Assembly (NCBI RefSeq): GCF_013378445.1
Contig: NZ_JABXYK010000002.1
Span: 248,001-312,000, forward strand
Source of the DNA: Mycoplana rhizolycopersici
GTDB lineage: Bacteria; Pseudomonadota; Alphaproteobacteria; Rhizobiales; Rhizobiaceae
Length of the DNA stretch: 64,000 nt
Direction: 5' to 3'
Position 1 is the stretch's first letter, and each line of letters opens with the position of its first letter. Of the stretch, positions 1 through 64,000 are shown in pieces. Under the pieces are notes generated by a model. That model ran no database searches. It was not told the DNA's origin and was given only the letters and a program-made list of their open reading frames with translations. The position numbers and the translations under genes were made by a program.

Positions 1-524
1 CCGAGCCGTCCATAGTGATCGTCGTCCTCGCTGGCCACGATGCGCAGGCCCACCTCGCGCTGGAACATCAGCGTCAGCGACTTGTAGAAGGGCGGCCAGT
101 CCTTCGGCAGCAGCCAGTTCAGCAACAGCTGCGTACCGACGTTGTAGGGCAGGTTGGCGATGATGCGGACCGGCTCACCTGCCGGCACCAGTGCTGTGAA
201 GTCGACTTTCAGCGCATCGCCCTCGATGACGGTGAGCCGGCCCGGATAATGGTCCGAAATCTCCTGCAGCGCTGGCAAGGCACGCGCGTCGCGTTCGATC
301 GCGATGACGTGCTTGGCGCCGAGCGAGAGAATGGCGCGCGTCAGCCCACCGGGGCCGGGGCCGACCTCGATCACGGTACAGTCTTCCAGCGGCCCGGCCG
401 TGCGCGCGATCTTCTGCGTCAGGTTGAGGTCGAGGAGGAAGTTCTGCCCGAGCGACTTCTTCGCATCGAGCCCGTGGCGCTGAATGACGTCGCGTAGCGG
501 CGGAAGCCCGTCGATCGCCGCCAT
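1..524 (-). CDS. rsmA: 16S rRNA dimethyladenosine transferase RsmA (KsgA), N-terminal part
   Basis: N-terminal 174 residues of RsmA; the C-terminal part lies beyond the window edge. The family dimethylates two adjacent adenines in the 3'-terminal hairpin of 16S rRNA using S-adenosylmethionine, late in 30S assembly. The translation shows the KKSLGQNFL start region, the SAM-binding loop [10 protein letters not shown], the acidic IAIERD segment and the catalytic NLPYN motif, in the expected order. The ATG overlaps the pdxA stop by one base (TGATG), so it is translationally coupled as the last visible gene of the lptF-lptG-lptD-surA-pdxA-rsmA run. Identity is secure; only truncation by the window limits it. 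Confidence 0.96.
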
Positions 525-1549
525 CAGTTACCGCCCCGTTCGTGCAGCGCCAGCTCGTGAGCAAGGCGAAGTGCCGCGAGCAGGCTGTCCGGCTTGGCCT
601 GGCCGGTGCCGGCCAGCGAGAAAGCCGTGCCGTGGTCGGGCGAGGTGCGGATGAACGGCAGCCCGAGCGTCACATTGACAGAATCGTCGAAGCCCAGCGC
701 CTTGGCGGGTATCAGGGCCTGATCGTGATACATGCAGATCGCAACGTCGTAGGTCGCACGCGCGGCCTCGTGGAACATCGTGTCGGCCGGCAGCGGCCCG
801 ACGGCATCGATGCCCAGTTCCTTGAGCCGCTCGATCGCCGGCGCCACGATCGCTGTGTCCTCGAGGCCGAGGGCGCCGCCTTCGCCGGCATGGGGATTGA
901 GGCCGGCGACCGCCAGCCTCGGTGCGGCAATGCCGAAGCGCTGCTTCAGATCCCTCGCCGTCACCAGCGCAGTCTCGAAGACGAGATCCTCCGTCAGCGC
1001 GGCAGGCACGTCCTTCAGCGGGATATGGATCGTGACGGGCACGCTTCTGAGTTTCGGTCCTGCCAGCAGCATGACCGGCAGCGCCTGCTTGCCGGTTGCC
1101 CTGGCGGCCAGGTCGGCCAGATATTCGGTGTGGCCGGGGAAGGGGAAGCCGGAATCGTAGAGGACGGCCTTGGCAATCGGATTGGTCACCACCGCCGAAG
1201 TGCGTCCCGACATCGTCAGCGTGACGGCCGTCTCGATCGCAGCGATGATCGCGCCCGCATTCTTCGAGGACGCCTTTCCGGCGATGGCCGGCTCGACGAG
1301 CGGGACGGAATAGACGGGGATCGCCTCGTCGAAAACCGTGGCCGCCGTCTCCGGCGTCGCTGCGGCGACTGCAACGTCCAGCCCGCGTGCGGCAGCGCGC
1401 GCCAGAAGCGCCTCGCCGTCGCCGATGAACAGGAAGGCGGGCAGGTCCAGCCGGACGCGCTCAAGCCAAAGGTCGAGCGTGACGTCCAGTCCGATCCCGG
1501 ACGGGTCGCCCATGGTAAGGGCCAGCGGGGGGACGGTCGCAACGGTCAT
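524..1549 (-). CDS. pdxA: 4-hydroxythreonine-4-phosphate dehydrogenase PdxA
   Basis: 341 residues, the normal family length. PdxA oxidises 4-phosphohydroxy-L-threonine in the DXP-dependent pyridoxal phosphate pathway, in the cytoplasm, with NAD(P) and a divalent metal. The N terminus carries the [10 protein letters not shown] signature (residues 11-20). The three metal-binding histidines are visible as TIHIPL (H175), NPHAGEGG (H220) and MYHDQ (H275), and FPGHTEYLA (around 138-145) is the conserved substrate loop. It follows surA with a gap of about 60 bases and overlaps rsmA by one base, matching the classical lptD-surA-pdxA-rsmA order. Confidence 0.97.
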
Positions 1550-1608
1550 GGAATGGCATTTCTATGGCGGGAGAAGAGCCGGCGCGGCGCGCCGGCGGCG
1601 GAGCGCGG

Positions 1609-2550
1609 TCAGCGCATCGTGATCTGCGCCTTGCTGCGCAGTTCATCCACATACTTCTTGCTGTTGCCGTCATCCGGCTTGTCGCCACCCTTGCCGAGCT
1701 CCTCGGCGCGGAACACCATTTCGGCGGCCATGTCGTCGTTGACCTGGCGCGTCTTGCAGATTCCGAGATATTCCACGCCGCGTTCGGTGACGCGCGTCTC
1801 GGTGGTGTTGCCCTTAGCCTTCTCGATCAGCGGCTTCCAGTCTTCGGGCAACTGCGGTGCAAGCACCCGGCCCAGCTCGCGAATGGAGACGTCGTGCATC
1901 GTCGCGGCGAAGATCTTGGCGTCCTCACAGCCGGGATATTTGGAGCGCGAGGCCTCGGCCTCCGCCTTGCGCTTGCCGATGATGGCGTTGCGGCGCGATG
2001 CGGGAACGACGAAGATGACCTGCTGCAGGAAGTATTCGGTCGTCGACGGCTTGTCGCCGCCGCGCTCCTGCATGCGTTCCACGAGCGACTTGCCGCCCGC
2101 GGAATTGCCATATCGTGCGTTGACGACACGCGGCCAGCTCATCTGCACGGCGATGTACTGCTTGAAGTGGTCGGCGCCGACGCCGGCGCGGTCGAGGATC
2201 TGGCCGAGTTGGTCGGTGGTCAGCTTGTTGCCGGAGGCGAAACGCGCATAGGAGGCATCGACGTCGGACGTGCTGACGGACATGCGCAGCCTGGCAATCT
2301 CGGAACGCTTCAGCGTTTCGTCGATAAGCTGTTCGCGTGCGATATCCTTGGTGGCCTTGGACTTTTGCAGGCGCAGGAATGCCATGCGGCGCTGGACGTC
2401 GCCCGATGTGATGGCCGTGCCGTTGACGACTGCCTCGACGCCGGTTGCGGCGACGGCCGGAGAGACGATAGGCACTCCCGACGCGACGGAGCCCACAAAA
2501 ATAGCGGTGCCAAGAGCGATCGCCCGCATCAACGACATCTTTCTGGTCAT
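1609..2550 (-). CDS. surA: Periplasmic SurA-type chaperone (SurA N-terminal domain protein)
   Basis: 313 residues, shorter than E. coli SurA (about 430). The N terminus is a Sec-type signal peptide (basic start, hydrophobic core, cleavage after a VAATG-like region), followed by a SurA_N-like helical segment that begins VEAVVNGTAITSGDVQRR. I cannot see two clear parvulin domains; the C-terminal half may be a divergent one. The role inferred from family and position is chaperoning outer-membrane proteins, including LptD encoded just upstream. The start was placed at 2550 because the stretch AAAGGG lies six bases upstream; the ATG at 2556 has no spacing for a ribosome-binding site, and longer starts add an arginine/lysine-rich tail. 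Confidence 0.8.
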   Translation of the reverse strand: MTRKMSLMRAIALGTAIFVGSVASGVPIVSPAVAATGVEAVVNGTAITSGDVQRRMAFLRLQKSKATKDIAREQLIDETLKRSEIARLRMSVSTSDVDASYARFASGNKLTTDQLGQILDRAGVGADHFKQYIAVQMSWPRVVNARYGNSAGGKSLVERMQERGGDKPSTTEYFLQQVIFVVPASRRNAIIGKRKAEAEASRSKYPGCEDAKIFAATMHDVSIRELGRVLAPQLPEDWKPLIEKAKGNTTETRVTERGVEYLGICKTRQVNDDMAAEMVFRAEELGKGGDKPDDGNSKKYVDELRSKAQITMR

Positions 2551-2755
2551 TTCCATCCCTTTCCGTCTTTTCCGCATTGCCCGGCAATCGGGCTTGAAGC
2601 GGATGAACCGGGCGTTGCCCGGACGCGTCTGCGGCATCTTCTTATGCGCGCGCAACGCCTCTCGGCGGCAGCCCTAACGAATTACGCCCTCAAATCAGCC
2701 ATTTGCATAATACATGCGGCCAAACGATGACAAGCCCGGAGAGCGAAAGGCTGCC
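2551..2755. other. Intergenic region between lptD and surA
   Basis: About 205 bases without a convincing gene. It contains a small dyad, CCGGGC-GTT-GCCCGG at 2608-2622, and a more AT-rich part near 2680-2715. The break in an otherwise tightly overlapping operon suggests that surA-pdxA-rsmA may also have its own promoter here, but I cannot point to a definite -35/-10 pair. Confidence 0.4.
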
Positions 2756-5098
2756 TCAGTAGTCGTCGAAACCGTCGAGGGTCGTATCGCCCACATTGAT
2801 GTCGCCGAGCGTTCTGAAGCTGAGGCGGGCGCCGATCGACCAGTCGTTGGCGATTGTCGAGCCGGTGTCGCGCGTATTCTCGTAGACGATCGAGAAAATC
2901 GTGTCGCGGTCGTCATAGGTCAGGCCGACGCCGCTGCGCGCGAGATTGTTGTTGTTGATGTCGTAAGTCACCGAGCCGAAGACCGACCAGTAATCGCGGA
3001 ACTTGAGAGCGGCGATGGTCTGGACTTCGTCGTTGTCTTCCGGGAAGCCGTAGAGCGGCTGGGCGGCGATCCGGGTGTAGGTCATCGCCGCCTGCAGGCG
3101 GTAGTTCTCGAAGCCCACGCGCGTATCGGTACGGCGCAGCGACAGATCCTTGCGATCGAGGCGCGAGCTGTAGGAGAGGGCCCAGCCGCCGGGGGTCGTC
3201 AGTCCGGCCATGCCGACATAGTCGGAGCTGTCGTATTCCAGACCCGAATTCGCGCCGGCATTGACGAGGTCCGCCGAGGCGAACGAATTCTCGCCCGAAA
3301 GCTGGTAGGACTGGCCGAAGACGCTGCGCATCGTGTAGCCGCTGTCCAGCGTTCCGGTGTAGCGGATGCCGACATTGGCGCGCGTGCCGCCTTCGATCCG
3401 GTCGAAGCCGGAGAACTTGTCGCGCTCGAACAGGTTGGTGGCGTCGAAGACGAAGCTTTGTGCATCTTCGTTCGGCAGTCCGCCGGCCAGTTGCTCGTTG
3501 GGGCGGACATAGACCTGCGCCATCGGTTCGAACACGTGGCTGCCGCCATCGGTCGTCACCAGGATCGGATAGCGTGTCTCCAGACCCGCCGTCAGCATGC
3601 CGCGCGTGGCGCTGTCTGCGGTGTCGAAGTTGCCGTCATAGCGCGAACCCGGATCGGTCATGTCGAGGCGCAGGGCGTCACCGCGCGCTGCCAGCAGCGG
3701 CGTGAAGACGAGCCCGCCGGGCATGACGTACTGGCGCTTCCATTCGAGTTCCGCGGTGAGGCGCGACGTGCCGCCATCGAGGCCGGGGAAACGCCAGGAG
3801 GAGCCCATGAAATAGCGGTCGAGACGGTCGCGCTCGACGTTGGTGAGGTTCACCGTGGCGGCCAGCTGTCCGCCGAACACCGGATTCGGTGCGATGTATT
3901 CGTAGTCGAGCGTCTGTGGAATTGCCTGCTGGCGCTCGGCGACGTCATTGGGATCGGCGTCCTGCACGTCGAAATAGAAGGCGCGCAGGTCGAGATAATT
4001 CCGGCGTCCGATACCGTTCAGGTAGACTTGGTTGCGGATGATACGGTCGTCGTATCCCGATAGGTCATAGGTACGCGAGAAGTTGTTGTCCGTCTGGGTC
4101 ATCACTTCCCAGCCGAAGGCCCAGCGCGGATTGATCTGGAACGTGCCCACAGACGCGATCATGGCGCGCCCGTCGACCTCGCGGTCGCTGGTGCCGTCGG
4201 TGAAGACCTCTGGACGCATCTGTTGGATGCCGGCCGCGCGCAACGTGACAAGACCGCTGTGGAACTGCTTGCGGAACTCGCCCTCCATCAGGAAGCCCTG
4301 CCGCGTATAGACGTTCGGCGTGATCGTCGCGTCCATGTCCGGGGCGATGGCGATGTAGTAGGGCACGCCGATGCCGAGACCGAGCTTCTGCGTATAGCTG
4401 AATTTCGGGAACAGAACGCCCGTCTTCCGCTTCACCGTGTGGTCGGGAACCTCGAGCATCGGGAAGTAGGCGATCGGCTTGCCGAACATCTCGAAGCGGG
4501 CATGCTCCAGGCGCACGGTATGGGTGCGGCCGTTCTGGACCACGCGCTCGGCCTTGATCTGCCACAGCGAGCGATGCGTCGGGTCCGTCGCGCACGGCGT
4601 GCAGGCCGTGTAGACGCCGTTGTTTAGGATCATTTCCTCGCCGTTTACGCGCTCGCCGCTGGTCGCGGCGATCTTCGTCAGGTCGGTCGTCTCGATCCGC
4701 AGCGCGTTGGCAAAGCCGTTGGCGAAATCGTCGGAGAGATTGAGTTCCTGCGCGTAGACGCGGTTGCCGGTCGGTTCGATGAACTCGATGTCGCCGGTCG
4801 CCTTGAGCTGGCCGGTCGTCTGGTCATAGATGACCTGCTTGGCGACGAGCTGGTAACCGCCATAGTTGATCTGGACCGCGCCTCGCGCCGTCACCGTGTC
4901 GCTGTCGCGATTGTAGACCAGTTCGTTGGCGGCCAGAATCAGCTTCGCATCCGGCGGAATGTTGGGTGCGAGCGAATCGACCGTCGCCGACTGCGCACGG
5001 GCAGGCAGCGAGGCCATGGGCGCAAGCGCGCACAAGGCGACACCGGCAAGCAGCGCGGTCGCGATCCAAGTCTTACGTTCGCGGTTGCCTGCCGCCAC
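2756..5098 (-). CDS. lptD: LPS-assembly protein LptD
   Basis: 780 residues. LptD is the outer-membrane beta-barrel that, with LptE, inserts lipopolysaccharide into the outer leaflet. An N-terminal signal peptide (residues 1-36, ending PARAQ) is followed by an OstA/LptA-like jellyroll (roughly 50-160, with LILAANELVYNRDSDTVTARG-type repeats) and a long barrel domain rich in alternating aromatic strands, ending in an aromatic terminal residue pair. Translation starts at a GTG at 5098 that shares one base with the lptG stop (TAGTG), which argues strongly for this start and for coupling. Synteny with surA and lptFG supports the call. Confidence 0.95.
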   Translation of the reverse strand: MAAGNRERKTWIATALLAGVALCALAPMASLPARAQSATVDSLAPNIPPDAKLILAANELVYNRDSDTVTARGAVQINYGGYQLVAKQVIYDQTTGQLKATGDIEFIEPTGNRVYAQELNLSDDFANGFANALRIETTDLTKIAATSGERVNGEEMILNNGVYTACTPCATDPTHRSLWQIKAERVVQNGRTHTVRLEHARFEMFGKPIAYFPMLEVPDHTVKRKTGVLFPKFSYTQKLGLGIGVPYYIAIAPDMDATITPNVYTRQGFLMEGEFRKQFHSGLVTLRAAGIQQMRPEVFTDGTSDREVDGRAMIASVGTFQINPRWAFGWEVMTQTDNNFSRTYDLSGYDDRIIRNQVYLNGIGRRNYLDLRAFYFDVQDADPNDVAERQQAIPQTLDYEYIAPNPVFGGQLAATVNLTNVERDRLDRYFMGSSWRFPGLDGGTSRLTAELEWKRQYVMPGGLVFTPLLAARGDALRLDMTDPGSRYDGNFDTADSATRGMLTAGLETRYPILVTTDGGSHVFEPMAQVYVRPNEQLAGGLPNEDAQSFVFDATNLFERDKFSGFDRIEGGTRANVGIRYTGTLDSGYTMRSVFGQSYQLSGENSFASADLVNAGANSGLEYDSSDYVGMAGLTTPGGWALSYSSRLDRKDLSLRRTDTRVGFENYRLQAAMTYTRIAAQPLYGFPEDNDEVQTIAALKFRDYWSVFGSVTYDINNNNLARSGVGLTYDDRDTIFSIVYENTRDTGSTIANDWSIGARLSFRTLGDINVGDTTLDGFDDY

Positions 5099-6177
5099 TA
5101 GCCGTCCTCCTGGTGCAGAAGGATTGTTGCACCCAGCGACATTGCTACGACAACTGGCAGCCAGGCCGCAACAAACGGTGGGACTATTCCACTGCTTCCG
5201 AATGCTTTCACAAGCACGGTGACGACATAAAGCATGAAGCCGGCGAGTATGCCACCCAGAATCACCGCACGTGATTGATTAAACCTGCTAAATTTTAACG
5301 AGACGCTAGCAGCGATCAGCGTCATTGCAACCAGAAGAAGCGGCAGCGAAAGCATCGAATGAAACTGCGTTTCGAGCGGCTCGGTAGCGAAACCGAACGA
5401 CTTTGCCGCCTCGATCTTTCGTGGCAGTGCGAAAAACGAAATGGAATCAGGTTTTTCGAGGCTCTCCTGGACGAACTCCTGTCTCAGATTGGTCTCCAGT
5501 TGTGCCGAAGGGGAACGCTTGGGCAACTCGCCGTTGCGGGTCTCCAGTACCTTGTTAAGCTCCCAGTAACCATCTTTCAGGATTGCCGATTCGGCGTCCT
5601 GTCGAAAACTGATGTGCCCGTCCTTGTCGAAATGGATGATGCTGACGTTCAGCAGCCGCGTTCCACCGTCCTCGACGGCCTTCGCCCCGATGATCGCATC
5701 GTCGCCGTCGTGACGCTGGCGGATCCACGGTATGCCTGTGCTCGAAGACTTGCGGTTGGAGCCCCACTCGGCTTCCAGCACCTGCGACTGGCGCGTCCCC
5801 CAGGCCGCGATCGGGTTGAGGACGGTCACCGCGAGGACCCCGAACAGGAAGGCGCCGATGGCGAACGGCCGCAGGAACTGCCAGACCGATACGCCGGCGG
5901 CACGGGTGACGACGAGTTCGTAGCGGCGGTTCAGCGAGATCAGCGCGGCCATGCCGGCAAAGAGTGCGACGAAGGGAATCGTCTGCATCAGGATCATCGG
6001 AATGCGCAGCACCGTCATCAGCAATCCGCTGAGGGCCGTGTATTTCGGCAGCCCACCCATGCGGCTGGACGTCTCGCTGAAGTCGATGATGAAGACGAGC
6101 GCGAAGATTCCGATCATGAACCAGATCGTCGTCACCATGTAGCGGCGGAAGAAATAGAGGCCGAGGGTGGGGATCAT
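5098..6177 (-). CDS. lptG: LPS export ABC transporter permease LptG
   Basis: 359 residues of the YjgP/YjgQ family. LptG and LptF form the inner-membrane permease of LptB2FGC, which extracts LPS and feeds the periplasmic bridge to LptD. Hydrophobicity indicates three N-terminal membrane helices (about 13-33, 60-80, 98-120), a periplasmic beta-jellyroll (about 130-265) and three C-terminal helices (about 272-355). It overlaps lptF by four bases (ATGA) and lptD by one base. Distinguishing it from LptF rests on gene order and C-terminal similarity. Confidence 0.94.
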   Translation of the reverse strand: MIPTLGLYFFRRYMVTTIWFMIGIFALVFIIDFSETSSRMGGLPKYTALSGLLMTVLRIPMILMQTIPFVALFAGMAALISLNRRYELVVTRAAGVSVWQFLRPFAIGAFLFGVLAVTVLNPIAAWGTRQSQVLEAEWGSNRKSSSTGIPWIRQRHDGDDAIIGAKAVEDGGTRLLNVSIIHFDKDGHISFRQDAESAILKDGYWELNKVLETRNGELPKRSPSAQLETNLRQEFVQESLEKPDSISFFALPRKIEAAKSFGFATEPLETQFHSMLSLPLLLVAMTLIAASVSLKFSRFNQSRAVILGGILAGFMLYVVTVLVKAFGSSGIVPPFVAAWLPVVVAMSLGATILLHQEDG

Positions 6178-7361
6178 TGCTGTTGTCCGTGGCTCGTGGA
6201 CGCGGCCCCGGAGCGGCCGGACAGGCGCGCCATGAGGCTGTCTCGCAGATCCATCAGCCGCGCGCGCAACGAGGCCGGCAATTCAAGGCTCTTGTGGCGT
6301 GAGAGCTGGCGTATCGCCAGCGCTGCCACGCCGACCGGGATCAGATAGAGGAACGGGATGGCGTAGTAGGACGTTTCCGAAGCGCTCGCCGCATAGAACA
6401 TCGCCCAGCGGATCGCGAGCGCCACGAGCAGCGAGGTGACCATGGGATGGACGCGCGCCTCGCGATGCGACCGGGCATCGACGCTGGCGACGAGCGCGAC
6501 CAGTCCGAAGATCAGCGGCAGCGTCCATTCGGTGAAGCGGCGGTGTAGTTCGGCGGTGAACGCGCCCGGATTGCGTTTGACCTGCTCGTCGTTCGGATCG
6601 GGGTTCAGCAGGAAGGGCAGGTCGCGATCCTTGGCGCGGATGGTCGCTTCGCCGGCGCGCTCGGTCAGGTCGGCCAGGTCGAAGGCATAGGAATCGAACT
6701 TGATGACCGAGACGTCCCCGTTCGGAAGCTTCCGGTGCACCTCGCCGTCGTTCATCACCAGCGCCGAGGTCTTCTCGTCGATGGCGCCTTCGCGGGCATA
6801 GTAGACGTATTCCACCTTCGGGTCGCGGGTGTCGGCCACGAACAGGCCTTCGAGCACGCCGCCGCCCTTGCGCCGGGAAACCTGGACATAGAGCCCGTCC
6901 GTCACCTTGCGGAAGGCGTTTTCCTGGATGACCGAGGAGAGCATGTCGGCATGCGCCGTGGCGATCATCTGGCGCACGGCCGTGCGCGAATAGGGTTCCA
7001 CGAAGTTGTCGACGACGAAGGAAACGACGCTGAGGCCGACGCCCAGATAGATGATCGGGCGGATGATCATCATGCGCGAACTGCCGGCCGCATTCAGGAC
7101 GGTGAGCTCGGAATCGGCATTCATCGCCGTCAGCGTCTGGGCGACGCCGATGACGAAGGCGAAGGGGAGGATAATCGGAATGACGGAAGGCAGGATGAGC
7201 GTGGCGAGCTTCAGAAACGCCAACATCGACTGGCCGCTGTCGGTCACCAGGTTGACGTTGGTCAGCGCCTGCGTCGTCCAGACGATACCGAGCAGCGGCA
7301 GCAGCGTGCCGAAGAACATCAGCGACGTGCGACGCAGGATGTAGCGTTCAATCAGCTTCAT
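6174..7361 (-). CDS. lptF: LPS export ABC transporter permease LptF
   Basis: 395 residues, YjgP/YjgQ family, first gene of the LPS-transport operon. It starts MKLIERYILRRT, typical of this family, with membrane helices near 13-35, 55-80 and 95-120, a periplasmic domain, then three helices from about 275 to 345. The C terminus has an extra hydrophilic tail of about 35 residues (SLRARLMDLRDSL and beyond) that is likely cytoplasmic. It is divergent from pepA, so the operon promoter should lie in the 301-base gap up to 7662. Confidence 0.94.
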   Translation of the reverse strand: MKLIERYILRRTSLMFFGTLLPLLGIVWTTQALTNVNLVTDSGQSMLAFLKLATLILPSVIPIILPFAFVIGVAQTLTAMNADSELTVLNAAGSSRMMIIRPIIYLGVGLSVVSFVVDNFVEPYSRTAVRQMIATAHADMLSSVIQENAFRKVTDGLYVQVSRRKGGGVLEGLFVADTRDPKVEYVYYAREGAIDEKTSALVMNDGEVHRKLPNGDVSVIKFDSYAFDLADLTERAGEATIRAKDRDLPFLLNPDPNDEQVKRNPGAFTAELHRRFTEWTLPLIFGLVALVASVDARSHREARVHPMVTSLLVALAIRWAMFYAASASETSYYAIPFLYLIPVGVAALAIRQLSRHKSLELPASLRARLMDLRDSLMARLSGRSGAASTSHGQQQ

Positions 7362-7662
7362 GTCTGTTCCGAACCGGAGTCCCGTTTCTGTTGTCTATAG
7401 TCGTCCGGTCGCAGCCGATCGGTCCACCGATGCGAAAACGTTCGAGCCCATATAAGTCTTCATCCGGCCGACACCAGACCGGAACGGCCCTATGCCACGG
7501 AAATTTGCCGCGAACAAATCTACTGGTCCGGTTTTAAACCGAGGGCGGCATCTTGCCAAGCGCCGCAAAAGCGACAAGGAATTGCCGACAGTCAACCGCG
7601 CAACCTGTGGATTCAGGTCGCCCGCGAACGGTGCGGCCGATTGCATACCCTTGGAGTAGACC
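7362..7662. promoter_or_regulatory. Divergent promoter region lptF / pepA
   Basis: 301 bases between two divergent genes, with no credible small ORF. On the minus strand a stretch GACTATAGAC near 7391-7400 could be a -10 element for lptF, whose ATG lies about 35 bases further on. The pepA side has GGAG ten bases before its ATG. Promoter assignments are inferred from orientation; I see no strong operator dyad. Confidence 0.4.
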
Positions 7663-9153
7663 ATGTCCCAGAAGTTCGATGTCACTTTCGTAAAGGCGCT
7701 CAAGCCCGCCGGCGGCACTGCGATCGTCCTGCAGGCGCCAGGTGTGATCGGCGCGCCTTCCGAGGTCGATCCGGCCGGCGTGCTGCCGCGGGCTGCCGAA
7801 GTCGGGCGCTTCAAGGGCAAGGCGCTGAAGAGCCTCGATGTTGTCGCCCCGCACGGCTCGCCGTTCGATCGCATCGTCCTTCTGGGCCTCGGCGATCCCG
7901 AGAAGCTGACGGCCAATGACTGGCTGAAGGCGGGCGGCTCCGCGTCGGGCAAGATCGGCAACGCCGATTCGGTCGCGGTCTATCTCGATGCGGAAGGCGT
8001 CGATGTCGCTGGCCAGGCGGCGGCCGATTTCGCCCTTGGCCTTTTGCTGGGCGCCTATCGCTTCGATACCTACAAGACGAAGAAGGACGACGACGAGCAG
8101 AAGTCGAACGGCAAGAAGTCGATCAAGGTTTCGATCGTCACCGCGGCCGCTTCGGCAGCGAAGAAGGCCTTTGAGGACAGCGAGGCGGTCGCCGGCGGTG
8201 TGCTCCTGGCGCGCGATCTCGTCAACGAGCCGGCTAACGTGCTGGGTCCCGTCGAATTCGCCGAAAAGGCGAAGGCGCTGGAAAAGCTCGGCGTGGATGT
8301 GGAAATCCTCACCGAACGCGAAATGAAGAAGCTCGGCATGGAGGCCCTTCTCGGGGTCGCGCAGGGCTCCGCGCGTCCGCCGCGTCTTGCCATCATGCAG
8401 TGGAAGGGCGGCAAGCCGAAGGACAAGCCGGTGGCCTTCGTCGGCAAGGGCGTCGTCTTCGATACCGGCGGCATCTCGATCAAGCCGGCGGCCGGCATGG
8501 AGGACATGAAGGGCGACATGGGCGGTGCCGCCGCCGTCATCGGCCTGATGCACACGCTGGCCGCACGCAAGGCCAAGGTCAACGCCGTCGGCATCCTCGG
8601 CCTGGTCGAGAACATGCCGGACGGCAACGCCCAGCGTCCCGGCGACATCGTCACCTCGATGTCTGGCCAGACGATCGAGGTGATCAATACGGACGCCGAG
8701 GGGCGCCTCGTGCTCTGCGACGCGCTCTGGTACTGCAACGATCGCTTCAAGCCGCAATTCATGATCGACCTTGCGACGCTGACGGGCGCCGTCATGGTGG
8801 CGCTCGGCAGCCATCACGCCGGCCTGTTCTCCAACGACGACACGCTGGCCGCACGGCTGACGGCGGCCGGCATTGCCACCAACGAGCGGGTCTGGCGCCT
8901 GCCGCTCGGCAAGGAATACGACAAGATGATCGACAGCAAGTTCGCCGACATGAAGAACACCGGCGGCCGCTATGCAGGTTCGATCACAGCAGCCCAGTTC
9001 CTGCATCGCTTCGTCAAGGACACGCCCTGGGCCCATCTCGACATCGCCGGCACCGCCATGGGGTCGCCGACCGACGAGATCAACCAGTCCTGGGGCTCGG
9101 GCTTCGGCGTGCGGCTGCTCGATGAACTGGTGCGGACGCAGTACGAGAGCTGA
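7663..9153 (+). CDS. pepA: Leucyl aminopeptidase PepA (M17 family)
   Basis: 496 residues, normal for M17. The enzyme removes N-terminal residues from peptides using two divalent metals and works as a cytoplasmic hexamer. The C-terminal catalytic domain shows the metal/substrate segment [16 protein letters not shown] (near 263-278), [10 protein letters not shown] (near 284-293) and the family signature [10 protein letters not shown] (near 343-352). The N-terminal macro-like domain is less conserved and contains a lysine-rich insert ([15 protein letters not shown]). holC follows after five bases, an arrangement common in proteobacteria. Confidence 0.97.
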
Positions 9154-9158
9154 TCGCT

Positions 9159-9608
9159 TTGAGCGAGATCCTGTTCTACCACCTGACCGAATCGAAACTG
9201 GAGGACGCCCTGCCGCCGCTGCTCGACAAGAGCCTCGAGCGCGGCTGGCGGGTCGTCGTCCAGACCGGCACGGCCGAACGGCGCGACGCACTCGACACCC
9301 ATCTGTGGACGTATCGCGAGGAAAGCTTCCTGCCGCACGGCACCGACGATCAGCCCAATGCCGCCGACCAGCCGGTGCTGCTGACGAACGGTCCCGACAA
9401 TGCGAATGCCGCGACCGTGCGCTTTCTGGTCGACGGCGCCGTACCGCCGCCGCTCGACGGCTACGATCGCGTCATCTTCATGTTCGACGGCCACGACCAG
9501 CCCGAACTCGATGCCGCGCGCGAGCATTGGAAGCGGCTGAAGGGCGAGGGCCACCAATTGACCTACTGGCAGCAGAACAACGACGGACGCTGGGTCAAGA
9601 AGGCCTAG
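9159..9608 (+). CDS. holC: DNA polymerase III chi subunit HolC
   Basis: 149 residues. Chi belongs to the clamp-loader complex and links it to single-stranded-DNA-binding protein. The sequence starts MSEILFYHLTES and contains RGWRVVVQT, the HLWTY...FLPHG motif and FMFDGHDQPELDAAREHWK, all typical of chi. The start is a TTG five bases after the pepA stop, which fits the conserved N terminus and implies coupling to pepA. The following 185 bases before the next gene contain no clear gene or strong terminator. Confidence 0.93.
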   Translation: MSEILFYHLTESKLEDALPPLLDKSLERGWRVVVQTGTAERRDALDTHLWTYREESFLPHGTDDQPNAADQPVLLTNGPDNANAATVRFLVDGAVPPPLDGYDRVIFMFDGHDQPELDAAREHWKRLKGEGHQLTYWQQNNDGRWVKKA

Positions 9609-9793
9609 CCAGGCCGTCGCGGCAGGGCTTGAAATGAGCGCGTCGTCGATCCGACGCAGCCGGATGGTCCGTCAAAAAAACTGGATGTCCTGCGACCGAA
9701 CGCTATTTTGCCGGACATCTGCCGGTTGCAGGAGGGCAGTCGGCCGCGGGCTTCGTCGGAAGACGGCTGTCCGTCTGCGAGAGGAGGATTTCG

Positions 9794-10324
9794 ATGACGC
9801 AATCTACCGGTAAGCCGGTCAAGACTGCAGGAAAACCCGCCAAGGTCAAAAAGCCGGTGCAGAACGGCGGAGGCAAGGCTGCCGGCCCAGTCGCGGACGG
9901 GAACGGGGCTGTGTCGGACAGCCAGCCGGTCCTCTTGTCCGGCGGCAACCCGCAGATCGCCAAGGGCGAGGGTGACGCGCCCGTTCAGGCCTATATCGCT
10001 GCCATGCCGGGCTGGAAGAGCGATCTCGGCCGCCGGATCGACGCCATCATCACGCAGACGGTGCCCGGTGTGCGCAAGGCTGTGAAATGGAACTCGCCCT
10101 TTTACGGGGTGAAGGGAGACGGATGGTTCCTCAGCCTCCATTGTTTCGCGAAATACGTGAAAGTTGCATTCTTCCGCGGCACTTCGCTCCATCCGCTTCC
10201 GCCGGGCACGTCGAAGCAGAAGGAAGTGCGCTATCTCGATATTCGCGAAGACGACCAGTTCGACGAAGACCAGTTCGCCGACTGGGTGGGGCAGGCAAGC
10301 CGCCTGCCGGGCGAGCGGATGTAG
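9794..10324 (+). CDS. DUF1801 domain protein (first of a tandem pair)
   Basis: 176 residues. The last 110 residues (from about VQAYIAAMPGWKSDLGRRIDAII) are a DUF1801/YdhG-like fold with the motif AVKWNSPFYGVKGDGWFL. The first 60 or so residues are low-complexity, rich in lysine, proline, glycine and alanine, and probably disordered and basic. A full AGGAGG lies eight bases before the ATG. The biochemical function of DUF1801 proteins is unknown. A second DUF1801 gene follows after 33 bases, so the two are probably co-transcribed. Confidence 0.85.
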   Translation: MTQSTGKPVKTAGKPAKVKKPVQNGGGKAAGPVADGNGAVSDSQPVLLSGGNPQIAKGEGDAPVQAYIAAMPGWKSDLGRRIDAIITQTVPGVRKAVKWNSPFYGVKGDGWFLSLHCFAKYVKVAFFRGTSLHPLPPGTSKQKEVRYLDIREDDQFDEDQFADWVGQASRLPGERM

Positions 10325-10357
10325 CAATGTTTCCAGCCATGGAAAGGCGGCGTCAGC

Positions 10358-10780
10358 ATGAAGAAGAGCGCTATGACGGAAGACGGCAAAACACCCTCCG
10401 AACTGATCGACGCAAGGATCGCGGAACTGGGTGACTGGCGGGGTGCAATGCTCGCGAAGCTTCGCAGCATCATCCTGCAGGCCGATCCCGATATCGTGGA
10501 AGAGTGGAAGTGGCGCGGCGTCCCGGTGTGGTCGCATGCCGGCATCATCTGCACCGGCGAGACTTACAAGAACGTGGTGAAGATGACCTTCGCCAAGGGG
10601 GCTGCGCTCGAGGATCCCACGGGCCTGTTCAACGCCAGCCTGGAGGGCAACACCCGCCGCGCCATTGATTTTCAGGAGGGCGACGGGATTGACGAAGCGG
10701 CGTTGGAGGCGCTCATCCGCGCCGCCATCGCGCTGAACGCCGGCTCCGGCCGAGCCCGGAAGAAGCCGGCGCAGGCGTAA
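10358..10780 (+). CDS. DUF1801 domain protein (second of a tandem pair)
   Basis: 140 residues, a compact DUF1801 protein without the basic N-terminal tail of its neighbour. Visible motifs are DWRGAMLAKLRSIILQADPD, EEWKWRGVPVW and KMTFAKGAALEDP, corresponding in place to the WNSP and FFRGT segments of the upstream protein. The start MKKSAMTEDG is preceded by AAAGG. The two genes look like an old duplication, with one copy having gained a basic extension or the other having lost it. It converges on the oxidoreductase gene, whose stop is 12 bases away. Confidence 0.85.
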   Translation: MKKSAMTEDGKTPSELIDARIAELGDWRGAMLAKLRSIILQADPDIVEEWKWRGVPVWSHAGIICTGETYKNVVKMTFAKGAALEDPTGLFNASLEGNTRRAIDFQEGDGIDEAALEALIRAAIALNAGSGRARKKPAQA

Positions 10781-10792
10781 TACAAGACGACC

Positions 10793-11719
10793 TCAGTCGT
10801 GGAACGCGTCCACGAACTTGCGCCGTCCCAGCATGAAGGCATCGGCGACGTGGCGCAGCGGCGCGAGATCGACGTCCGACTTGCCGGCGTGCACGATCTC
10901 GGCAAAGCGCTTGTAGAGCATCGGATATTCCTGCTCCGGCTCCTCGTGCTTCAGCACGCCGTCGATCGAGAGCTTCGCTCCGCCTTCCGAAAGCATCATC
11001 TGGCCGGCCTCGGTGTCGGCGACGATGTCCCAGCTCTGCTTGCCGGTCTGGCGCCAGTCGAATTCGGCGGAAAGGTCGAGGCCGTCGGCATCGGTGAAGG
11101 TGATATCGGCTGCGATCGGGGCGTCGCGGTTTTCAGGAAACTCGAGGGTCGCCTTGGCGATGAATACCGGCTTCGGCAGGATGTGGGTCACGATTGACAG
11201 CGCATTGATGCCGGGATCGAAGACGCCGAGCCCGCCGGCCTGCCAGATCCACTCCTGGTTCGGGTGCCAGTGGCGGACGTCCTCCTTCCAGATCACCTTC
11301 ATCGAGCGGATCGTCGTGGAGGCAAGGAAGGCCTTGGCCGCTTCGACGGCCGGGGCATAGCGCGAATGCCAGCTGGCAAAGAGCGACAGTCCCTTCCTGT
11401 CTGCCAGTGCCTGCAGGTCCTCGACCTCGCTTAGCGTCGCTCCCGGCGGCTTTTCCATGAAGACGTGCTTGCCGGCGGTGAGTGCCTTGTATGCGGCATC
11501 GTATCGATGCTGCGGTGGCATGCAGAGCGATACGGCTTCGATGCCCGGCACTTTCTCCAGCATCTCCTCGATGGAGGTGAAGTTGTCGATGCCATCGACC
11601 GTGCCGTGACGGCTGGCGGCCGCGACGAGCTGGAAGTCGGGGTTCCTGGCGATCGAGGGGAGGTGCTGGTCGCGGGCGATCTTGCCGACGCCGACGATGG
11701 CGAGATGGATCGGGGACAT
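10793..11719 (-). CDS. Gfo/Idh/MocA oxidoreductase, D-galactose/L-arabinose 1-dehydrogenase type
   Basis: 308 residues. The Rossmann start IHLAIVGVGKIARDQHLP and the EKPPGATL segment (family EKP motif) mark a Gfo/Idh/MocA enzyme. From memory it closely resembles the Azospirillum L-arabinose/D-galactose 1-dehydrogenase, including the stretches WHSRYAPAVE, WKEDVRHWHP and GGLGVFDPGINALSIV. That reaction oxidises the sugar to the lactone with NAD(P), the first step of a non-phosphorylative pathway. The start was moved to MSPIHLAIVG at 11719, because longer versions add a non-conserved tail. It is divergent from the TRAP transporter genes; no other pathway enzyme lies nearby. Confidence 0.85.
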   Translation of the reverse strand: MSPIHLAIVGVGKIARDQHLPSIARNPDFQLVAAASRHGTVDGIDNFTSIEEMLEKVPGIEAVSLCMPPQHRYDAAYKALTAGKHVFMEKPPGATLSEVEDLQALADRKGLSLFASWHSRYAPAVEAAKAFLASTTIRSMKVIWKEDVRHWHPNQEWIWQAGGLGVFDPGINALSIVTHILPKPVFIAKATLEFPENRDAPIAADITFTDADGLDLSAEFDWRQTGKQSWDIVADTEAGQMMLSEGGAKLSIDGVLKHEEPEQEYPMLYKRFAEIVHAGKSDVDLAPLRHVADAFMLGRRKFVDAFHD

Positions 11720-11734
11720 GGTGGTTCGCTCGAT

Positions 11735-11747
11735 TTGTATGATAATT
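11735..11747. promoter_or_regulatory. Possible GntR-type operator before the sugar dehydrogenase gene
   Basis: The AT-rich imperfect dyad TTGTATGATAATT stands out in GC-rich DNA, 16 bases upstream of the oxidoreductase start, in the divergent gap to dctQ. Operators of the FCD branch of GntR regulators often have this TnGTATnATnA form. No regulator gene is adjacent, so the assignment is tentative. Confidence 0.3.
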
Positions 11748-11964
11748 GGGCGTGTTGTAGCAGAATGCGTGGCGGCGGCAAGGCCGACTTTTGTCACTCT
11801 GCCTATCCCTTGTGCAATCCTGCCGCGGGGGCATTCACCTTTCGTCTAATGCGGTCTCTCGGGCTGGGAAAACCGGGCTTTGCGCTTGAAACCCCGCTTG
11901 AAATGGGCACTCTGGCTGTGCATGGCAGACAACGAAACAACAATGCCTTGCGGGGAGGAACGCG

Positions 11965-12540
11965 ATGGGAGCGCTGCTCGGCCTAAGCCGAATTATTGAT
12001 ATTGTTACGGAAAAGATCGGCAAGGCGGTGTCCTGGCTGATTCTCGTCGCGGTGCTCGTGAGTGCCGGCAATGCGGTGGTGCGGAAGATGTTCAACATCT
12101 CTTCGAACGCATGGCTGGAAGCGCAGTGGTATCTGTTCGGCGGCGCCTTCATGCTGGCCGCGGCCTACACGCTGGCGCAGAACGAGCACATTCGCATCGA
12201 CATCGTCTACGGCAAGTTTTCGCGCCGGAAGCAGCACTTCATCGACCTGTTCGGCCACTGCTTCTTCCTGATGCCGTTCGTGCTGCTGATGATCTACTAC
12301 TTCATCCCCTATGTCAGCATGTCCTACCGCTCGGGCGAGGGCTCTTCGAGCGCCGGCGGCCTGATTCTCTGGCCGGCCAAGGCGATTTTGCTGGCAGGCT
12401 TCCTGCTCCTCGGCGCGCAGGGCGTTTCCGAGATCATCAAGAAGGTGGCGATCATCCGCGGAGACATGGACGATCCGACACCCTATGAGCCGACCCATCA
12501 GGCTCTGGAAGAGAGCGGTTCCGAGGAGGGGCGGGCATGA
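11965..12540 (+). CDS. dctQ: TRAP transporter small permease subunit DctQ
   Basis: 191 residues with four predicted membrane helices (about 20-40, 57-75, 92-115, 134-155), the DctQ topology. The small subunit of tripartite ATP-independent transporters binds the large DctM subunit and is needed for sodium-coupled uptake. Characteristic features are the tryptophan/glutamate cluster NAWLEAQWYLFGGAFMLAAAYTL and the ENEHIRID-like segment QNEHIRIDIVY. A GGGGAGGA ribosome-binding site lies eight bases before the ATG. Its stop overlaps the dctM start (ATGA). Confidence 0.94.
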   Translation: MGALLGLSRIIDIVTEKIGKAVSWLILVAVLVSAGNAVVRKMFNISSNAWLEAQWYLFGGAFMLAAAYTLAQNEHIRIDIVYGKFSRRKQHFIDLFGHCFFLMPFVLLMIYYFIPYVSMSYRSGEGSSSAGGLILWPAKAILLAGFLLLGAQGVSEIIKKVAIIRGDMDDPTPYEPTHQALEESGSEEGRA

Positions 12541-14318
12541 TCGAGTTCATTGCGGACAACCTCGCGCCGATCATGTTCGTCTCGCTCGTGGTGTTCCTGC
12601 TCCTGGGATACCCCGTGGCGTTCTCGCTGGCGGCAAACGGCCTGCTCTTCTTCATCATCGGTGTCGAGCTGGCGCCGCTGTCGGATTCGATCAATCTCTC
12701 CTGGCCGTTGCTGAACGCGCTGCCGGACCGGTTCTGGGGGGTGATGTCGAACGAGACGCTGCTGGCGATACCGTTCTTCACCTTCATGGGCATCGTGCTG
12801 GAGAAATCCGGCATGGCCGAGGACCTGCTCGACACGATCGGCCAGCTCTTCGGTCCGATTCGCGGCGGCCTTGCCTATGCGGTGATCTTCGTCGGCGCGC
12901 TGCTGGCGGCCACCACCGGCGTCGTGGCCGCATCGGTCATCGCCATGGGCCTGATCTCGCTGCCGATCATGCTGCGCTACGGCTATGACCGGCGTGTTGC
13001 CTCCGGCGTCATTGCCGCTTCCGGTACGCTGGCCCAGATCATCCCGCCGTCGCTCGTGCTGATCGTTCTGGCCGATCAGCTCGGTCGCTCCGTCGGCGAC
13101 ATGTATGCCGGCGCGCTGATCCCCGGCCTCGTGCTGACCGGCCTTTACACCGGCTACATCATGCTGATGTCGATCGTCCGGCCGGAGTCGATGCCCGCCC
13201 TGCCGCTGGAGGCGCGCTCGCTGGGTTCCGGCGTCACCTCGCTTGCGGTCGCACTCGTGGTGGCGGCTGCGATCGCCTATGGCGCGCACGTCTTTCTCTA
13301 TCCGACGCATGGCGAGAACGCCGATATTCTCGGCGGCACGGTCGGCGTGATCTTCATCTACGTGGTCGCGCTGCTCGACAAGAGCCTGAAGGTCAACGTC
13401 ATGTCGCGGCTGGCCCAGCAGGTCATCATCGTGCTGATCCCGCCGCTGGCGCTGATCTTCCTCGTGCTCGGAACGATCTTCCTCGGCATCGCGACGCCCA
13501 CCGAAGGCGGTGCGATGGGTGCCGTCGGCGCCCTGTTCCTGGCGGCGGCGAAGGGGCGGCTGAACCTCGACGTGATCCGGCAGGCGCTCGCCGCGACGAC
13601 GAGGCTGTCGTCCTTCGTGCTGTTCATCCTGATCGGGGCGCGCGTCTTCTCGCTCACCTTCTACGGGGTCAACGGCCACCTCTGGGTCGAGCATCTGCTG
13701 GTCTCGTTGCCGGGCGGGGAGACGGGCTTCCTGATCGCCGTCAACATCCTGGTGTTCTTCCTGGCGTTCTTCCTCGACTTCTTCGAGCTGGCCTTCATCA
13801 TCGTGCCGCTTCTGGCGCCGGCGGCCGACAAGCTGGGGATCGACCTGATCTGGTTCGGGGTGCTGCTGGGCATCAACATGCAGACGAGCTTCATGCATCC
13901 GCCCTTCGGCTTTGCCCTGTTCTTCCTGCGCTCGGTGGCGGCCAAGGTGCCGTATATCGACAAGATCACCGGCAAGAAGATCGCGCCGGTGACGACCGGG
14001 CAGATCTATTGGGGTGCCGTGCCGTTCGTCTGCATCCAGCTCGTGATGGTGGCGCTGACGATCATGTTCCCGCAGATGGTCATGCACTACAAGGGCGATG
14101 CGTCCACAGTCGATCCCTCGACGATCACCATCGATGTGCCGGGCTTCGGTGGGCAGGGGCTCGGGCAGGACGGCGGGCTCGGCTTGCCCGGCGGCCTGCA
14201 GCTTCCCGGCGGAAGCCCGCTCGACCAGCCGCCAGCCGCACCGGGCGGTGGCCAGAACGGTGGCCAGCCGCCGACCCCGCCGGCCAACGACCTCAGCCAG
14301 CCGCCCTCGTTCAATTGA
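12537..14318 (+). CDS. dctM: TRAP transporter large permease subunit DctM, with an unusual Gly/Pro/Gln-rich tail
   Basis: 593 residues. The first 530 or so form the multi-spanning DctM permease; conserved stretches include YPVAFSLAANG, PFFTFMGIVLEKSGMAEDLL, IIPPSLVLIVLADQ, ATPTEGGAMGAVGAL and MQTSFMHPPFGFALFFLR. It is of the long DctM type found with TakP-like binding proteins. The last 65 residues are low-complexity (repeats such as GGQGLGQDGGLGLPGGLQLPGG, then PP/GGQ runs) and probably a disordered cytoplasmic or periplasmic tail. A terminator follows directly. Binding-protein class suggests an organic acid substrate, which is inference. Confidence 0.94.
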   Translation: MIEFIADNLAPIMFVSLVVFLLLGYPVAFSLAANGLLFFIIGVELAPLSDSINLSWPLLNALPDRFWGVMSNETLLAIPFFTFMGIVLEKSGMAEDLLDTIGQLFGPIRGGLAYAVIFVGALLAATTGVVAASVIAMGLISLPIMLRYGYDRRVASGVIAASGTLAQIIPPSLVLIVLADQLGRSVGDMYAGALIPGLVLTGLYTGYIMLMSIVRPESMPALPLEARSLGSGVTSLAVALVVAAAIAYGAHVFLYPTHGENADILGGTVGVIFIYVVALLDKSLKVNVMSRLAQQVIIVLIPPLALIFLVLGTIFLGIATPTEGGAMGAVGALFLAAAKGRLNLDVIRQALAATTRLSSFVLFILIGARVFSLTFYGVNGHLWVEHLLVSLPGGETGFLIAVNILVFFLAFFLDFFELAFIIVPLLAPAADKLGIDLIWFGVLLGINMQTSFMHPPFGFALFFLRSVAAKVPYIDKITGKKIAPVTTGQIYWGAVPFVCIQLVMVALTIMFPQMVMHYKGDASTVDPSTITIDVPGFGGQGLGQDGGLGLPGGLQLPGGSPLDQPPAAPGGGQNGGQPPTPPANDLSQPPSFN

Positions 14319-14339
14319 CGCGGATACGATCATCGAGGA

Positions 14340-14363
14340 GGGCGGCCGCCTTGGCCGCCCTTT
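14340..14363 (+). terminator. Rho-independent terminator after dctM
   Basis: GGGCGGCC (14340-14347), loop GCCTT, GGCCGCCC (14353-14360), followed by TTTCC. The eight-base GC stem 22 bases after the dctM stop fits an intrinsic terminator. The T-run is short. Confidence 0.7.
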
Positions 14364-14403
14364 CCATTCGTGGGAGGCGCCCGCCGCCTGCGGTCGAGAT
14401 TGT

Positions 14404-14817
14404 TCAGTCCAGCCGCTTCGCCGGATTGTCGCGATACCAGTCGACGATGGACGCCATCATTTCCTCGAAGGGACCGGGGATGAAGACGTTCAGCAATCCC
14501 ATGCGCTCGGTGCTCTCTTTGCGGAAATCGTGCATCGTCCCGCGGGGTATGACGCAGCACGATCCCTTCGCCAGATGGTGCCAGGTGTCCCCTGCAAGGA
14601 TGCTGGCGGTACCCTCCAGCACGTAGAAGATCTCGTCGTTGTCGTCGTGCTTGTGTGCACCGGGCCCTTCGTGACGGGCGTCCAGCCACCACTCCGAGAT
14701 GGCGAAGCCACCTTGTGTTTCCGGGCCGTCCGCTTTGAAGATCGCCTGAATGGCGCCCATGTCGTAACGCCTGCCGCCTCCAGGCCCCAGGATCACGACC
14801 TTGCTTCCGTCTGACAT
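14404..14817 (-). CDS. Cupin-domain protein
   Basis: 137 residues. A single cupin barrel is visible: cupin motif 1 as GPGAHKHDDNDEIFYVLEG (near 50-68) and motif 2 as VIPRGTMHDF (near 88-97), giving His/His/Glu/His metal ligands. Single-domain cupins of this kind bind small ligands or metals; no substrate can be read from the sequence. The start at 14817 was chosen because AGGAGG sits eight bases upstream. It lies downstream of the TakP-like gene on the same strand but behind a strong terminator, so it is probably transcribed separately. Confidence 0.8.
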   Translation of the reverse strand: MSDGSKVVILGPGGGRRYDMGAIQAIFKADGPETQGGFAISEWWLDARHEGPGAHKHDDNDEIFYVLEGTASILAGDTWHHLAKGSCCVIPRGTMHDFRKESTERMGLLNVFIPGPFEEMMASIVDWYRDNPAKRLD

Positions 14818-14903
14818 CGCAGCATCCTCCTGATGCATGATCGAGGCATCGACCTCTGGCACGGGCGCGGGCAATCGTCACTCGCGGATCTTTTAAACGC
14901 AAG

Positions 14904-14937
14904 GCGCCGCCCGCATCATTTTCGTTGCGGGCGGCGC
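14904..14937 (-). terminator. Strong intrinsic terminator after the TRAP binding-protein gene
   Basis: A perfect twelve-base stem: GCGCCGCCCGCA (14904-14915) and TGCGGGCGGCGC (14926-14937) around a ten-base loop. On the minus strand it is followed by CTTGCGTTTAAAAG. It lies about 60 bases after the stop of the binding-protein gene at 14997. Confidence 0.75.
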
Positions 14938-14996
14938 TCCGTGTTGCCGGTGACCATTCCACGTCGCCTTGGGAAATGATCGAGGGTTATGAAGCC

Positions 14997-16531
<1,535 letters not shown>

Positions 16532-18421
16532 TCAGCCCGCCATCGCTTCCTCGTACTCAGAAGACAGCTCCAGCCATTGCTCCTCGGCCGCAGCCAGCTT
16601 TGCGGCCGCGTCCGCACGCTCCTTGGCCTTCTGCGCAGCTCTGGCCGGGTTTTTCTCATAGAGCAGAGGGTCGGCCAGTTCGCCGTCGAGCACCTGAATC
16701 TGCTTCTCAAGCTTTCCCGTCAACGATTCGATTTCGTTGATCTTCTTCCGGAGCGGTGCAAGAGAGGCGCGGCGGTCGGCATTGGCCTTGCGCTGGTCGG
16801 CCTTGGAGAGACCTTCGTCGCCGGGAACGGGACGCGCCTTCTCTTCCTTCGGCTTCGCGCCGCCGACGATCAGGGTCCGGTATTCTTCCAGGTCGCCGTC
16901 GAAACTCGCCACCGTGCCGTCCTTGACCAGCCACAGCCGGTCGACGGTCGCCTCGATCAGGTGGCGATCGTGCGAGATCAGGATGACGGCGCCGGGATAG
17001 TCGTTCAGGGCCTCGATCAGCGCGCGGCGGCTGTCGATGTCGAGGTGGTTGGTCGGTTCGTCGAGGATCAGGAGGTTCGGCGCGTCGAAGGCAGCAAGCC
17101 CCATCAGAAGCCGCGCCTTCTCGCCGCCGGAGAGGTCCTTTGCCGGGGTATCCATCTTTTCGGTGGCAAGCCCCATCTGGGCGACGCGCGCGCGCACTTT
17201 GGCTTCGGGTGCGTCCGCCATCAGCCGACGCACGTGCTCGACGGCACTCTGGGTCGGCACCAGGTCGTCCAGCTGGTGCTGGGCGAAGAAGCCGATCTTC
17301 AGTCCCGGCGCCGTCTTCACCTCGCCGCTCTCGGCTGCAAGCTTGCCGGAGATGAACTTGGCGAAGGTCGACTTGCCGTTGCCGTTCGAGCCGAGCAGGG
17401 CGATGCGGTCGTCGTTGTCGATCCGGAGGTTCATCCGCTTCAGGATCGGCTGGCCCGGCACATAGCCGACGGCGCCGCCGGAGATGGAGACGATGGGCGA
17501 GGCGGGCTGCTTTTCCGGCTCGGGAAAGGTGAAGCCCTGCACGTGGTCCTCGATCACGGCTGCGACCGTACCCATCCGCTCCAGCGCCTTGACGCGGCTC
17601 TGCGCCTGGCGCGCCTTGGTGGCCTTGGCCTTGAAGCGGTCGATGAAGCTCTGCAGGTGTTTTCGCGCGGCCTCGTTCTTCGCCTTCGCCTTCATCTGCA
17701 ACTCGTCGGCTTCGGCCTTCTGCCGCTCGAACTGGTCGTAGCCGCCGCGGTAGAAGGTCAGCTTCTTCTGGTCGAGATGGACGATCGCGTTGACGGCGGT
17801 GTTGAGCAGGTCGCGGTCGTGGCTGATGATGAGCACGGTGTGCGGATAGCGCCGCACATAGTCCTCCAGCCACAACGTGCCTTCGAGGTCGAGATAGTTG
17901 GTCGGCTCGTCGAGAAGCAGCAGGTCCGGCTCGGAAAAGAGGACGGCCGCGAGCGCCACGCGCATCCGCCAGCCGCCGGAAAAGCTTCTTGCCGGACGCT
18001 GCTGGGCCTCATGGTCGAAGCCGAGGCCGGCAAGGATGCTGGCGGCACGCGCCTGCGCGGAATGGGCGCCGATGTCGGAAAGCCGCGTCTGGATCTCGGC
18101 GATCCTGTGGGGATCGGTCGCAGTCTCCGCTTCCTTCAGCAGAGCTGCGCGCTCCTTGTCGGCGGCGAGCACGATCTCGATCAGCGGTTCGTCCGTGCCC
18201 GGCGCTTCCTGCGCCACCTGTCCGATGCGCGCGTTCTTCGGCAGCGAGACCGAACCGGCCTCGGAGGAAAAGTCTCCGGTGATGATGCGGAAGAGCGTGG
18301 ATTTGCCGGCGCCATTGCGGCCGACGAGCCCCGCCTTGGTGCCCGAGGGCAGCGAAACGGAGGCGTTGTCGAGAAGCAGGCGCCCGGCGATGCGGGCGGA
18401 GAGGCCGGAAATCGTGATCAT
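16532..18421 (-). CDS. ABC-F family ATP-binding protein (YheS/Uup type)
   Basis: 629 residues with two ABC cassettes and no membrane domain, as in ABC-F translation factors. First cassette: Walker A GRNGAGKST (near 34-42), signature SGGWRMRVALAAVL, Walker B LLLDEPTNYLDL. Second: Walker A GSNGNGKST, signature LSGGEKARLLMGL, Walker B LLILDEPTNHLDI. Between them is the basic linker (KAKNEAARKHLQSFIDRFKAKATKARQAQSR) that enters the ribosome in this family. A charged C-terminal coiled coil (about 540-625) follows. YheS-like is the best fit by length; the precise subfamily is uncertain. Confidence 0.92.
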   Translation of the reverse strand: MITISGLSARIAGRLLLDNASVSLPSGTKAGLVGRNGAGKSTLFRIITGDFSSEAGSVSLPKNARIGQVAQEAPGTDEPLIEIVLAADKERAALLKEAETATDPHRIAEIQTRLSDIGAHSAQARAASILAGLGFDHEAQQRPARSFSGGWRMRVALAAVLFSEPDLLLLDEPTNYLDLEGTLWLEDYVRRYPHTVLIISHDRDLLNTAVNAIVHLDQKKLTFYRGGYDQFERQKAEADELQMKAKAKNEAARKHLQSFIDRFKAKATKARQAQSRVKALERMGTVAAVIEDHVQGFTFPEPEKQPASPIVSISGGAVGYVPGQPILKRMNLRIDNDDRIALLGSNGNGKSTFAKFISGKLAAESGEVKTAPGLKIGFFAQHQLDDLVPTQSAVEHVRRLMADAPEAKVRARVAQMGLATEKMDTPAKDLSGGEKARLLMGLAAFDAPNLLILDEPTNHLDIDSRRALIEALNDYPGAVILISHDRHLIEATVDRLWLVKDGTVASFDGDLEEYRTLIVGGAKPKEEKARPVPGDEGLSKADQRKANADRRASLAPLRKKINEIESLTGKLEKQIQVLDGELADPLLYEKNPARAAQKAKERADAAAKLAAAEEQWLELSSEYEEAMAG

Positions 18422-18524
18422 GACTGGCGTCTATAGGGTGCGACCCCGCCGCAGTGCAAGAGGTGCTGCCTGCGATGCCGGCACTCTTCGCATCGGGCAA
18501 GCGGTGCGCCCCGGGATGGCTGCC

Positions 18525-19592
18525 TCAGGCGACGTCGCGACGGTAGGCTCGGCCGGCACGCTCGGTAAGTTCCACGGAATAGACGCAGGTGCCGCTTTCG
18601 TTGGCGGCTTCCAGCGCCAGCATGGCGAGCCGGTAGAGCTCGCCGGAATTTTGCGCGTCCTCCGTCAGCGCGGCGCCAACGGTGAGCGACAGCGTACCCG
18701 GCAGGTAGTCGCGCCCGGAGATGCGGAAAGCCTCCAGTTCGAGGCGCTGGCGGATTCGTTCGGCGATGGAGACCACGCTGTCGCGATCGACCCTGTCGAA
18801 CAGGAAAGCAAAGCCGTCGCCGCCGACCCGGGCCACATAGTCGAGCTTCTTGATCGACTTGCGGAAGATGGTGGCGATCTGCTTAAGCGCATCCTCGCTG
18901 GCGCCGGCGAAATGGCTGTCCGACAGGCTCTTCAGCCGGTCCACGCGCATCAGCAGAAGCGCGCCGCCGGCATTCTCCTCGGCGTCGTAGGCGGCGGCAA
19001 GCCGGTTCATCAGGGCGGCCCGGTTGGCAAGCCCGGTGATCGGATCGTGGAGGAGCGCGATCTCGGCGGCGGCGGCACCCGCGGCCACGTTCTCGAGCCG
19101 CGCGACGAGCGTGTCCAGGCGCTGGCAATGCGCGGTCTCGCTGCCGACCATGCTCTCCACGGCCGACAGCAGAAGGCCGGCCTGGCTGGCGAAATCCGAC
19201 ATCGCCATCACCGGATCCGCTTTCAGCCGGCCGATCATCTGGTTCATCTGCGTGATCGCGTTGACGCGCTTCTGCCGTTCACCTTCGGCTTCTGCAGCGA
19301 GCGCCGCGATCGTGCGCATCAGGTCGGTCGCGCTGTGTCCGAGCACGAGCGAATTGTGCTCCGGCAGGCCGTTCCGCACGCCGATTGCATCAAGCGCGTC
19401 CTGCGCCGGCGCCTTGCCGAGCGCGGTGATCTCGCGGCCCAGCGCGGTGTTGCTTCCCGTCAAGGCCTCGTGCAGCAAGGCGTAGTTGCGCGGAATGGCC
19501 TGGATTTCCAGCTTCGTCATCAATTGCGCGATCTTCGCCAGTATGGCGGCCGATCTTGCGAGGCAATCCGGTGCATTCGCCTTTGCGGTCAT
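18525..19592 (-). CDS. GGDEF-family protein with degenerate active site (GGDGF)
   Basis: 355 residues. The first 170 residues are helical, soluble and unrecognised (no signal peptide or membrane helix). The C-terminal half is a GGDEF fold beginning at HDPITGLANR (182-191). The signature is GGDGF (257-261), so the catalytic glutamate/aspartate position is glycine, and the usual inhibitory-site arginine is lysine (KKLD, 248-251). It is therefore probably not an active diguanylate cyclase; it might bind GTP or c-di-GMP weakly or act through protein contacts. It is a single gene, with a complete cyclase elsewhere in this window (41655-42548). Confidence 0.85.
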   Translation of the reverse strand: MTAKANAPDCLARSAAILAKIAQLMTKLEIQAIPRNYALLHEALTGSNTALGREITALGKAPAQDALDAIGVRNGLPEHNSLVLGHSATDLMRTIAALAAEAEGERQKRVNAITQMNQMIGRLKADPVMAMSDFASQAGLLLSAVESMVGSETAHCQRLDTLVARLENVAAGAAAAEIALLHDPITGLANRAALMNRLAAAYDAEENAGGALLLMRVDRLKSLSDSHFAGASEDALKQIATIFRKSIKKLDYVARVGGDGFAFLFDRVDRDSVVSIAERIRQRLELEAFRISGRDYLPGTLSLTVGAALTEDAQNSGELYRLAMLALEAANESGTCVYSVELTERAGRAYRRDVA

Positions 19593-19758
19593 GGTTCACC
19601 AGCCTGTAAAAACGCGCGAAAACGCCGGTCCAGATCGGAGCCGGCATTTACAATCGTTAGCTGATAAGCCTTAAGAAGCCGTTGCTTAGGGCTGTTTCCG
19701 GAATCGTTTTCGCCAGACGCGACACTGCCCTCCAACGTGCGAAACTGCAGCGAAACGT

Positions 19759-20040
19759 TCAGGCGAACAGGCGGACCATCGGGACGGAGCGGATCAACTG
19801 CCGGATGATGCCGCCTTCGGATGGATTGCTGCGCTGGGCTGCGGCCTTCTGCATGTCGCGCGTCGCTGCCGCATAGCCTTCGGCGCGCGCCTCCTGCATC
19901 GCGACCTCGAAGACCTTCTCGATCACCGGATAGCAGTCGTCGGGCAGATAGGCGTCGGGACTGTCCGTCCCGCGCACCAGGGCCATCTTCGACAGCGCGC
20001 TCCCCAGGAGCGCGCTCCATTCCTCGCTCGTTCTTGCCAT
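19759..20040 (-). CDS. Small conserved-looking protein of unknown function
   Basis: 93 residues, not recognised. It is soluble, with helix-rich composition and no signal peptide. Features are the start MARTSEEWSALLGSALSKMAL, the segment PDAYLPDDCYPVIEKVFEVAMQEAR, and a basic, proline-containing C terminus. The start at 20040 has GAGGGA just upstream; a GTG at 20052 is possible but less well placed. An unusual pair of overlapping dyads lies 90-120 bases upstream. Coding status is supported by the ribosome-binding site and normal composition, function is unknown. Confidence 0.6.
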   Translation of the reverse strand: MARTSEEWSALLGSALSKMALVRGTDSPDAYLPDDCYPVIEKVFEVAMQEARAEGYAAATRDMQKAAAQRSNPSEGGIIRQLIRSVPMVRLFA

Positions 20041-20128
20041 GTCTTCCCTCACTCCGCCGGGGCAGGTTGTCGGTGTCCAGGCATTCGCCTTTCAGGTCGT
20101 CCCCGGTGGTCGGACTATTGCATCGGCC

Positions 20129-20158
20129 GACAGGTCCACCTGTCACTTGGGTAACAGG
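20129..20158. promoter_or_regulatory. Overlapping inverted repeats upstream of the small gene
   Basis: GACAGGT-CC-ACCTGTC (20129-20144) is a perfect dyad. It overlaps CCTGTCAC-TTGG-GTAACAGG (20139-20158), where seven of eight arm positions pair. These look like protein-binding sites rather than a terminator, as there is no T-run. They lie about 90-120 bases upstream of the gene starting at 20040. Confidence 0.4.
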
Positions 20159-20253
20159 AACAGGGCGCCGCACTGCGTTTCGCATCAGGCATAGGCTCGA
20201 AGTGTTTCAGCACTATTTCGGGGATGCATCGCACAAGGCCTGAAGCCAGTCGT

Positions 20254-20766
20254 TCAGGTCTTGACCAGGCCGCTGTCGTTACGGGCGAAATAGATCAGGT
20301 CGAGCACGATGCTCGGGCGGCCCATCGAGGTGAGGATGGTGTGACACTGGCCGCGATGGTGGGTCTGGTGGTTGAAGAAATGGGTCAGCCCAAGGCTCAG
20401 CTGGTGGGTGACGGGAACGGGATTGGTGAGCGGGCTGTAGGTTATGTCGCGGGCGAGGCTCTCCTCGTCGAGGGAGGCGATCCAGTCGATGATGCGCTGG
20501 TCCTCGGCAATACGCGCCTGCCGCAGGCTTTCGACGTCGTCGTGGAGGATGGTGTCGAGGCGGCCCGGGGTGTCGCCGGTGCCGGTGAAGCGACCCATCC
20601 ATATCCGGTCCGCCGCCAGGATATGATTGAGCGTTCCGTGCATCGAGCCGAAGAAGGCGCCCCTGTTCTCACGGAAAGCGGAGGGGGAAAGGGCAGCGGC
20701 CTCTGCATAGATAGCCCGGTTTGCCCATGCATTGTATGCGGCGAACGTCTTGAAGTGATCGAGCAT
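20254..20766 (-). CDS. DinB family protein
   Basis: 170 residues with the four-helix DinB/YfiT fold. The metal-binding histidine triad is visible: LNHILAADRIW (near residue 47) and FNHQTHHRGQ (near 133-142). DinB-fold proteins include metal-dependent thiol transferases and damage-inducible proteins of unknown activity; the substrate cannot be inferred. The start was set at MLDHFKTFAAYNAWAN, the conserved N terminus, rather than at in-frame upstream codons. It is divergent from a glutathione S-transferase gene, with a 143-base gap that must contain both promoters. Confidence 0.88.
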   Translation of the reverse strand: MLDHFKTFAAYNAWANRAIYAEAAALSPSAFRENRGAFFGSMHGTLNHILAADRIWMGRFTGTGDTPGRLDTILHDDVESLRQARIAEDQRIIDWIASLDEESLARDITYSPLTNPVPVTHQLSLGLTHFFNHQTHHRGQCHTILTSMGRPSIVLDLIYFARNDSGLVKT

Positions 20767-20909
20767 TTCCAGTTCCAGTATCGTTGGGAGTCGGACAACG
20801 ACTCTAGCACTCGTTTTCGCCACTGCTGCTGATGGCACCGATGAAATTTTCTGATTTGAGTTCCAGCGCCGCCTCGGTATTGATGCGCGGACGCTCCCGG
20901 GACTCAATC

Positions 20910-21599
20910 ATGAACCTCAAGCTTTATGCTCTCAGCGGCACCGACCGCACCCGTCCGTTTTCTCCTCATGTCTGGAAGGTCAAGCTGGCACTTGCCCACA
21001 AGGGGCTGCCGCATGAGGTCGAAGCAGTCGGCTTCACGCAGATCCCGAAGCTGGAGGGCGGTGCGACGAAGACGGTGCCGCTGCTGCGCGACGGCGAGCG
21101 CCTGGTGATCGACAGTTTTGCCATCGCCCTTCACCTGGACGAAGCCTATCCGGATCGGCCATCCCTGTTCAAGGGAGAGGCGGGACGCGCGCTTGCGCGC
21201 TTTGTCGAAGCATGGTCGCAAACCACCCTGCACCCGGCGGTTACCCGCATCGCGCTGCTGGACATCCACGACATGCTGGATGCTGAAGACAGGCAATATT
21301 TCCGCGAAAGCCGGGAAGCGCGCTTCGGTATGCCGCTGGAGACGTTCGTCGCGGCACGGTCCGAAGAAATCAAGGCCTTCTCCAGCAAGCTCGAGCCCCT
21401 TCGGCATATGTTGAAGGTTCAGCCCTTCATCGGCGGCGATGCACCGCTTTTTGCCGATTATATTGTCTTTGGCGCGCTCCAGTGGTTGCGCATCACCTCG
21501 CGTGCCGATGTGCTCGCAGCCGACGATCCGGTCTCGCTGTGGTTCGAGCGTTGTCTCGATCTCTACGATGGGCTTGGCCGCAGCGTGCGTGCTGCGTGA
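20910..21599 (+). CDS. Glutathione S-transferase family protein
   Basis: 229 residues. The N-terminal thioredoxin-like domain starts MNLKLYALSGTDRTRPFSPHVWKVKLALAHKGL and includes the conserved cis-proline/ligand region KTVPLLRDGE...VIDSFAIALHLDE, where the ID-S pair stands for the usual glutathione-binding E/D-S. The C-terminal part is the helical GST domain. Such proteins conjugate glutathione or isomerise substrates; the substrate here is unknown. The start at 20910 is the conserved GST N terminus. It is divergent from dinB. Confidence 0.88.
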   Translation: MNLKLYALSGTDRTRPFSPHVWKVKLALAHKGLPHEVEAVGFTQIPKLEGGATKTVPLLRDGERLVIDSFAIALHLDEAYPDRPSLFKGEAGRALARFVEAWSQTTLHPAVTRIALLDIHDMLDAEDRQYFRESREARFGMPLETFVAARSEEIKAFSSKLEPLRHMLKVQPFIGGDAPLFADYIVFGALQWLRITSRADVLAADDPVSLWFERCLDLYDGLGRSVRAA

Positions 21600-21704
21600 G
21601 TTTGGAGCGATCCGGATACTGCATGGCGACCACGCCCCCTTGTTTTGCGCCGAATTGGCGGGTAATGAACCGCCACTTTCACCATCACCAAGGGAAATGA
21701 GACT

Positions 21705-22127
21705 ATGGCGATTGAACGCACCTTTTCGATGATCAAGCCGGACGCGACGAAGCGCAACCTCACGGGCGCTATCACCAAGATGCTCGAGGATGCCGGCCTG
21801 CGCGTCGTCGCCTCCAAGCGCGTCTGGATGAGCCGCCGCGAAGCCGAAGGTTTCTACGCCGTCCACAAGGATCGCCCGTTCTTCGGTGAACTCGTCGAAG
21901 GCATGACCTCCGGCCCGACGGTCGTCCAGGTGCTGGAAGGCGAAAACGCCATCCTGAAGAACCGCGAAGTCATGGGCGCGACCAACCCGGCCAACGCCGA
22001 CGAAGGCACGATCCGCAAGACCCACGCGCTCTCGATCGGCGAGAACTCCGTTCATGGCTCCGACGCCCCGGAAACCGCTGCCCAGGAAATCAAGTACTGG
22101 TTCTCCGACACCGAAATCGTCGGCTGA
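21705..22127 (+). CDS. ndk: Nucleoside diphosphate kinase
   Basis: 140 residues, the standard length. The enzyme equilibrates nucleoside di- and triphosphates through a phosphohistidine. The start [13 protein letters not shown], the loop [12 protein letters not shown] and the active-site histidine in ENSVHGSD (H117) are all present. AAGGGAAATGAG precedes the ATG. Codon use is strongly biased towards C-ending codons, as expected for an abundant protein. A strong terminator follows. Confidence 0.98.
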
Positions 22128-22200
22128 ATCGATGTCGCAAGTGCTGCTCGCAAGTCCTTGATCGGATTGGCTGAGCCGGCAGAGATGTGAAACGAAGAGC

Positions 22201-22226
22201 GCCCGGGGCCCGTGCCCCGGGCGTTT
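22201..22226. terminator. Terminator after ndk, probably bidirectional
   Basis: GCCCGGGGC (22201-22209), loop CCGT, GCCCCGGGC (22214-22222), followed by GTTT. It is a perfect nine-base stem placed between the convergent ends of ndk and the FMN split-barrel gene. Confidence 0.75.
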
Positions 22227-22245
22227 CGTATTTGGGGCTCTCGTT

Positions 22246-22977
22246 TCAGCCTTCCTCATAGGCGTGCTGCGCGTCGGTCAGGCTCTCGTCCAGAGACCTG
22301 CCGGCGCGGTAGAGGCCGAGTTCGGGCGGCGGCTCGACGCCGTCGATCAGCTTGGGACACGGCTGAATCTCACCGAGCACGGTCCGCACCGGCACCACGC
22401 CCGCCCAGATCGGCAGCGCATGATCCTCCTCGTCGTCGGCAACGCCCTTGGCCCGCACCTTTGCCGAGGCCTGCTCGATCTCCATCCCGATGAACGTCGT
22501 CGCCTTGGCCTCCTGGCCGGTCAAAGGCCGAAGGGCATCGGAGCGCCCGGGGTAGAAGCGGTCGACGACCGCACGCATGGCTGCTGCCTTTTCCTCCGGG
22601 TCGTCGACGATCCGCGCCGTTCCGAAGCACATGGCGGAGCGATAGTTCGCCGAGTGATTGAAGCCGGAGCGGGCGAGAACGAGGCCGTCGAGGTGCGAAA
22701 CGGTCAGGCATGCCGGCGTGCCCGCTTTCAGGTGCCGCAGCATGCGGCTCGCCGATGAGCCGTGCCAGTAGAGCATGTCGCCCTCGCGCCAGAACAGGGT
22801 CGGCGTGCAGAAGGGCTGGCCGTCGATGACGTAGGCGACATGACAGAGCATGGCCGCATCGAGGATCGCATGGACCGAGCCGCGGTCGTAGCTTCCCCGG
22901 TCGTGCCGGCGCCTGAGCCGGTTGCGGTCGGTGATCGGATATTCGCTTGACGGAGCGGGGGCCTGCGTGGAGGACAT
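22246..22977 (-). CDS. Pyridoxamine 5'-phosphate oxidase-like FMN-binding split-barrel protein
   Basis: 243 residues. The segment HAILDAAMLCHVAYVIDGQPFCTPTLFWREGDMLYWHGSSASRML is typical of the NimA/PNPOx-like split-barrel family, whose members bind flavin and act on small molecules. The C-terminal part (LPIWAGVVPVRTVLGEI) is also typical. It is divergent from a MocR-type regulator with only 41 bases between them, a standard regulator-target pairing, which suggests a pyridoxal-phosphate- or amine-related substrate. That link is inferred from context. AAAGG precedes the ATG. Confidence 0.85.
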   Translation of the reverse strand: MSSTQAPAPSSEYPITDRNRLRRRHDRGSYDRGSVHAILDAAMLCHVAYVIDGQPFCTPTLFWREGDMLYWHGSSASRMLRHLKAGTPACLTVSHLDGLVLARSGFNHSANYRSAMCFGTARIVDDPEEKAAAMRAVVDRFYPGRSDALRPLTGQEAKATTFIGMEIEQASAKVRAKGVADDEEDHALPIWAGVVPVRTVLGEIQPCPKLIDGVEPPPELGLYRAGRSLDESLTDAQHAYEEG

Positions 22978-23018
22978 GATGGTCTTGCCTTTCTTCTTTA
23001 CTGCGGTCTAGATGCCGC

Positions 23019-24464
23019 ATGGCATTGGTTCGAAGTAGCTCCAATCGATCGACAAATATTCAGACCAATCGTCCGGATTGGTCTGCGCTCGTTCCTGTTC
23101 TTCCAGGTGCTGGCCCCCGCACGCAGGCGCTCTACGAGGCGGTGCGCAGGCTGATCGAGACGGGGGCCGTGCCGCAGGGCGCCAAGCTGCCGCCGACGCG
23201 CGATCTGGCGGCACGGTTGCGCATGTCGCGTGTCTCGGTGGTCGCCGCCTTCGAGCGGCTGATTGCCGATGGCTTCGCGGTGGCCCGCGTCGGTGCCGGC
23301 ACCTATGTCAGCGGCGACGTTCCTCAGCTCGGGGCGCACGTGCCATCGGCAGAACGCCCGCTGCCGAAGCCCGCGATGCCGCTGCCGGGGACCCTGGGCG
23401 TCGCCACCGCCGACGGCCGGTCGCTGAAAATCTTCCGGACGCTGCTGTCACGTCACCTTGCGAGACCGGCGCCCGAACATTTCCAGTATGGCGATCCGCG
23501 CGGCGGTGCGGCGCTGCGCCAGGCGATCGCCGCCTATCTGCGCACCGCGCGCGGCGTGCGCTGCGATGCCGAGCAGATCGTCGTCACCACGGGCACCCAG
23601 CAGGGGCTGGATCTCTTCATCCGCACGATGCTGAAGCCCGGCGATGGCGCCTGGATCGAGGATCCCTGCTATCCGAGCGCCCGCGCCGCCTTCGAGGGAA
23701 ACGGCATCCGGTTGCAGGGTGTGCCGGTGGATCGGGAAGGGCTGGATCCCGAGCAGGGTGAGGCGCTTATGCCGGCTGCGCGGGCTGTTTATGTGACGCC
23801 GTCGCACCAGTTCCCGCTCGGGGTGGCGATGACCATGCGGCGCCGGCTGGCGCTGCTCGACTGGGCGTGGCGAAACGATGCGTGGATCGTCGAGGACGAC
23901 TACGACAGCGAATTCCGCTATGCCGGGCCGCCGCTGACGGCCATGCAGGGGCTCGATGCGTCCGGCCGCGTCGTCTATCTCGGCACGTTCTCCAAGGTGC
24001 TGCTACCGGGCCTTCGCATCGGTTATGCGGTGCTGCCGGATGCCGCGAGGGAGAAGTTCATCGCCCTGCGCAACCGCTCCGATCGCTTTCCCTCCACGCT
24101 GGCCGAGGCGCCACTGACGGATTTCATCCGCGAGGGGCATCTCGCGGCGCACCTCCGCCGCGCCAGAAACCGGCTGATCGCGGCACGCGACGCCCTTGTC
24201 CGCGGGCTCGACGGCGCCCGCGGGCTTTCCGTCACCGTTCCGGAGCAGGGTCTTCACCTGCTGGCCGAATTGACCGTGCCGGGGGATGACAGTGATCTCG
24301 TGATGCTTGCCCGCTCCGCCGGGCTCGGAGTCCGAGCGCTATCATCCATGGCGGTGTCGCAATCGCCTCGCCAAGGCCTCGTCATCGGCTTTTCCGGCTT
24401 CCCGCCGGACATGCTCTACGGGGCGGCGAGCGCGTTCCGTGCAGCGCTCGAACGACGAGCCTGA
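23019..24464 (+). CDS. MocR/PdxR-type transcriptional regulator (GntR HTH fused to aminotransferase fold)
   Basis: 481 residues. An N-terminal winged helix (TQALYEAVRRLIETGAVPQGAKLPPTRDLAARLRMSRVSVVAAFERLI, about 36-85) is joined by a linker to a fold-type I aminotransferase domain. The pyridoxal-phosphate lysine lies in GTFSKVLLPGLRIGY, and the VEDDYDSEFRY motif is present. MocR proteins sense pyridoxal phosphate or amino compounds. The start is uncertain: a perfect dyad at 23061-23085 falls inside the first codons as annotated, and conserved sequence begins only near DWSALVPVLPG (23076). I see no better start codon in frame. Confidence 0.92.
   Translation: MALVRSSSNRSTNIQTNRPDWSALVPVLPGAGPRTQALYEAVRRLIETGAVPQGAKLPPTRDLAARLRMSRVSVVAAFERLIADGFAVARVGAGTYVSGDVPQLGAHVPSAERPLPKPAMPLPGTLGVATADGRSLKIFRTLLSRHLARPAPEHFQYGDPRGGAALRQAIAAYLRTARGVRCDAEQIVVTTGTQQGLDLFIRTMLKPGDGAWIEDPCYPSARAAFEGNGIRLQGVPVDREGLDPEQGEALMPAARAVYVTPSHQFPLGVAMTMRRRLALLDWAWRNDAWIVEDDYDSEFRYAGPPLTAMQGLDASGRVVYLGTFSKVLLPGLRIGYAVLPDAAREKFIALRNRSDRFPSTLAEAPLTDFIREGHLAAHLRRARNRLIAARDALVRGLDGARGLSVTVPEQGLHLLAELTVPGDDSDLVMLARSAGLGVRALSSMAVSQSPRQGLVIGFSGFPPDMLYGAASAFRAALERRA
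23061..23085. promoter_or_regulatory. Perfect inverted repeat at the start of the MocR-type gene
   Basis: CAGACCAATC (23061-23070), spacer GTCCG, GATTGGTCTG (23076-23085): ten-base arms with no mismatch. A further half-site-like CCAATCGATCG lies just upstream (23041-23051). The position between two divergent genes suggests an autoregulatory operator for the MocR-type protein. Confidence 0.55.
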
Positions 24465-24470
24465 GGAAGT

Positions 24471-24980
24471 TTAGACCGGACACGTCGCCTGCGCGAAGTG
24501 CTCCGGCGCCTTGCCGTCCCGGAACATGCGCGGGTTCTTCTCATAGGCCGGGCCGACGACGAGCGCCTCGGCCGGAAGCACGCTCTGGTCCAGATCGGAG
24601 ATCACGGTCGTCTCGATTGCCTGCAACTGATTGCCATCAGGTCCAAGCACGCGGATCGCGACGCGGTAGGGCCTGTCCTTCTTCACGCACGTGATCTCGG
24701 GACTTTCCAGGACGACCTTTTCGAGCTTGGGAAACAACTGCCGCTTCAATGTCAGCGGCGATCCACCGGCCGGATTTTCGAATTCCGCGATCACCGTTGC
24801 GCCCTCCGGCAACGGTTCCGTCCGGTTCAGCGTGATCATGTAGGTGGCGTAGGCGAGCCGGTAGTTGAAGATGAACATCTTGCCGGTCAGTTGCAGCGGA
24901 TCCGGGCCGGTTTCGCGCTGGCAGGCGGCGAGCACAAGTAGGGCGGCGGCCAGCACGGTTCGACGGAGCAGGGGCATCAT
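24471..24980 (-). CDS. Predicted lipoprotein of unknown function
   Basis: 169 residues. The start MMPLLRRTVLAAALLVLAAC is a lipoprotein signal with the lipobox VLAAC, so the protein should be anchored by its N-terminal cysteine. The mature part appears beta-rich and unrecognised, with segments such as FNYRLAYATYMITLNRTEPLPEGATV and KDRPYRVAIRVLGPDG that could be immunoglobulin-like. The ATG at 24980 overlaps the CGNR regulator stop (ATGA), implying co-translation with that gene. It converges on the MocR-type gene, six bases away. Confidence 0.75.
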   Translation of the reverse strand: MMPLLRRTVLAAALLVLAACQRETGPDPLQLTGKMFIFNYRLAYATYMITLNRTEPLPEGATVIAEFENPAGGSPLTLKRQLFPKLEKVVLESPEITCVKKDRPYRVAIRVLGPDGNQLQAIETTVISDLDQSVLPAEALVVGPAYEKNPRMFRDGKAPEHFAQATCPV

Positions 24981-25531
24981 GCGCGGCTCTCCTCCTTGCG
25001 GCGATAATAGTGCCGGCTTGCCTTGGCGCGGTTGCCGCAGACGGCCATGTCGCACCAGGCACGCGAGCGGTTGCGGCTGCGATCGATGAACAGCCAGCCG
25101 CAATTGGGGCAGATCTTCAGCCGGTCCGGTCCGGTGTTGGCCGAAAGCCTCAGCGCCGAGTGCGCCGTCGCCGTATCCAGGGATGCGGGATCATGCCCGG
25201 CGCTGCGAAGCGTCCCGGCGATCGCCTCGAGCAGGGTCGCCATGCGCTCCGGCGTTCCCTCGCCGGAGGCGGCCGCGCGGAAATGACCGTCGATCGCCTC
25301 GCGCAAGGCGATGAATGCCGGGCGCCGGTCCGGGATTACGGGGATGAGCGCGGTCGCCAGGTCCCGTTCGGCGCAATGCGCATTGGCCGCGCTCGCGAAG
25401 GCGTCCAGCGCGGTGGCATCGGCGTAGCGGTCGATGCGACGCTCCGGATCGGCGCGCATCACCACCGAGTTGGCGACGTCCAGCGCCAGTGCGCCGCCGG
25501 CGAAACGATGCGGGGTCCAGGTGAAGCTCAT
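24977..25531 (-). CDS. CGNR zinc-finger (ABATE-domain) transcriptional regulator
   Basis: 184 residues. An N-terminal ABATE domain (about 1-130, with the typical ALALDVANSV start) precedes a C-terminal CGNR zinc finger: cysteines 141, 144, 160 and 165 in KICPNCGWLFIDRS...WCDMAVCGNRAKASRHYYRR. These proteins are thought to be DNA-binding stress or ligand-responsive regulators; few have been characterised. It is coupled to a lipoprotein gene and divergent from a LivH-like permease, with a near-perfect dyad starting 12 bases upstream of its ATG. It probably regulates itself and the permease. Confidence 0.88.
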   Translation of the reverse strand: MSFTWTPHRFAGGALALDVANSVVMRADPERRIDRYADATALDAFASAANAHCAERDLATALIPVIPDRRPAFIALREAIDGHFRAAASGEGTPERMATLLEAIAGTLRSAGHDPASLDTATAHSALRLSANTGPDRLKICPNCGWLFIDRSRNRSRAWCDMAVCGNRAKASRHYYRRKEESRA

Positions 25532-25542
25532 GCGGAATGTCC

Positions 25543-25570
25543 TAACTAGTAAAAGCGATTTTACCAGTTA
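25543..25570. promoter_or_regulatory. Near-perfect inverted repeat between CGNR regulator and permease
   Basis: TAACTAGTAAAA (25543-25554), spacer GCGA, TTTTACCAGTTA (25559-25570): eleven of twelve arm positions pair. The site is centred in the 66-base divergent gap and is conspicuously AT-rich against its surroundings. It is the obvious candidate operator for the adjacent CGNR protein. Confidence 0.6.
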
Positions 25571-25597
25571 TAGTGTTCCTGTCATCAGGGAATTTCC

Positions 25598-26494
25598 ATG
25601 GCTTATTTCCTGCAGCAGATCGCCAACGCCGTGCCGGTTTCCGCGCTCTATGCGGTGCTTGCCTTCGGCTATGCGATCGCGTTTTCGGTGACGCGGCGGG
25701 CCGATGTCAGCTACGGCGCCATCTTTGCCTTTGCAGGCCAGATGTTCATCCTGTTTGCCGACGCCGGCTGGAACCGGCTGTGGCTGGTGCTGCCGGCAGC
25801 ACTCGCCTTCGGTGCCCTGATGGCCCTCGTCTATGGAATGGGTGCGGGCCTGCTCGTTGGCCGCCAGGTGATGCGGCCGCTGGCATTTTCCTCGGACAAC
25901 ACCGTCGTCGTCGCCGCGCTCGGTGTCGTGCTGGTGCTGATGGAGACGGCCAGGCTCGCCTCCAATACCCGCAGTCTCTGGCTGCCGCCGCTCTTGAACC
26001 GGCCGGTCGAGTTGTGGGGCGACCCCGCCTTTCCGGTGACGCTGACTGTGCTGCAACTCGTCAATGCGGCGGTGATGGGCGCAATCGTTCTGGCCGGGCA
26101 TCTCTTTCTCGTCCGCTCCGACTGGGGCCGACGCTGGCGGGCGGTCTGCGACGACCGGCAGGCGGCGGAACTGTGCGGCGTCGATGCGCCCCGCGTCTTC
26201 CTGTCGGCCTTCGCGCTCGCCGCTCTGATCGCCTGCACAGCCGGGATCCTCGCCGCCGGCTACTACGGCAACATGGATTTCGGCGCCGGTCTGAATTTCG
26301 GGGTGAAAGTGCTCTTCGTCGCCGCAATCGGCGGCTATTCCACGCCGGTCCTTTCGGCACTCGGCGGCGTCGCGCTAGGGTTGGCCGAGACGGTCTGGAA
26401 CGCCTATGGCGCGTTTCTCTGGCGCGACCTCGTCATCTATTCGGCGCTGGTCCTTCTCCTCGTCGTCTTCCGGCGCGAGCGGACCATTCCCTGA
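25598..26494 (+). CDS. LivH-like branched-chain amino acid ABC permease, orphan
   Basis: 298 residues with about eight membrane helices. The segment ALYAVLAFGYAIAFSVTRRADVSYGAIFAFAGQM and the later SDWGRRWRAVCDDRQAAELCGVD are typical of the LivH permease family (ABC uptake of branched-chain amino acids, amides or urea). LivH normally works with LivM, LivG, LivF and a periplasmic binding protein; none of these is encoded in this window. It may serve a distant transporter or be a stand-alone relict. The family YxA/EAA-like loop is present (near 175-195). Confidence 0.85.
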   Translation: MAYFLQQIANAVPVSALYAVLAFGYAIAFSVTRRADVSYGAIFAFAGQMFILFADAGWNRLWLVLPAALAFGALMALVYGMGAGLLVGRQVMRPLAFSSDNTVVVAALGVVLVLMETARLASNTRSLWLPPLLNRPVELWGDPAFPVTLTVLQLVNAAVMGAIVLAGHLFLVRSDWGRRWRAVCDDRQAAELCGVDAPRVFLSAFALAALIACTAGILAAGYYGNMDFGAGLNFGVKVLFVAAIGGYSTPVLSALGGVALGLAETVWNAYGAFLWRDLVIYSALVLLLVVFRRERTIP

Positions 26495-26533
26495 ACGCCC
26501 CTTCGGCCGGACAGGCGGGTCGGTCCGAATGGG

Positions 26534-27010
26534 CTATTTTCGCCACTTGGCCCGCGCCCGGTCGTCGGCGTCCTTCGCCTCGACCCAGCCGCCGGTGCTG
26601 CCGTCGGCGCGATGCTCCTTCTTCCAGAAGGGGGCGGAGGTCTTGAGATAATCCATGACGAAGGATGCGCCGTCGAAGGCGGCGTGGCGATGCGGCGCGG
26701 CGGCGATGACGAGGACGATGCTTTCGCCCGGCGCCATCCGGCCGAAGCGGTGGATGGCGGCGATGCCCTCGAGCGAGAAACGCTCCACCGCCTCTTCGCA
26801 GATGCGCCGGATTTCGGCTTCTGCCATGCCGGGGTAATGTTCGAGCTCGAGGGCGGCGAGGGTGCCGTCCTCGTCGCGACAAAGCCCGGTGAAGGTCACG
26901 ACCGCACCGATCCGCCCGTGTTGTGCGCAGAGGCTGGCTGTCTCGGCCGCGGTGTCGAAATCCTCGCGCTGGATGCGCACGACCACGGGGATGCCGGACC
27001 CGGCGGGCAT
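26534..27010 (-). CDS. moaE: Molybdopterin synthase catalytic subunit MoaE
   Basis: 158 residues. MoaE, with MoaD, inserts dithiolene sulfur into precursor Z to make molybdopterin. Visible landmarks are GAVVTFTGLCRDED, ALELEHYPGMAEAEIRRI, IHRFGRMAPGE and the catalytic-lysine region MDYLKTSAPFWKKEH. It starts three bases after the moaD stop. About ten extra residues precede the conserved start. The product supports molybdoenzymes such as the oxidoreductase at 38616-40736. Confidence 0.96.
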   Translation of the reverse strand: MPAGSGIPVVVRIQREDFDTAAETASLCAQHGRIGAVVTFTGLCRDEDGTLAALELEHYPGMAEAEIRRICEEAVERFSLEGIAAIHRFGRMAPGESIVLVIAAAPHRHAAFDGASFVMDYLKTSAPFWKKEHRADGSTGGWVEAKDADDRARAKWRK

Positions 27011-27013
27011 GGT

Positions 27014-27268
27014 TCAGCCCCCCGTCATCGGCGGGAACAGGGCGATTTCGCGTGCGCCTTCGATGGTCTCGCCGTGTTCGACATGCTCGTGATTGACCGC
27101 GACGCGGATCACGTTTTCATGCTCCAGCGCCATTTCGTATTCTTCGCCCAGTGTCTTTAGATGCCGCAGGAGGTCGCCGGCCGTCTTTACGTGGCCGGGG
27201 AGGTCGAGTTCCTCCTCGCCGCGGCCGATGCGTTCGCGCACCCAGGCGAAATAGACAAGCTTGGTCAT
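27014..27268 (-). CDS. moaD: Molybdopterin synthase sulfur-carrier subunit MoaD
   Basis: 84 residues, ubiquitin-like, ending in the required Gly-Gly (PPMTGG). The C-terminal glycine is adenylated and thiocarboxylated to donate sulfur in MoaDE. The start MTKLVYFAWVRERIG is the conserved N terminus. Its ATG overlaps the pgsA stop by four bases (ATGA), so the gene is translationally coupled to pgsA. It is too short to stand out on length alone but its identity is clear. Confidence 0.95.
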   Translation of the reverse strand: MTKLVYFAWVRERIGRGEEELDLPGHVKTAGDLLRHLKTLGEEYEMALEHENVIRVAVNHEHVEHGETIEGAREIALFPPMTGG

Positions 27269-27852
27269 CGTTCGTCCACGATATGCTTCAAGCCGGCGCG
27301 GAAATAGTCGTAGCCGGTGTACATGGTGATGGCGGCTGCGATCCACAGCAGCGCAATGCCGAATTCGGTCGTGTACGGCAGCACCTTGTCGCCGGCCGGG
27401 CCGGCAAGCAAAAAGCCGATCGCAAACATCTGGATCGTCGTCTTCCACTTGGCGATGCGTGTCACGGGAACGCTGACCTTCAGCTCCGCCAGATATTCGC
27501 GCAGGCCCGAGACGAGGATCTCGCGGCAGAGGATGATGATGGCCGCCCAGATCGTCCAGCCGGCGATCGTGCCGTCGGCAGCCATCAGGAGCAGGACGGA
27601 GGCGACCAGCAGCTTGTCCGCGATCGGATCGAGCATCCGCCCGATGTTGGACGTCTGCTTCCAGATCCGCGCCAGGTAGCCGTCGAAGAAGTCCGTGATC
27701 GACGCCGCCACGAATAGACCGAATGCCGACCAGCGCGCGAAGTCCGACGATTGCAGCCGCCCCTCGACGAAAAAGCAGAGCACGATCAGTGGAACCGCGA
27801 CCATGCGGGCGTAGGTGAGGAGATTGGGGATGCTGTAAGCGGGAGAAGCCAT
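27265..27852 (-). CDS. pgsA: CDP-diacylglycerol-glycerol-3-phosphate 3-phosphatidyltransferase PgsA
   Basis: 195 residues, an integral membrane enzyme that makes phosphatidylglycerol phosphate, the first committed step to phosphatidylglycerol and cardiolipin. The CDP-alcohol phosphotransferase signature is complete: DGYLAR (D-G-x2-A-R), then G and DPIAD with correct spacing (near 57-80). The start MASPAYSIPNLLTYARM is typical. It heads the pgsA-moaD-moaE operon. In related rhizobia I recall uvrC directly upstream on the same strand; here a large opposing gene separates them. Confidence 0.96.
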   Translation of the reverse strand: MASPAYSIPNLLTYARMVAVPLIVLCFFVEGRLQSSDFARWSAFGLFVAASITDFFDGYLARIWKQTSNIGRMLDPIADKLLVASVLLLMAADGTIAGWTIWAAIIILCREILVSGLREYLAELKVSVPVTRIAKWKTTIQMFAIGFLLAGPAGDKVLPYTTEFGIALLWIAAAITMYTGYDYFRAGLKHIVDER

Positions 27853-28188
27853 GGATTCGCAGTCTCAAATGTGTTTGCCGTTAGTTGTGGCGTTTGTGAC
27901 ATTTCCGTCAACCGTTGGCGACAGCTTTTCATCGTGAACAAGGCAATATTCGGATGATCCAGTTTAATCGCTGTTTTGTCCGCCGTTGAGCCGCTGACGC
28001 CGGAGCGCGTTTCGCCATCGTCACACGATGAAGAAAAATTTTCAATTTGCCCGAATAGATTGCGAACTTTGTTCGTTTTAGAACAGGTTTTGCGTGCTGC
28101 GAACTGCCGTCCCATTGATCGTGGGTTGTGGTTCGTGATTGATGCGCGCGATCAAATTCAGTTCAGGCTTCGGGAGGGCGGGTCCTCG
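27853..28188. promoter_or_regulatory. Divergent promoter region pgsA / RTX gene, with overlapping dyads
   Basis: 336 bases, more AT-rich than the flanks. An in-frame TTG at 27976 would extend the RTX protein by 71 residues, but that stretch lacks RTX-protein character and looks like promoter DNA. At 28063-28085 CGAAC-TTT-GTTCG overlaps TGTTC-GTTTTA-GAACA, giving three GAAC/GTTC half-sites about 105-125 bases upstream of the chosen RTX start. The spacing does not match the rhizobial SOS box. Confidence 0.45.
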
Positions 28189-31100
28189 ATGGGGATCATC
28201 GGTGGAGAATTGTTGTCGGTGAACGGGTTCCTCGCGCAGGCGCCGTATCAGAGCGATGTCGTCACACTGGCGGACGGCGGTTTCGTGCTTGCCTGGAGCG
28301 GCACGGCGGCGAGCGGAACCGCCGACGTCACCTTGCGCGTCTTCAACGCCGACGGCAACCTTCGGTCCCTGGTCGACATTCCCGCTAACGCTGATCTTGC
28401 CGGGCAACAGGCAATGCCGCGGCTGACGTCGCTGGCAGGGGGCGGTTTCGCGGTCGTCTGGGCCGGGCAGACGGCAGGGGATGAGGCGGGCATCGCTTTT
28501 CGGATCTTCGATGCCAACGGCACCCCGCAGTCTGCGACCGATACGCTGGTCAATGTGGGCACCGAGGGCACCCAGTCTGTGCCGCAAATGACGTCGCTTG
28601 CCGATGGCGGGCTCGTCGTTGCCTGGCAGACCTCCGCCAGCGGCGATATCCCGTCCGGCCTGTCGTTGCGCGTTTTCGACAAGGACGGCAAGGCGAGCTC
28701 CGGCGACCAGGACGTCCGGCTCGACGTCGCCTCGGCGGGAAGTTTCTCGATAGCGGCGCTTGTCGGCGGCGGATTCGTTGTCGTTCACGACGGCGCAGCC
28801 TCTGAAGACGGCGGCGTCTCACGCGTGCGGATGCGGATTTTCGATACGGCGGGATCCGTCAAGAAGGACGCGATCGTGCCGATCTTTGCGGGCGATGGCG
28901 CTTCGCAGGCCCATCCCGTCGTTACAGCACTGGCCGATGGCGGCTTCGTCGTCGCCTGGGACGGCGAGCGCAACGGCGATTCGGCCGGCATTTCCCTGCA
29001 GATCTTCGATCCGGACGGCACCGCGCGCGCAAACACCGATTTCTCGGTGAACGAGCACGCCCGCGGCGACCAGCGCAGCCCGCTCGTCACCGCCCTGAAG
29101 GATGGCGGATTCGTCGTGCTGTGGAGCGGCGAGACCGTCCATGACGAAGCAGGCCTTGCCATGCAGGTCTACAATGCCGACGGCAAGACCAGAATGGCAG
29201 GCGACATTCCGGTGAATGCCGGAACGGACGGGGTTCAGGGCGACCCGTTCGTGGTCGCGCTCGCCGGCGGCGGCTTTGCTGTCGCCTGGACGATACAGGG
29301 CGACGATGGCTATTCCGTCTCGCTTCGCGTCTTCAACGCGACCGGGGCTGCGCGCATGTCGATCGACGAGCCGGTTGCGAAGGCGTCGGCGCTGGTGCAG
29401 GGCGCCCCGAAGATTGCGGCCCTTCGCGATGGCGGCCTGGCGCTGACCTGGCAGGCAAGCGAGGACGATGGCGTCCATCTCTACGAAAAGGTCTATCGGG
29501 CCGTCAATGACGCGCCGACCGGCGAGAGCAAGACGCTGCATGTCAAGGAAGACAGCCCCTACGTCTTCAAGGCGGAGGATTTTGGCTTCCGCGATGCCAA
29601 TGGCGACCTGCTGAAGGCCGTCCATATTTCCTCTGTTCCGGCAAACGGAACACTGACGCTCGGCGGCCGCCCGGTCGTGCCGGGCCAGATGATTTCCGCA
29701 AGCGACATTGAGGCCGGCAAGCTTGCCTGGAAGGCGACGGCGAACCTGAACGGCATCGCGCTCGGCGCCCTGACCTTCAACGTCGTCGATACCGGCGGCA
29801 AGGATTTCGACGGCCGCGATACGGATCCCATCACGCGCAAGCTGACTCTCGACGTGGCGCCGGTAAACGACAATCCGAACGCGCGGGCGTTGAGCACTTC
29901 CACCTACGAGAACGCCATCTACAAGGTCGAGGTCAAGGACGCCGCCGTGGACGTCGACCGCGACGAACTGTCGATGATCAAGGCCCGCATCGTCTCCGGC
30001 TTCGGCTCGGTGATGATCGATGCCAAGAAGATGCTGATTTACAATCCGACCGTCGGGCCGAACCAGAACATCGGTGACGGCGAAAGCCGCAAGGTCGTCA
30101 TCAGCTACACGGTCTCCGATGGCAAGGGCGGGACGTCGACGGCCACCATCACCCTGACCGTGATGGGTATTTCGCCCGATCTCTTTTCCGGCACGTCAGG
30201 CAACGACAAGCTGACCGGCAGCATTCACGGCGACCTGATGTACGGCAAGGGCGGCAACGACACGCTGGTGGGGGGGGAGGGCAACGACCTGATCGACGGG
30301 GGCAGCGGTATCGACACGCTGAAGGGTGAAAGCGGCAACGATACCTATGTGGCGGACGACGCCAGGGACGTGGTCGTCGAGGTCGCGAATGCCGGAACCG
30401 ATATCGTGCAGGCTAGCTGCAGCTATACGCTCAGTGCCAACATCGAAAAGCTCGCCTTGATGGGATCGGGCAAATACAGCGGCACCGGCAATTCGCTCGC
30501 CAATACGATCACCGGCAATGCCGGGGCCAATACGCTGAAAGGGCTTGGCGGCAACGACCTGCTTTTCGGCGGCGGCGGCGATGACAGGCTTGAAGGCGGT
30601 GATGGGAACGACACGCTGGACGGCGGCGCCGGATCCGATCGCCTTTATGGCGGCGCCGGCAACGATCTCTATGTGGTGAGCGCCGGCGACATCGTCGTGG
30701 AGCTCAGGGGCGAGGGCACGGATACGGTGCAGGCCGGTTGCAGCTATTCGCTCACGGACAATGTCGAACGACTACTTCTTACGGGCTCCGGGAACCATGC
30801 CGGTACCGGCAATGCCTTGTCGAACCGGATCACCGGCAATGCCGGCGCGAACCTCGTGAAAGGCATGGACGGCAACGACGTGATCGACGGGGGCAGCGGG
30901 AACGACCGGCTCTACGGCGGCAACGGCAACGATACGCTCGAAGGCGGCGCGGGCACAGACAGGCTTTCCGGCGGGGCGGGGCGCGACCACTTCGTGTTCC
31001 GCAAGCTATCCGAAACGACCGTTTCCAGCGGCGGGCGCGACACCGTGCTCGATTTCTCCCACAGCGGCGGCGACCTGATCGACCTGCGCAGCATCGATGC

Positions 31101-31299
31101 GCGCGTGGCGACGAGTGCCGACAACGCCTTCGTGTTCATCGGCAAGTCCGGCTTCGGCAAGCACGCGGGCGAGTTGCGGTATCAGAAGAGCGGCAGCGAC
31201 ACGGTGCTTTCGGGCGATGTGGACGGCGACGGCAAGGCGGATTTCAGCATCCTCTTTTCCGGCGCACACACCTTCGTAAAGGCGGATTTCCTGCTGTGA
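28189..31299 (+). CDS. Large RTX-type calcium-binding exoprotein with N-terminal repeat domain
   Basis: 1036 residues, no Sec signal, so export by a type I system is expected. Residues about 23-437 hold eight repeats of about 52 residues built on ALADGGFVVAWDG...GISLRVFDADG, probably a beta-propeller or beta-solenoid. Residues about 437-660 look like two cadherin-like domains (EDSPYVFKAEDFGFRDANGD; ISYTVSDGKGGTSTATITLTV). Residues about 664-945 contain GGxGxDxLxGG nonapeptide repeats; the end is an RTX C-terminal secretion module (RDTVLDF...DGDGKADFSI...DFLL). Two cysteines (744, 851) are unusual for this class. The start at 28189 has GGGAGG upstream. No transporter genes are adjacent. Confidence 0.85.
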   Translation: MGIIGGELLSVNGFLAQAPYQSDVVTLADGGFVLAWSGTAASGTADVTLRVFNADGNLRSLVDIPANADLAGQQAMPRLTSLAGGGFAVVWAGQTAGDEAGIAFRIFDANGTPQSATDTLVNVGTEGTQSVPQMTSLADGGLVVAWQTSASGDIPSGLSLRVFDKDGKASSGDQDVRLDVASAGSFSIAALVGGGFVVVHDGAASEDGGVSRVRMRIFDTAGSVKKDAIVPIFAGDGASQAHPVVTALADGGFVVAWDGERNGDSAGISLQIFDPDGTARANTDFSVNEHARGDQRSPLVTALKDGGFVVLWSGETVHDEAGLAMQVYNADGKTRMAGDIPVNAGTDGVQGDPFVVALAGGGFAVAWTIQGDDGYSVSLRVFNATGAARMSIDEPVAKASALVQGAPKIAALRDGGLALTWQASEDDGVHLYEKVYRAVNDAPTGESKTLHVKEDSPYVFKAEDFGFRDANGDLLKAVHISSVPANGTLTLGGRPVVPGQMISASDIEAGKLAWKATANLNGIALGALTFNVVDTGGKDFDGRDTDPITRKLTLDVAPVNDNPNARALSTSTYENAIYKVEVKDAAVDVDRDELSMIKARIVSGFGSVMIDAKKMLIYNPTVGPNQNIGDGESRKVVISYTVSDGKGGTSTATITLTVMGISPDLFSGTSGNDKLTGSIHGDLMYGKGGNDTLVGGEGNDLIDGGSGIDTLKGESGNDTYVADDARDVVVEVANAGTDIVQASCSYTLSANIEKLALMGSGKYSGTGNSLANTITGNAGANTLKGLGGNDLLFGGGGDDRLEGGDGNDTLDGGAGSDRLYGGAGNDLYVVSAGDIVVELRGEGTDTVQAGCSYSLTDNVERLLLTGSGNHAGTGNALSNRITGNAGANLVKGMDGNDVIDGGSGNDRLYGGNGNDTLEGGAGTDRLSGGAGRDHFVFRKLSETTVSSGGRDTVLDFSHSGGDLIDLRSIDARVATSADNAFVFIGKSGFGKHAGELRYQKSGSDTVLSGDVDGDGKADFSILFSGAHTFVKADFLL

Positions 31300-31319
31300 C
31301 GAGCCGGGCGGCGGCACAA

Positions 31320-31341
31320 GCGGCAGTGCCTGAGCTGCCGC
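31320..31341. terminator. Stem-loop between convergent RTX gene and uvrC
   Basis: GCGGCAG (31320-31326), an eight-base loop, CTGCCGC (31335-31341), located in the 43-base gap between converging stops. It may serve as a terminator in either direction, although there is no T-run. Confidence 0.4.
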
Positions 31342-31342
31342 G

Positions 31343-33379
31343 CTACCGCCCGTCTTCGTGGAAGTGATTGTAGACCAGTCGCGCAACGCTTTCGGAGATG
31401 CCTTCCACCGTCATGAGGTCGGATATGCCGGCGCGGGACACAGCCTTGGCGGTGCCGAAATGCTGCAGCAGGGCACGCTTGCGCGTTGGCCCTATTCCCG
31501 CGATCTCGTCGAGCGGGTTCTTGACCATTTCCTTCTTGCGGCGTGCCCGGTGCGAACCGATGGCGAAGCGGTGCGCCTCGTCGCGCAGCCGCTGGATGAA
31601 GTAGAGCACCGGATCGCGCGGCGGCAGCGAGAAGTCCGGCGTGCCGGCGGCGAAGAAACGCTCGCGGCCGGCCTCGCGGTCAGCCCCCTTGGCGACGCCG
31701 ATGGCGACGACGTGATCGGTGATGCCGAGTTCGGCGAGAATGGCCCGCACCGCCGTCATCTGACCCTGGCCGCCGTCGATCAGGATCACGTCCGGCCACG
31801 CCGGGAAGGGCAGGTCGGCGGCTTCAGTGCAGGCGTCCACACTTCGGTCCGGCAGGCCTTCTTCCTTGATCAGCCGCGAGAAGCGGCGCGTCATCACCTC
31901 CCGCATCATGCCGAAGTCGTCACCGGGGGTGATCTCGGTCGAGCGGATGTTGAACTTCCGGTACTGCCCCTTGACGAAGCCCTCCGGCCCCGCGACCACC
32001 ATGCCGCCGACCGCATTGGTGCCCATGATGTGCGAGTTGTCGTAGATTTCGATGCGGCGCGGCACGGTGGGCAGCTTGAAGGTCTGCGCGAAACCTTCGA
32101 GAAGCCGCGACTGGGATGCGGTCTCGGCGAGCTTTCGGCCATGCGCCTCGCGGGCGTTCGCCAGCACCTGGTCCACCAGGTCCTTCTTCTCGCCGCGCTG
32201 CGGCACGTGGATTGCGACCCGGTAGCCGGATTTCTCGCTCAGCGCCTGGGAAAGCAGTTCCTGCTCCTCGATCTTCTCCGATAGCAGGATCTGACGGGGA
32301 CACGGCTTGTCGTCGTAGAACTGGGCGAGGAAGGCGTTCAGCACCTCGCCGCCCGCAAGCTGCGGATCGGCTTTCGGGAAATAGGCCCGGTTGCCCCAGT
32401 TCTGCCCGGTGCGGAAGAAGAACACCTGGATGCAGGAAATGCCGCCCTCGTGGTGGATGGCGAAGACGTCCGCCTCCTCGACCCCGGCCGGGTTGATGCC
32501 CTGGTGGCTCTGGACATGGGAAAGCGCTGCCAGCCGGTCGCGATAGACGGCGGCGCGCTCGAAATCCAGGTTTTCCGCCGCCTCGTTCATGGCGGCGGCG
32601 ATCTGGCCCTTCACGTTCTGGCTCTTGCCGGAGAGGAAATCCTTCGCCTCCTGCACCAGCTCGCCGTAACCCTCGTCGCTGATCTCGTGCGTGCAAGGCC
32701 CCGAACAGCGCTTGATCTGGTAGAGCAGGCAGGGGCGCGTCCGGCTTTCGAAGACGCTGTCCGTACAGGTACGCAACAAGAAGGCGCGCTGCAGTGAATT
32801 GATGGTCCGGCCGACGGCGCCGGCGGATGCGAACGGTCCGAAATAGGCGCCCTTGCGGCTGCGTGCGCCCCGATGCTTGAAGATCGCAGGCGCCCGGGTG
32901 TCCGCCGTCACGAGGATATAGGGAAACGACTTGTCGTCGCGAAGCTGCACGTTGAAGCGCGGGCGCAGCCTCTTGATGAGGTTCGCCTCCAGCAGCAGCG
33001 CTTCGGTCTCCGTGCGCGTCGTGACGAACTCCATGTTCGCCGTCTCGCGGATCATCCGGCCGATGCGGTTGGAATGACCGCGGCCGAGCGCATAGTTGTT
33101 CACGCGCTTCTTCAGGCTGCGTGCCTTGCCGACATAGAGCACGTCGCCGGCCTCGTTGAACATGCGGTAGACGCCGGGGCTGTTGGGCAGGCGCTTGACG
33201 AAGGCCTGGATCAGTTCCGCGCCTCGCAAGCCTTCCTGCGACGGTTCGATCGCCTCGGACCATTCGATGTCGGGCAAGGATGAGGGGGAGGGCGCGGCTT
33301 CCGTCAGCTCCTCTTCGTCGTCCCGCTCCGTTTCGTCATAGAGGATGCCGCCATCCTGCACCGGCCGGCCGGTGGTCAT
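31343..33379 (-). CDS. uvrC: Excinuclease ABC subunit C
   Basis: 678 residues. UvrC makes the 3' and 5' incisions around lesions marked by UvrAB. Domain order is normal: GIY-YIG nuclease ([27 protein letters not shown], about 65-140), cysteine-containing middle region, UVR motif (about 245-280), RNase H-like nuclease ([29 protein letters not shown]), and C-terminal helix-hairpin-helix ([22 protein letters not shown]). The N terminus has an acidic extension of about 50 residues before the nuclease. The start at 33379 overlaps the SDR stop (ATGA). Confidence 0.96.
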
Positions 33380-34140
33380 TCCGTGATCTCCGCGACGTCT
33401 GGCGTTTGCCACGCAAGATGCTGGCCGCCGTCAAGGGCGATCATTTGCCCCGTAATCGAGGGCGTGTCGACCAGAAAGCGGATGGTCCGACCGAATTCGT
33501 CAAGATCAGGTCCGGATTGCAGCAGGAGCGCCTCGGTCTGCGCCTTGAAATCGGCCTCGCTCTGGCGCTCGTTCGGCAGCGTCGGCCCGGGACCGATGGC
33601 GTTGACGCGGATGCGCGGCGCCAGTGCCTGGGCCATGGTCCGCGTCGCCATCCACAGCGCCGATTTCGACAGTGTGTAGGAATAGTAGCGTGGCGTCGGG
33701 TTCCATACGCGCTGGTCGATGATGTTGACGATCAGCCCGCCCGACCCCTCCGGCAGTTGCCGGGTGAAGTCACGGGCGAGAATCGACGGCGCACGGACAT
33801 GGACATCGAAATGGCGGTCCCATAGCGCGCTGTCGAGATTGCGCAGGCTGTCGGGCTTGAACAGCGAGGCGTTGTTGACGACGACGCCCAGCGTACCAAG
33901 CGCCTCCACCGCGCGATCCACCAGCAGCGCGGTCGCGTCCGCGTCGGCGAGGTCGCAGTCGAGCGCGGCGGCGCGTCCGCCATTCGCCGTGATTGTGCGG
34001 GCGATCGATCGCGCCGTCTCGATCGACGAGTTGGCGTGGATGGCGACAGCGAAACCGTTCGCCGCCAGGTCCTCGGCAATCGCGCGACCGATCCGATGGG
34101 CCGCGCCCGTCACCAGTGCTGTTCGATGAAGAATTCTCAA
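33376..34140 (-). CDS. Short-chain dehydrogenase, FolM/pteridine reductase-like
   Basis: 254 residues. The NAD(P)-binding motif is [12 protein letters not shown] (near 11-22), followed by NNAS and the catalytic YSYTLSK (Y and K three apart, near 159-165). The TGAAHRIG form of the glycine motif is characteristic of pteridine-reductase/FolM-like SDRs, which reduce dihydropterins; the exact substrate is not established. The start is a TTG at 34140 because no ATG or GTG precedes the conserved region at a useful distance. It is coupled to uvrC by a four-base overlap, a neighbour relationship I recall in other rhizobia. Confidence 0.87.
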
Positions 34141-34504
34141 TGAAGGGCTCGCGTCGCTTTCTGTTTGCTTAACCTGCCACAGATATAGAGATTGGAGCGA
34201 GCGCTTAAACTGGGCCGCATAAAGTTTTCAGAATAATTAACAGAAGCGTTCGATCGACAATGTTGTTTGCCGATATCGAAGTATATTTTCTATATTTGAT
34301 ATTATGGTTAATAAATTGCATGTTGTCGGAAAGCAACATCGCAATCTGATCATGATTGTGCCGTGAAAATTTCACATTTCCGCTCTTTCAAATCCTCAAT
34401 CTTTATTCAATTTGAACTCAACCGGACGCGTAACGCCGTATATATTAGTGGTGCCGAATTGGTGTGTTGATTGCCGTCGGCATGGAATGCAAAGGAGAAT
34501 TAGT
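34141..34504. promoter_or_regulatory. AT-rich divergent region upstream of the outer-membrane protein gene
   Basis: 364 bases, strikingly AT-rich from about 34200 to 34460 compared with the rest of the window (runs such as TATATTTTCTATATTTGATATTATGG). No credible gene. It should contain a strong promoter for the porin and that of the SDR-uvrC operon. AT-rich tracts of this kind are also typical targets of nucleoid proteins or MucR/Ros-type regulators, which is inference. Confidence 0.45.
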
Positions 34505-35146
34505 ATGCGTACCCTGATCACCACCCTGATGGCTTCCGCCATGTCGATCGCTGCCTTCCAGTCCGCACATGCTGCCGACGCGGTCGATCAGATCCCCCAG
34601 GCTCCGGCCGCCGAATATTCCGAGCCGGTCGCAAGCGGCAACTGGGCCGGCGGTTACGCGGGTGGTACCGTCACCTGGCAGCACGGCAACTTCCAGAAGC
34701 AGAGCGGCAACGGTGCCAACGGCTTCGGCGGCGGCGTCTACGGCGGCTACAACATGCAGAGCGGCCAGCTGGTGTACGGCGGTGAAGCCGACGTCAACTA
34801 CTCGGGCATCGATTCGAAGAACTCGACCCGCGAAGCCGAGCAGGGCGTCAACGGCTCGCTGCGTGCCCGCGTCGGTGTCGACCTGAACCCGGTCCTGCTG
34901 TACGGCACGGGCGGTCTGGCCCTGTCGCGCGCCAAGATGGAGGACAACACCTCGTCCGACAAGAACACCATGGTCGGCTGGACGGCCGGCGTCGGTGCCG
35001 AAACCTTCGTCACCAACAACGTCACCGCCCGCGTCGAATACCGCTACACCGACTACGGCAGCAAGGACTTCAACCTGGACTCCGGCAAGGTCAGCGCCGG
35101 CCAGGACGAGCAGAGCGTCCGCGTCGGTATGGGCGTGAAGTTCTGA
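34505..35146 (+). CDS. Outer-membrane beta-barrel protein, Omp25/Omp31/RopB-like
   Basis: 213 residues. A Sec signal peptide (MRTLITTLMASAMSIAAFQSAHA) is followed by a short acidic/proline-rich segment and an eight-stranded barrel with alternating strands (WAGGYAGGTVTWQHG, GFGGGVYGGYNMQSG, VEYRYTDYGSKDF) ending VRVGMGVKF with terminal phenylalanine, the outer-membrane insertion signal. This is the family of rhizobial RopB and Brucella Omp25/31, abundant structural outer-membrane proteins. AAAGGAG lies seven bases before the ATG, codon use is highly biased, and a strong terminator follows, all consistent with high expression. Confidence 0.9.
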   Translation: MRTLITTLMASAMSIAAFQSAHAADAVDQIPQAPAAEYSEPVASGNWAGGYAGGTVTWQHGNFQKQSGNGANGFGGGVYGGYNMQSGQLVYGGEADVNYSGIDSKNSTREAEQGVNGSLRARVGVDLNPVLLYGTGGLALSRAKMEDNTSSDKNTMVGWTAGVGAETFVTNNVTARVEYRYTDYGSKDFNLDSGKVSAGQDEQSVRVGMGVKF

Positions 35147-35170
35147 TCCTCCCGATCAGGTGAATGAACG

Positions 35171-35202
35171 AAAGGGCCGGGCGCACAAGCGTCCGGCCCT
35201 TT
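35171..35202 (+). terminator. Strong intrinsic terminator after the outer-membrane protein gene
   Basis: AAAGGGCCGGGCGC (35171-35184), loop ACAA, GCGTCCGGCCCTTT (35189-35202), followed by GTCTTTG. The fourteen-base stem has a single G-T pair and lies 24 bases after the stop. Confidence 0.85.
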
Positions 35203-35282
35203 GTCTTTGCGCATTCCGCACGCTGGCTCCATTATGCTGGCGCGAAACGGGAGCATTGTTCGCTGCGCCGAGGCTCCGTGGA

Positions 35283-35311
35283 TGGATGCCGGATCAAGTC
35301 CGGCATGACGG
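35283..35311 (+). repeat. REP-like palindromic repeat, copy 1
   Basis: The core is ATGCCGGA-TCAAG-TCCGGCAT (35286-35306), flanked by TGG and GACGG. An inverted copy lies at 35570-35598 with 28 of 29 positions identical. This element is a familiar interspersed repeat in alphaproteobacterial genomes (recognition from memory). Confidence 0.7.
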
Positions 35312-35461
35312 ATGCAAGGAGGTTGCCGCGCACGCGGTTGTCGGAGACAAGTGAAGCCACTGGGCACCATAAATGCCATCCAGATTCAGATGCCATGCAA
35401 ATAGTGAGCAGTCACCCAGTCTGGATTTAACGCGTTCCCTTGTGCCTGGACGCGAGACTGT

Positions 35462-35518
35462 AGACATACCCCTTCACAGGAGACATACCCCTTCACAGGA
35501 GACATACCCCTTCACAGG
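35462..35518 (+). repeat. Three perfect 19-base tandem repeats
   Basis: The unit AGACATACCCCTTCACAGG occurs at 35462-35480, 35481-35499 and 35500-35518 with no mismatch and no spacer. The array is bracketed by the two REP-like copies. Perfect identity suggests recent slippage; copy number may vary between strains. Confidence 0.9.
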
Positions 35519-35569
35519 CCGATTGTGGTGATGCACTCTGGAAGTGCAAGAGGCGCTGCCTTCATATCT

Positions 35570-35598
35570 CCGTCCTGCCGGACTTGATCCGGCATCCA
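35570..35598 (-). repeat. REP-like palindromic repeat, copy 2 (inverted)
   Basis: Reverse complement of the element at 35283-35311 with one substitution. It is followed immediately by a second hairpin, CACCGCGC-GTCT-GCGCGGTG (35601-35620), giving a compound structure between the repeat array and the end of the GST gene at 35661, where it could also act as a terminator. The whole 514-base gap (35147-35660) contains no credible gene. Confidence 0.7.
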
Positions 35599-35660
35599 GT
35601 CACCGCGCGTCTGCGCGGTGAGACAAAGCAAACAGGCCTGATAATGGCGCCGCAGCGCCC

Positions 35661-36251
35661 TCAATCCTTGAACTTGGCAAAGTCCGGAAACACCGCCTCG
35701 AACCGCGAGAGATACCGCTTCAGCTTCGGGCGGCCCTTCTGCCATTGGCCGGCGAAGCGCAGTTCGATGTAGCGCAGCATGGCGGCCAGCGCGAAGTGGC
35801 CGCCATGCGGCATCTTGCCGAGCCGCGGCATTGTCTTTTCCAGGTGGTCGAGCGCGCGCTCTACCTTCGCCCACTGCCGGTCGATCCAGGGCTGGTGGAT
35901 CTTGTCGTCCGGCCGTGTGCGCCGTTCGTAGACGATCGCCAGCAGGCAGTCGCACACGCCGTCCGCAGTCGCCTCGAGCACATCGGCTTCCGTGCGCTTG
36001 GCGGCAGCGCGCGGGTAAAGCTTGCGGCCGGTCTCGCGGTCGATGAAATGCATGATGGCGCGACTGTCGTAGATCGCCAGCCCTTCGTCGGTCAAAAGCG
36101 TCGGGATCTTGCCCAGCGGATTGGCGGCGATCAACTCGGCCGGGTCGGCATTTGTATCGGTCGAGACATGCTCGGCATCGAGGCCGGCATAATGCGCGGC
36201 CATGCGGACCTTCGTCGAATAGGGCGAGGTGACGGAATAGAAGATCTTCAA
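35661..36251 (-). CDS. Glutathione S-transferase family protein
   Basis: 196 residues. The N terminus MKIFYSVTSPYSTKVRMAAHYAGLDAEHV is the GST thioredoxin fold, where the serine/tyrosine after the first strand could activate glutathione. The ligand loop NPLGKIPTLLTDEGLAIYDSRAIMHFID is fully conserved in form (IYDS). The C-terminal helical domain is compact. Unlike the GST at 20910-21599 it has a canonical sequence throughout. The substrate is unknown. It follows the RNase T2 gene with a 21-base gap on the same strand, so the three genes from 37544 down to 35661 may be one transcript. Confidence 0.9.
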   Translation of the reverse strand: MKIFYSVTSPYSTKVRMAAHYAGLDAEHVSTDTNADPAELIAANPLGKIPTLLTDEGLAIYDSRAIMHFIDRETGRKLYPRAAAKRTEADVLEATADGVCDCLLAIVYERRTRPDDKIHQPWIDRQWAKVERALDHLEKTMPRLGKMPHGGHFALAAMLRYIELRFAGQWQKGRPKLKRYLSRFEAVFPDFAKFKD

Positions 36252-36272
36252 AGTTGGTCTCCGGATGTGTCG

Positions 36273-37082
36273 CTAGCGGATTGGCGGTTGGGTAATCGTC
36301 TTGGCCCGGCAGGCGGCACGGTCCACCTCCGGGCAATCGCGGAAATTCAGGTCGCGCGTCATGCAGATGCGGATCTCGTCCAGCCGCCCGCCGTCGCAGG
36401 TGACGGCGATGCCGTGTTCCGTAAGGCCGGGATTGGCTTCGACGAGCGCCCCCTCTATCGCTGCCGGGCCTGTGCGGTTGCCGGTCGCCTCCTCCAGCGT
36501 GTCCGGGAGCACAAGGCGCTCGAAGGCGGCGCGGGTCGTGGCGAGGTAGTCGCGCTGCGACAGACCCGAACAACTGCCGTGCTTGCGCCACTGGTGGCCG
36601 ATCAACCCCATGCTCGGGATGATGTCGAGATAGTTGCGGCCGAGAGAGGCGGGGACGCGGTCGGACTCCCGCGTTGGGCAGAATTCGGGATAGCCGCGCT
36701 CGTTCTGCGGCCACAGGCCGTGCACGATGAAGCCGGCATTGCGGCCCGCGCGGCATTGGTCGCCCTGGCCCGATGAGTCGTTGTCCATGCACCAGGTTGG
36801 CGACCAGGAGAGCGACAGCACGTAGAAATCGAAGCCGTTCCCCGTGGGAAGGGATGTGGGAAAACTGCCCTGTCGTTCGCTTTCGGCCTGCGCCGCCTTC
36901 TGTGTGGCCTGTGTGGCAGACTGTGTCGTGGCCTGCGTCACGCCGCCTGTCTGCACAGGTGGCTTGGCGTCGGCAGGGCGGGACTGGTCGTCGCTGCAAC
37001 CGGCAAGCGCGAGCGGCAGGGCAATCAGAAGCGGAGCAAGGCAGCCGCGGCGGCGCCGGAGAGGCGAGGTCTTGGATGTCAC
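36273..37082 (-). CDS. RNase T2 family ribonuclease, predicted lipoprotein
   Basis: 269 residues. Both catalytic segments of RNase T2 are present: CAS1 FIVHGLWPQ (H121) and CAS2 GLIGHQWRKHGSC (H163, H168, with E/K support). Such enzymes cut RNA without base specificity through a 2',3'-cyclic intermediate. The N terminus is a lipoprotein signal with lipobox LALAGC (C29), followed by a Thr/Gln-rich linker of about 45 residues, so the enzyme would be tethered in the envelope. Cysteine pairs fit periplasmic disulfides. The start is GTG. It follows a small secreted-protein gene by six bases. Confidence 0.92.
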   Translation of the reverse strand: MTSKTSPLRRRRGCLAPLLIALPLALAGCSDDQSRPADAKPPVQTGGVTQATTQSATQATQKAAQAESERQGSFPTSLPTGNGFDFYVLSLSWSPTWCMDNDSSGQGDQCRAGRNAGFIVHGLWPQNERGYPEFCPTRESDRVPASLGRNYLDIIPSMGLIGHQWRKHGSCSGLSQRDYLATTRAAFERLVLPDTLEEATGNRTGPAAIEGALVEANPGLTEHGIAVTCDGGRLDEIRICMTRDLNFRDCPEVDRAACRAKTITQPPIR

Positions 37083-37088
37083 GGTCGT

Positions 37089-37544
37089 CTAGCGAAGCGA
37101 ATCACAGGAATCGCCATACACATACCAGGGGTCGAGCCCCGGAATGCAGAATTCGATGTTGCGTCCGACGCCGGCAAAGCCCCATGGCGTCTCGATCACG
37201 TAGAGAAGCGGGCGGCGGCTGCCGTCCGTCAGCGTCGCAGAGGCGACGCAGTATTCCCGCTGGACGGAGGACATGTAGTCGTTGAACGGCTCGTAGCGGC
37301 TGAGCTGCATCTTGCCGATCTCGTAGATCGACAGGTTCTGCCGGATGTAGTTGGCCGCCTTGTATTCGAAGCGGCCGGTAATGAAGCGCAGCACGCCCGG
37401 ATCGGTGCATGCACCGGCAGGGATGCCGGAGGCATAGGCAGGGTGCGGACGCGCCCCGGTCTCATAGTCGGCGGACGACAAAGGCGTGGCGCAAAATGCG
37501 GCGGCGATCCAGGCGGCGATGCCTGCGGTTCTAGCGACGGTCAT
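37089..37544 (-). CDS. Secreted hypothetical protein, partner gene of the RNase T2
   Basis: 151 residues with a Sec signal peptide (cleavage near TPLSSA) and four or more cysteines in the mature part (ACTDPG, REYCVAS, EFCIPG, DSCDSL), suggesting disulfides in the periplasm. I do not recognise the family. The sequence is rich in aromatic residues towards the C terminus (PLLYVIETPWGFAGVG; LDPWYVYGD). Its stop lies six bases before the RNase T2 start, so the two are almost certainly co-expressed. A structural, chaperone or inhibitor role for the RNase is possible but unproven. Confidence 0.7.
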   Translation of the reverse strand: MTVARTAGIAAWIAAAFCATPLSSADYETGARPHPAYASGIPAGACTDPGVLRFITGRFEYKAANYIRQNLSIYEIGKMQLSRYEPFNDYMSSVQREYCVASATLTDGSRRPLLYVIETPWGFAGVGRNIEFCIPGLDPWYVYGDSCDSLR

Positions 37545-37664
37545 AGTCCCCTCCGGCGGTCCCCGGGTCGGGCCGGTCGCCGCAATGCGTTCCGTCCCGG
37601 CTGCAAAACCGCGCTGTTGCAGCCCTTGCCCGAAGCGAAGATTGCGTTCCGGTGTGGCCCTTGG

Positions 37665-38528
37665 TCAAGAGGCGGCCTGGTTCTCGCCGGTAATCCAGAA
37701 GCAGCGGGAGGAGGCGAAGCGGTCCTGCCGCAGCTTTTCCTTGAGGTAAGGCAGCAGGCGGCCAAGCTCCTCCTTCAGCGTGAACGGCGGGTTGACGACG
37801 ATCAGACCGGAGCCCGTCAGCCCCGTCGTCTCGCGGTCGCTCTTCACGGAAAGCTCGGCGCAGAGCATCTTGGGGATGCCAAGCTCCTTCAGCGCCTTGT
37901 GAAATTCGGTGATCGGCGCGCCCTTTTTCAAGGGGTACCAGAGGCAGTATACGCCGCCCGGGAACCGCCGCCAGGCCTTGGCGAGCCCGTCGGTCAGCCG
38001 CTCGTACTCGCCCTCGATCTCGAAGGGCGGGTCGACCAGGACGATGCCGCGCTTTTCCTTCGGCGGCAGGTGCCCGCCGAGCGCCAGCCAGCCGTCCAGA
38101 TGGGTGACGCGGCTCTGGAAATCCCCGTCGAACAGGCGGTGCAGGCTTTCGTAGTCGTCGGGGTGCAATTCCATCGCCGACAGCCGGTCCTGCGGACGGA
38201 ACAGCATGCGCGCAAGCTTCGGCGAGCCGGGATAGAGGCGGATGCCGCCGCCGGGATTGAGCGCCTTCACCGCGTCGATATAGGGGGCGAGCAGCGCCGC
38301 AATCTCCTCCGGCAGGTCGCCGTCCAGCAGCCGGCCGATGCCGTCGCGCCATTCCCCGGTCTTCTGCGCCTCTTCGCTCGACAGGTCGTAGAGGCCGAGC
38401 CCGGCATGCGTGTCGAGCAGCCGGAATGCCTTGTCCTTGGCCTTCATGTAGGTGACGAGCCGTGCCAGCACCGCATGCTTGAGCACGTCGGCGAAGTTGC
38501 CTGCATGGTAGATGTGGCGGTAGTTCAT
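37665..38528 (-). CDS. rlmJ: 23S rRNA (adenine-2030-N6)-methyltransferase RlmJ
   Basis: 287 residues, normal length. RlmJ methylates A2030 of 23S rRNA with S-adenosylmethionine. The start MNYRHIYHAGNFADVLKHAVL is diagnostic. The methyltransferase motif IVLVDPPFE (near 162-170) and VNPPFTLKEEL near the C terminus are present. It is divergent from the molybdopterin oxidoreductase gene, with 87 bases between starts. Confidence 0.96.
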   Translation of the reverse strand: MNYRHIYHAGNFADVLKHAVLARLVTYMKAKDKAFRLLDTHAGLGLYDLSSEEAQKTGEWRDGIGRLLDGDLPEEIAALLAPYIDAVKALNPGGGIRLYPGSPKLARMLFRPQDRLSAMELHPDDYESLHRLFDGDFQSRVTHLDGWLALGGHLPPKEKRGIVLVDPPFEIEGEYERLTDGLAKAWRRFPGGVYCLWYPLKKGAPITEFHKALKELGIPKMLCAELSVKSDRETTGLTGSGLIVVNPPFTLKEELGRLLPYLKEKLRQDRFASSRCFWITGENQAAS

Positions 38529-38615
38529 CGAAGTTTCCGTGATGCGCCCATCAATTGTTGCGATGGGAGAATTTTATGCCTTCTTGGCGCTGCCACCCTG
38601 CAATATACAAATGCC

Positions 38616-40736
38616 ATGAACGTTGCGACCCCCAATCTCGGCAAATCCCGGACCGGCCACTCGGTCTGTCCGCATGACTGTCCCTCCGCCTGCGCGCTCG
38701 ACATCGAGATCGGCGCCGACGGGCGTATCGGCAAGGTGCGTGGCAGCGCCGACAACAGCTACACGGCAGGCGTGATCTGCGCCAAGGTTGCCCGCTATGC
38801 CGACCGGCTCTACCACCCGGACCGGCTGATGAAGCCGCTGCGCCGCACGGGCGAAAAGGGCGGGGGCGGCTGGCAGGAGGTCGCCTGGGAAGACGCGCTG
38901 GACGAGATCGCGAACGCCTTCGTCAAGGCCGAGCAGGCGCACGGAAGCGCGGCCGTCTGGCCCTACTACTATGCCGGCACGATGGGGCAGGTGCAGCGCG
39001 ATTCGATCGACCGCCTGCGCCATGCCAAGCGCTATTCCGGCTTCTTCGACAGCATTTGCACCAACACGGCCTGGACCGGCTACGTGATGGGCACCGGCAG
39101 CCTCACCGGTCCCGACCCGCGCGAGATGGCCAAGGCCGACTGCGTCGTCATCTGGGGCACGAACGCGGTCGCCACCCAGGTCAACGTCATGACCCATGCG
39201 GTGAAGGCCCGCAAGGAGCGGGGCGCGAAGCTCGTCGTCATCGACATCTACGACAATCCGACGATGAAGCAGGCCGACATGGCGCTGAAGCTGCGCCCTG
39301 GCACGGACGCGGCACTCGCCTGTGCCGTCATGCACACCGCCTTTCGCGACGGCCATGCCGACCGTGCCTATATGGCAGAGTTTGCCGACGACCCGGCCGG
39401 CCTGGAGGCGCATCTGGCCTCGCGCGGGCCGGAATGGGCGGCCGCGATCACCGGGCTTTCGGTCGAGGAGATCGAGGCATTCGCCCGGCTCGTAGGCGAG
39501 ACGAAGCGCACGTTCTTCCGCCTTGGCTACGGCTTCACCCGCAGCCGCAACGGCTCCGTCTCCATGCACGCCGCCTGCTCGGTCGCGACCGTGCTCGGCT
39601 CCTGGCAGCACGAGGGCGGCGGCGCCTTCCACAACAATGGCGGTATCTACCGGCTCGACAAGCGCGAGCTGATGGGCCTCGACATGATCGATCCCGACAT
39701 CCGCGAGCTCGACCAGTCGCAGATCGGCCGCGTGCTCACCGGCGATCCGGTGGCACTGCGTCATCGCGGACCGGTGACGGCCATGCTGATCCAGAACACC
39801 AACCCGGCCAGCATTGCGCCCGAGCAGCGGCTGGTGAAACAGGGTTTTCTGCGCGACGACCTCTTCGTCGCGGTCCACGAGCAGTTCATGACCGATACCG
39901 CCAAGCTCGCCGACATCGTCCTGCCGGCCACCATGTTCGTCGAGCACGACGACCTCTATCGCGGCGGTGGCCACCAGCACATCCTGCTCGGGCCCAAGCT
40001 CGTCGAGCCGCCTGCGACCGTGCGCACCAATCTCTTCGTCATCGACGAGCTGGCGCGGCGCCTCGGCGTATCGAACATGCCTGGCTTCGGCCTTTCGGAG
40101 CGCGAGCACATTACCCGCATGCTGCCGCATTACGAGATCGACTATGACGGTCTGGCCGCGGCGAAGTGGATCGATTGCCAGCCGGACTTCGAGACTGCGC
40201 ACTACCGGAAGGGCTTTGGCCATCCGGACGGAAAATTCCGCTTTCGCCCCGACTGGACGGCAACGCCCGCCCCGAACCGGCCGCCGGCATCGATCGGCCC
40301 GCTCGGCCCGCACGCCGCACTGCCGGACTTTCCGGACTATGTCGAGGTGATCGAGGTGGCGGACGCCGACCATCCCTTCCGCCTGGCCACCCCGCCAGCC
40401 CGCACCTACCTGAATTCGAGCTTCACAGAGATGAAGTGGTCGCGCGACCGCGAGGGCCGGCCGGAAGTGATGATCCATCCCGAAGACGCCCAGTCCCGAG
40501 GAATCGGCGACGGCGACGTCGTCAAGATTGGCAACGTCCGCGGCGAGATCCGCCTGCATGCGAAGGTGACGGGCGAGGGCAAGCCGGGCGTGCTGATCTG
40601 CGAGGGCATCTGGCCGAACGATGCCCATCTCGACGGCGAGGGCATCAACGTGCTGACCGGCGCCGATCCCGTCGCGCCCTATGGCGGCGCTGCCCTGCAC
40701 GATAACCGCGTCTGGCTCGAAAAAGAGGTTTCATGA
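38616..40736 (+). CDS. Molybdopterin-dependent oxidoreductase with [4Fe-4S] site
   Basis: 706 residues of the DMSO-reductase superfamily. The N-terminal cluster motif is C18-x3-C22-x3-C26-x28-C55 (CPHDCPSACALD...GVICAK). The central domain has TNTAWTGYVMGTGSLTGPDPREMAKADCVVIWGTNAVATQ (cofactor region), and the C-terminal molybdopterin dinucleotide-binding barrel includes TYLNSSFTEMKW and IHPEDAQSRGIGDGDVVKIGN. There is no Tat or Sec signal, so it is likely cytoplasmic. The substrate cannot be assigned. The start MNVATPNLGKSRTGHSVCPHDC was chosen because the stretch upstream in frame has no family character. Its stop overlaps nudK (ATGA). Confidence 0.9.
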   Translation: MNVATPNLGKSRTGHSVCPHDCPSACALDIEIGADGRIGKVRGSADNSYTAGVICAKVARYADRLYHPDRLMKPLRRTGEKGGGGWQEVAWEDALDEIANAFVKAEQAHGSAAVWPYYYAGTMGQVQRDSIDRLRHAKRYSGFFDSICTNTAWTGYVMGTGSLTGPDPREMAKADCVVIWGTNAVATQVNVMTHAVKARKERGAKLVVIDIYDNPTMKQADMALKLRPGTDAALACAVMHTAFRDGHADRAYMAEFADDPAGLEAHLASRGPEWAAAITGLSVEEIEAFARLVGETKRTFFRLGYGFTRSRNGSVSMHAACSVATVLGSWQHEGGGAFHNNGGIYRLDKRELMGLDMIDPDIRELDQSQIGRVLTGDPVALRHRGPVTAMLIQNTNPASIAPEQRLVKQGFLRDDLFVAVHEQFMTDTAKLADIVLPATMFVEHDDLYRGGGHQHILLGPKLVEPPATVRTNLFVIDELARRLGVSNMPGFGLSEREHITRMLPHYEIDYDGLAAAKWIDCQPDFETAHYRKGFGHPDGKFRFRPDWTATPAPNRPPASIGPLGPHAALPDFPDYVEVIEVADADHPFRLATPPARTYLNSSFTEMKWSRDREGRPEVMIHPEDAQSRGIGDGDVVKIGNVRGEIRLHAKVTGEGKPGVLICEGIWPNDAHLDGEGINVLTGADPVAPYGGAALHDNRVWLEKEVS

Positions 40737-41317
40737 CGAAGTTTCGCGACGCGAAGATCGAGGTCGTCTCAGACGAAACCCTATCCGACAACTGGTACCA
40801 CCTGCGCAAGGTGACCTTCGACTACACCGGCTCGGACGGCCACACCGTCCGCCTCGAGCGCGAGGTCTACGACCGCGGAAACGGCGCGACGATCCTGCTG
40901 CACGACCGGAAGCGCGATACGATCATCCTCGTGCGCCAGTTCCGAATGCCCGCCTATCAGAACGGCGATTCCGGCTGGCTGCTGGAGACGCCTGCGGGCC
41001 TGCTCGACGGCGACCATCCGGCCGACGCCATCCGCCGCGAGGTGATGGAGGAGACCGGCTACCGGATCGGCGAGGTGAAATCGCTGTTCCGCGCCTTCAT
41101 GAGCCCGGGCGCGGTCACCGAACTCGTCCACTTCTTCGCAGCCGAGATCGATGCCTCGGTGCGCGAGGGCAACGGCGGCGGCGCCGACCATGAGCACGAG
41201 GACATCGAGGTCGTCGAAATCGGTCTCGACGAGGCGGCCCGCATGATTGAGACCGGCGAGATCTGCGACGGCAAGACGATCATGCTGGTGCAGTGGGCGC
41301 TGTTGCAGCGGAAGTAG
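40733..41317 (+). CDS. nudK: NUDIX hydrolase, GDP-mannose pyrophosphatase NudK-like
   Basis: 194 residues. From memory it aligns along its length with E. coli NudK: EVYDRGNGATILL, ILVRQFRMP, AGLLDGD...REVMEETGYRIGEV (Nudix box), SPGAVTELVHFFAAEI, NGGGADHEHEDIEVVEI and TGEICDGKT. NudK hydrolyses GDP-mannose to GMP and mannose 1-phosphate and forms a dimer. The REVxEET metal-binding core is intact. Coupling by a four-base overlap to a molybdopterin oxidoreductase is unusual and has no obvious metabolic explanation. Confidence 0.9.
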   Translation: MTKFRDAKIEVVSDETLSDNWYHLRKVTFDYTGSDGHTVRLEREVYDRGNGATILLHDRKRDTIILVRQFRMPAYQNGDSGWLLETPAGLLDGDHPADAIRREVMEETGYRIGEVKSLFRAFMSPGAVTELVHFFAAEIDASVREGNGGGADHEHEDIEVVEIGLDEAARMIETGEICDGKTIMLVQWALLQRK

Positions 41318-41654
41318 CGCTTTGGCCTGTTGTTCGGGCGCAGCCGAAGCTTGATGTGACGGGTCAGCTCGCGCAGTTTCTGGTACGCGACTGAAGACAG
41401 GCTGTCTTCGTTCAAGCCGTATCGGAGCTGGACATCAAGGGCAGTGGCACGTTCCACCGCAGGTTTGCCTCACTCCGTCGGTCAAGAATGCCTGCCGCTT
41501 TCCGGGAGCTATGCATTTAGAAAAGTGAAATGCCGTTGTGGCAATTAGGAGGAACCGGGAGGCTGACTTGCAAGTGAAATGCGCGCGTGTGCCACGGCAC
41601 ATGCAAGTGTTTTGGGCAGGGCCGTGTCGGTAGGTAACGCCGGAAAGTGGTATC
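41318..41654. other. Intergenic region with short direct repeats and a dyad
   Basis: 337 bases, no convincing gene. AAGTGAAATGC occurs at 41523-41533 and again at 41572-41582. A perfect dyad TGTGCC-AC-GGCACA lies at 41588-41601. An AGGAGG at 41548 is not followed by a usable ORF. The segment 41320-41460 can be read on the minus strand as a short charged peptide, which I regard as chance. The repeats and dyad lie 50-130 bases before the cyclase gene and may be regulatory. Confidence 0.4.
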
Positions 41655-42548
41655 GTGTTTTCGCAACAGCAATTGGTTTCAATCCTTTCCTCCCTCCCGG
41701 ACCCCGCATTCATCCTCACGCGCAGTGGCCGCTATGCAGCGGTATTCGGAGGGAAGGACCTCCGGCACTATCATGACGGTAGCGCCCTTGTCGGGCGCAG
41801 CATGTTTGAAGTGCTGAAGGAGGAGAAGGCTCAGTGGTTTGCTGACGAAATTGAAAAGGCGCTGGAAAGCGGTGTACTCCATATCGTCGAATACGAACTC
41901 AGCGGCAGCGACGTCAAGGGAGCCGGCGACGGCCCCAGTCATTCCATCTGGTTCGAAGGCCGCATCCAGGCGTTGAGTTTCCAGGTGGAGGGCGAGGCTG
42001 CCGTCGTCTGGGTGGCGAGCAACATCACCGACAAGAACGACGTTCAGAAAAAGCTGCGCCAACTCAGCGAAACGGACGCCCTGACCGGGCTGTACAACCG
42101 ACGGAAGCTGATGGAGACCTTGGATCACCAGCTGGCGATCTTTGAGCGGGAAAGGTCTCAGACTTCTGTCCTCGTCTTCGATCTCGACAATTTCAAACGG
42201 CTCAATGACGAGATGGGGCATCACGCAGGTGACGCGGCCCTCGTGGAAATTGCGCGCCTGTGCCGCCAGCATCTGCGCCAGAGCGATGTGATTGCCCGTT
42301 TCGGCGGAGACGAATTCGTGGTCGTGATGCCCGGCACCCATCGCGGCGACGCGTTGGAAATTGCCGAGCGGCTGCGCGAACGTGTTCCCATCATCCTGAG
42401 GGAGAACGTGCGCTATGAATCGACGATCAGCGGCGGCATCAGCGAGTTCGGTCGGCCGGATCGGTTTTCCAGCGATGTACTGAAACGCGCCGATGAGGGG
42501 CTTTATCTGTCGAAACGGGCCGGCCGCAACCGGATCTCGGCTCTTTGA
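41655..42548 (+). CDS. Diguanylate cyclase with PAS-like sensor (PAS-GGDEF)
   Basis: 297 residues, cytoplasmic. Residues about 5-125 form a PAS-like domain (LVSILSSLPDPAFILTRSGRY). A short coiled coil leads to a complete GGDEF domain: SETDALTGLYNRR (138-150), GGDEF (217-221), and an inhibitory site RQSD (208-211) five residues before it. The protein should make c-di-GMP from two GTP and be product-inhibited. The start is GTG at 41655; GGAAAG lies upstream. It converges on purN. It contrasts with the degenerate GGDEF protein at 18525-19592. Confidence 0.93.
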   Translation: MFSQQQLVSILSSLPDPAFILTRSGRYAAVFGGKDLRHYHDGSALVGRSMFEVLKEEKAQWFADEIEKALESGVLHIVEYELSGSDVKGAGDGPSHSIWFEGRIQALSFQVEGEAAVVWVASNITDKNDVQKKLRQLSETDALTGLYNRRKLMETLDHQLAIFERERSQTSVLVFDLDNFKRLNDEMGHHAGDAALVEIARLCRQHLRQSDVIARFGGDEFVVVMPGTHRGDALEIAERLRERVPIILRENVRYESTISGGISEFGRPDRFSSDVLKRADEGLYLSKRAGRNRISAL

Positions 42549-42580
42549 ATGCCAGCCGGGGATTCCGGTGACCAGGGGAT

Positions 42581-43249
42581 CTAACGGTTCGGAACGATGA
42601 GCGATCCCGTGGATTCGCCTGCCGGCGCATCGACCGCCACCGCCTTGCCGCCTTCCATCCTCACCTTGCCTTCGGCAAACAGCTTCAGCGCCAGCGGATA
42701 GGCCCGGTGCTCCACCGTCAGCACCCGCGCTGCAAGATCGCCGGGCGTGTCGCCTGAAAGCACAGGTACTGCCGCCTGGACGATCTGCGGGCCCTCGTCC
42801 ATGCCTTCCGTGACGAAGTGCACCGTGCAGCCGGCGAGCTTCATGCCGGCCTCGATGGCGCGGCGATGGGTGTCGAGGCCGGGGAAGAGCGGCAGCAGCG
42901 AGGGGTGGATGTTGAGGATCCTGCCTTCGTAGCGGGAAATGAAGCGGCCCGAAAGCAGGCGCATGTAGCCTGCGAGGCAGACGATGTCGGGGCGCTGGCG
43001 GTCGAGTTCGGCGAGGATCGCCTCCTCGTGCGCCTCCTTCGAGGCGAAATCCTTGCGGGCGAAGGCGAAGGTCGGAATGCCCCGCGCCTTTGCCTTGGCA
43101 AGTCCGCCTGCGTCCGGCTTGTCGGAAAAGACGGCGACGATCTCGGCCGGGAAGTCCGGCGCCGCGCAGCTGTCGGCAAGCTTGACCATGTTGGAGCCGC
43201 TGCCGGAGACGAAGGCGACGACGCGCTTGCGGGTGACGCCTGAACTCAT
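42581..43249 (-). CDS. purN: Phosphoribosylglycinamide formyltransferase PurN
   Basis: 222 residues. PurN transfers formyl from 10-formyltetrahydrofolate to GAR in purine synthesis. Landmarks are [15 protein letters not shown] (phosphate loop), [13 protein letters not shown], the catalytic [14 protein letters not shown] (Asn and His) and [13 protein letters not shown] (catalytic Asp). Compared with short PurN proteins it has a small C-terminal extension. The ATG overlaps the purM stop (ATGA). Confidence 0.97.
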
Positions 43250-44319
43250 AGGGCGAGCGTGCCCTTGTAGCTGGTGCCGGACGCGCGTTCCGTGCGGGCG
43301 ACCATGCGGCCGAGCGTGAGGACGGTTTCGCCTTCGGCCGCAAGCACCGCACTGACGCGCTCGACGTCATTCGCCGAAACGACGGCGATCATGCCGACGC
43401 CGCAGTTGAAGGTGCGCAGCATTTCGGTCGCGGCGACCCCGCCGGTCTTCGACAGCCAGGAAAAGACGGAGGGCGCCTTCACGGCGTCGAGGTCGATCTC
43501 GGCTGCGAGGTGCTTCGGCAACACGCGCGGAATGTTTTCCGGGAAGCCGCCGCCGGTGATGTGCGCCAGCGCCTTGATCGCACCGGTCTCGCGGATCGCT
43601 TTCAGAAGCGGCTTCACATAGATCTTTGTCGGTGTCATCAGCGCTTCGGCCAGCGTCTTGCCTTCAGTAAACGGGGCGGGGGCGTCCCAGGCAAGCCCGG
43701 ACAGTGCCACGATCTTGCGCACCAGCGAATAGCCGTTGGAGTGGACGCCGGAGGAGGCAAGGCCCAGGATCACGTCGCCTTCCGCGATGTCGCCGGCCGG
43801 CAAAAGCTTGCCGCGCTCGGCGGCACCCACGGCAAAGCCCGCGAGGTCGTAGTCGCCGCCGGCATACATGCCCGGCATCTCGGCGGTTTCCCCGCCGATC
43901 AGCGCGCAGCCGGCCTGGCGGCAGCCCTCGGCGATGCCGCCGACGATCGCCGCACCCTGGTCGGGATCGAGCTTGCCGGTGGCGAAATAGTCGAGGAAGA
44001 ACAGCGGCTCCGCACCCTGCACCACGAGGTCGTTGACGCACATGGCGACGAGGTCGATGCCGACGGTGTCGTGTTTGTCGGCGTCGATTGCGATCTTCAG
44101 CTTGGTGCCGACGCCGTCATTGGCGGCGACCAGAACCGGATCGGAAAAACCTGCCGCTTTCAGGTCGAACAGGCCGCCGAAGCCGCCGATCTCGCCGTCG
44201 GCGCCGGGGCGGCGGGTGGAGCGTACGGCCGGCTTGATCTTCTCGACCAGCAGGTTGCCCGCGTCGATATCGACGCCCGCATCGCTGTAGGTCAGGCCGT
44301 TTCTGTCAGACTGGCTCAT
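43246..44319 (-). CDS. purM: Phosphoribosylformylglycinamidine cyclo-ligase PurM
   Basis: 357 residues. PurM closes the imidazole ring of AIR using ATP. Landmarks are the start [60 protein letters not shown] and [16 protein letters not shown]. The start at 44319 (MSQSDRNG) has GGAGA upstream, and longer reading adds an arginine-rich non-conserved stretch. Coupled to purN as in many bacteria. Confidence 0.97.
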
Positions 44320-44471
44320 CGTCCGCTCTCCGCTTTCTGGCAATTGCGCCCGATTGGCACGTCGGGGCCGCAAGTGCAAGCGCAATGCCCGGATCGCCCG
44401 GCTTTTTTAACGTTTTTGCCGGCCCGAAGGCCGCATCCCGAAAGCACGCCGTCGATTTACCCGCCGCGACC

Positions 44472-44500
44472 TTGACCATTCTCTCCAGTGCAGCCTATTT
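44472..44500 (+). promoter_or_regulatory. Candidate promoter for the PerM-hdaA genes
   Basis: TTGACC (44472-44477) and CTATTT/TATTTC (44495-44501) are spaced 17-18 bases. A transcript starting near 44508 would leave the ATG at 44511 almost leaderless, which favours the GTG at 44538 as the start. Confidence 0.4.
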
Positions 44501-44537
44501 CAACATCAGGATGCGTTTCAGTCAGGGTAGGGCGGTC

Positions 44538-45713
44538 GTGAAGGGTCACGAAACAGTACATCGCAGCGCGGCCCCTGGCCAGGTTTCCGGCCATGTCAGC
44601 GGTGCCGGGCTGAAGCGGCAGGTCATCTTCTGGCTGATCGCGCTGGCCGGCCTCGTGCTGTTCTTGATGATCTTCAGCTCGATCCTGCTGCCTTTCGTCG
44701 CCGGCATGGCGCTCGCCTATTTCCTCGATCCGGTCGCCGACAGGCTGGAGCGCTTCGGCCTCAGCCGCACCATGGCGACGGTCTTCATCCTCGTCGCCTT
44801 CGTCATCCTGTTTGCCCTTTCGCTGATGATCATCATCCCGCTTCTGGCGACGCAGGCCTCCGATCTCTTCTCCAAGCTGCCCGGTTACATCACCCAGTTG
44901 CAGGAACTGGTTACGAGCTTCAACCCCGATATCCTGCCGCCCTGGATCAGCAGCCAGATGGGCACGATCAAGCAGGGCTTCGGCAGCGTCCTAGCCGAAG
45001 GTGCCGGGCTGCTCGGCACTGTCTTCAAGCAGATCTGGAATTCCGGGCTTGCGCTCGTCGACATCGCCTCGCTGCTCATCGTGACCCCCGTCGTCGCCTT
45101 CTACCTGCTGCTCGACTGGGACCGGATGATCGCCAAGGTCGACAGTTGGATTCCGCGCCAGCACGTCACGACCGTCCGCCAGATCGCAACCGAGATGAAC
45201 ACCGCCATCGCCGGCTTTGTCCGCGGGCAGGGTTCGATCTGCATCATTCTCGGCCTGTATTACGGCGTTGGGCTGACATCCGTCGGACTGAACTTCGGCC
45301 TGCTGATCGGCCTCTTCGCCGGCATGATCAGCTTCGTGCCGTATGTGGGCTCGATGGTGGGGCTCGTTCTCTCGGTCGGCGTCGCCATCGTTCAGTTCTG
45401 GCCGGACTACCTGTGGATCGGCGCCGTGCTCGCGATCTTCTTCTCCGGGCAGTTCATCGAGGGCAACATCCTGCAGCCGAAGCTCGTGGGAAAGCAGGTC
45501 GGCCTCCACCCGGTTTGGCTGATGTTCGCGCTGTTCGCCTTCGGCGCCCTGTTCGGCTTCGTCGGCCTGCTGGTGGCGGTTCCCGCCTCCGCTGCGATCG
45601 GCGTGCTTGTCCGTTTCGGCCTTCAGCGCTACCTTGACAGCGACGTCTATCACGGTCAGGGCAATCCGCCCGCCGTCCGGAAGAAGGAAACACCTTCCGT
45701 TCGCAAGCCGTAG
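44538..45713 (+). CDS. AI-2E/PerM family membrane transporter
   Basis: 391 residues with about eight membrane helices: VIFWLIALAGLVLFLMIFSSIL, then MATVFILVAFVILFALSLMI, and a C-terminal block from about VTPVVAFYLLLDWD to FGALFGFVGLLVAVP. A central soluble region (about 100-180) is typical of the PerM/YdiK/TqsA family, which exports diverse substrates including autoinducer-2; the substrate here is unknown. The GTG start at 44538 was preferred over an ATG at 44511 because AGGGTAGG lies upstream. hdaA follows 11 bases later, an association I recall from other alphaproteobacteria. Confidence 0.85.
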   Translation: MKGHETVHRSAAPGQVSGHVSGAGLKRQVIFWLIALAGLVLFLMIFSSILLPFVAGMALAYFLDPVADRLERFGLSRTMATVFILVAFVILFALSLMIIIPLLATQASDLFSKLPGYITQLQELVTSFNPDILPPWISSQMGTIKQGFGSVLAEGAGLLGTVFKQIWNSGLALVDIASLLIVTPVVAFYLLLDWDRMIAKVDSWIPRQHVTTVRQIATEMNTAIAGFVRGQGSICIILGLYYGVGLTSVGLNFGLLIGLFAGMISFVPYVGSMVGLVLSVGVAIVQFWPDYLWIGAVLAIFFSGQFIEGNILQPKLVGKQVGLHPVWLMFALFAFGALFGFVGLLVAVPASAAIGVLVRFGLQRYLDSDVYHGQGNPPAVRKKETPSVRKP

Positions 45714-45724
45714 CCGAGTATCAC

Positions 45725-46426
45725 ATGAAATCGCCCAAACCAGCAGAACAGCTACCGCTGGAGTTCCAGCACGTTTCCTCGTCAGGTCGCGACGACCTGC
45801 TGATATCCGATCCGCTGAGCGCCGCTGTCTCCGTCGTCGATGCCTGGCCGAACTGGCCGTCGCCGGTGGTGATCCTGGCCGGCCCGATCGGTTCGGGCAA
45901 GACGCATCTCGCCTCGATCTGGCGCGAGCGTTCGGGCGCTGCCGAAATCCGCCCGCTGGAAGGCGAGGGGGCGGAAGAGATGGCGGCCGCAGGCCCGGTG
46001 CTGTTCGAGGATGCCGACCGGTGCGGCTTTGACGACCGTTCGCTCTTCCATGTCATCAACAACGTCCGCCAGAACGGCAACACCCTTCTGATGACCTCGC
46101 GCCTTTGGCCGATGTCCTGGCCGGTTGAACTGCCGGACCTGCGCTCGCGTCTCAAGGCTGCGACGGTGGTGGAGATCGGCGAGCCCGACGACGAGCTTCT
46201 GTCGCAAGTGATCGTCAAACTCTTCGCCGACCGCCAGCTTTTCGTGGACGACCGCCTCGTCGCCTACATGGTCGCGCGGATGGAACGGTCCCTCGATGCC
46301 GCGCAAAAGGTTGTGGACCGCCTCGACAGGCTGGCGCTGGCGCGCGGCAGTCGCATCACGCGAGCGCTAGCACAGGAGGTGCTCGGCCAGATGGCCGAGG
46401 GGGATAGCCCCGACCTCGGGGATTGA
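45725..46426 (+). CDS. hdaA: DnaA-related regulator of replication initiation HdaA
   Basis: 233 residues. Hda-type proteins bind the sliding clamp and stimulate ATP hydrolysis on DnaA, resetting initiation. The clamp-binding motif QLPLEF (residues 9-14) is at the N terminus. The AAA core has Walker [10 protein letters not shown] (53-61), a Walker B-like PVLFEDADR and sensor region TSRLWPMSW. It lacks the DNA-binding domain of DnaA, as expected. It precedes ppk, with the stop immediately followed by a Pho-box-like sequence. Confidence 0.93.
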
Positions 46427-46444
46427 CTGTCATAGAACCGTCGT
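46427..46444 (+). promoter_or_regulatory. Pho-box-like site upstream of ppk
   Basis: CTGTCAT (46427-46433), four-base spacer AGAA, CCGTCGT (46438-46444). The first half is a perfect PhoB half-site, the second matches five of seven; period 11 is correct. It lies 41 bases before the ppk start, with a weak -10-like GCTAAC nine bases downstream of the box. Confidence 0.45.
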
Positions 46445-46485
46445 CAAACTGCGCTAACAGCCTGAACAAAAACAACGGGGCGGTT

Positions 46486-48696
46486 ATGGACATGGATGCA
46501 GTACCGACGAAAAACGAGAGCGCAGAAGAGCCGCTGGAATTCGACAATGCGCAGGCTCTCACGGAGTTGATGAAGAGCCCCGAACGCTTCGTGAACCGCG
46601 AGTTCTCGTGGCTTCAGTTCAATCGCCGCGTTCTCGAGGAAACCCTCAACACCGCCCATCCGCTGCTCGAGCGCGTGCGCTTCCTGTCGATCTCGGCGGC
46701 GAACCTCGACGAGTTCTTCATGGTCCGGGTCGCCGGCCTGGAGGGGCAGGTCCGCCAGGGGATTGCCATACGCAGCCCGGACGGCAAGACCTCGGCCGAG
46801 CAGCTGGACGATATCCTGAAGGAAATCGACAACCTGCAGATGGAGCAGCAGGCTTCGCTGGCCGTGCTGCAGCAGTATCTCGCCAAGGAAGACATCGTCA
46901 TCATCCGGCCAACCGCCCTGAAGGGCGACGACCGCAGCTGGCTCGCCCAGGAGTTCGAGCAGTCGATCTTCCCGGTGCTGACGCCTCTTTCCATCGACCC
47001 GGCGCATCCGTTCCCCTTCATCCCCAACCTAGGCTTCTCGATGGGGCTGCAGCTGGTCCACAAGCGCGATCGCGAGCCGATGACGGCACTGCTGCGCCTG
47101 CCGCCCGCGCTGGACCGTTTCATCCGGCTGCCGGACGATGGCGCAGTCATTCGCTACATCACGCTGGAGGACGCCGTCAGCCTCTTCATCGACAGGCTGT
47201 TCCCCGGCTACGAGGTGCAGGGCTCCGGTACGTTCCGCATCATCCGCGACAGCGATATCGAGGTTGAGGAAGAGGCCGAGGATCTCGTCCGCTTCTTCGA
47301 AACCGCTCTGAAGCGCCGCCGCCGCGGTTCGGTGATCCGTATCGAGACCGATTCCGAAATGCCGGAATCGTTGCGCCATTTCGTCGTGAACGAACTCGGC
47401 GTACCGGAAAACCGCGTTGCCGTCCTGCCGGGATTGCTCGCGCTCAACACGCTGTCGGAGATCACCAAGGCCCCGCGCAACGACCTGCGCTTCGAGCCCT
47501 ACAATGCGCGATTTCCCGAGCGCGTCCGCGAGCACGCCGGCGATTGCTTCGCCGCCATCCGCGAAAAAGACATGGTCGTCCACCACCCCTACGAGTCCTT
47601 CGACGTGGTGGTCCAGTTTCTTCTCCAGGCTGCGCGCGATCCTGAGGTCGTGGCGATAAAGCAGACGCTCTACCGCACCTCCAACGACAGCCCGATCGTA
47701 CGCGCGCTGATCGACGCCGCCGAGGCCGGCAAGTCGGTGACGGCACTGGTGGAGCTCAAGGCGCGATTTGACGAAGAGGCCAACATCCGCTGGGCGCGCG
47801 ACCTGGAACGCGCCGGCGTACAGGTTGTCTTCGGCTTCATCGAATTGAAGACGCACGCAAAGATGTCGCTCGTGGTCCGCCGCGAGGAGGGCAGGTTGCG
47901 CAGCTACTGCCATCTCGGTACCGGCAACTACCACCCGGTCACCGCGAAGATCTACACCGACCTGTCGTTCTTCACCTGCAACCCGTTGATCGCCCACGAC
48001 ATGGCGAACATCTTCAACTTCATCACCGGCTACGGCGAGCCCGAAGCCGACATGCAGATCGCGATTTCGCCGCATACCTTGCGTCCGCGCATCCTGCGCA
48101 ACATCGAAAACGAGATCGAGCATGCCCGCAACGGCGCGCCGTCGGCGATCTGGATGAAGATGAACTCGCTTGTCGATCCGGACATCATAGACGCGCTCTA
48201 TCGTGCCAGCCAGGCGGGCGTCGAGGTCGATCTCGTCGTGCGCGGCATCTGCTGCCTGCGTCCGCAGGTGGCTGGCCTGTCGGACAACATCCGGGTCAAG
48301 TCGATCGTCGGCCGCTTCCTGGAGCATTCCCGCATCTTCTGTTTCGGCAATGGTCACGGGCTTCCCTCCGAGAAGGCGCTCGTCTATATAGGCTCGGCGG
48401 ACATGATGCCGCGTAACTTGGACCGGCGCGTCGAAACGCTGGTTCCGTTGACCAACCGCACTGTGCATGAACAGGTTCTATCGCAGATCATGCTGGGCAA
48501 TCTGATCGATAACCAGCAGAGCTATGAGATCCTTTCGGATGGAACTTCGCGGCGCATGCAGGTGCCGCAGGGGACCGAGCCGTTCAATGCGCAGCATTAT
48601 TTCATGACCAACCCGAGCCTGTCAGGGCGGGGGGAGGCCCTCAAGTCGAGCGCGCCGAAGGCGATTGCCGGCTGGAAGAGCCAGCGCAAACGGTAA
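46486..48696 (+). CDS. ppk: Polyphosphate kinase PPK1
   Basis: 736 residues. PPK1 reversibly polymerises the terminal phosphate of ATP into polyphosphate at the membrane. Domain order: N domain ([18 protein letters not shown]), head domain, and two phospholipase-D-like catalytic domains. The autophosphorylated histidine lies in [16 protein letters not shown], and the second conserved histidine in [19 protein letters not shown]-contacting [12 protein letters not shown] is present. The start at 46486 was preferred because GGGGCGG lies upstream and the TTG at 46423 overlaps hdaA. ppx follows 12 bases on. Confidence 0.97.
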
Positions 48697-48708
48697 AATT
48701 GGATTTGC

Positions 48709-50229
48709 ATGGTTGAATCTGAAGCGCAGGGGCGCCTGCCCGGCATCGCCCCGGTATCGGTCGTCGATATCGGGTCGAACTCCATACGTCTCGTCATCTA
48801 CGAGGGGATGATCCGGGCGCCTGCCATTCTCTTCAACGAGAAGGTCATGTGCGGGCTCGGCAGGGGGCTGGCGAAGACCGGTCGCATGGACGATGCGAGC
48901 GTGGAACGGGCGCTGGCCGCGCTTCATCGTTTCAAGGCTCTCTCCCATCAGGCCCGCGCCAACCGGATGTATGCGCTTGCGACTGCAGCAGCGCGCGAAG
49001 CGGAAAACGGCCCGGATTTCATCGCGCGCGCGGAGGAAATCCTCGAGCACAAGGTTCGGGTTCTGACCGGTGACGAGGAAGCCTATTTTTCCGCACTCGG
49101 CATCATCAGCGGCTTCCATGACCCCGACGGCATCGTCGGCGACCTCGGCGGGGGCTCGCTGGAAGTCGTGGATGTTGCAGGCGATACGATCGGGACAGGA
49201 CTGACCCTGCCGCTGGGCGGCATCCGCCTGTCGGAAGCCTCCACAGGTTCCGTCGCCCAGGCGCGCACCATCGCCCGCAAGCATCTGAAGACGGCGGGGC
49301 TCCTCAAGCGCGGGCAGGGGCGTACCTTCTATGCCGTCGGCGGCACCTGGCGCTCGATCGCCAAGCTGCACATGGAAGTAAAGAACTATCCGCTGCACAT
49401 GATGCAGGGCTACGAGGTTTCCTTCGAGGAAGCGATGGACTTCCTGACCTACGTTGTCACCAGCAAGGACACGAAGGATCCCGCCTACGCCACCATCTCC
49501 AAGAACCGCCGCAACCTTCTTCCCTTCGGCGCCGTGGCCATGCAGGAAGCGATCGCGCTGATGCGGCCGGCCAGGGTGTCGTTTTCGTCGCAGGGCGTGC
49601 GCGAGGGCTATCTCTATTCGTTGCTGCCGGAACAGGAAAAGCAGCGCGATCCGCTGCTGGCCGCGGCCGAGGAACTGGCGATCCTGCGTGCCCGTTCGCC
49701 CGAGCACGCCCGCGAACTTGCCGACTGGACCGGCCAGACCATGCCGCTTTTCGGCATCGAGGAGACCGAGCAGGAGGCGCGATACCGCCAGGCCGCCTGC
49801 CTTCTCGCTGACATCAGCTGGCGCGCCCACCCCGACTACCGTGGTCTGCAGGCGCTCAACATCATTGCGCACGGCACCTTCACCGGCATCACCCATTCCG
49901 GCCGCGCCTACATCGCCCTTGCGAACTACTATCGTTTCGAAGGGCTCTACGACGACGGCGCCTCCGGTCCGCTGGCGGCGATCGCAACGCCGCGCATGCT
50001 GATGCTCGCCAAGCTGCTCGGCGGACTTCTGCGTGTCGTCTACCTCTTTTCCGCCTCCATGCCCGGCGTGGTGCGCAACCTGTCGATCCGCAAGGCGGTC
50101 GCGCCGGAACTGGACCTCGAATTCGTCGTCCCCGCGACCTATGCCGACTTCGCCGGCGAGCGCCTGGAGGGCCGGCTGCAGCAGCTTGCCAAGCTCACGG
50201 GGCTCAAGATCGCGTTCGTGGCGGGATAG
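48709..50229 (+). CDS. ppx: Exopolyphosphatase / (p)ppGpp phosphohydrolase (Ppx/GppA)
   Basis: 506 residues. The Ppx/GppA fold is an actin-like ATPase that releases phosphate from polyphosphate or hydrolyses pppGpp. Visible motifs are VVDIGSNSIRLVIYEG (phosphate 1), ATAAAREAENGPDFI, GDEEAYFSALGI, and IVGDLGGGSLEVV (phosphate 2). The C-terminal helical part carries an HD-like segment (LADISWRAHPDYRG...HGTFTGITHSGRAYIALA). It directly follows ppk, the usual polyphosphate operon. Confidence 0.96.
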   Translation: MVESEAQGRLPGIAPVSVVDIGSNSIRLVIYEGMIRAPAILFNEKVMCGLGRGLAKTGRMDDASVERALAALHRFKALSHQARANRMYALATAAAREAENGPDFIARAEEILEHKVRVLTGDEEAYFSALGIISGFHDPDGIVGDLGGGSLEVVDVAGDTIGTGLTLPLGGIRLSEASTGSVAQARTIARKHLKTAGLLKRGQGRTFYAVGGTWRSIAKLHMEVKNYPLHMMQGYEVSFEEAMDFLTYVVTSKDTKDPAYATISKNRRNLLPFGAVAMQEAIALMRPARVSFSSQGVREGYLYSLLPEQEKQRDPLLAAAEELAILRARSPEHARELADWTGQTMPLFGIEETEQEARYRQAACLLADISWRAHPDYRGLQALNIIAHGTFTGITHSGRAYIALANYYRFEGLYDDGASGPLAAIATPRMLMLAKLLGGLLRVVYLFSASMPGVVRNLSIRKAVAPELDLEFVVPATYADFAGERLEGRLQQLAKLTGLKIAFVAG

Positions 50230-50480
50230 GGCGGTGCGGAGGGCGTTCGGGGCGCTGCGGGCCCGGGACGACGCCGTCCACGTGCTGGCTTTCCGGCATC
50301 AGAAGGAAGCTGGCTGCTGAAACCCCGGCATGAGCGCCCGTTCGAAGTCGCGTTTCCTTTGAAAAAATAAGCACATACGCTTGTGTTTTAACCGCCGGTG
50401 TAGAGCCGCGTTAACGTCTCGCCCTTACGTTGCGCCACGGCAGCACAGGTCTGCCGCAGTGCATTCAAGGGGCATTATTC

Positions 50481-51308
50481 ATGGCTAAGATCACGCTCGG
50501 CAGCATGGGCAAAAGCAAGGGCTTCAATTTCGGCAATTTCTACGATCTCGATATTCTCGACTACGACAACACCACCACGCCCAATTCCAAGGGCTTCAAG
50601 ATGTTCGCCGACGGCAAGAACTACACCGAACTGAAGGGGACAGGCCTCAAATACATTTTCGAGGACGGCGAGATATTCGGCCTCAAGTCGGGCACGGTCA
50701 CCGGCCTGAAGCATGTCGAGGGTGGCAAGATGCTGCTGTCCATCACCGATCTGAAGATGTCCGCCAAGACCTTCAGCTCCACGTTCGAGGACGATGGACC
50801 CGACGCCCTCGAGCTGATCCTTTCCGGCAACGACACGATAACAGGCACCAAGTTCGCCGACGCGATCACCGGCGGCGGCGGCAAGGACACGCTGAACGGC
50901 GGCGGCGGAGCGGACAAGCTCTACGGCGGTTCAGGCGATGACAAGCTCTACGGTGGCGCCGGCCGCGACGAACTTCTCGGCGGTGCCGGAAAGGATACCT
51001 TCATCTTCAAGAAGGCCTCCGACAGCACGGTCAAGGCCTCCGGCCGCGACACGATCCTCGATTTCTCCAAGAAGCAGGGCGACCGGATCGACGTGTCCGA
51101 TATCGATGCGAAGACCAAGGCTTCCGGCGACCAGGACTTCGCCTTCATCGGCACGAAGGACTTCTCCAAGAAATCAGGCGAACTGCGCTACGAGAAGAAG
51201 AAGGCCGATACCTACGTCTATGGCGACACCAACGGCGACGGCAAGGCCGACTTCGCCATTCATATCGACAGCGCCCTGAAGCTCGACAAGGGCGACTTCC
51301 TGCTCTGA
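50481..51308 (+). CDS. Small RTX-type calcium-binding protein with type I secretion C terminus
   Basis: 275 residues, no Sec signal. The first 125 residues (MAKITLGSMGKSKGFNFGNFYD...) are unrecognised, lysine/glycine-rich and predicted beta. Residues about 128-185 hold five or six GGxGxDxL nonapeptide repeats. The last 95 residues (RDTILDFSKKQGDRIDVSDIDA...GELRYEKKKADTYVYGDTNGDGKADFAI...GDFLL) match the C terminus of the large RTX protein at 28189-31299 position by position. It probably uses the same exporter. AAGGGG precedes the ATG. It sits alone between ppx and a converging phytase-like gene. Confidence 0.87.
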   Translation: MAKITLGSMGKSKGFNFGNFYDLDILDYDNTTTPNSKGFKMFADGKNYTELKGTGLKYIFEDGEIFGLKSGTVTGLKHVEGGKMLLSITDLKMSAKTFSSTFEDDGPDALELILSGNDTITGTKFADAITGGGGKDTLNGGGGADKLYGGSGDDKLYGGAGRDELLGGAGKDTFIFKKASDSTVKASGRDTILDFSKKQGDRIDVSDIDAKTKASGDQDFAFIGTKDFSKKSGELRYEKKKADTYVYGDTNGDGKADFAIHIDSALKLDKGDFLL

Positions 51309-51330
51309 GACGGTAAGCGCGGGACAAGCG

Positions 51331-51363
51331 GACGATCCCCGCGCCGTCGGCGCGGGGATCGTC
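51331..51363. terminator. Perfect 15-base stem-loop, bidirectional terminator
   Basis: GACGATCCCCGCGCC (51331-51345), loop GTC, GGCGCGGGGATCGTC (51349-51363). It separates the converging ends of the small RTX gene and the phytase-like gene. The stem is exceptionally strong; a T-run is absent. Confidence 0.75.
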
Positions 51364-51386
51364 GTCTGAACATTCGGCGTTCACGC

Positions 51387-52745
51387 TCACTCCGCCTTCA
51401 GGAATTCGCCGACTTCGAGCAGCACGAACTCGTTGTCATCGGCCTTGTCGAGCGCGCGGCCGGCGGAGAACGGCAGGTTGTTGTCGTTGCCGACCACGAT
51501 GTGGGTCTCGTCCACCCGATCGACGTTCTCGATCGTCACGAACGGCATGTCATAATAACCGTCGCCGCCGCCCTGGCGCCTCTTGTTGTCGGGGTCCGCA
51601 ATCTTCAGCAGGTCGATGTAGCCGATCTTGCGCACGGCCTTGCCGACGTTTTCTTCGCTCATCTCGATCTTGTAGATCCGCTTCACCTTGGAAGGAACGG
51701 CGAAGCAGTCTGCCTTCGGATCCTTCGGGTCGGCACAGGCCTTGTCGATTGTGCCTGCCCCGTTGTCGCGTTCGATCACCAGTGCGGTCTTGTCGTCCAG
51801 CATGTTGAAGTCGCCGATCGCCTCGCCGCCTTCCGCGAGCGGATAGAGCCAGCTGCGGCCGGTCCAGGTCTTCGTCGCGACGTCGAATTCGACAATGCGC
51901 AACGCCGGGCGACCCTCTGCCTGCTCGACGGTTTCGCTATCGGTCCACAACGGGCCCTCCAGAAGCCCATAGAGCTTGCTGCCGTCTTTCGACATGGCAA
52001 GCCCCTCATAGCCGCCGGAGCGCTTGAGCTTGAAAGCCGGCGTCGGCTTCGAGGGATCGGCCTGCAGCGTCAGCGTCGGATGGTCGGGCGACATCAGCGT
52101 CTGGCCGTCGACCTGGGTGGCAACGACGTCGGTCAGCTTGCCGTCGCGATCGAACTTCAGGATGTAGGGACCGAACTCCTCGCCGATCCAGAAGCCGTCT
52201 GCGACCGGCTGGATCGATTCCACATCGAAGTCAGCACCGGTGAGATAACGGGTGGCAGCACCCTCCATGGCGATCGGGAACGGTGCCTTCCGGTCCGGAT
52301 CGGACAGGAAGACCGTCCTGACCGCTTCCAGCTTGCCATTGTCCCAGTCGAAACGGACGTTGTGCAGCATCAGCATTGCATCGGTAGAGTTGAGCTTGGC
52401 TCCGAAACCGTTGTCGGACAGTGTCCAGAACGTGCCGTCCGCCATGATCTTGATCCCGGAGAAGCCCTGCATCGGCTGGCCATCGAAGGGCAGAGAGAGG
52501 CCGGTGGTGCGCACGCCGTCCTTGCCGGGCACCGTGCCGAGGCCTTCGGCGCGCTTGCGGTCAGCAGTGGTGAACTTGCCCGACGTCTTCAGATAGTCGG
52601 CGGCATCGCCGGGTGCGGCGATGATCGTGTTCGCCGGCAGGATCGCGTGCGCCTTGAGCGTGGCCGTAAAGGCCTTCTCCTCGGCGGAAGCCTGCCCGCA
52701 CATGACGAGGGCAACGGCGGCGGTGGTCAGCAAGAATTTGGTCAT
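51387..52745 (-). CDS. Esterase-like activity of phytase family protein, exported
   Basis: 452 residues with a Sec signal peptide (MTKFLLTTAAVALVMCGQASA). The mature protein belongs to the phytase-like esterase family, a beta-propeller type: MQGFSGIKIMADGTFWTLSDNGFGAKLNS, ADFDVESIQPVADGFWIGEEFGPYILKFDRDGKL, GGYEGLAMSKDGSKLYGLLEGPLW, and VERDN-type motifs. The name reflects fold similarity; phytase activity is not established for most members. Location is the periplasm or exterior. The start at 52745 has GGGGGA upstream. A Pho-box-like site with a well-placed -10 lies upstream, suggesting phosphate control. Confidence 0.88.
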   Translation of the reverse strand: MTKFLLTTAAVALVMCGQASAEEKAFTATLKAHAILPANTIIAAPGDAADYLKTSGKFTTADRKRAEGLGTVPGKDGVRTTGLSLPFDGQPMQGFSGIKIMADGTFWTLSDNGFGAKLNSTDAMLMLHNVRFDWDNGKLEAVRTVFLSDPDRKAPFPIAMEGAATRYLTGADFDVESIQPVADGFWIGEEFGPYILKFDRDGKLTDVVATQVDGQTLMSPDHPTLTLQADPSKPTPAFKLKRSGGYEGLAMSKDGSKLYGLLEGPLWTDSETVEQAEGRPALRIVEFDVATKTWTGRSWLYPLAEGGEAIGDFNMLDDKTALVIERDNGAGTIDKACADPKDPKADCFAVPSKVKRIYKIEMSEENVGKAVRKIGYIDLLKIADPDNKRRQGGGDGYYDMPFVTIENVDRVDETHIVVGNDNNLPFSAGRALDKADDNEFVLLEVGEFLKAE

Positions 52746-52779
52746 CAAACATCCCCCATGGGTTTGCATTGCGGCCCAG

Positions 52780-52813
52780 TCGATAGGGACCCGCTGTGAC
52801 CGGTGCTTGACAG
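52780..52813 (-). promoter_or_regulatory. Pho-box-like promoter of the phytase-like gene
   Basis: Reading the minus strand: CTGTCAA (52813-52807), spacer GCAC, CGGTCAC (52802-52796), then ten bases, then TATCGA (52785-52780) as a -10. Six and five of seven positions match the PhoB half-site CTGTCAT. The predicted transcript start is about 28 bases before the ATG. The spacer is less AT-rich than usual. Confidence 0.5.
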
Positions 52814-52906
52814 TTGGTTGAAGGTTTGGTGACCGTCCACGGCGGTCGCTTCGGTTGCCGGAACCATCTGCCGATCGGTGAGCCGTTCCCCGCCGTCAGG
52901 CACCGG

Positions 52907-53407
52907 CTAGCCGGCCGCAGATGCCGCCCAACGATACTGGCGTTCGGTCTGCACCGCGCCGGGCCGCACCGACCGGATGTGGCGAAGCGCCTGGTCCGGC
53001 TGCCAGCCGCGCTCGACGAGGAGTCGCAACGCCGCCATTCCAGCGCGGCCGTGTCCGCCATGGCAGTGAACGAGCACGGCGCCGCCGCCGTCCAGGATCG
53101 CGTGCAGCGCCGGCGCTATGCCGGCCCATTTCTCCAGGCTCGCAGCGCCTGGCCCGCCGAGGTCGTGGACGGGGACGTGAAACCATGCAATCGACCGCCC
53201 GGACAGCCGTTCACCCAGATCCGCGCAGTCGCAGACCTGCATTTCCGCCATGTCGGTCATGGAGAGGACGACGGCAGCGCCCCATTCGGCGATGGCTGCG
53301 ATGTCATGGTCGGGAGCACCGCTGCGTCCGGGGATATGGCTGATTCCGATCCGTCCGCCGTCAGGCAGCACGATGGTCGAAATCGTAAAGGGTTCGGCAA
53401 TGGCCAT
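52907..53407 (-). CDS. Protein phosphatase of the cysteine (PTP/DSP) class
   Basis: 166 residues, cytoplasmic. The signature loop VHCHGGHGRAG contains the nucleophile C115 and the phosphate-binding R121 in C-x5-R spacing, and D82 in VPVHDLGGPG is a likely general acid. Such phosphatases act on phosphotyrosine, dual-specificity or small phosphate substrates; this one is close in form to the DSP-like bacterial phosphatases that precede ADP-ribosyl or cyclin-like genes, with no clear target here. It lies in the phosphate-related block on the same strand as the phytase-like gene, but 161 bases upstream of it. Confidence 0.85.
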   Translation of the reverse strand: MAIAEPFTISTIVLPDGGRIGISHIPGRSGAPDHDIAAIAEWGAAVVLSMTDMAEMQVCDCADLGERLSGRSIAWFHVPVHDLGGPGAASLEKWAGIAPALHAILDGGGAVLVHCHGGHGRAGMAALRLLVERGWQPDQALRHIRSVRPGAVQTERQYRWAASAAG

Positions 53408-53538
53408 GATGCCATTCTAACGCATGTTTCGGCGAAAGCAGCCGGGCATTTCAAGATCGGGAAATGTGCAGAACGCTGAAAGAGCGCCTGCGCGAATCGG
53501 ACGACGCGGCATGCGCCGGCGATGCCTTACCTGTCGGA

Positions 53539-53566
53539 GACCGCCTTCCGTGTTGCGAAGGCGGTC
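53539..53566 (-). terminator. Stem-loop after rnd
   Basis: GACCGCCTTC (53539-53548), loop CGTGTTGC, GAAGGCGGTC (53557-53566), a perfect ten-base stem 17 bases beyond the rnd stop on the minus strand. Confidence 0.6.
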
Positions 53567-53583
53567 CGTGCAGATGGGCCGGA

Positions 53584-54735
53584 TCAGAGCTCGACGGCTT
53601 CGATCTTCCTGTTGACGAAGCGCAGCGCCACCTTGCCGCCGATCAGGTCCAGGGCCACGTTGCCGAACAGGTCGCGGCGCCAGCCGTGCAGGGCGGCGAC
53701 CTCGGCATTTTCGCCGTCGATGGCGATCTTTTCCAGATCGTCGCTGTTGGCGATGATCTTGGCGGCAACACCCTGTTTTTCAGCGACGAGCTTGAGCAGC
53801 ACCTTCAGCATTTCGCTGGCGGCGGCGGCACCCTCCGGCACCTGCGGCTGGCGTGGCAGCTTGGGAAGCTCCGTCTTCGGAATTGCCAGCGCTTCCTTGA
53901 TTGCCTCCAGAAGGGCCGAGCCGGACTGCGAGCGTTCCCATCCCTTCGGGATCGTGCGCAACCGTCCAAGCGCCTCGGCATCCGCGGGCTGCTGCTGGGC
54001 GATCTCGTAGATCGTGTCGTCTTTCAGGATACGCGAGCGCGGCACGTTGCGCGACCGGGCCTCGCGTTCGCGCCATGCGGCGACCTTCTGCAGCACGACC
54101 AGTTCGACGGGCTTCTTGACCCTGAGTTTCAATCGCTTCCAGGCATCGTCCGGATGAATGTCATAGGTGCCGGGAGCCTCCAGCACCGCCATCTCCTCGG
54201 TGACCCAAAGCGTGCGGTCTTCCTGCTCAAGCTTGGCCTTGAGGAACTGGTAGACGTCGCGCAGGTGGGTGACGTCGGCAAGGGCATACTCCAGCTGCTT
54301 GTCCGTCAGCGGCCGGCGACTCCAGTCGGTAAAGCGCGAGGATTTGTCGATCTGCACGCCCTTCGTTTTCTGCACCAACTGGTCGTAGGAAACGCTGTCG
54401 CCGAAGCCGCAGACCATGGCGGCGACCTGCGTATCGAAGATCGGATGCGGGATCAGCTTACCGAGGTTGTAGATGATCTCGAGGTCCTGCCGGGCGGCAT
54501 GGAAAACCTTGACCACGCTGGTATCGGCCATCAGCGCGAAGAACGGCGCAAGGTCGATCCCTTTCGCCATCGGATCGACGATCACCGCTGTCTCGGGGCC
54601 GGCCATCTGGATCAGGCAGAGCTCCGGCCAGAACGTCGTCTCGCGGAGAAACTCCGTGTCGATCGTCATATATTCGGATTTTGCAAGCAGGGCGCAGGCT
54701 TCTGCCAGCGCAGCGGTGGTCTCGATGATATGCAT
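53584..54735 (-). CDS. rnd: Ribonuclease D
   Basis: 383 residues. RNase D is a 3'-5' exoribonuclease that matures tRNA. The DEDD nuclease motifs are present: MTIDTEFLRETTF (Asp, Glu), FHAARQDLEIIYNLG (Asp), and YALADVTHLRDVYQFL (Tyr, Asp). An HRDC domain follows (VLQKVAAWREREARSRNVPRSRILKDDTIYEIAQQQP), then a second HRDC-like C-terminal region. The start MHIIETTAALAEAC at 54735 is the conserved one; an ATG at 54792 would add a non-conserved stretch. Confidence 0.96.
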   Translation of the reverse strand: MHIIETTAALAEACALLAKSEYMTIDTEFLRETTFWPELCLIQMAGPETAVIVDPMAKGIDLAPFFALMADTSVVKVFHAARQDLEIIYNLGKLIPHPIFDTQVAAMVCGFGDSVSYDQLVQKTKGVQIDKSSRFTDWSRRPLTDKQLEYALADVTHLRDVYQFLKAKLEQEDRTLWVTEEMAVLEAPGTYDIHPDDAWKRLKLRVKKPVELVVLQKVAAWREREARSRNVPRSRILKDDTIYEIAQQQPADAEALGRLRTIPKGWERSQSGSALLEAIKEALAIPKTELPKLPRQPQVPEGAAAASEMLKVLLKLVAEKQGVAAKIIANSDDLEKIAIDGENAEVAALHGWRRDLFGNVALDLIGGKVALRFVNRKIEAVEL

Positions 54736-54809
54736 CAAATTTGCTCGAATGGCGGCCGGGTTCACGTCATGATGGTTTAGCCGCTCCACCATTTCGCCAC
54801 AATCGAAAA

Positions 54810-54826
54810 CTGACAGCCGGTGTCAG
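54810..54826 (-). terminator. Terminator overlapping the stop of the multicopper oxidase gene
   Basis: On the minus strand CTGACA, loop CCGGC, TGTCAG, followed by TTTTCG. The stem is six bases and begins inside the oxidase stop codon. The T-run supports intrinsic termination. Confidence 0.55.
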
Positions 54827-56226
54827 CTTATGCGAACATAGCTGCTCATCCCGGCCTTCTGGTGTTCGATGATATGGCAATGGAGCAGCCATTCGCCGGG
54901 GTTGTCGGCTACGAATGCAAGGTCGGCGGTTTCGTCAGGTTGCAACAGGATTGTGTCCGTCGGGTGGCCCAGAAGCCGCGGCTGGTTGGAGGCCACCGCA
55001 CGGAAGCTCAGGCCGTGCAGGTGGATGGGGTGGGCGTGCGGGGTCCGGTTCGCCATGCGGAAGATGTAGCTCCTGCCGAGTTTCAGTTCGGCAAGCGGTG
55101 CTATCCGGTCTGGCGTATCGCCCGGCCAGGCGACGCGATTGATCGCCCAGAAGGTGTAGCCGAGCGACCCGCAGATGCTGGCGCGCGCGCCGTGTTCGGC
55201 AGTCGCGGTGAAATCGAGCGGAATGATCTCCGCCTTCGGGTCGGCGACAGGAACCTCATTGGCGGGAAGGGGGGTGACGTCGCCGAGGTCGCCCTTCCGG
55301 CTGGCGCCGGTGGCACGCAGCGAGGCGACCGTCCAGGGCGTGCTGCCGCGCAGGTTGAGGAGCCTGACGGTTTCACCCTCGCCATCCGGCATGCGCACCA
55401 CCAGCTCCATGCGCTGGCCGGGGCCCACGTCAAAGAGCTCGAGCGGGAAGGGGGCTTCCAGCGGGTTGCCGTCGAGTGCGACGATCTTTGCCGCGCCGCC
55501 CTCCAGTCCCAGCCGGTAGATGCGGGTGACGTCCGTGGCGGCAATGCGAAGACGCACCAGCCCTCCGGCCGGCGCGTCGTAGACCGGTTCCTTGTGCCAG
55601 TTGGTGGTGCGCACCGTGCCGTAGGTGCCGCTTCTGGCGGCATCCCGGGGCTTGAACTGTTCGATGAACTGCCCGTCGCCGCCGAGCCTCCAGTCGCGCA
55701 GGTTCAGCACGATCTCGGCATCGAACGTTGGGTCTTGCGGATTATCCACGACGATGACACCCGTCATGCCGCGTCCCATCTGCTCAAGCGTGTTGCAGTG
55801 CGGATGATACCAGAACGTGCCGGCATCGGGCGGCGTGAAGCGATAGTCGAACGTGTCGCCGGGATAGACATAGGGCTGCGTCATTTCCGGCACCCCGTCC
55901 ATGGCATTTGCGATGCGAAGACCGTGCCAGTGAACTGTGGTCGGCTCCTTCAGCCGGTTGACGAGGCGGGCGGCGAACGCCTCGCCCTTGCGCATCCGCA
56001 ATACCGGCGGCAGGCCGTCGCGGGGATTGCTCTTCTCGCCCAGCCTGTAGGACATCGTGCGCTCGGTGATATTCTGACCGTCGATCGTCGCGCTGCCGTC
56101 ATGGGCGACGAGATTAAGCGGGCTGCCGGCAGCGGCGCGTCGCGCCAGCGGCAGCATCATGCCCGCGCCGAAGGCAGCGGCGGCAAGGGCTGAACCTTTG
56201 ATGAGGGTGCGGCGGTCGATCGGCAT
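54823..56226 (-). CDS. Multicopper oxidase, Tat-exported
   Basis: 467 residues. A twin-arginine signal (DRRTLIKGSALAAAAFG) directs folded export. All four copper-binding motifs are visible: HWHG (99-102), HPH (141-143), HPIHLHG and HCHIIEHQKAGM near the C terminus, with the type 1 cysteine in HCH and an axial methionine. The family includes laccase-like and CueO/CumA enzymes that oxidise metals or phenolics using oxygen. The absence of a Met-rich insert argues against a CueO-like cuprous oxidase. The start at 56226 has GGAG upstream. An MFS gene lies 88 bases upstream on the same strand. Confidence 0.93.
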   Translation of the reverse strand: MPIDRRTLIKGSALAAAAFGAGMMLPLARRAAAGSPLNLVAHDGSATIDGQNITERTMSYRLGEKSNPRDGLPPVLRMRKGEAFAARLVNRLKEPTTVHWHGLRIANAMDGVPEMTQPYVYPGDTFDYRFTPPDAGTFWYHPHCNTLEQMGRGMTGVIVVDNPQDPTFDAEIVLNLRDWRLGGDGQFIEQFKPRDAARSGTYGTVRTTNWHKEPVYDAPAGGLVRLRIAATDVTRIYRLGLEGGAAKIVALDGNPLEAPFPLELFDVGPGQRMELVVRMPDGEGETVRLLNLRGSTPWTVASLRATGASRKGDLGDVTPLPANEVPVADPKAEIIPLDFTATAEHGARASICGSLGYTFWAINRVAWPGDTPDRIAPLAELKLGRSYIFRMANRTPHAHPIHLHGLSFRAVASNQPRLLGHPTDTILLQPDETADLAFVADNPGEWLLHCHIIEHQKAGMSSYVRIS

Positions 56227-56314
56227 GACGGCTCCGGAGGTGGAATTGGCGACCTCCTTAAACCTGATATCCCCGCTCATCAATGCGATCATGCAAGGAC
56301 CGCGCGGCGACAAA

Positions 56315-57553
56315 TCAGCGCTCTTCGCCGTTGCGGTTGTCCCCTGCGAGCTTGTTGAAGAAGGCGGACGTGCGCAGCAGGTTGCGGAAGCGTCCGTGCC
56401 GCTGTTCCGCGGGCACGCCCGGCCGGGCGGTCATGCGCACAACGGTATAGGCCATGAAGATCACCATGACGACGGCGGTGTAGGTGAACAGCGAGCCCGG
56501 GCCGAACATATCGAGCAGCACCGAGGCGAAGAGCGGGCCGATGATCGCGCCGATAGACCAGAAGAACAGCATGCCCGCCGACACCAGCGCGTGCTCTCCT
56601 TCGCCGGCGTGGTCGTTGGCGTGCGCCGAACACAGCGAATAGAGCGGCATGGCGAAGGCCCCGAAGACGAAGATGCCGGCCATGTTCAGCCACTCGTCAC
56701 TCCCGGCATAGATGGCCAGGAAGAGGGCTGCGGCCGTCGCGCCGAATGTGGCGAAGAGGATGATGACGCGGCGGTCCAGCTTGTCCGAATAAAGGCCGAG
56801 CGGATATTGCAGCACGACGCCGCCGATGATGCCCGCGCTCATGAAACTGGCGATTGCCGTCACCGACATCCCGATCTCCTGGCCGTAGATCGGCCCGAGC
56901 GATCGGAACGCCGCATTCGTCAGGCCGACGACGATGCAGCCGATCGTCGCCAGCGGCGAGATGTTCCATAGCTTCTTGACGTCGAAGCGGATCGATTCCG
57001 GCGCAATCGGGCTCGAGCGGTCGGCAAGCGAGATCGGGACGAGCGAGAGTGTCAGCGCCATGGAGATGATGGCGAAGAGCTGGAAGCCACCGATGCCGAC
57101 GCCCGGAATGAGGTACTGCGCCGCCGTCACCGAGCCGAGATCCACCAGGCGATAGACCGACAGCGTGCGCGCGCGGTTGGCATTGGTGACGCTGGCGTTC
57201 AGCCAGCTTTCCACCGTGGCGAACAGGCTGGCAAAGCACAGGCCCGACAGCAGCCGCATGAAGAACCAGAACGTCGGGTCGATGACCAGCAGCATCGAGA
57301 TCGACGAGGCCGATGCGATTGCCGCCATCGCCGAGAAGGTGCGGATGTGGCCGATCGCCCGCAGGATGCGGGTGACGTAGATGCAGCCGACGGCAAATCC
57401 GATGTTGTAGCCGGCCCCCACAAGGCCGATTAGCGAAGTGGAGAAGCCTTCGTGCGACGCGCGCAGCGAGATGAAGGTTCCCTGCAGGCCGTTGCCGCCG
57501 ATCAGGATGCCGGCGGTTACGAGAAGGGGAACGAGGAGACGGATCTGGCTCAT
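56315..57553 (-). CDS. MFS transporter, YcaD-like
   Basis: 412 residues with twelve predicted membrane helices. The opening GNGLQGTFISLRASHEGFSTSLIGLVGAGYNIGFAVGCIYVTRILRAIGHIRTFSAMAA is typical of the YcaD-like branch of MFS permeases; the loop motif YSDKLDRRVI between helices 8 and 9 (family G-x3-D-R-x-G-R-R-like) is also visible. Substrates of this branch are unknown. It may be co-transcribed with the downstream multicopper oxidase, which would suggest a metal-chelate or phenolic substrate, but this is only context. Confidence 0.88.
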   Translation of the reverse strand: MSQIRLLVPLLVTAGILIGGNGLQGTFISLRASHEGFSTSLIGLVGAGYNIGFAVGCIYVTRILRAIGHIRTFSAMAAIASASSISMLLVIDPTFWFFMRLLSGLCFASLFATVESWLNASVTNANRARTLSVYRLVDLGSVTAAQYLIPGVGIGGFQLFAIISMALTLSLVPISLADRSSPIAPESIRFDVKKLWNISPLATIGCIVVGLTNAAFRSLGPIYGQEIGMSVTAIASFMSAGIIGGVVLQYPLGLYSDKLDRRVIILFATFGATAAALFLAIYAGSDEWLNMAGIFVFGAFAMPLYSLCSAHANDHAGEGEHALVSAGMLFFWSIGAIIGPLFASVLLDMFGPGSLFTYTAVVMVIFMAYTVVRMTARPGVPAEQRHGRFRNLLRTSAFFNKLAGDNRNGEER

Positions 57554-57662
57554 GGGGCCGCCACAGGAGGGAATCGCAATGCGCTTTGCGTCGCAGGCGA
57601 TTACTACAGGCGGATGCAGCCGTATGACAGGCCGGAAGTGACATCGGGAAGAATTTTGGAGT

Positions 57663-57706
57663 GCAGCCGACCGATCGGGCCTGAAATCAACCGATCGATC
57701 GGCTGC
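57663..57706 (-). terminator. Long stem-loop downstream of the small membrane ORF
   Basis: GCAGCCGACCGATCGG (57663-57678) and CCGATCGATCGGCTGC (57691-57706) pair at 15 of 16 positions around a twelve-base loop. It lies 40 bases after the stop of the small ORF at 57746-57841 and about 110 bases upstream of the MFS start. No T-run follows, so it may be a terminator or an RNA-stabilising element. Confidence 0.5.
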
Positions 57707-57745
57707 GAAGGGAGGGTAAGGCCGTATGCGGCCCTCGCGCCGGCC

Positions 57746-57841
57746 TTACTGGCGGTTCATGTCGAAGACGACCCAGCGGAAAAAGAAATACACGGCGACC
57801 GAAATGATGATCAGCGGCGTCAGCATAGGGAGTTCAAGCAT
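57746..57841 (-). CDS. Predicted 31-residue single-span membrane protein
   Basis: Reads MLELPMLTPLIIISVAVYFF and continues FRWVVFDMNRQ: one hydrophobic helix (residues 6-20 or so) followed by an aromatic/basic border and a short polar tail. GAAGGG lies seven bases upstream of the ATG, and a strong stem-loop follows the stop. A few more hydrophobic micro-ORFs would be expected by chance, but the combination of ribosome-binding site, helix with positive-outside border and downstream stem argues for a real gene. No family is recognised. Confidence 0.55.
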   Translation of the reverse strand: MLELPMLTPLIIISVAVYFFFRWVVFDMNRQ

Positions 57842-58176
57842 ATCATTGCCCTTCTTCTTGTTTGAGCTGCATCATGCAGCCGCCCGATACTCTACCGCAT
57901 CGCTTAAATTCGGGTGGAGCAACATGGTGAATCAAAAGGCAAAGCGCCGTTAACCTGCCGTTGTCCGATTTGCCGATCGAAGCTCCGTAGCAGCCCGCCG
58001 GGCAGGCTTCGCCGAAATGGAGAATGCCGCGGCAAGGCGCGGAGCATCGCCGGTACGCGCGCGCAGCCATGCCCAAGCCTTGACAAATCGGGCCGGCCAT
58101 GCGCTTTTCCGGCCGATTTTCAAGAAGTGCGGCACCGCTTTGCGAGCCGAGCTCAAGCGCATTCCAGGATAGAACA
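57842..58176. other. Divergent region between the small ORF and aspS
   Basis: 335 bases holding the promoters of aspS and of the small membrane ORF. I see no further gene and no clear operator. AGGA lies seven bases before the aspS ATG. Confidence 0.35.
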
Positions 58177-59964
58177 ATGCACCCTTACCGCAGCCACACC
58201 TGCGCCGCCCTCCGCAAGTCCGACGTCGGCCAGGCCGTTCGTCTTTCCGGCTGGGTTCATCGCGTCCGCGATCATGGCGGCGTGCTCTTCATCGACCTGC
58301 GCGACCACTATGGCATCACCCAAGTCGTCGCAGACCCCGATAGTCCGGCCTTCAAGCTGGCCGAGACCGTGCGCGGCGAATGGGTGATCCGCATTGACGG
58401 CCTCGTCAAGGCCCGCACCGAAGACACGGTCAACAAGGGCATGCCGACCGGCGAGATAGAGCTTTACGCGCAGGAAATCGAAGTGCTTTCCGCCGCCAAG
58501 GAACTGCCGCTGCCGGTCTTCGGCGAGCCGGAATATCCGGAAGACGTGCGCCTGAAGTACCGCTTCATCGACCTTCGCCGCGAGACGCTGCACAAGAATA
58601 TCGTCAAGCGCACGCAGATCATCTCCTCCATGCGCAAGGGCATGGGTGAGGCCGGCTTTGCCGAATACACGACGCCGATTCTGACGGCTTCATCGCCCGA
58701 GGGCGCCCGCGACTTCCTCGTGCCGTCGCGCATTCACGAAGGCAAGTTCTTCGCCCTGCCGCAGGCCCCGCAGCAGTACAAGCAGCTCCTGATGGTCGCC
58801 GGTTTCGACCGCTACTTCCAGATCGCGCCGTGCTTCCGCGACGAAGACCCGCGGGCTGACCGCCTGCCGGGCGAATTCTACCAACTCGACGTCGAGATGA
58901 GCTTCGTCACCCAGGAAGATGTCTGGGATACGATGGAGCCGATGATGACGGCCGTCTTCGAGGAGTTCGCCGAAGGCAAGCCGGTCACCAAGACGTGGCC
59001 GCGCATTCCCTATGACGAAGCGATCCGCAAGTATGGCTCCGACAAGCCGGACCTGCGTAACCCGATCGTGATGGAGGCCGTCACCGATCACTTCGCCGGC
59101 TCCGGCTTCAAGGTCTTCGCGAACATGATCGCGTCGAACCCGAAGGTTCAGGTCTGGGCGATCCCGGCCAAAACCGGCGGCTCCCGTGCATTCTGCGACC
59201 GCATGAATGCCTGGGCGCAGTCGACTGGCCAGCCCGGCCTCGGCTACATCTTCTGGCGCAAGGAAGGCGAGAAGCTTGAAGGCGCCGGTCCGCTTGCCAA
59301 GAACATCGGCGAAGAGCGCACCGAGTCCATCCGCACGCAGCTCGGTCTCGAAGACGGCGACGCCTGCTTCTTCGTCGCCGGCGACCCGGCCAAGTTCTAC
59401 AAGTTTGCCGGCGAAGCCCGCACCCGCGCCGGCGAGGAACTGAACCTCGTCGACCGCGACCGCTTCGAGATGTGCTGGATCGTCGACTTCCCGTTCTACG
59501 AGTACAACGAAGACGAAAAGAAGATCGACTTCGCGCACAACCCCTTCTCCATGCCGCAGGGCGGTCTCGAGGCCTTCGACAGCAAGGATCCGCTGGAGCT
59601 GAAGGCCTATCAGTACGACGCGGTCTGCAACGGCTTCGAAATCGCCTCGGGTTCGATCCGTAACCAGTCGCCGGAACTGATGGTCAAGGCCTTCGAGAAG
59701 GTCGGCCTCAGCCAGGCGGACGTGGAAGAGCGCTTCGGCGGCCTCTATCGCGCCTTCCAGTATGGTGCCCCGCCGCACGGCGGCTGCGCCTTCGGCATCG
59801 ACCGCGTCGTCATGCTGCTCGTCGGCGCGAAGAACCTGCGCGAAATCTCGCTGTTCCCGATGAACCAGCAGGCGCAGGACCTCTTGATGAACGCCCCGGC
59901 GCCGGCAACCCCGGCACAGCTGCGCGAATTGGGGCTGCGCGTCGTTCCGTCCAAGAAGGACTGA
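58177..59964 (+). CDS. aspS: Aspartyl-tRNA synthetase
   Basis: 595 residues, bacterial type with the GAD insertion. The N-terminal anticodon-binding OB fold ([28 protein letters not shown]) is followed by class II motif 1 (around [11 protein letters not shown]), motif 2 ([24 protein letters not shown]) and motif 3 ([22 protein letters not shown]). The start [18 protein letters not shown] is the conserved one. Alphaproteobacteria making Asn-tRNA by transamidation often have a non-discriminating AspRS; the sequence alone does not decide this. Confidence 0.97.
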
Positions 59965-59968
59965 TCTC

Positions 59969-60460
59969 GTGCTGCGGATGCTGCTCGATCGCGGTCGCGC
60001 AGCATTCTCCCGTGCCCTGGCGGCGGCGCTGTCCGCCGCCCTGGCATACTGGCTTGCCCACCTCCTGTTCGGGCAGCCACAGCCGATATTTGCGGCGATC
60101 AGCGCGCTGATCTGCCTGGCCCCCGGCATCCCCGACCACCTTCGGCAGGGTGCCAACCTGCTGGTTGGCGTGACCATCGGCATCCTCGTCGGCGAACTGG
60201 CATTCCTCATTCCCTACGATCTGGCGCCGCATCTCCTGGGCGAAGTCCGGCTTGCTGTAGCCACCTTCATCGCCATGATGCTCGCTTCGCTGTTCGGGCT
60301 GGCGCCGGTCGTTCCGATCCAGGCCGGCGCGTCGGCGATGCTGGTCCTGCTGCTCGGGCCACAGAATGCCGGTCTCGCGCGCTTTCTCGACGTCATCCTT
60401 GGGGTGGTGATCGGCGTCATCGTCGCCATCGTCTTCTTCCACGGTCGCCGAAAGGACTGA
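59969..60460 (+). CDS. FUSC-like small membrane protein
   Basis: 163 residues with five or six predicted helices (about 10-30, 36-55, 62-80, 88-125, 140-158). The stretch ALAAALSAALAYWLAHLLFGQPQPIFAAISALICL resembles the N-terminal membrane part of FUSC/aromatic-acid exporter proteins, but the cytoplasmic domain is absent. It starts at a GTG four bases after the aspS stop, so it is translationally linked to aspS. No function is assigned. Confidence 0.75.
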   Translation: MLRMLLDRGRAAFSRALAAALSAALAYWLAHLLFGQPQPIFAAISALICLAPGIPDHLRQGANLLVGVTIGILVGELAFLIPYDLAPHLLGEVRLAVATFIAMMLASLFGLAPVVPIQAGASAMLVLLLGPQNAGLARFLDVILGVVIGVIVAIVFFHGRRKD

Positions 60461-60509
60461 GGCGGTTGACAGCGGTGTGGCGACCGCCTTGCGCGAGCGG
60501 GCCTGTGAA

Positions 60510-60527
60510 TTGTCACAAAACCTTCAT
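60510..60527 (+). promoter_or_regulatory. Possible Pho box upstream of the chemoreceptor gene
   Basis: TTGTCAC (60510-60516), spacer AAAA, CCTTCAT (60521-60527). Each half matches five of seven positions of CTGTCAT with the correct 11-base period and an AT-rich spacer. It is 70 bases before the ATG. A -10 at the ideal spacing is not evident (TTTAAG lies 16 bases downstream). Confidence 0.3.
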
Positions 60528-60548
60528 AAAGGCTTGAGTTTCCTTTAA

Positions 60549-62732
<2,184 letters not shown>

Positions 62733-62831
62733 AGACTGCGACAGATTGGCGGAACAGAACGAGCATTTCGATTGCAGGGCTGACCAAAGGCGTCGGGCCT
62801 GAATGCCTCGTATGTTGCCATGCGGCGCATG

Positions 62832-62962
62832 GGCGGCTATACGGGTGCCAATCACCACGGACCCGGTGAAACTCCGGGTGGCTCTTCTGGCCGCCGATCC
62901 GCCAGACAACGCAAATGCATCAAATCACTCACATGCCGGCTTTCCAGCCGGCCTGGATGCAT
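62832..62962 (+). promoter_or_regulatory. Structured 5' leader of the SulP gene, candidate riboswitch or cis-regulatory RNA
   Basis: Closing stem GGCGGC (62832-62837) / GCCGCC (62890-62895) encloses two hairpins: GGTG-CCAAT-CACC (62844-62856) and ACCCGG-TGAAACT-CCGGGT (62861-62879), a three-way junction. Downstream, ATGCATC (62915-62921) / GATGCAT (62956-62962) encloses GCCGGCT-TTCC-AGCCGGC (62935-62952). The ATG at 62982 lacks a clear ribosome-binding site. The arrangement is that of an aptamer followed by an expression hairpin. From memory, a conserved RNA (sul1) has been described before sulfate-transporter genes of Alphaproteobacteria; I cannot confirm a match. Confidence 0.5.
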
Positions 62963-62981
62963 GGAATTTGCGAAACTTTCC

Positions 62982-64000
62982 ATGAAAACCACGTTCTCCT
63001 CCTACCGGCACGAATGGTTCTGCAACATTCGCGCAGACATCCTCTCGGGCATCGTCGTCGCCCTTGCCCTGATCCCCGAAGCGATCGGCTTCTCCGTCAT
63101 TGCCGGCGTCGATCCAAAGGTGGGCCTGTTCGCCTCCTTTGCCATCGCCTGCGTCTCGGCCTTCACCGGCGGCCGTCCCGGAATGATTTCGGCTGCGACC
63201 GCTGCAACCGCAGTGCTCATGGTCACGCTCGTCAAGGAGCACGGCCTGCAATACCTCTTCGCGGCGACCCTGCTGATGGGCGCCATCCAGATTGTTGCCG
63301 GCATGCTCAAGCTCGGCCGGGTGATGCGCTTCGTCTCCCGCTCCGTCATCACCGGCTTCGTCAACGCGCTGGCGATCCTGATCTTCATGGCGCAATTGCC
63401 CGAACTTATCGGCGTGCCGCACCTGACATACGTGATGATCGCTGCCGGGCTCGCCATCATCTATCTCTTACCCTACCTCACGAAGGCGGTGCCGTCGCCG
63501 CTCGTGGCGATTCTCGTCCTGACCGCGATCGCCTGGTGGGGTGGGCTGGATCTGCGCACCGTCGGCGACCTTGGCGAGCTTCCCTCGGCACTGCCGATTT
63601 TCGCCCTGCCGCAGGTGCCGCTGACTCTCGAGACGCTGCAGATCATCTTCCCCTATTCTGTGGCGCTCGCCGCAGTCGGCCTGCTGGAATCGCTGCTGAC
63701 GGCACAGATCGTCGACGACATGACCGACACGACGAGCTCGAAGAGCCAGGAGTGCATAGGCCAGGGCGCGAGCAATATCGCCTCCGGCCTGATCGGCGGC
63801 ATGGGCGGCTGCGCCATGATCGGGCAATCGGTGATCAACGTCACCTCCGGCGGCCGCGGCCGCCTGTCCACTTTCGTCGCTGGCGCCTTCCTGCTGTTCC
63901 TGATCCTCGTCCTTGACGACCTGGTGCGGATCATACCGATGGCCGCACTGGTGGCGGTGATGATCATGGTCTCGATCGGTACGTTCTCCTGGCGCTCCAT
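62982..64000 (+). CDS. SulP family inorganic anion transporter, N-terminal part
   Basis: First 339 residues; the gene runs off the window. Multiple membrane helices are visible, with the SulP landmark [35 protein letters not shown] (near 18-52), [21 protein letters not shown] and [19 protein letters not shown]. SulP proteins carry sulfate, bicarbonate or organic anions across the inner membrane; the substrate cannot be fixed without the C-terminal STAS region. The start [13 protein letters not shown] at 62982 is preceded by GGAA...TTTCC rather than a normal ribosome-binding site, and a structured leader precedes it. Confidence 0.92.

Follow-up and report, generated by a model that had tools for sequence, protein, structure and literature searches.

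Close to its downstream end, the window (the whole stretch of 64,000 nucleotides of DNA analysed here) holds the first part of a gene for a SulP transporter, a protein of 494 amino acids that begins at ATG 62982. The gene upstream of its leader encodes a methyl-accepting chemotaxis protein and ends at 62732. Between these two genes lies a sul1 RNA with a predicted promoter before it and a third stem, P3, after it:

62815 to 62820, + strand: predicted -35 element, TTGCCA, containing a conserved TTGC
62837 to 62842, + strand: predicted -10 element, CTATAC, separated from the -35 element by a 16-nt spacer and containing a conserved TA[TA]
62850 to 62851, + strand: predicted transcription start (A), inferred from its place 8-9 nt past the end of the -10 element
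62856 to 62911, + strand: sul1 RNA (RF03058), 76.1 bits against a gathering cut-off of 36.2 bits
62861 to 62879, + strand: P1 hairpin, arms 62861-62866/62874-62879, 97.7% paired, with 5 of 6 pairs changed on both sides
62880 to 62885, + strand: joining strand GGCUCU from P1 to P2, its GGCU near-invariant in alignment A1
62886 to 62906, + strand: P2 hairpin, arms 62886-62891/62901-62906, 97.8% paired, with 4 of 6 pairs changed on both sides
62911 to 62971, + strand: P3 stem-loop between sul1 and the start codon, from an arm-swap test, a window-pair scan and pair counts in relatives
62982 to 64000 and on past the window end (contig 310982-312463), + strand: SulP gene, PF00916 at 3.1e-55 on the part inside the window

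We found that a covariance-model search of Rfam matches 62856-62911 (+) to RF03058 over model positions 1-56 of 56 with an E-value of 4.5e-12, and that nothing else in the 64 kb window matches Rfam at curated cut-offs; no second copy was found in the same genome. An earlier sequence-only reading of this DNA had guessed at sul1, and the Rfam search confirms the guess. The structured leader that it described in front of SulP is likewise borne out, as 62832-62981 folds at -56.5 kcal/mol (z -2.40) with 7 of 200 shuffles equally stable. RF03058 carries the Rfam type 'Cis-reg; riboswitch', and SulP lies downstream of sul1 in 165 of 175 fetched loci (a part of the sul1 matches from the genome searches), in agreement with the cis-regulatory position that had been proposed. 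The leader shares with the family its sequence, a full-length match above the cut-off, P1 and P2 with compensatory changes, the GGCU strand and the P2 loop, a position before SulP and occurrence in the Alphaproteobacteria; judged by these comparisons, it is an unexceptional and well-formed member of a family that is known but unsolved. Rfam's model of 56 positions ends one base past ACAAC and holds neither P3 nor the promoter position nor the weak ribosome-binding site; what the comparisons below add to it is a corrected fold, a placed, predicted promoter, a third covarying stem (P3) and the gene contexts. Constructs limited to the 56-position model would miss P3 and the ribosome-binding site.

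The sul1 RNA was reportedly first described by Weinberg and others in 2017. The literature searched, whose scope left out most subscription papers and the original description, describes no ligand or mechanism for sul1. The RNA appears in the training-set table of a classifier (PMC7371854) and in a table counting riboswitch classes (PMC9943018), and one sentence in PMC10636060 speaks of sul1 with another accession (RF01070) and an enzyme gene. The word sul1 is absent from the main text of two riboswitch reviews (PMC7266159, PMC10043782).

Pairing in the core was assessed in an alignment (A1) of 150 sul1 leaders, six of them from loci where no SulP was found and 144 from a set of 160 leaders, which comprises the 175 loci minus ten without SulP, one without a start in its broken SulP gene (L028) and four near-duplicates. 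Across these 150 leaders, P1 and P2 together are paired in 97.7% of cells and show compensatory change at 9 of 12 pairs, a result reached by 0 of 500 shuffles, and pairing drops to 27-57% when the two hairpins are slid by 1-3 columns. Covariation among aligned leaders, which had been named as a check on the fold, is thus present in P1 and P2. The P1 loop contains GAAA at 62868-62871 and has a GNRA pattern in 108 of the 150 leaders, and the P2 loop (CGCCGAUCC, 62892-62900) is the same in 92 of them, the other 58 having one- or two-base variants. Both sides of a candidate pseudoknot, GGC in the joining strand with GCC in the P2 loop, hardly vary, which is too little for covariation to judge. An alternative stem, GGUGGC with GCCGCC (62877-62882/62890-62895), is 96.3% paired, yet 0 of its pairs are changed on both sides and one is broken in 26 of 150 leaders where P2 keeps its own; it was rejected.

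The sequence-only reading had drawn a three-way junction, in which a stem of 62832-62837 with 62890-62895 closes around two hairpins. Although this junction is the minimum-energy fold of 62832-62981 taken alone, its closing stem shows neither conservation nor covariation in the 150 leaders, with 42.3% of cells paired (460 of 500 shuffles are as high) and a change on both sides in 1 of 6 pairs, and an arm-swap test of the closing-stem zone was null (n=156). The stem also competes with P2, its right arm claiming 62890 and 62891, two bases of that covarying hairpin, and its left arm overlaps the predicted -10 element within the promoter region. We consider it extremely improbable that this junction is the functional fold.

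Placement of the promoter relies on 159 leaders, one having been omitted because its upstream part is too short. In 115 of the 159, a TTGC begins at -45 to -42 relative to the sul1 GGA, compared to 5 when the zone is moved 60 bases upstream, and TA[TA] starts at -21 to -19 in 88, compared to 3 for the zone moved by the same distance. Both motifs are in place together in 72 of the 159 leaders, and the base at -8 from the GGA is A in 52%. The promoter call rests on conservation because a simple scan for E. coli-type promoters detected none at the window leader; the match of TTGCCA and CTATAC to the sigma-70 consensus of S. meliloti, given as CTTGAC-N17-CTATAT (PMC2873474), is partial. Because the left arm of the closing stem overlaps this conserved sigma-70-like promoter, the SulP leader transcript probably starts near 62850, at A62850 or A62851, in which case that arm would be promoter and not RNA. 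The unconstrained fold of 62850-62990 consists of P1, P2 and P3 (-46 kcal/mol, z -2.38, with 2 of 200 shuffles as stable).

P3 shares with the Rfam model only the model's last position, 62911, and its 3' end lies 10 nt before the ATG. Its arms are 62911-62914/62968-62971, 62915-62921/62956-62962, 62932-62933/62954-62955 and 62935-62941/62946-62952, and the nested hairpin at 62915-62962 that had been noted earlier is real, forming the middle of this longer stem. Because the sequence of P3 differs greatly between genera, we tested it for pairing without an alignment. In the arm-swap test, which sets the first 14 bases after sul1 against positions -38 to -9 before the ATG in leaders of 50-110 nt (n=156), a leader's own arms gave a mean of -9.71 kcal/mol compared to -7.14 kcal/mol with arms swapped in from other leaders. 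The observed pairing was reached by 0 of 10000 permutations, whose lowest value was -7.79 kcal/mol, and the same test on a coding-region control gave no such signal. The window-pair scan, whose 20 x 12 = 240 cells reach from 48 bases upstream of the sul1 GGA as far as 36 bases into the coding sequence, covered 106 leaders of 62-100 nt, chosen so as to leave out those similar to another leader. Its maximum (z -11.8) pairs the first 12 nt after sul1 with positions -30 to -19 before the ATG, the adjoining cells have z of -4.3 to -7.3, and the scan segment straddling the sul1 end gives -5.1 and -5.0. An inner signal of z -5.9 comes from two scan segments that overlap in the shortest leaders, and beyond the P3 geometry no cell passes an absolute z of 3.5 in the 106 leaders.

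Pair counts point the same way in 15 close relatives, where 79.2% of P3 cells are paired and 7 of 20 pairs are changed on both sides; the paired percentage is reached by 0 of 500 shuffles and the changed-pair count by 8 of 500. Folding energy by itself does not distinguish the P3 segment from coding sequence (mean z -1.03 versus -0.82 for the coding control, p 0.07, and -0.23 upstream; n=157, with leaders longer than 110 nt omitted). RNAalifold did not return P3 from the 15 close relatives (alignment A2), and it returned an empty structure for 53 leaders.

The start codon at 62982 had been described as lacking a visible Shine-Dalgarno sequence, and this holds: the ATG follows GCGAAACTTTCC, and the window leader has its sole GGA at -19, within P3, and none in its last 15 bases. 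Among the 160 leaders, the longest Shine-Dalgarno match in -18 to -4 measures three bases in 126, four or five in 27 and none in 7, compared to three bases in 44, four or more in 29 and none in 87 for the coding control. Within -22 to -4, GGA is present in 94 of 160 leaders versus 31 of 160 in the control, and its usual place in the leaders is -10 to -8. A three-base site is therefore the rule in these leaders, and matches of at least 4 nt (27 of 160 versus 29 of 160) are no commoner than chance. P3 adjoins this ribosome-binding site in both the arm-swap test and the window-pair scan, and the 240-cell scan of 106 leaders found no covarying pairing of the sul1 core with the ribosome-binding site or the coding start. 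A scan of 62700-63050 found no terminator-like site.

SulP starts with ATG in 161 of 164 cases, under a selection rule that prefers ATG. In a Shinella relative (shn_RS31370), the start is annotated at the ATG that corresponds to 62982. We rejected an in-frame upstream SulP start at 62820, which lies 5' of the predicted transcript start and whose frame through sul1 keeps no constant offset from SulP among relatives; the Shinella annotation also matches 62982, and the similarity searches, whose SulP query began at 62982, cannot test the upstream start. A 60-amino-acid open frame at 62803-62985 (+) spans sul1 and at its end overlaps the SulP start codon, and relatives do not conserve its register with SulP.

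Riboswitches that control translation have a structured, conserved 5' core and a short platform beside a weak ribosome-binding site. The sul1 leader resembles them in its conserved 5' core, its weak ribosome-binding site and the lack of any terminator-like site in the scan, but differs in that no alternative pairing that hides or frees the ribosome-binding site was found. A transcription attenuator was rejected, as a terminator-like site is absent from the scanned leader, and the weak Shine-Dalgarno together with this absence favours control of translation start. Starting from what sequence comparison establishes (family membership, P1, P2, P3, the promoter position and the weak Shine-Dalgarno), we propose, with a probability of roughly 0.6, that sul1 and P3 form a leader exerting translational control of SulP beside a weak ribosome-binding site. 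On this proposal, the 5' leader of the SulP mRNA would consist almost entirely of sul1 and P3, with transcription beginning about 9 nt upstream of the sul1 GGA. The leader would fold into P1 with its GNRA-type loop, P2 with its near-invariant 9-nt loop, and P3, which would end 10 nt before the start codon beside the weak ribosome-binding site. The P1/P2 core may bind a ligand or factor, and P3 could keep the core beside the ribosome-binding site, altering the ease with which SulP translation starts.

Some of the same features would suit a 5' element that protects the mRNA or enables its translation and senses nothing: about 10 nt separate the start of P1 from the predicted 5' end, the Shine-Dalgarno is weak, and the scan found no alternative pairing. 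However, the P2 loop and GGCU strand appear more conserved than a plain stabiliser would need and sul1 also precedes unrelated genes, and we think an element of this kind unlikely. Processing or early ending of the leader to release a separate, trans-acting small RNA would agree with the compact, highly conserved 5' block and with the 379 mRNA-leader transcripts reported in S. meliloti (PMC2873474), but it is a distinctly improbable reading given the strong genomic tie of sul1 to its downstream gene and the lack of any terminator-like site in the scan. A conserved leader peptide in place of an RNA was rejected and is barely credible, for although the frame through sul1 is open in most leaders (a stop occurs in 7 of 160), its offset to the SulP start is near random (62, 59 and 39 of 160), core length ranges between 46 and 56 in steps of one base, and the stems change in compensation, as with C-G and U-A at columns 112/128 (119 and 31 of 150), a C/U difference that in the peptide frame would interchange proline and leucine.

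For translational control by the sul1 and P3 leader, the exceptional genes downstream of sul1 and the kinship of SulP to SLC26Dg lead to concrete ligand candidates. Ten of the 175 loci lack SulP behind sul1; among these, L037 and L038 fall below the Rfam cut-off, L091 lies at a contig end and L137 is a broken SulP locus. The other six precede genes of other kinds: a sulfotransferase (L107, PF13469), an acyltransferase-3 gene (L109, PF01757), a sodium/proton exchanger (L123, PF00999, behind a weaker sul1 of 43.4 bits) and, at L103, L106 and L162, members of one protein family that are 35-42% identical and have no Pfam hits. A protein of this last family occurs in 1 of 249 order genomes, at a locus to which sul1 had already led. 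Where a first start is readable, the non-SulP genes begin 74-294 bases after sul1, compared to a median of 72 for SulP. The L162 leader also forms a long stem after sul1, which would precede the start only if a later ATG (L162:872) is used, and the alignment with L106 favours that ATG. Behind the L162 gene lies a fragment whose DltB-like match is weak (E 2e-6, far under the curated cut-off) and which has no Pfam hit. The neighbouring fragment at L106 resembles it by eye and has no NCBIfam hit. The genomes of L107 and L109 hold two and three sul1 copies, respectively.

The nearest solved relative of the window SulP is 5DA0 (E 1.8e-186, residues 6-488), which is SLC26Dg of Deinococcus geothermalis, assayed for fumarate transport (PMC6497670); the likeness is one of sequence similarity between the proteins alone and covers no RNA leader. 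DauA of E. coli, also a SulP protein, is described as transporting C4-dicarboxylates at acidic pH (PMC5703999), and the window SulP scores under the NCBIfam cut-offs for sulP, DauA and BicA. The role in controlling anion uptake that the sequence-only reading assigned to the leader fits the association with SulP, but sits less well with a fumarate transporter as the nearest solved relative and with the 6 of 175 loci that lie before other genes. On the sequence comparisons made here, sulfate should not be presumed to be the sul1 ligand or the SulP substrate, because the nearest solved SulP carries fumarate and because of those same six loci. A more specific conjecture, which we put forward only tentatively and would lean against as a whole, is that sul1 is a three-helix control RNA (P1, P2 and P3) that does not sense sulfate and governs translation of an SLC26Dg-like, possibly dicarboxylate- or proton-coupled SulP. 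In a few genomes it would also govern genes for cation/proton exchange and genes resembling those for surface-polysaccharide modification, and its ligand would be a signal common to all of these.

Searches with stricter filters, under which weak matches may be lost, found sul1 in 25 of 61 near relatives and 176 of 394 genomes of the family. For the order the count was 80 of 397 and for the class 11 of 385, nine of these last above the cut-off. A SulP of at least 58% identity occurs in 31 of the 61 relatives, and 25 of these 31 carry sul1; all 25 sul1 genomes have such a SulP, and sul1 matches occur in 0 of the 30 genomes without one. Six of the 31 SulP genomes thus have no detectable sul1 (cmscan found none at these six loci at E up to 1), and the RNA is therefore dispensable for the gene. 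Near a SulP gene without sul1, at L198, a cobalamin riboswitch (136 bits) lies at 6-220. Among the matches listed by a pattern scan of named genomes are Rhizobium, Agrobacterium, Sinorhizobium, Shinella, Devosia, Brucella and Thalassobaculum. The same sul1-SulP arrangement occurs on pSymB of Sinorhizobium meliloti 1021, with the sul1 GGA at 79475 on the complement strand, which makes the sul1 question testable in this standard laboratory strain. In a genome of the same genus as the window, at L028, a second, weaker sul1 precedes a broken piece of SulP, a picture suggestive of a duplicated unit in decay.
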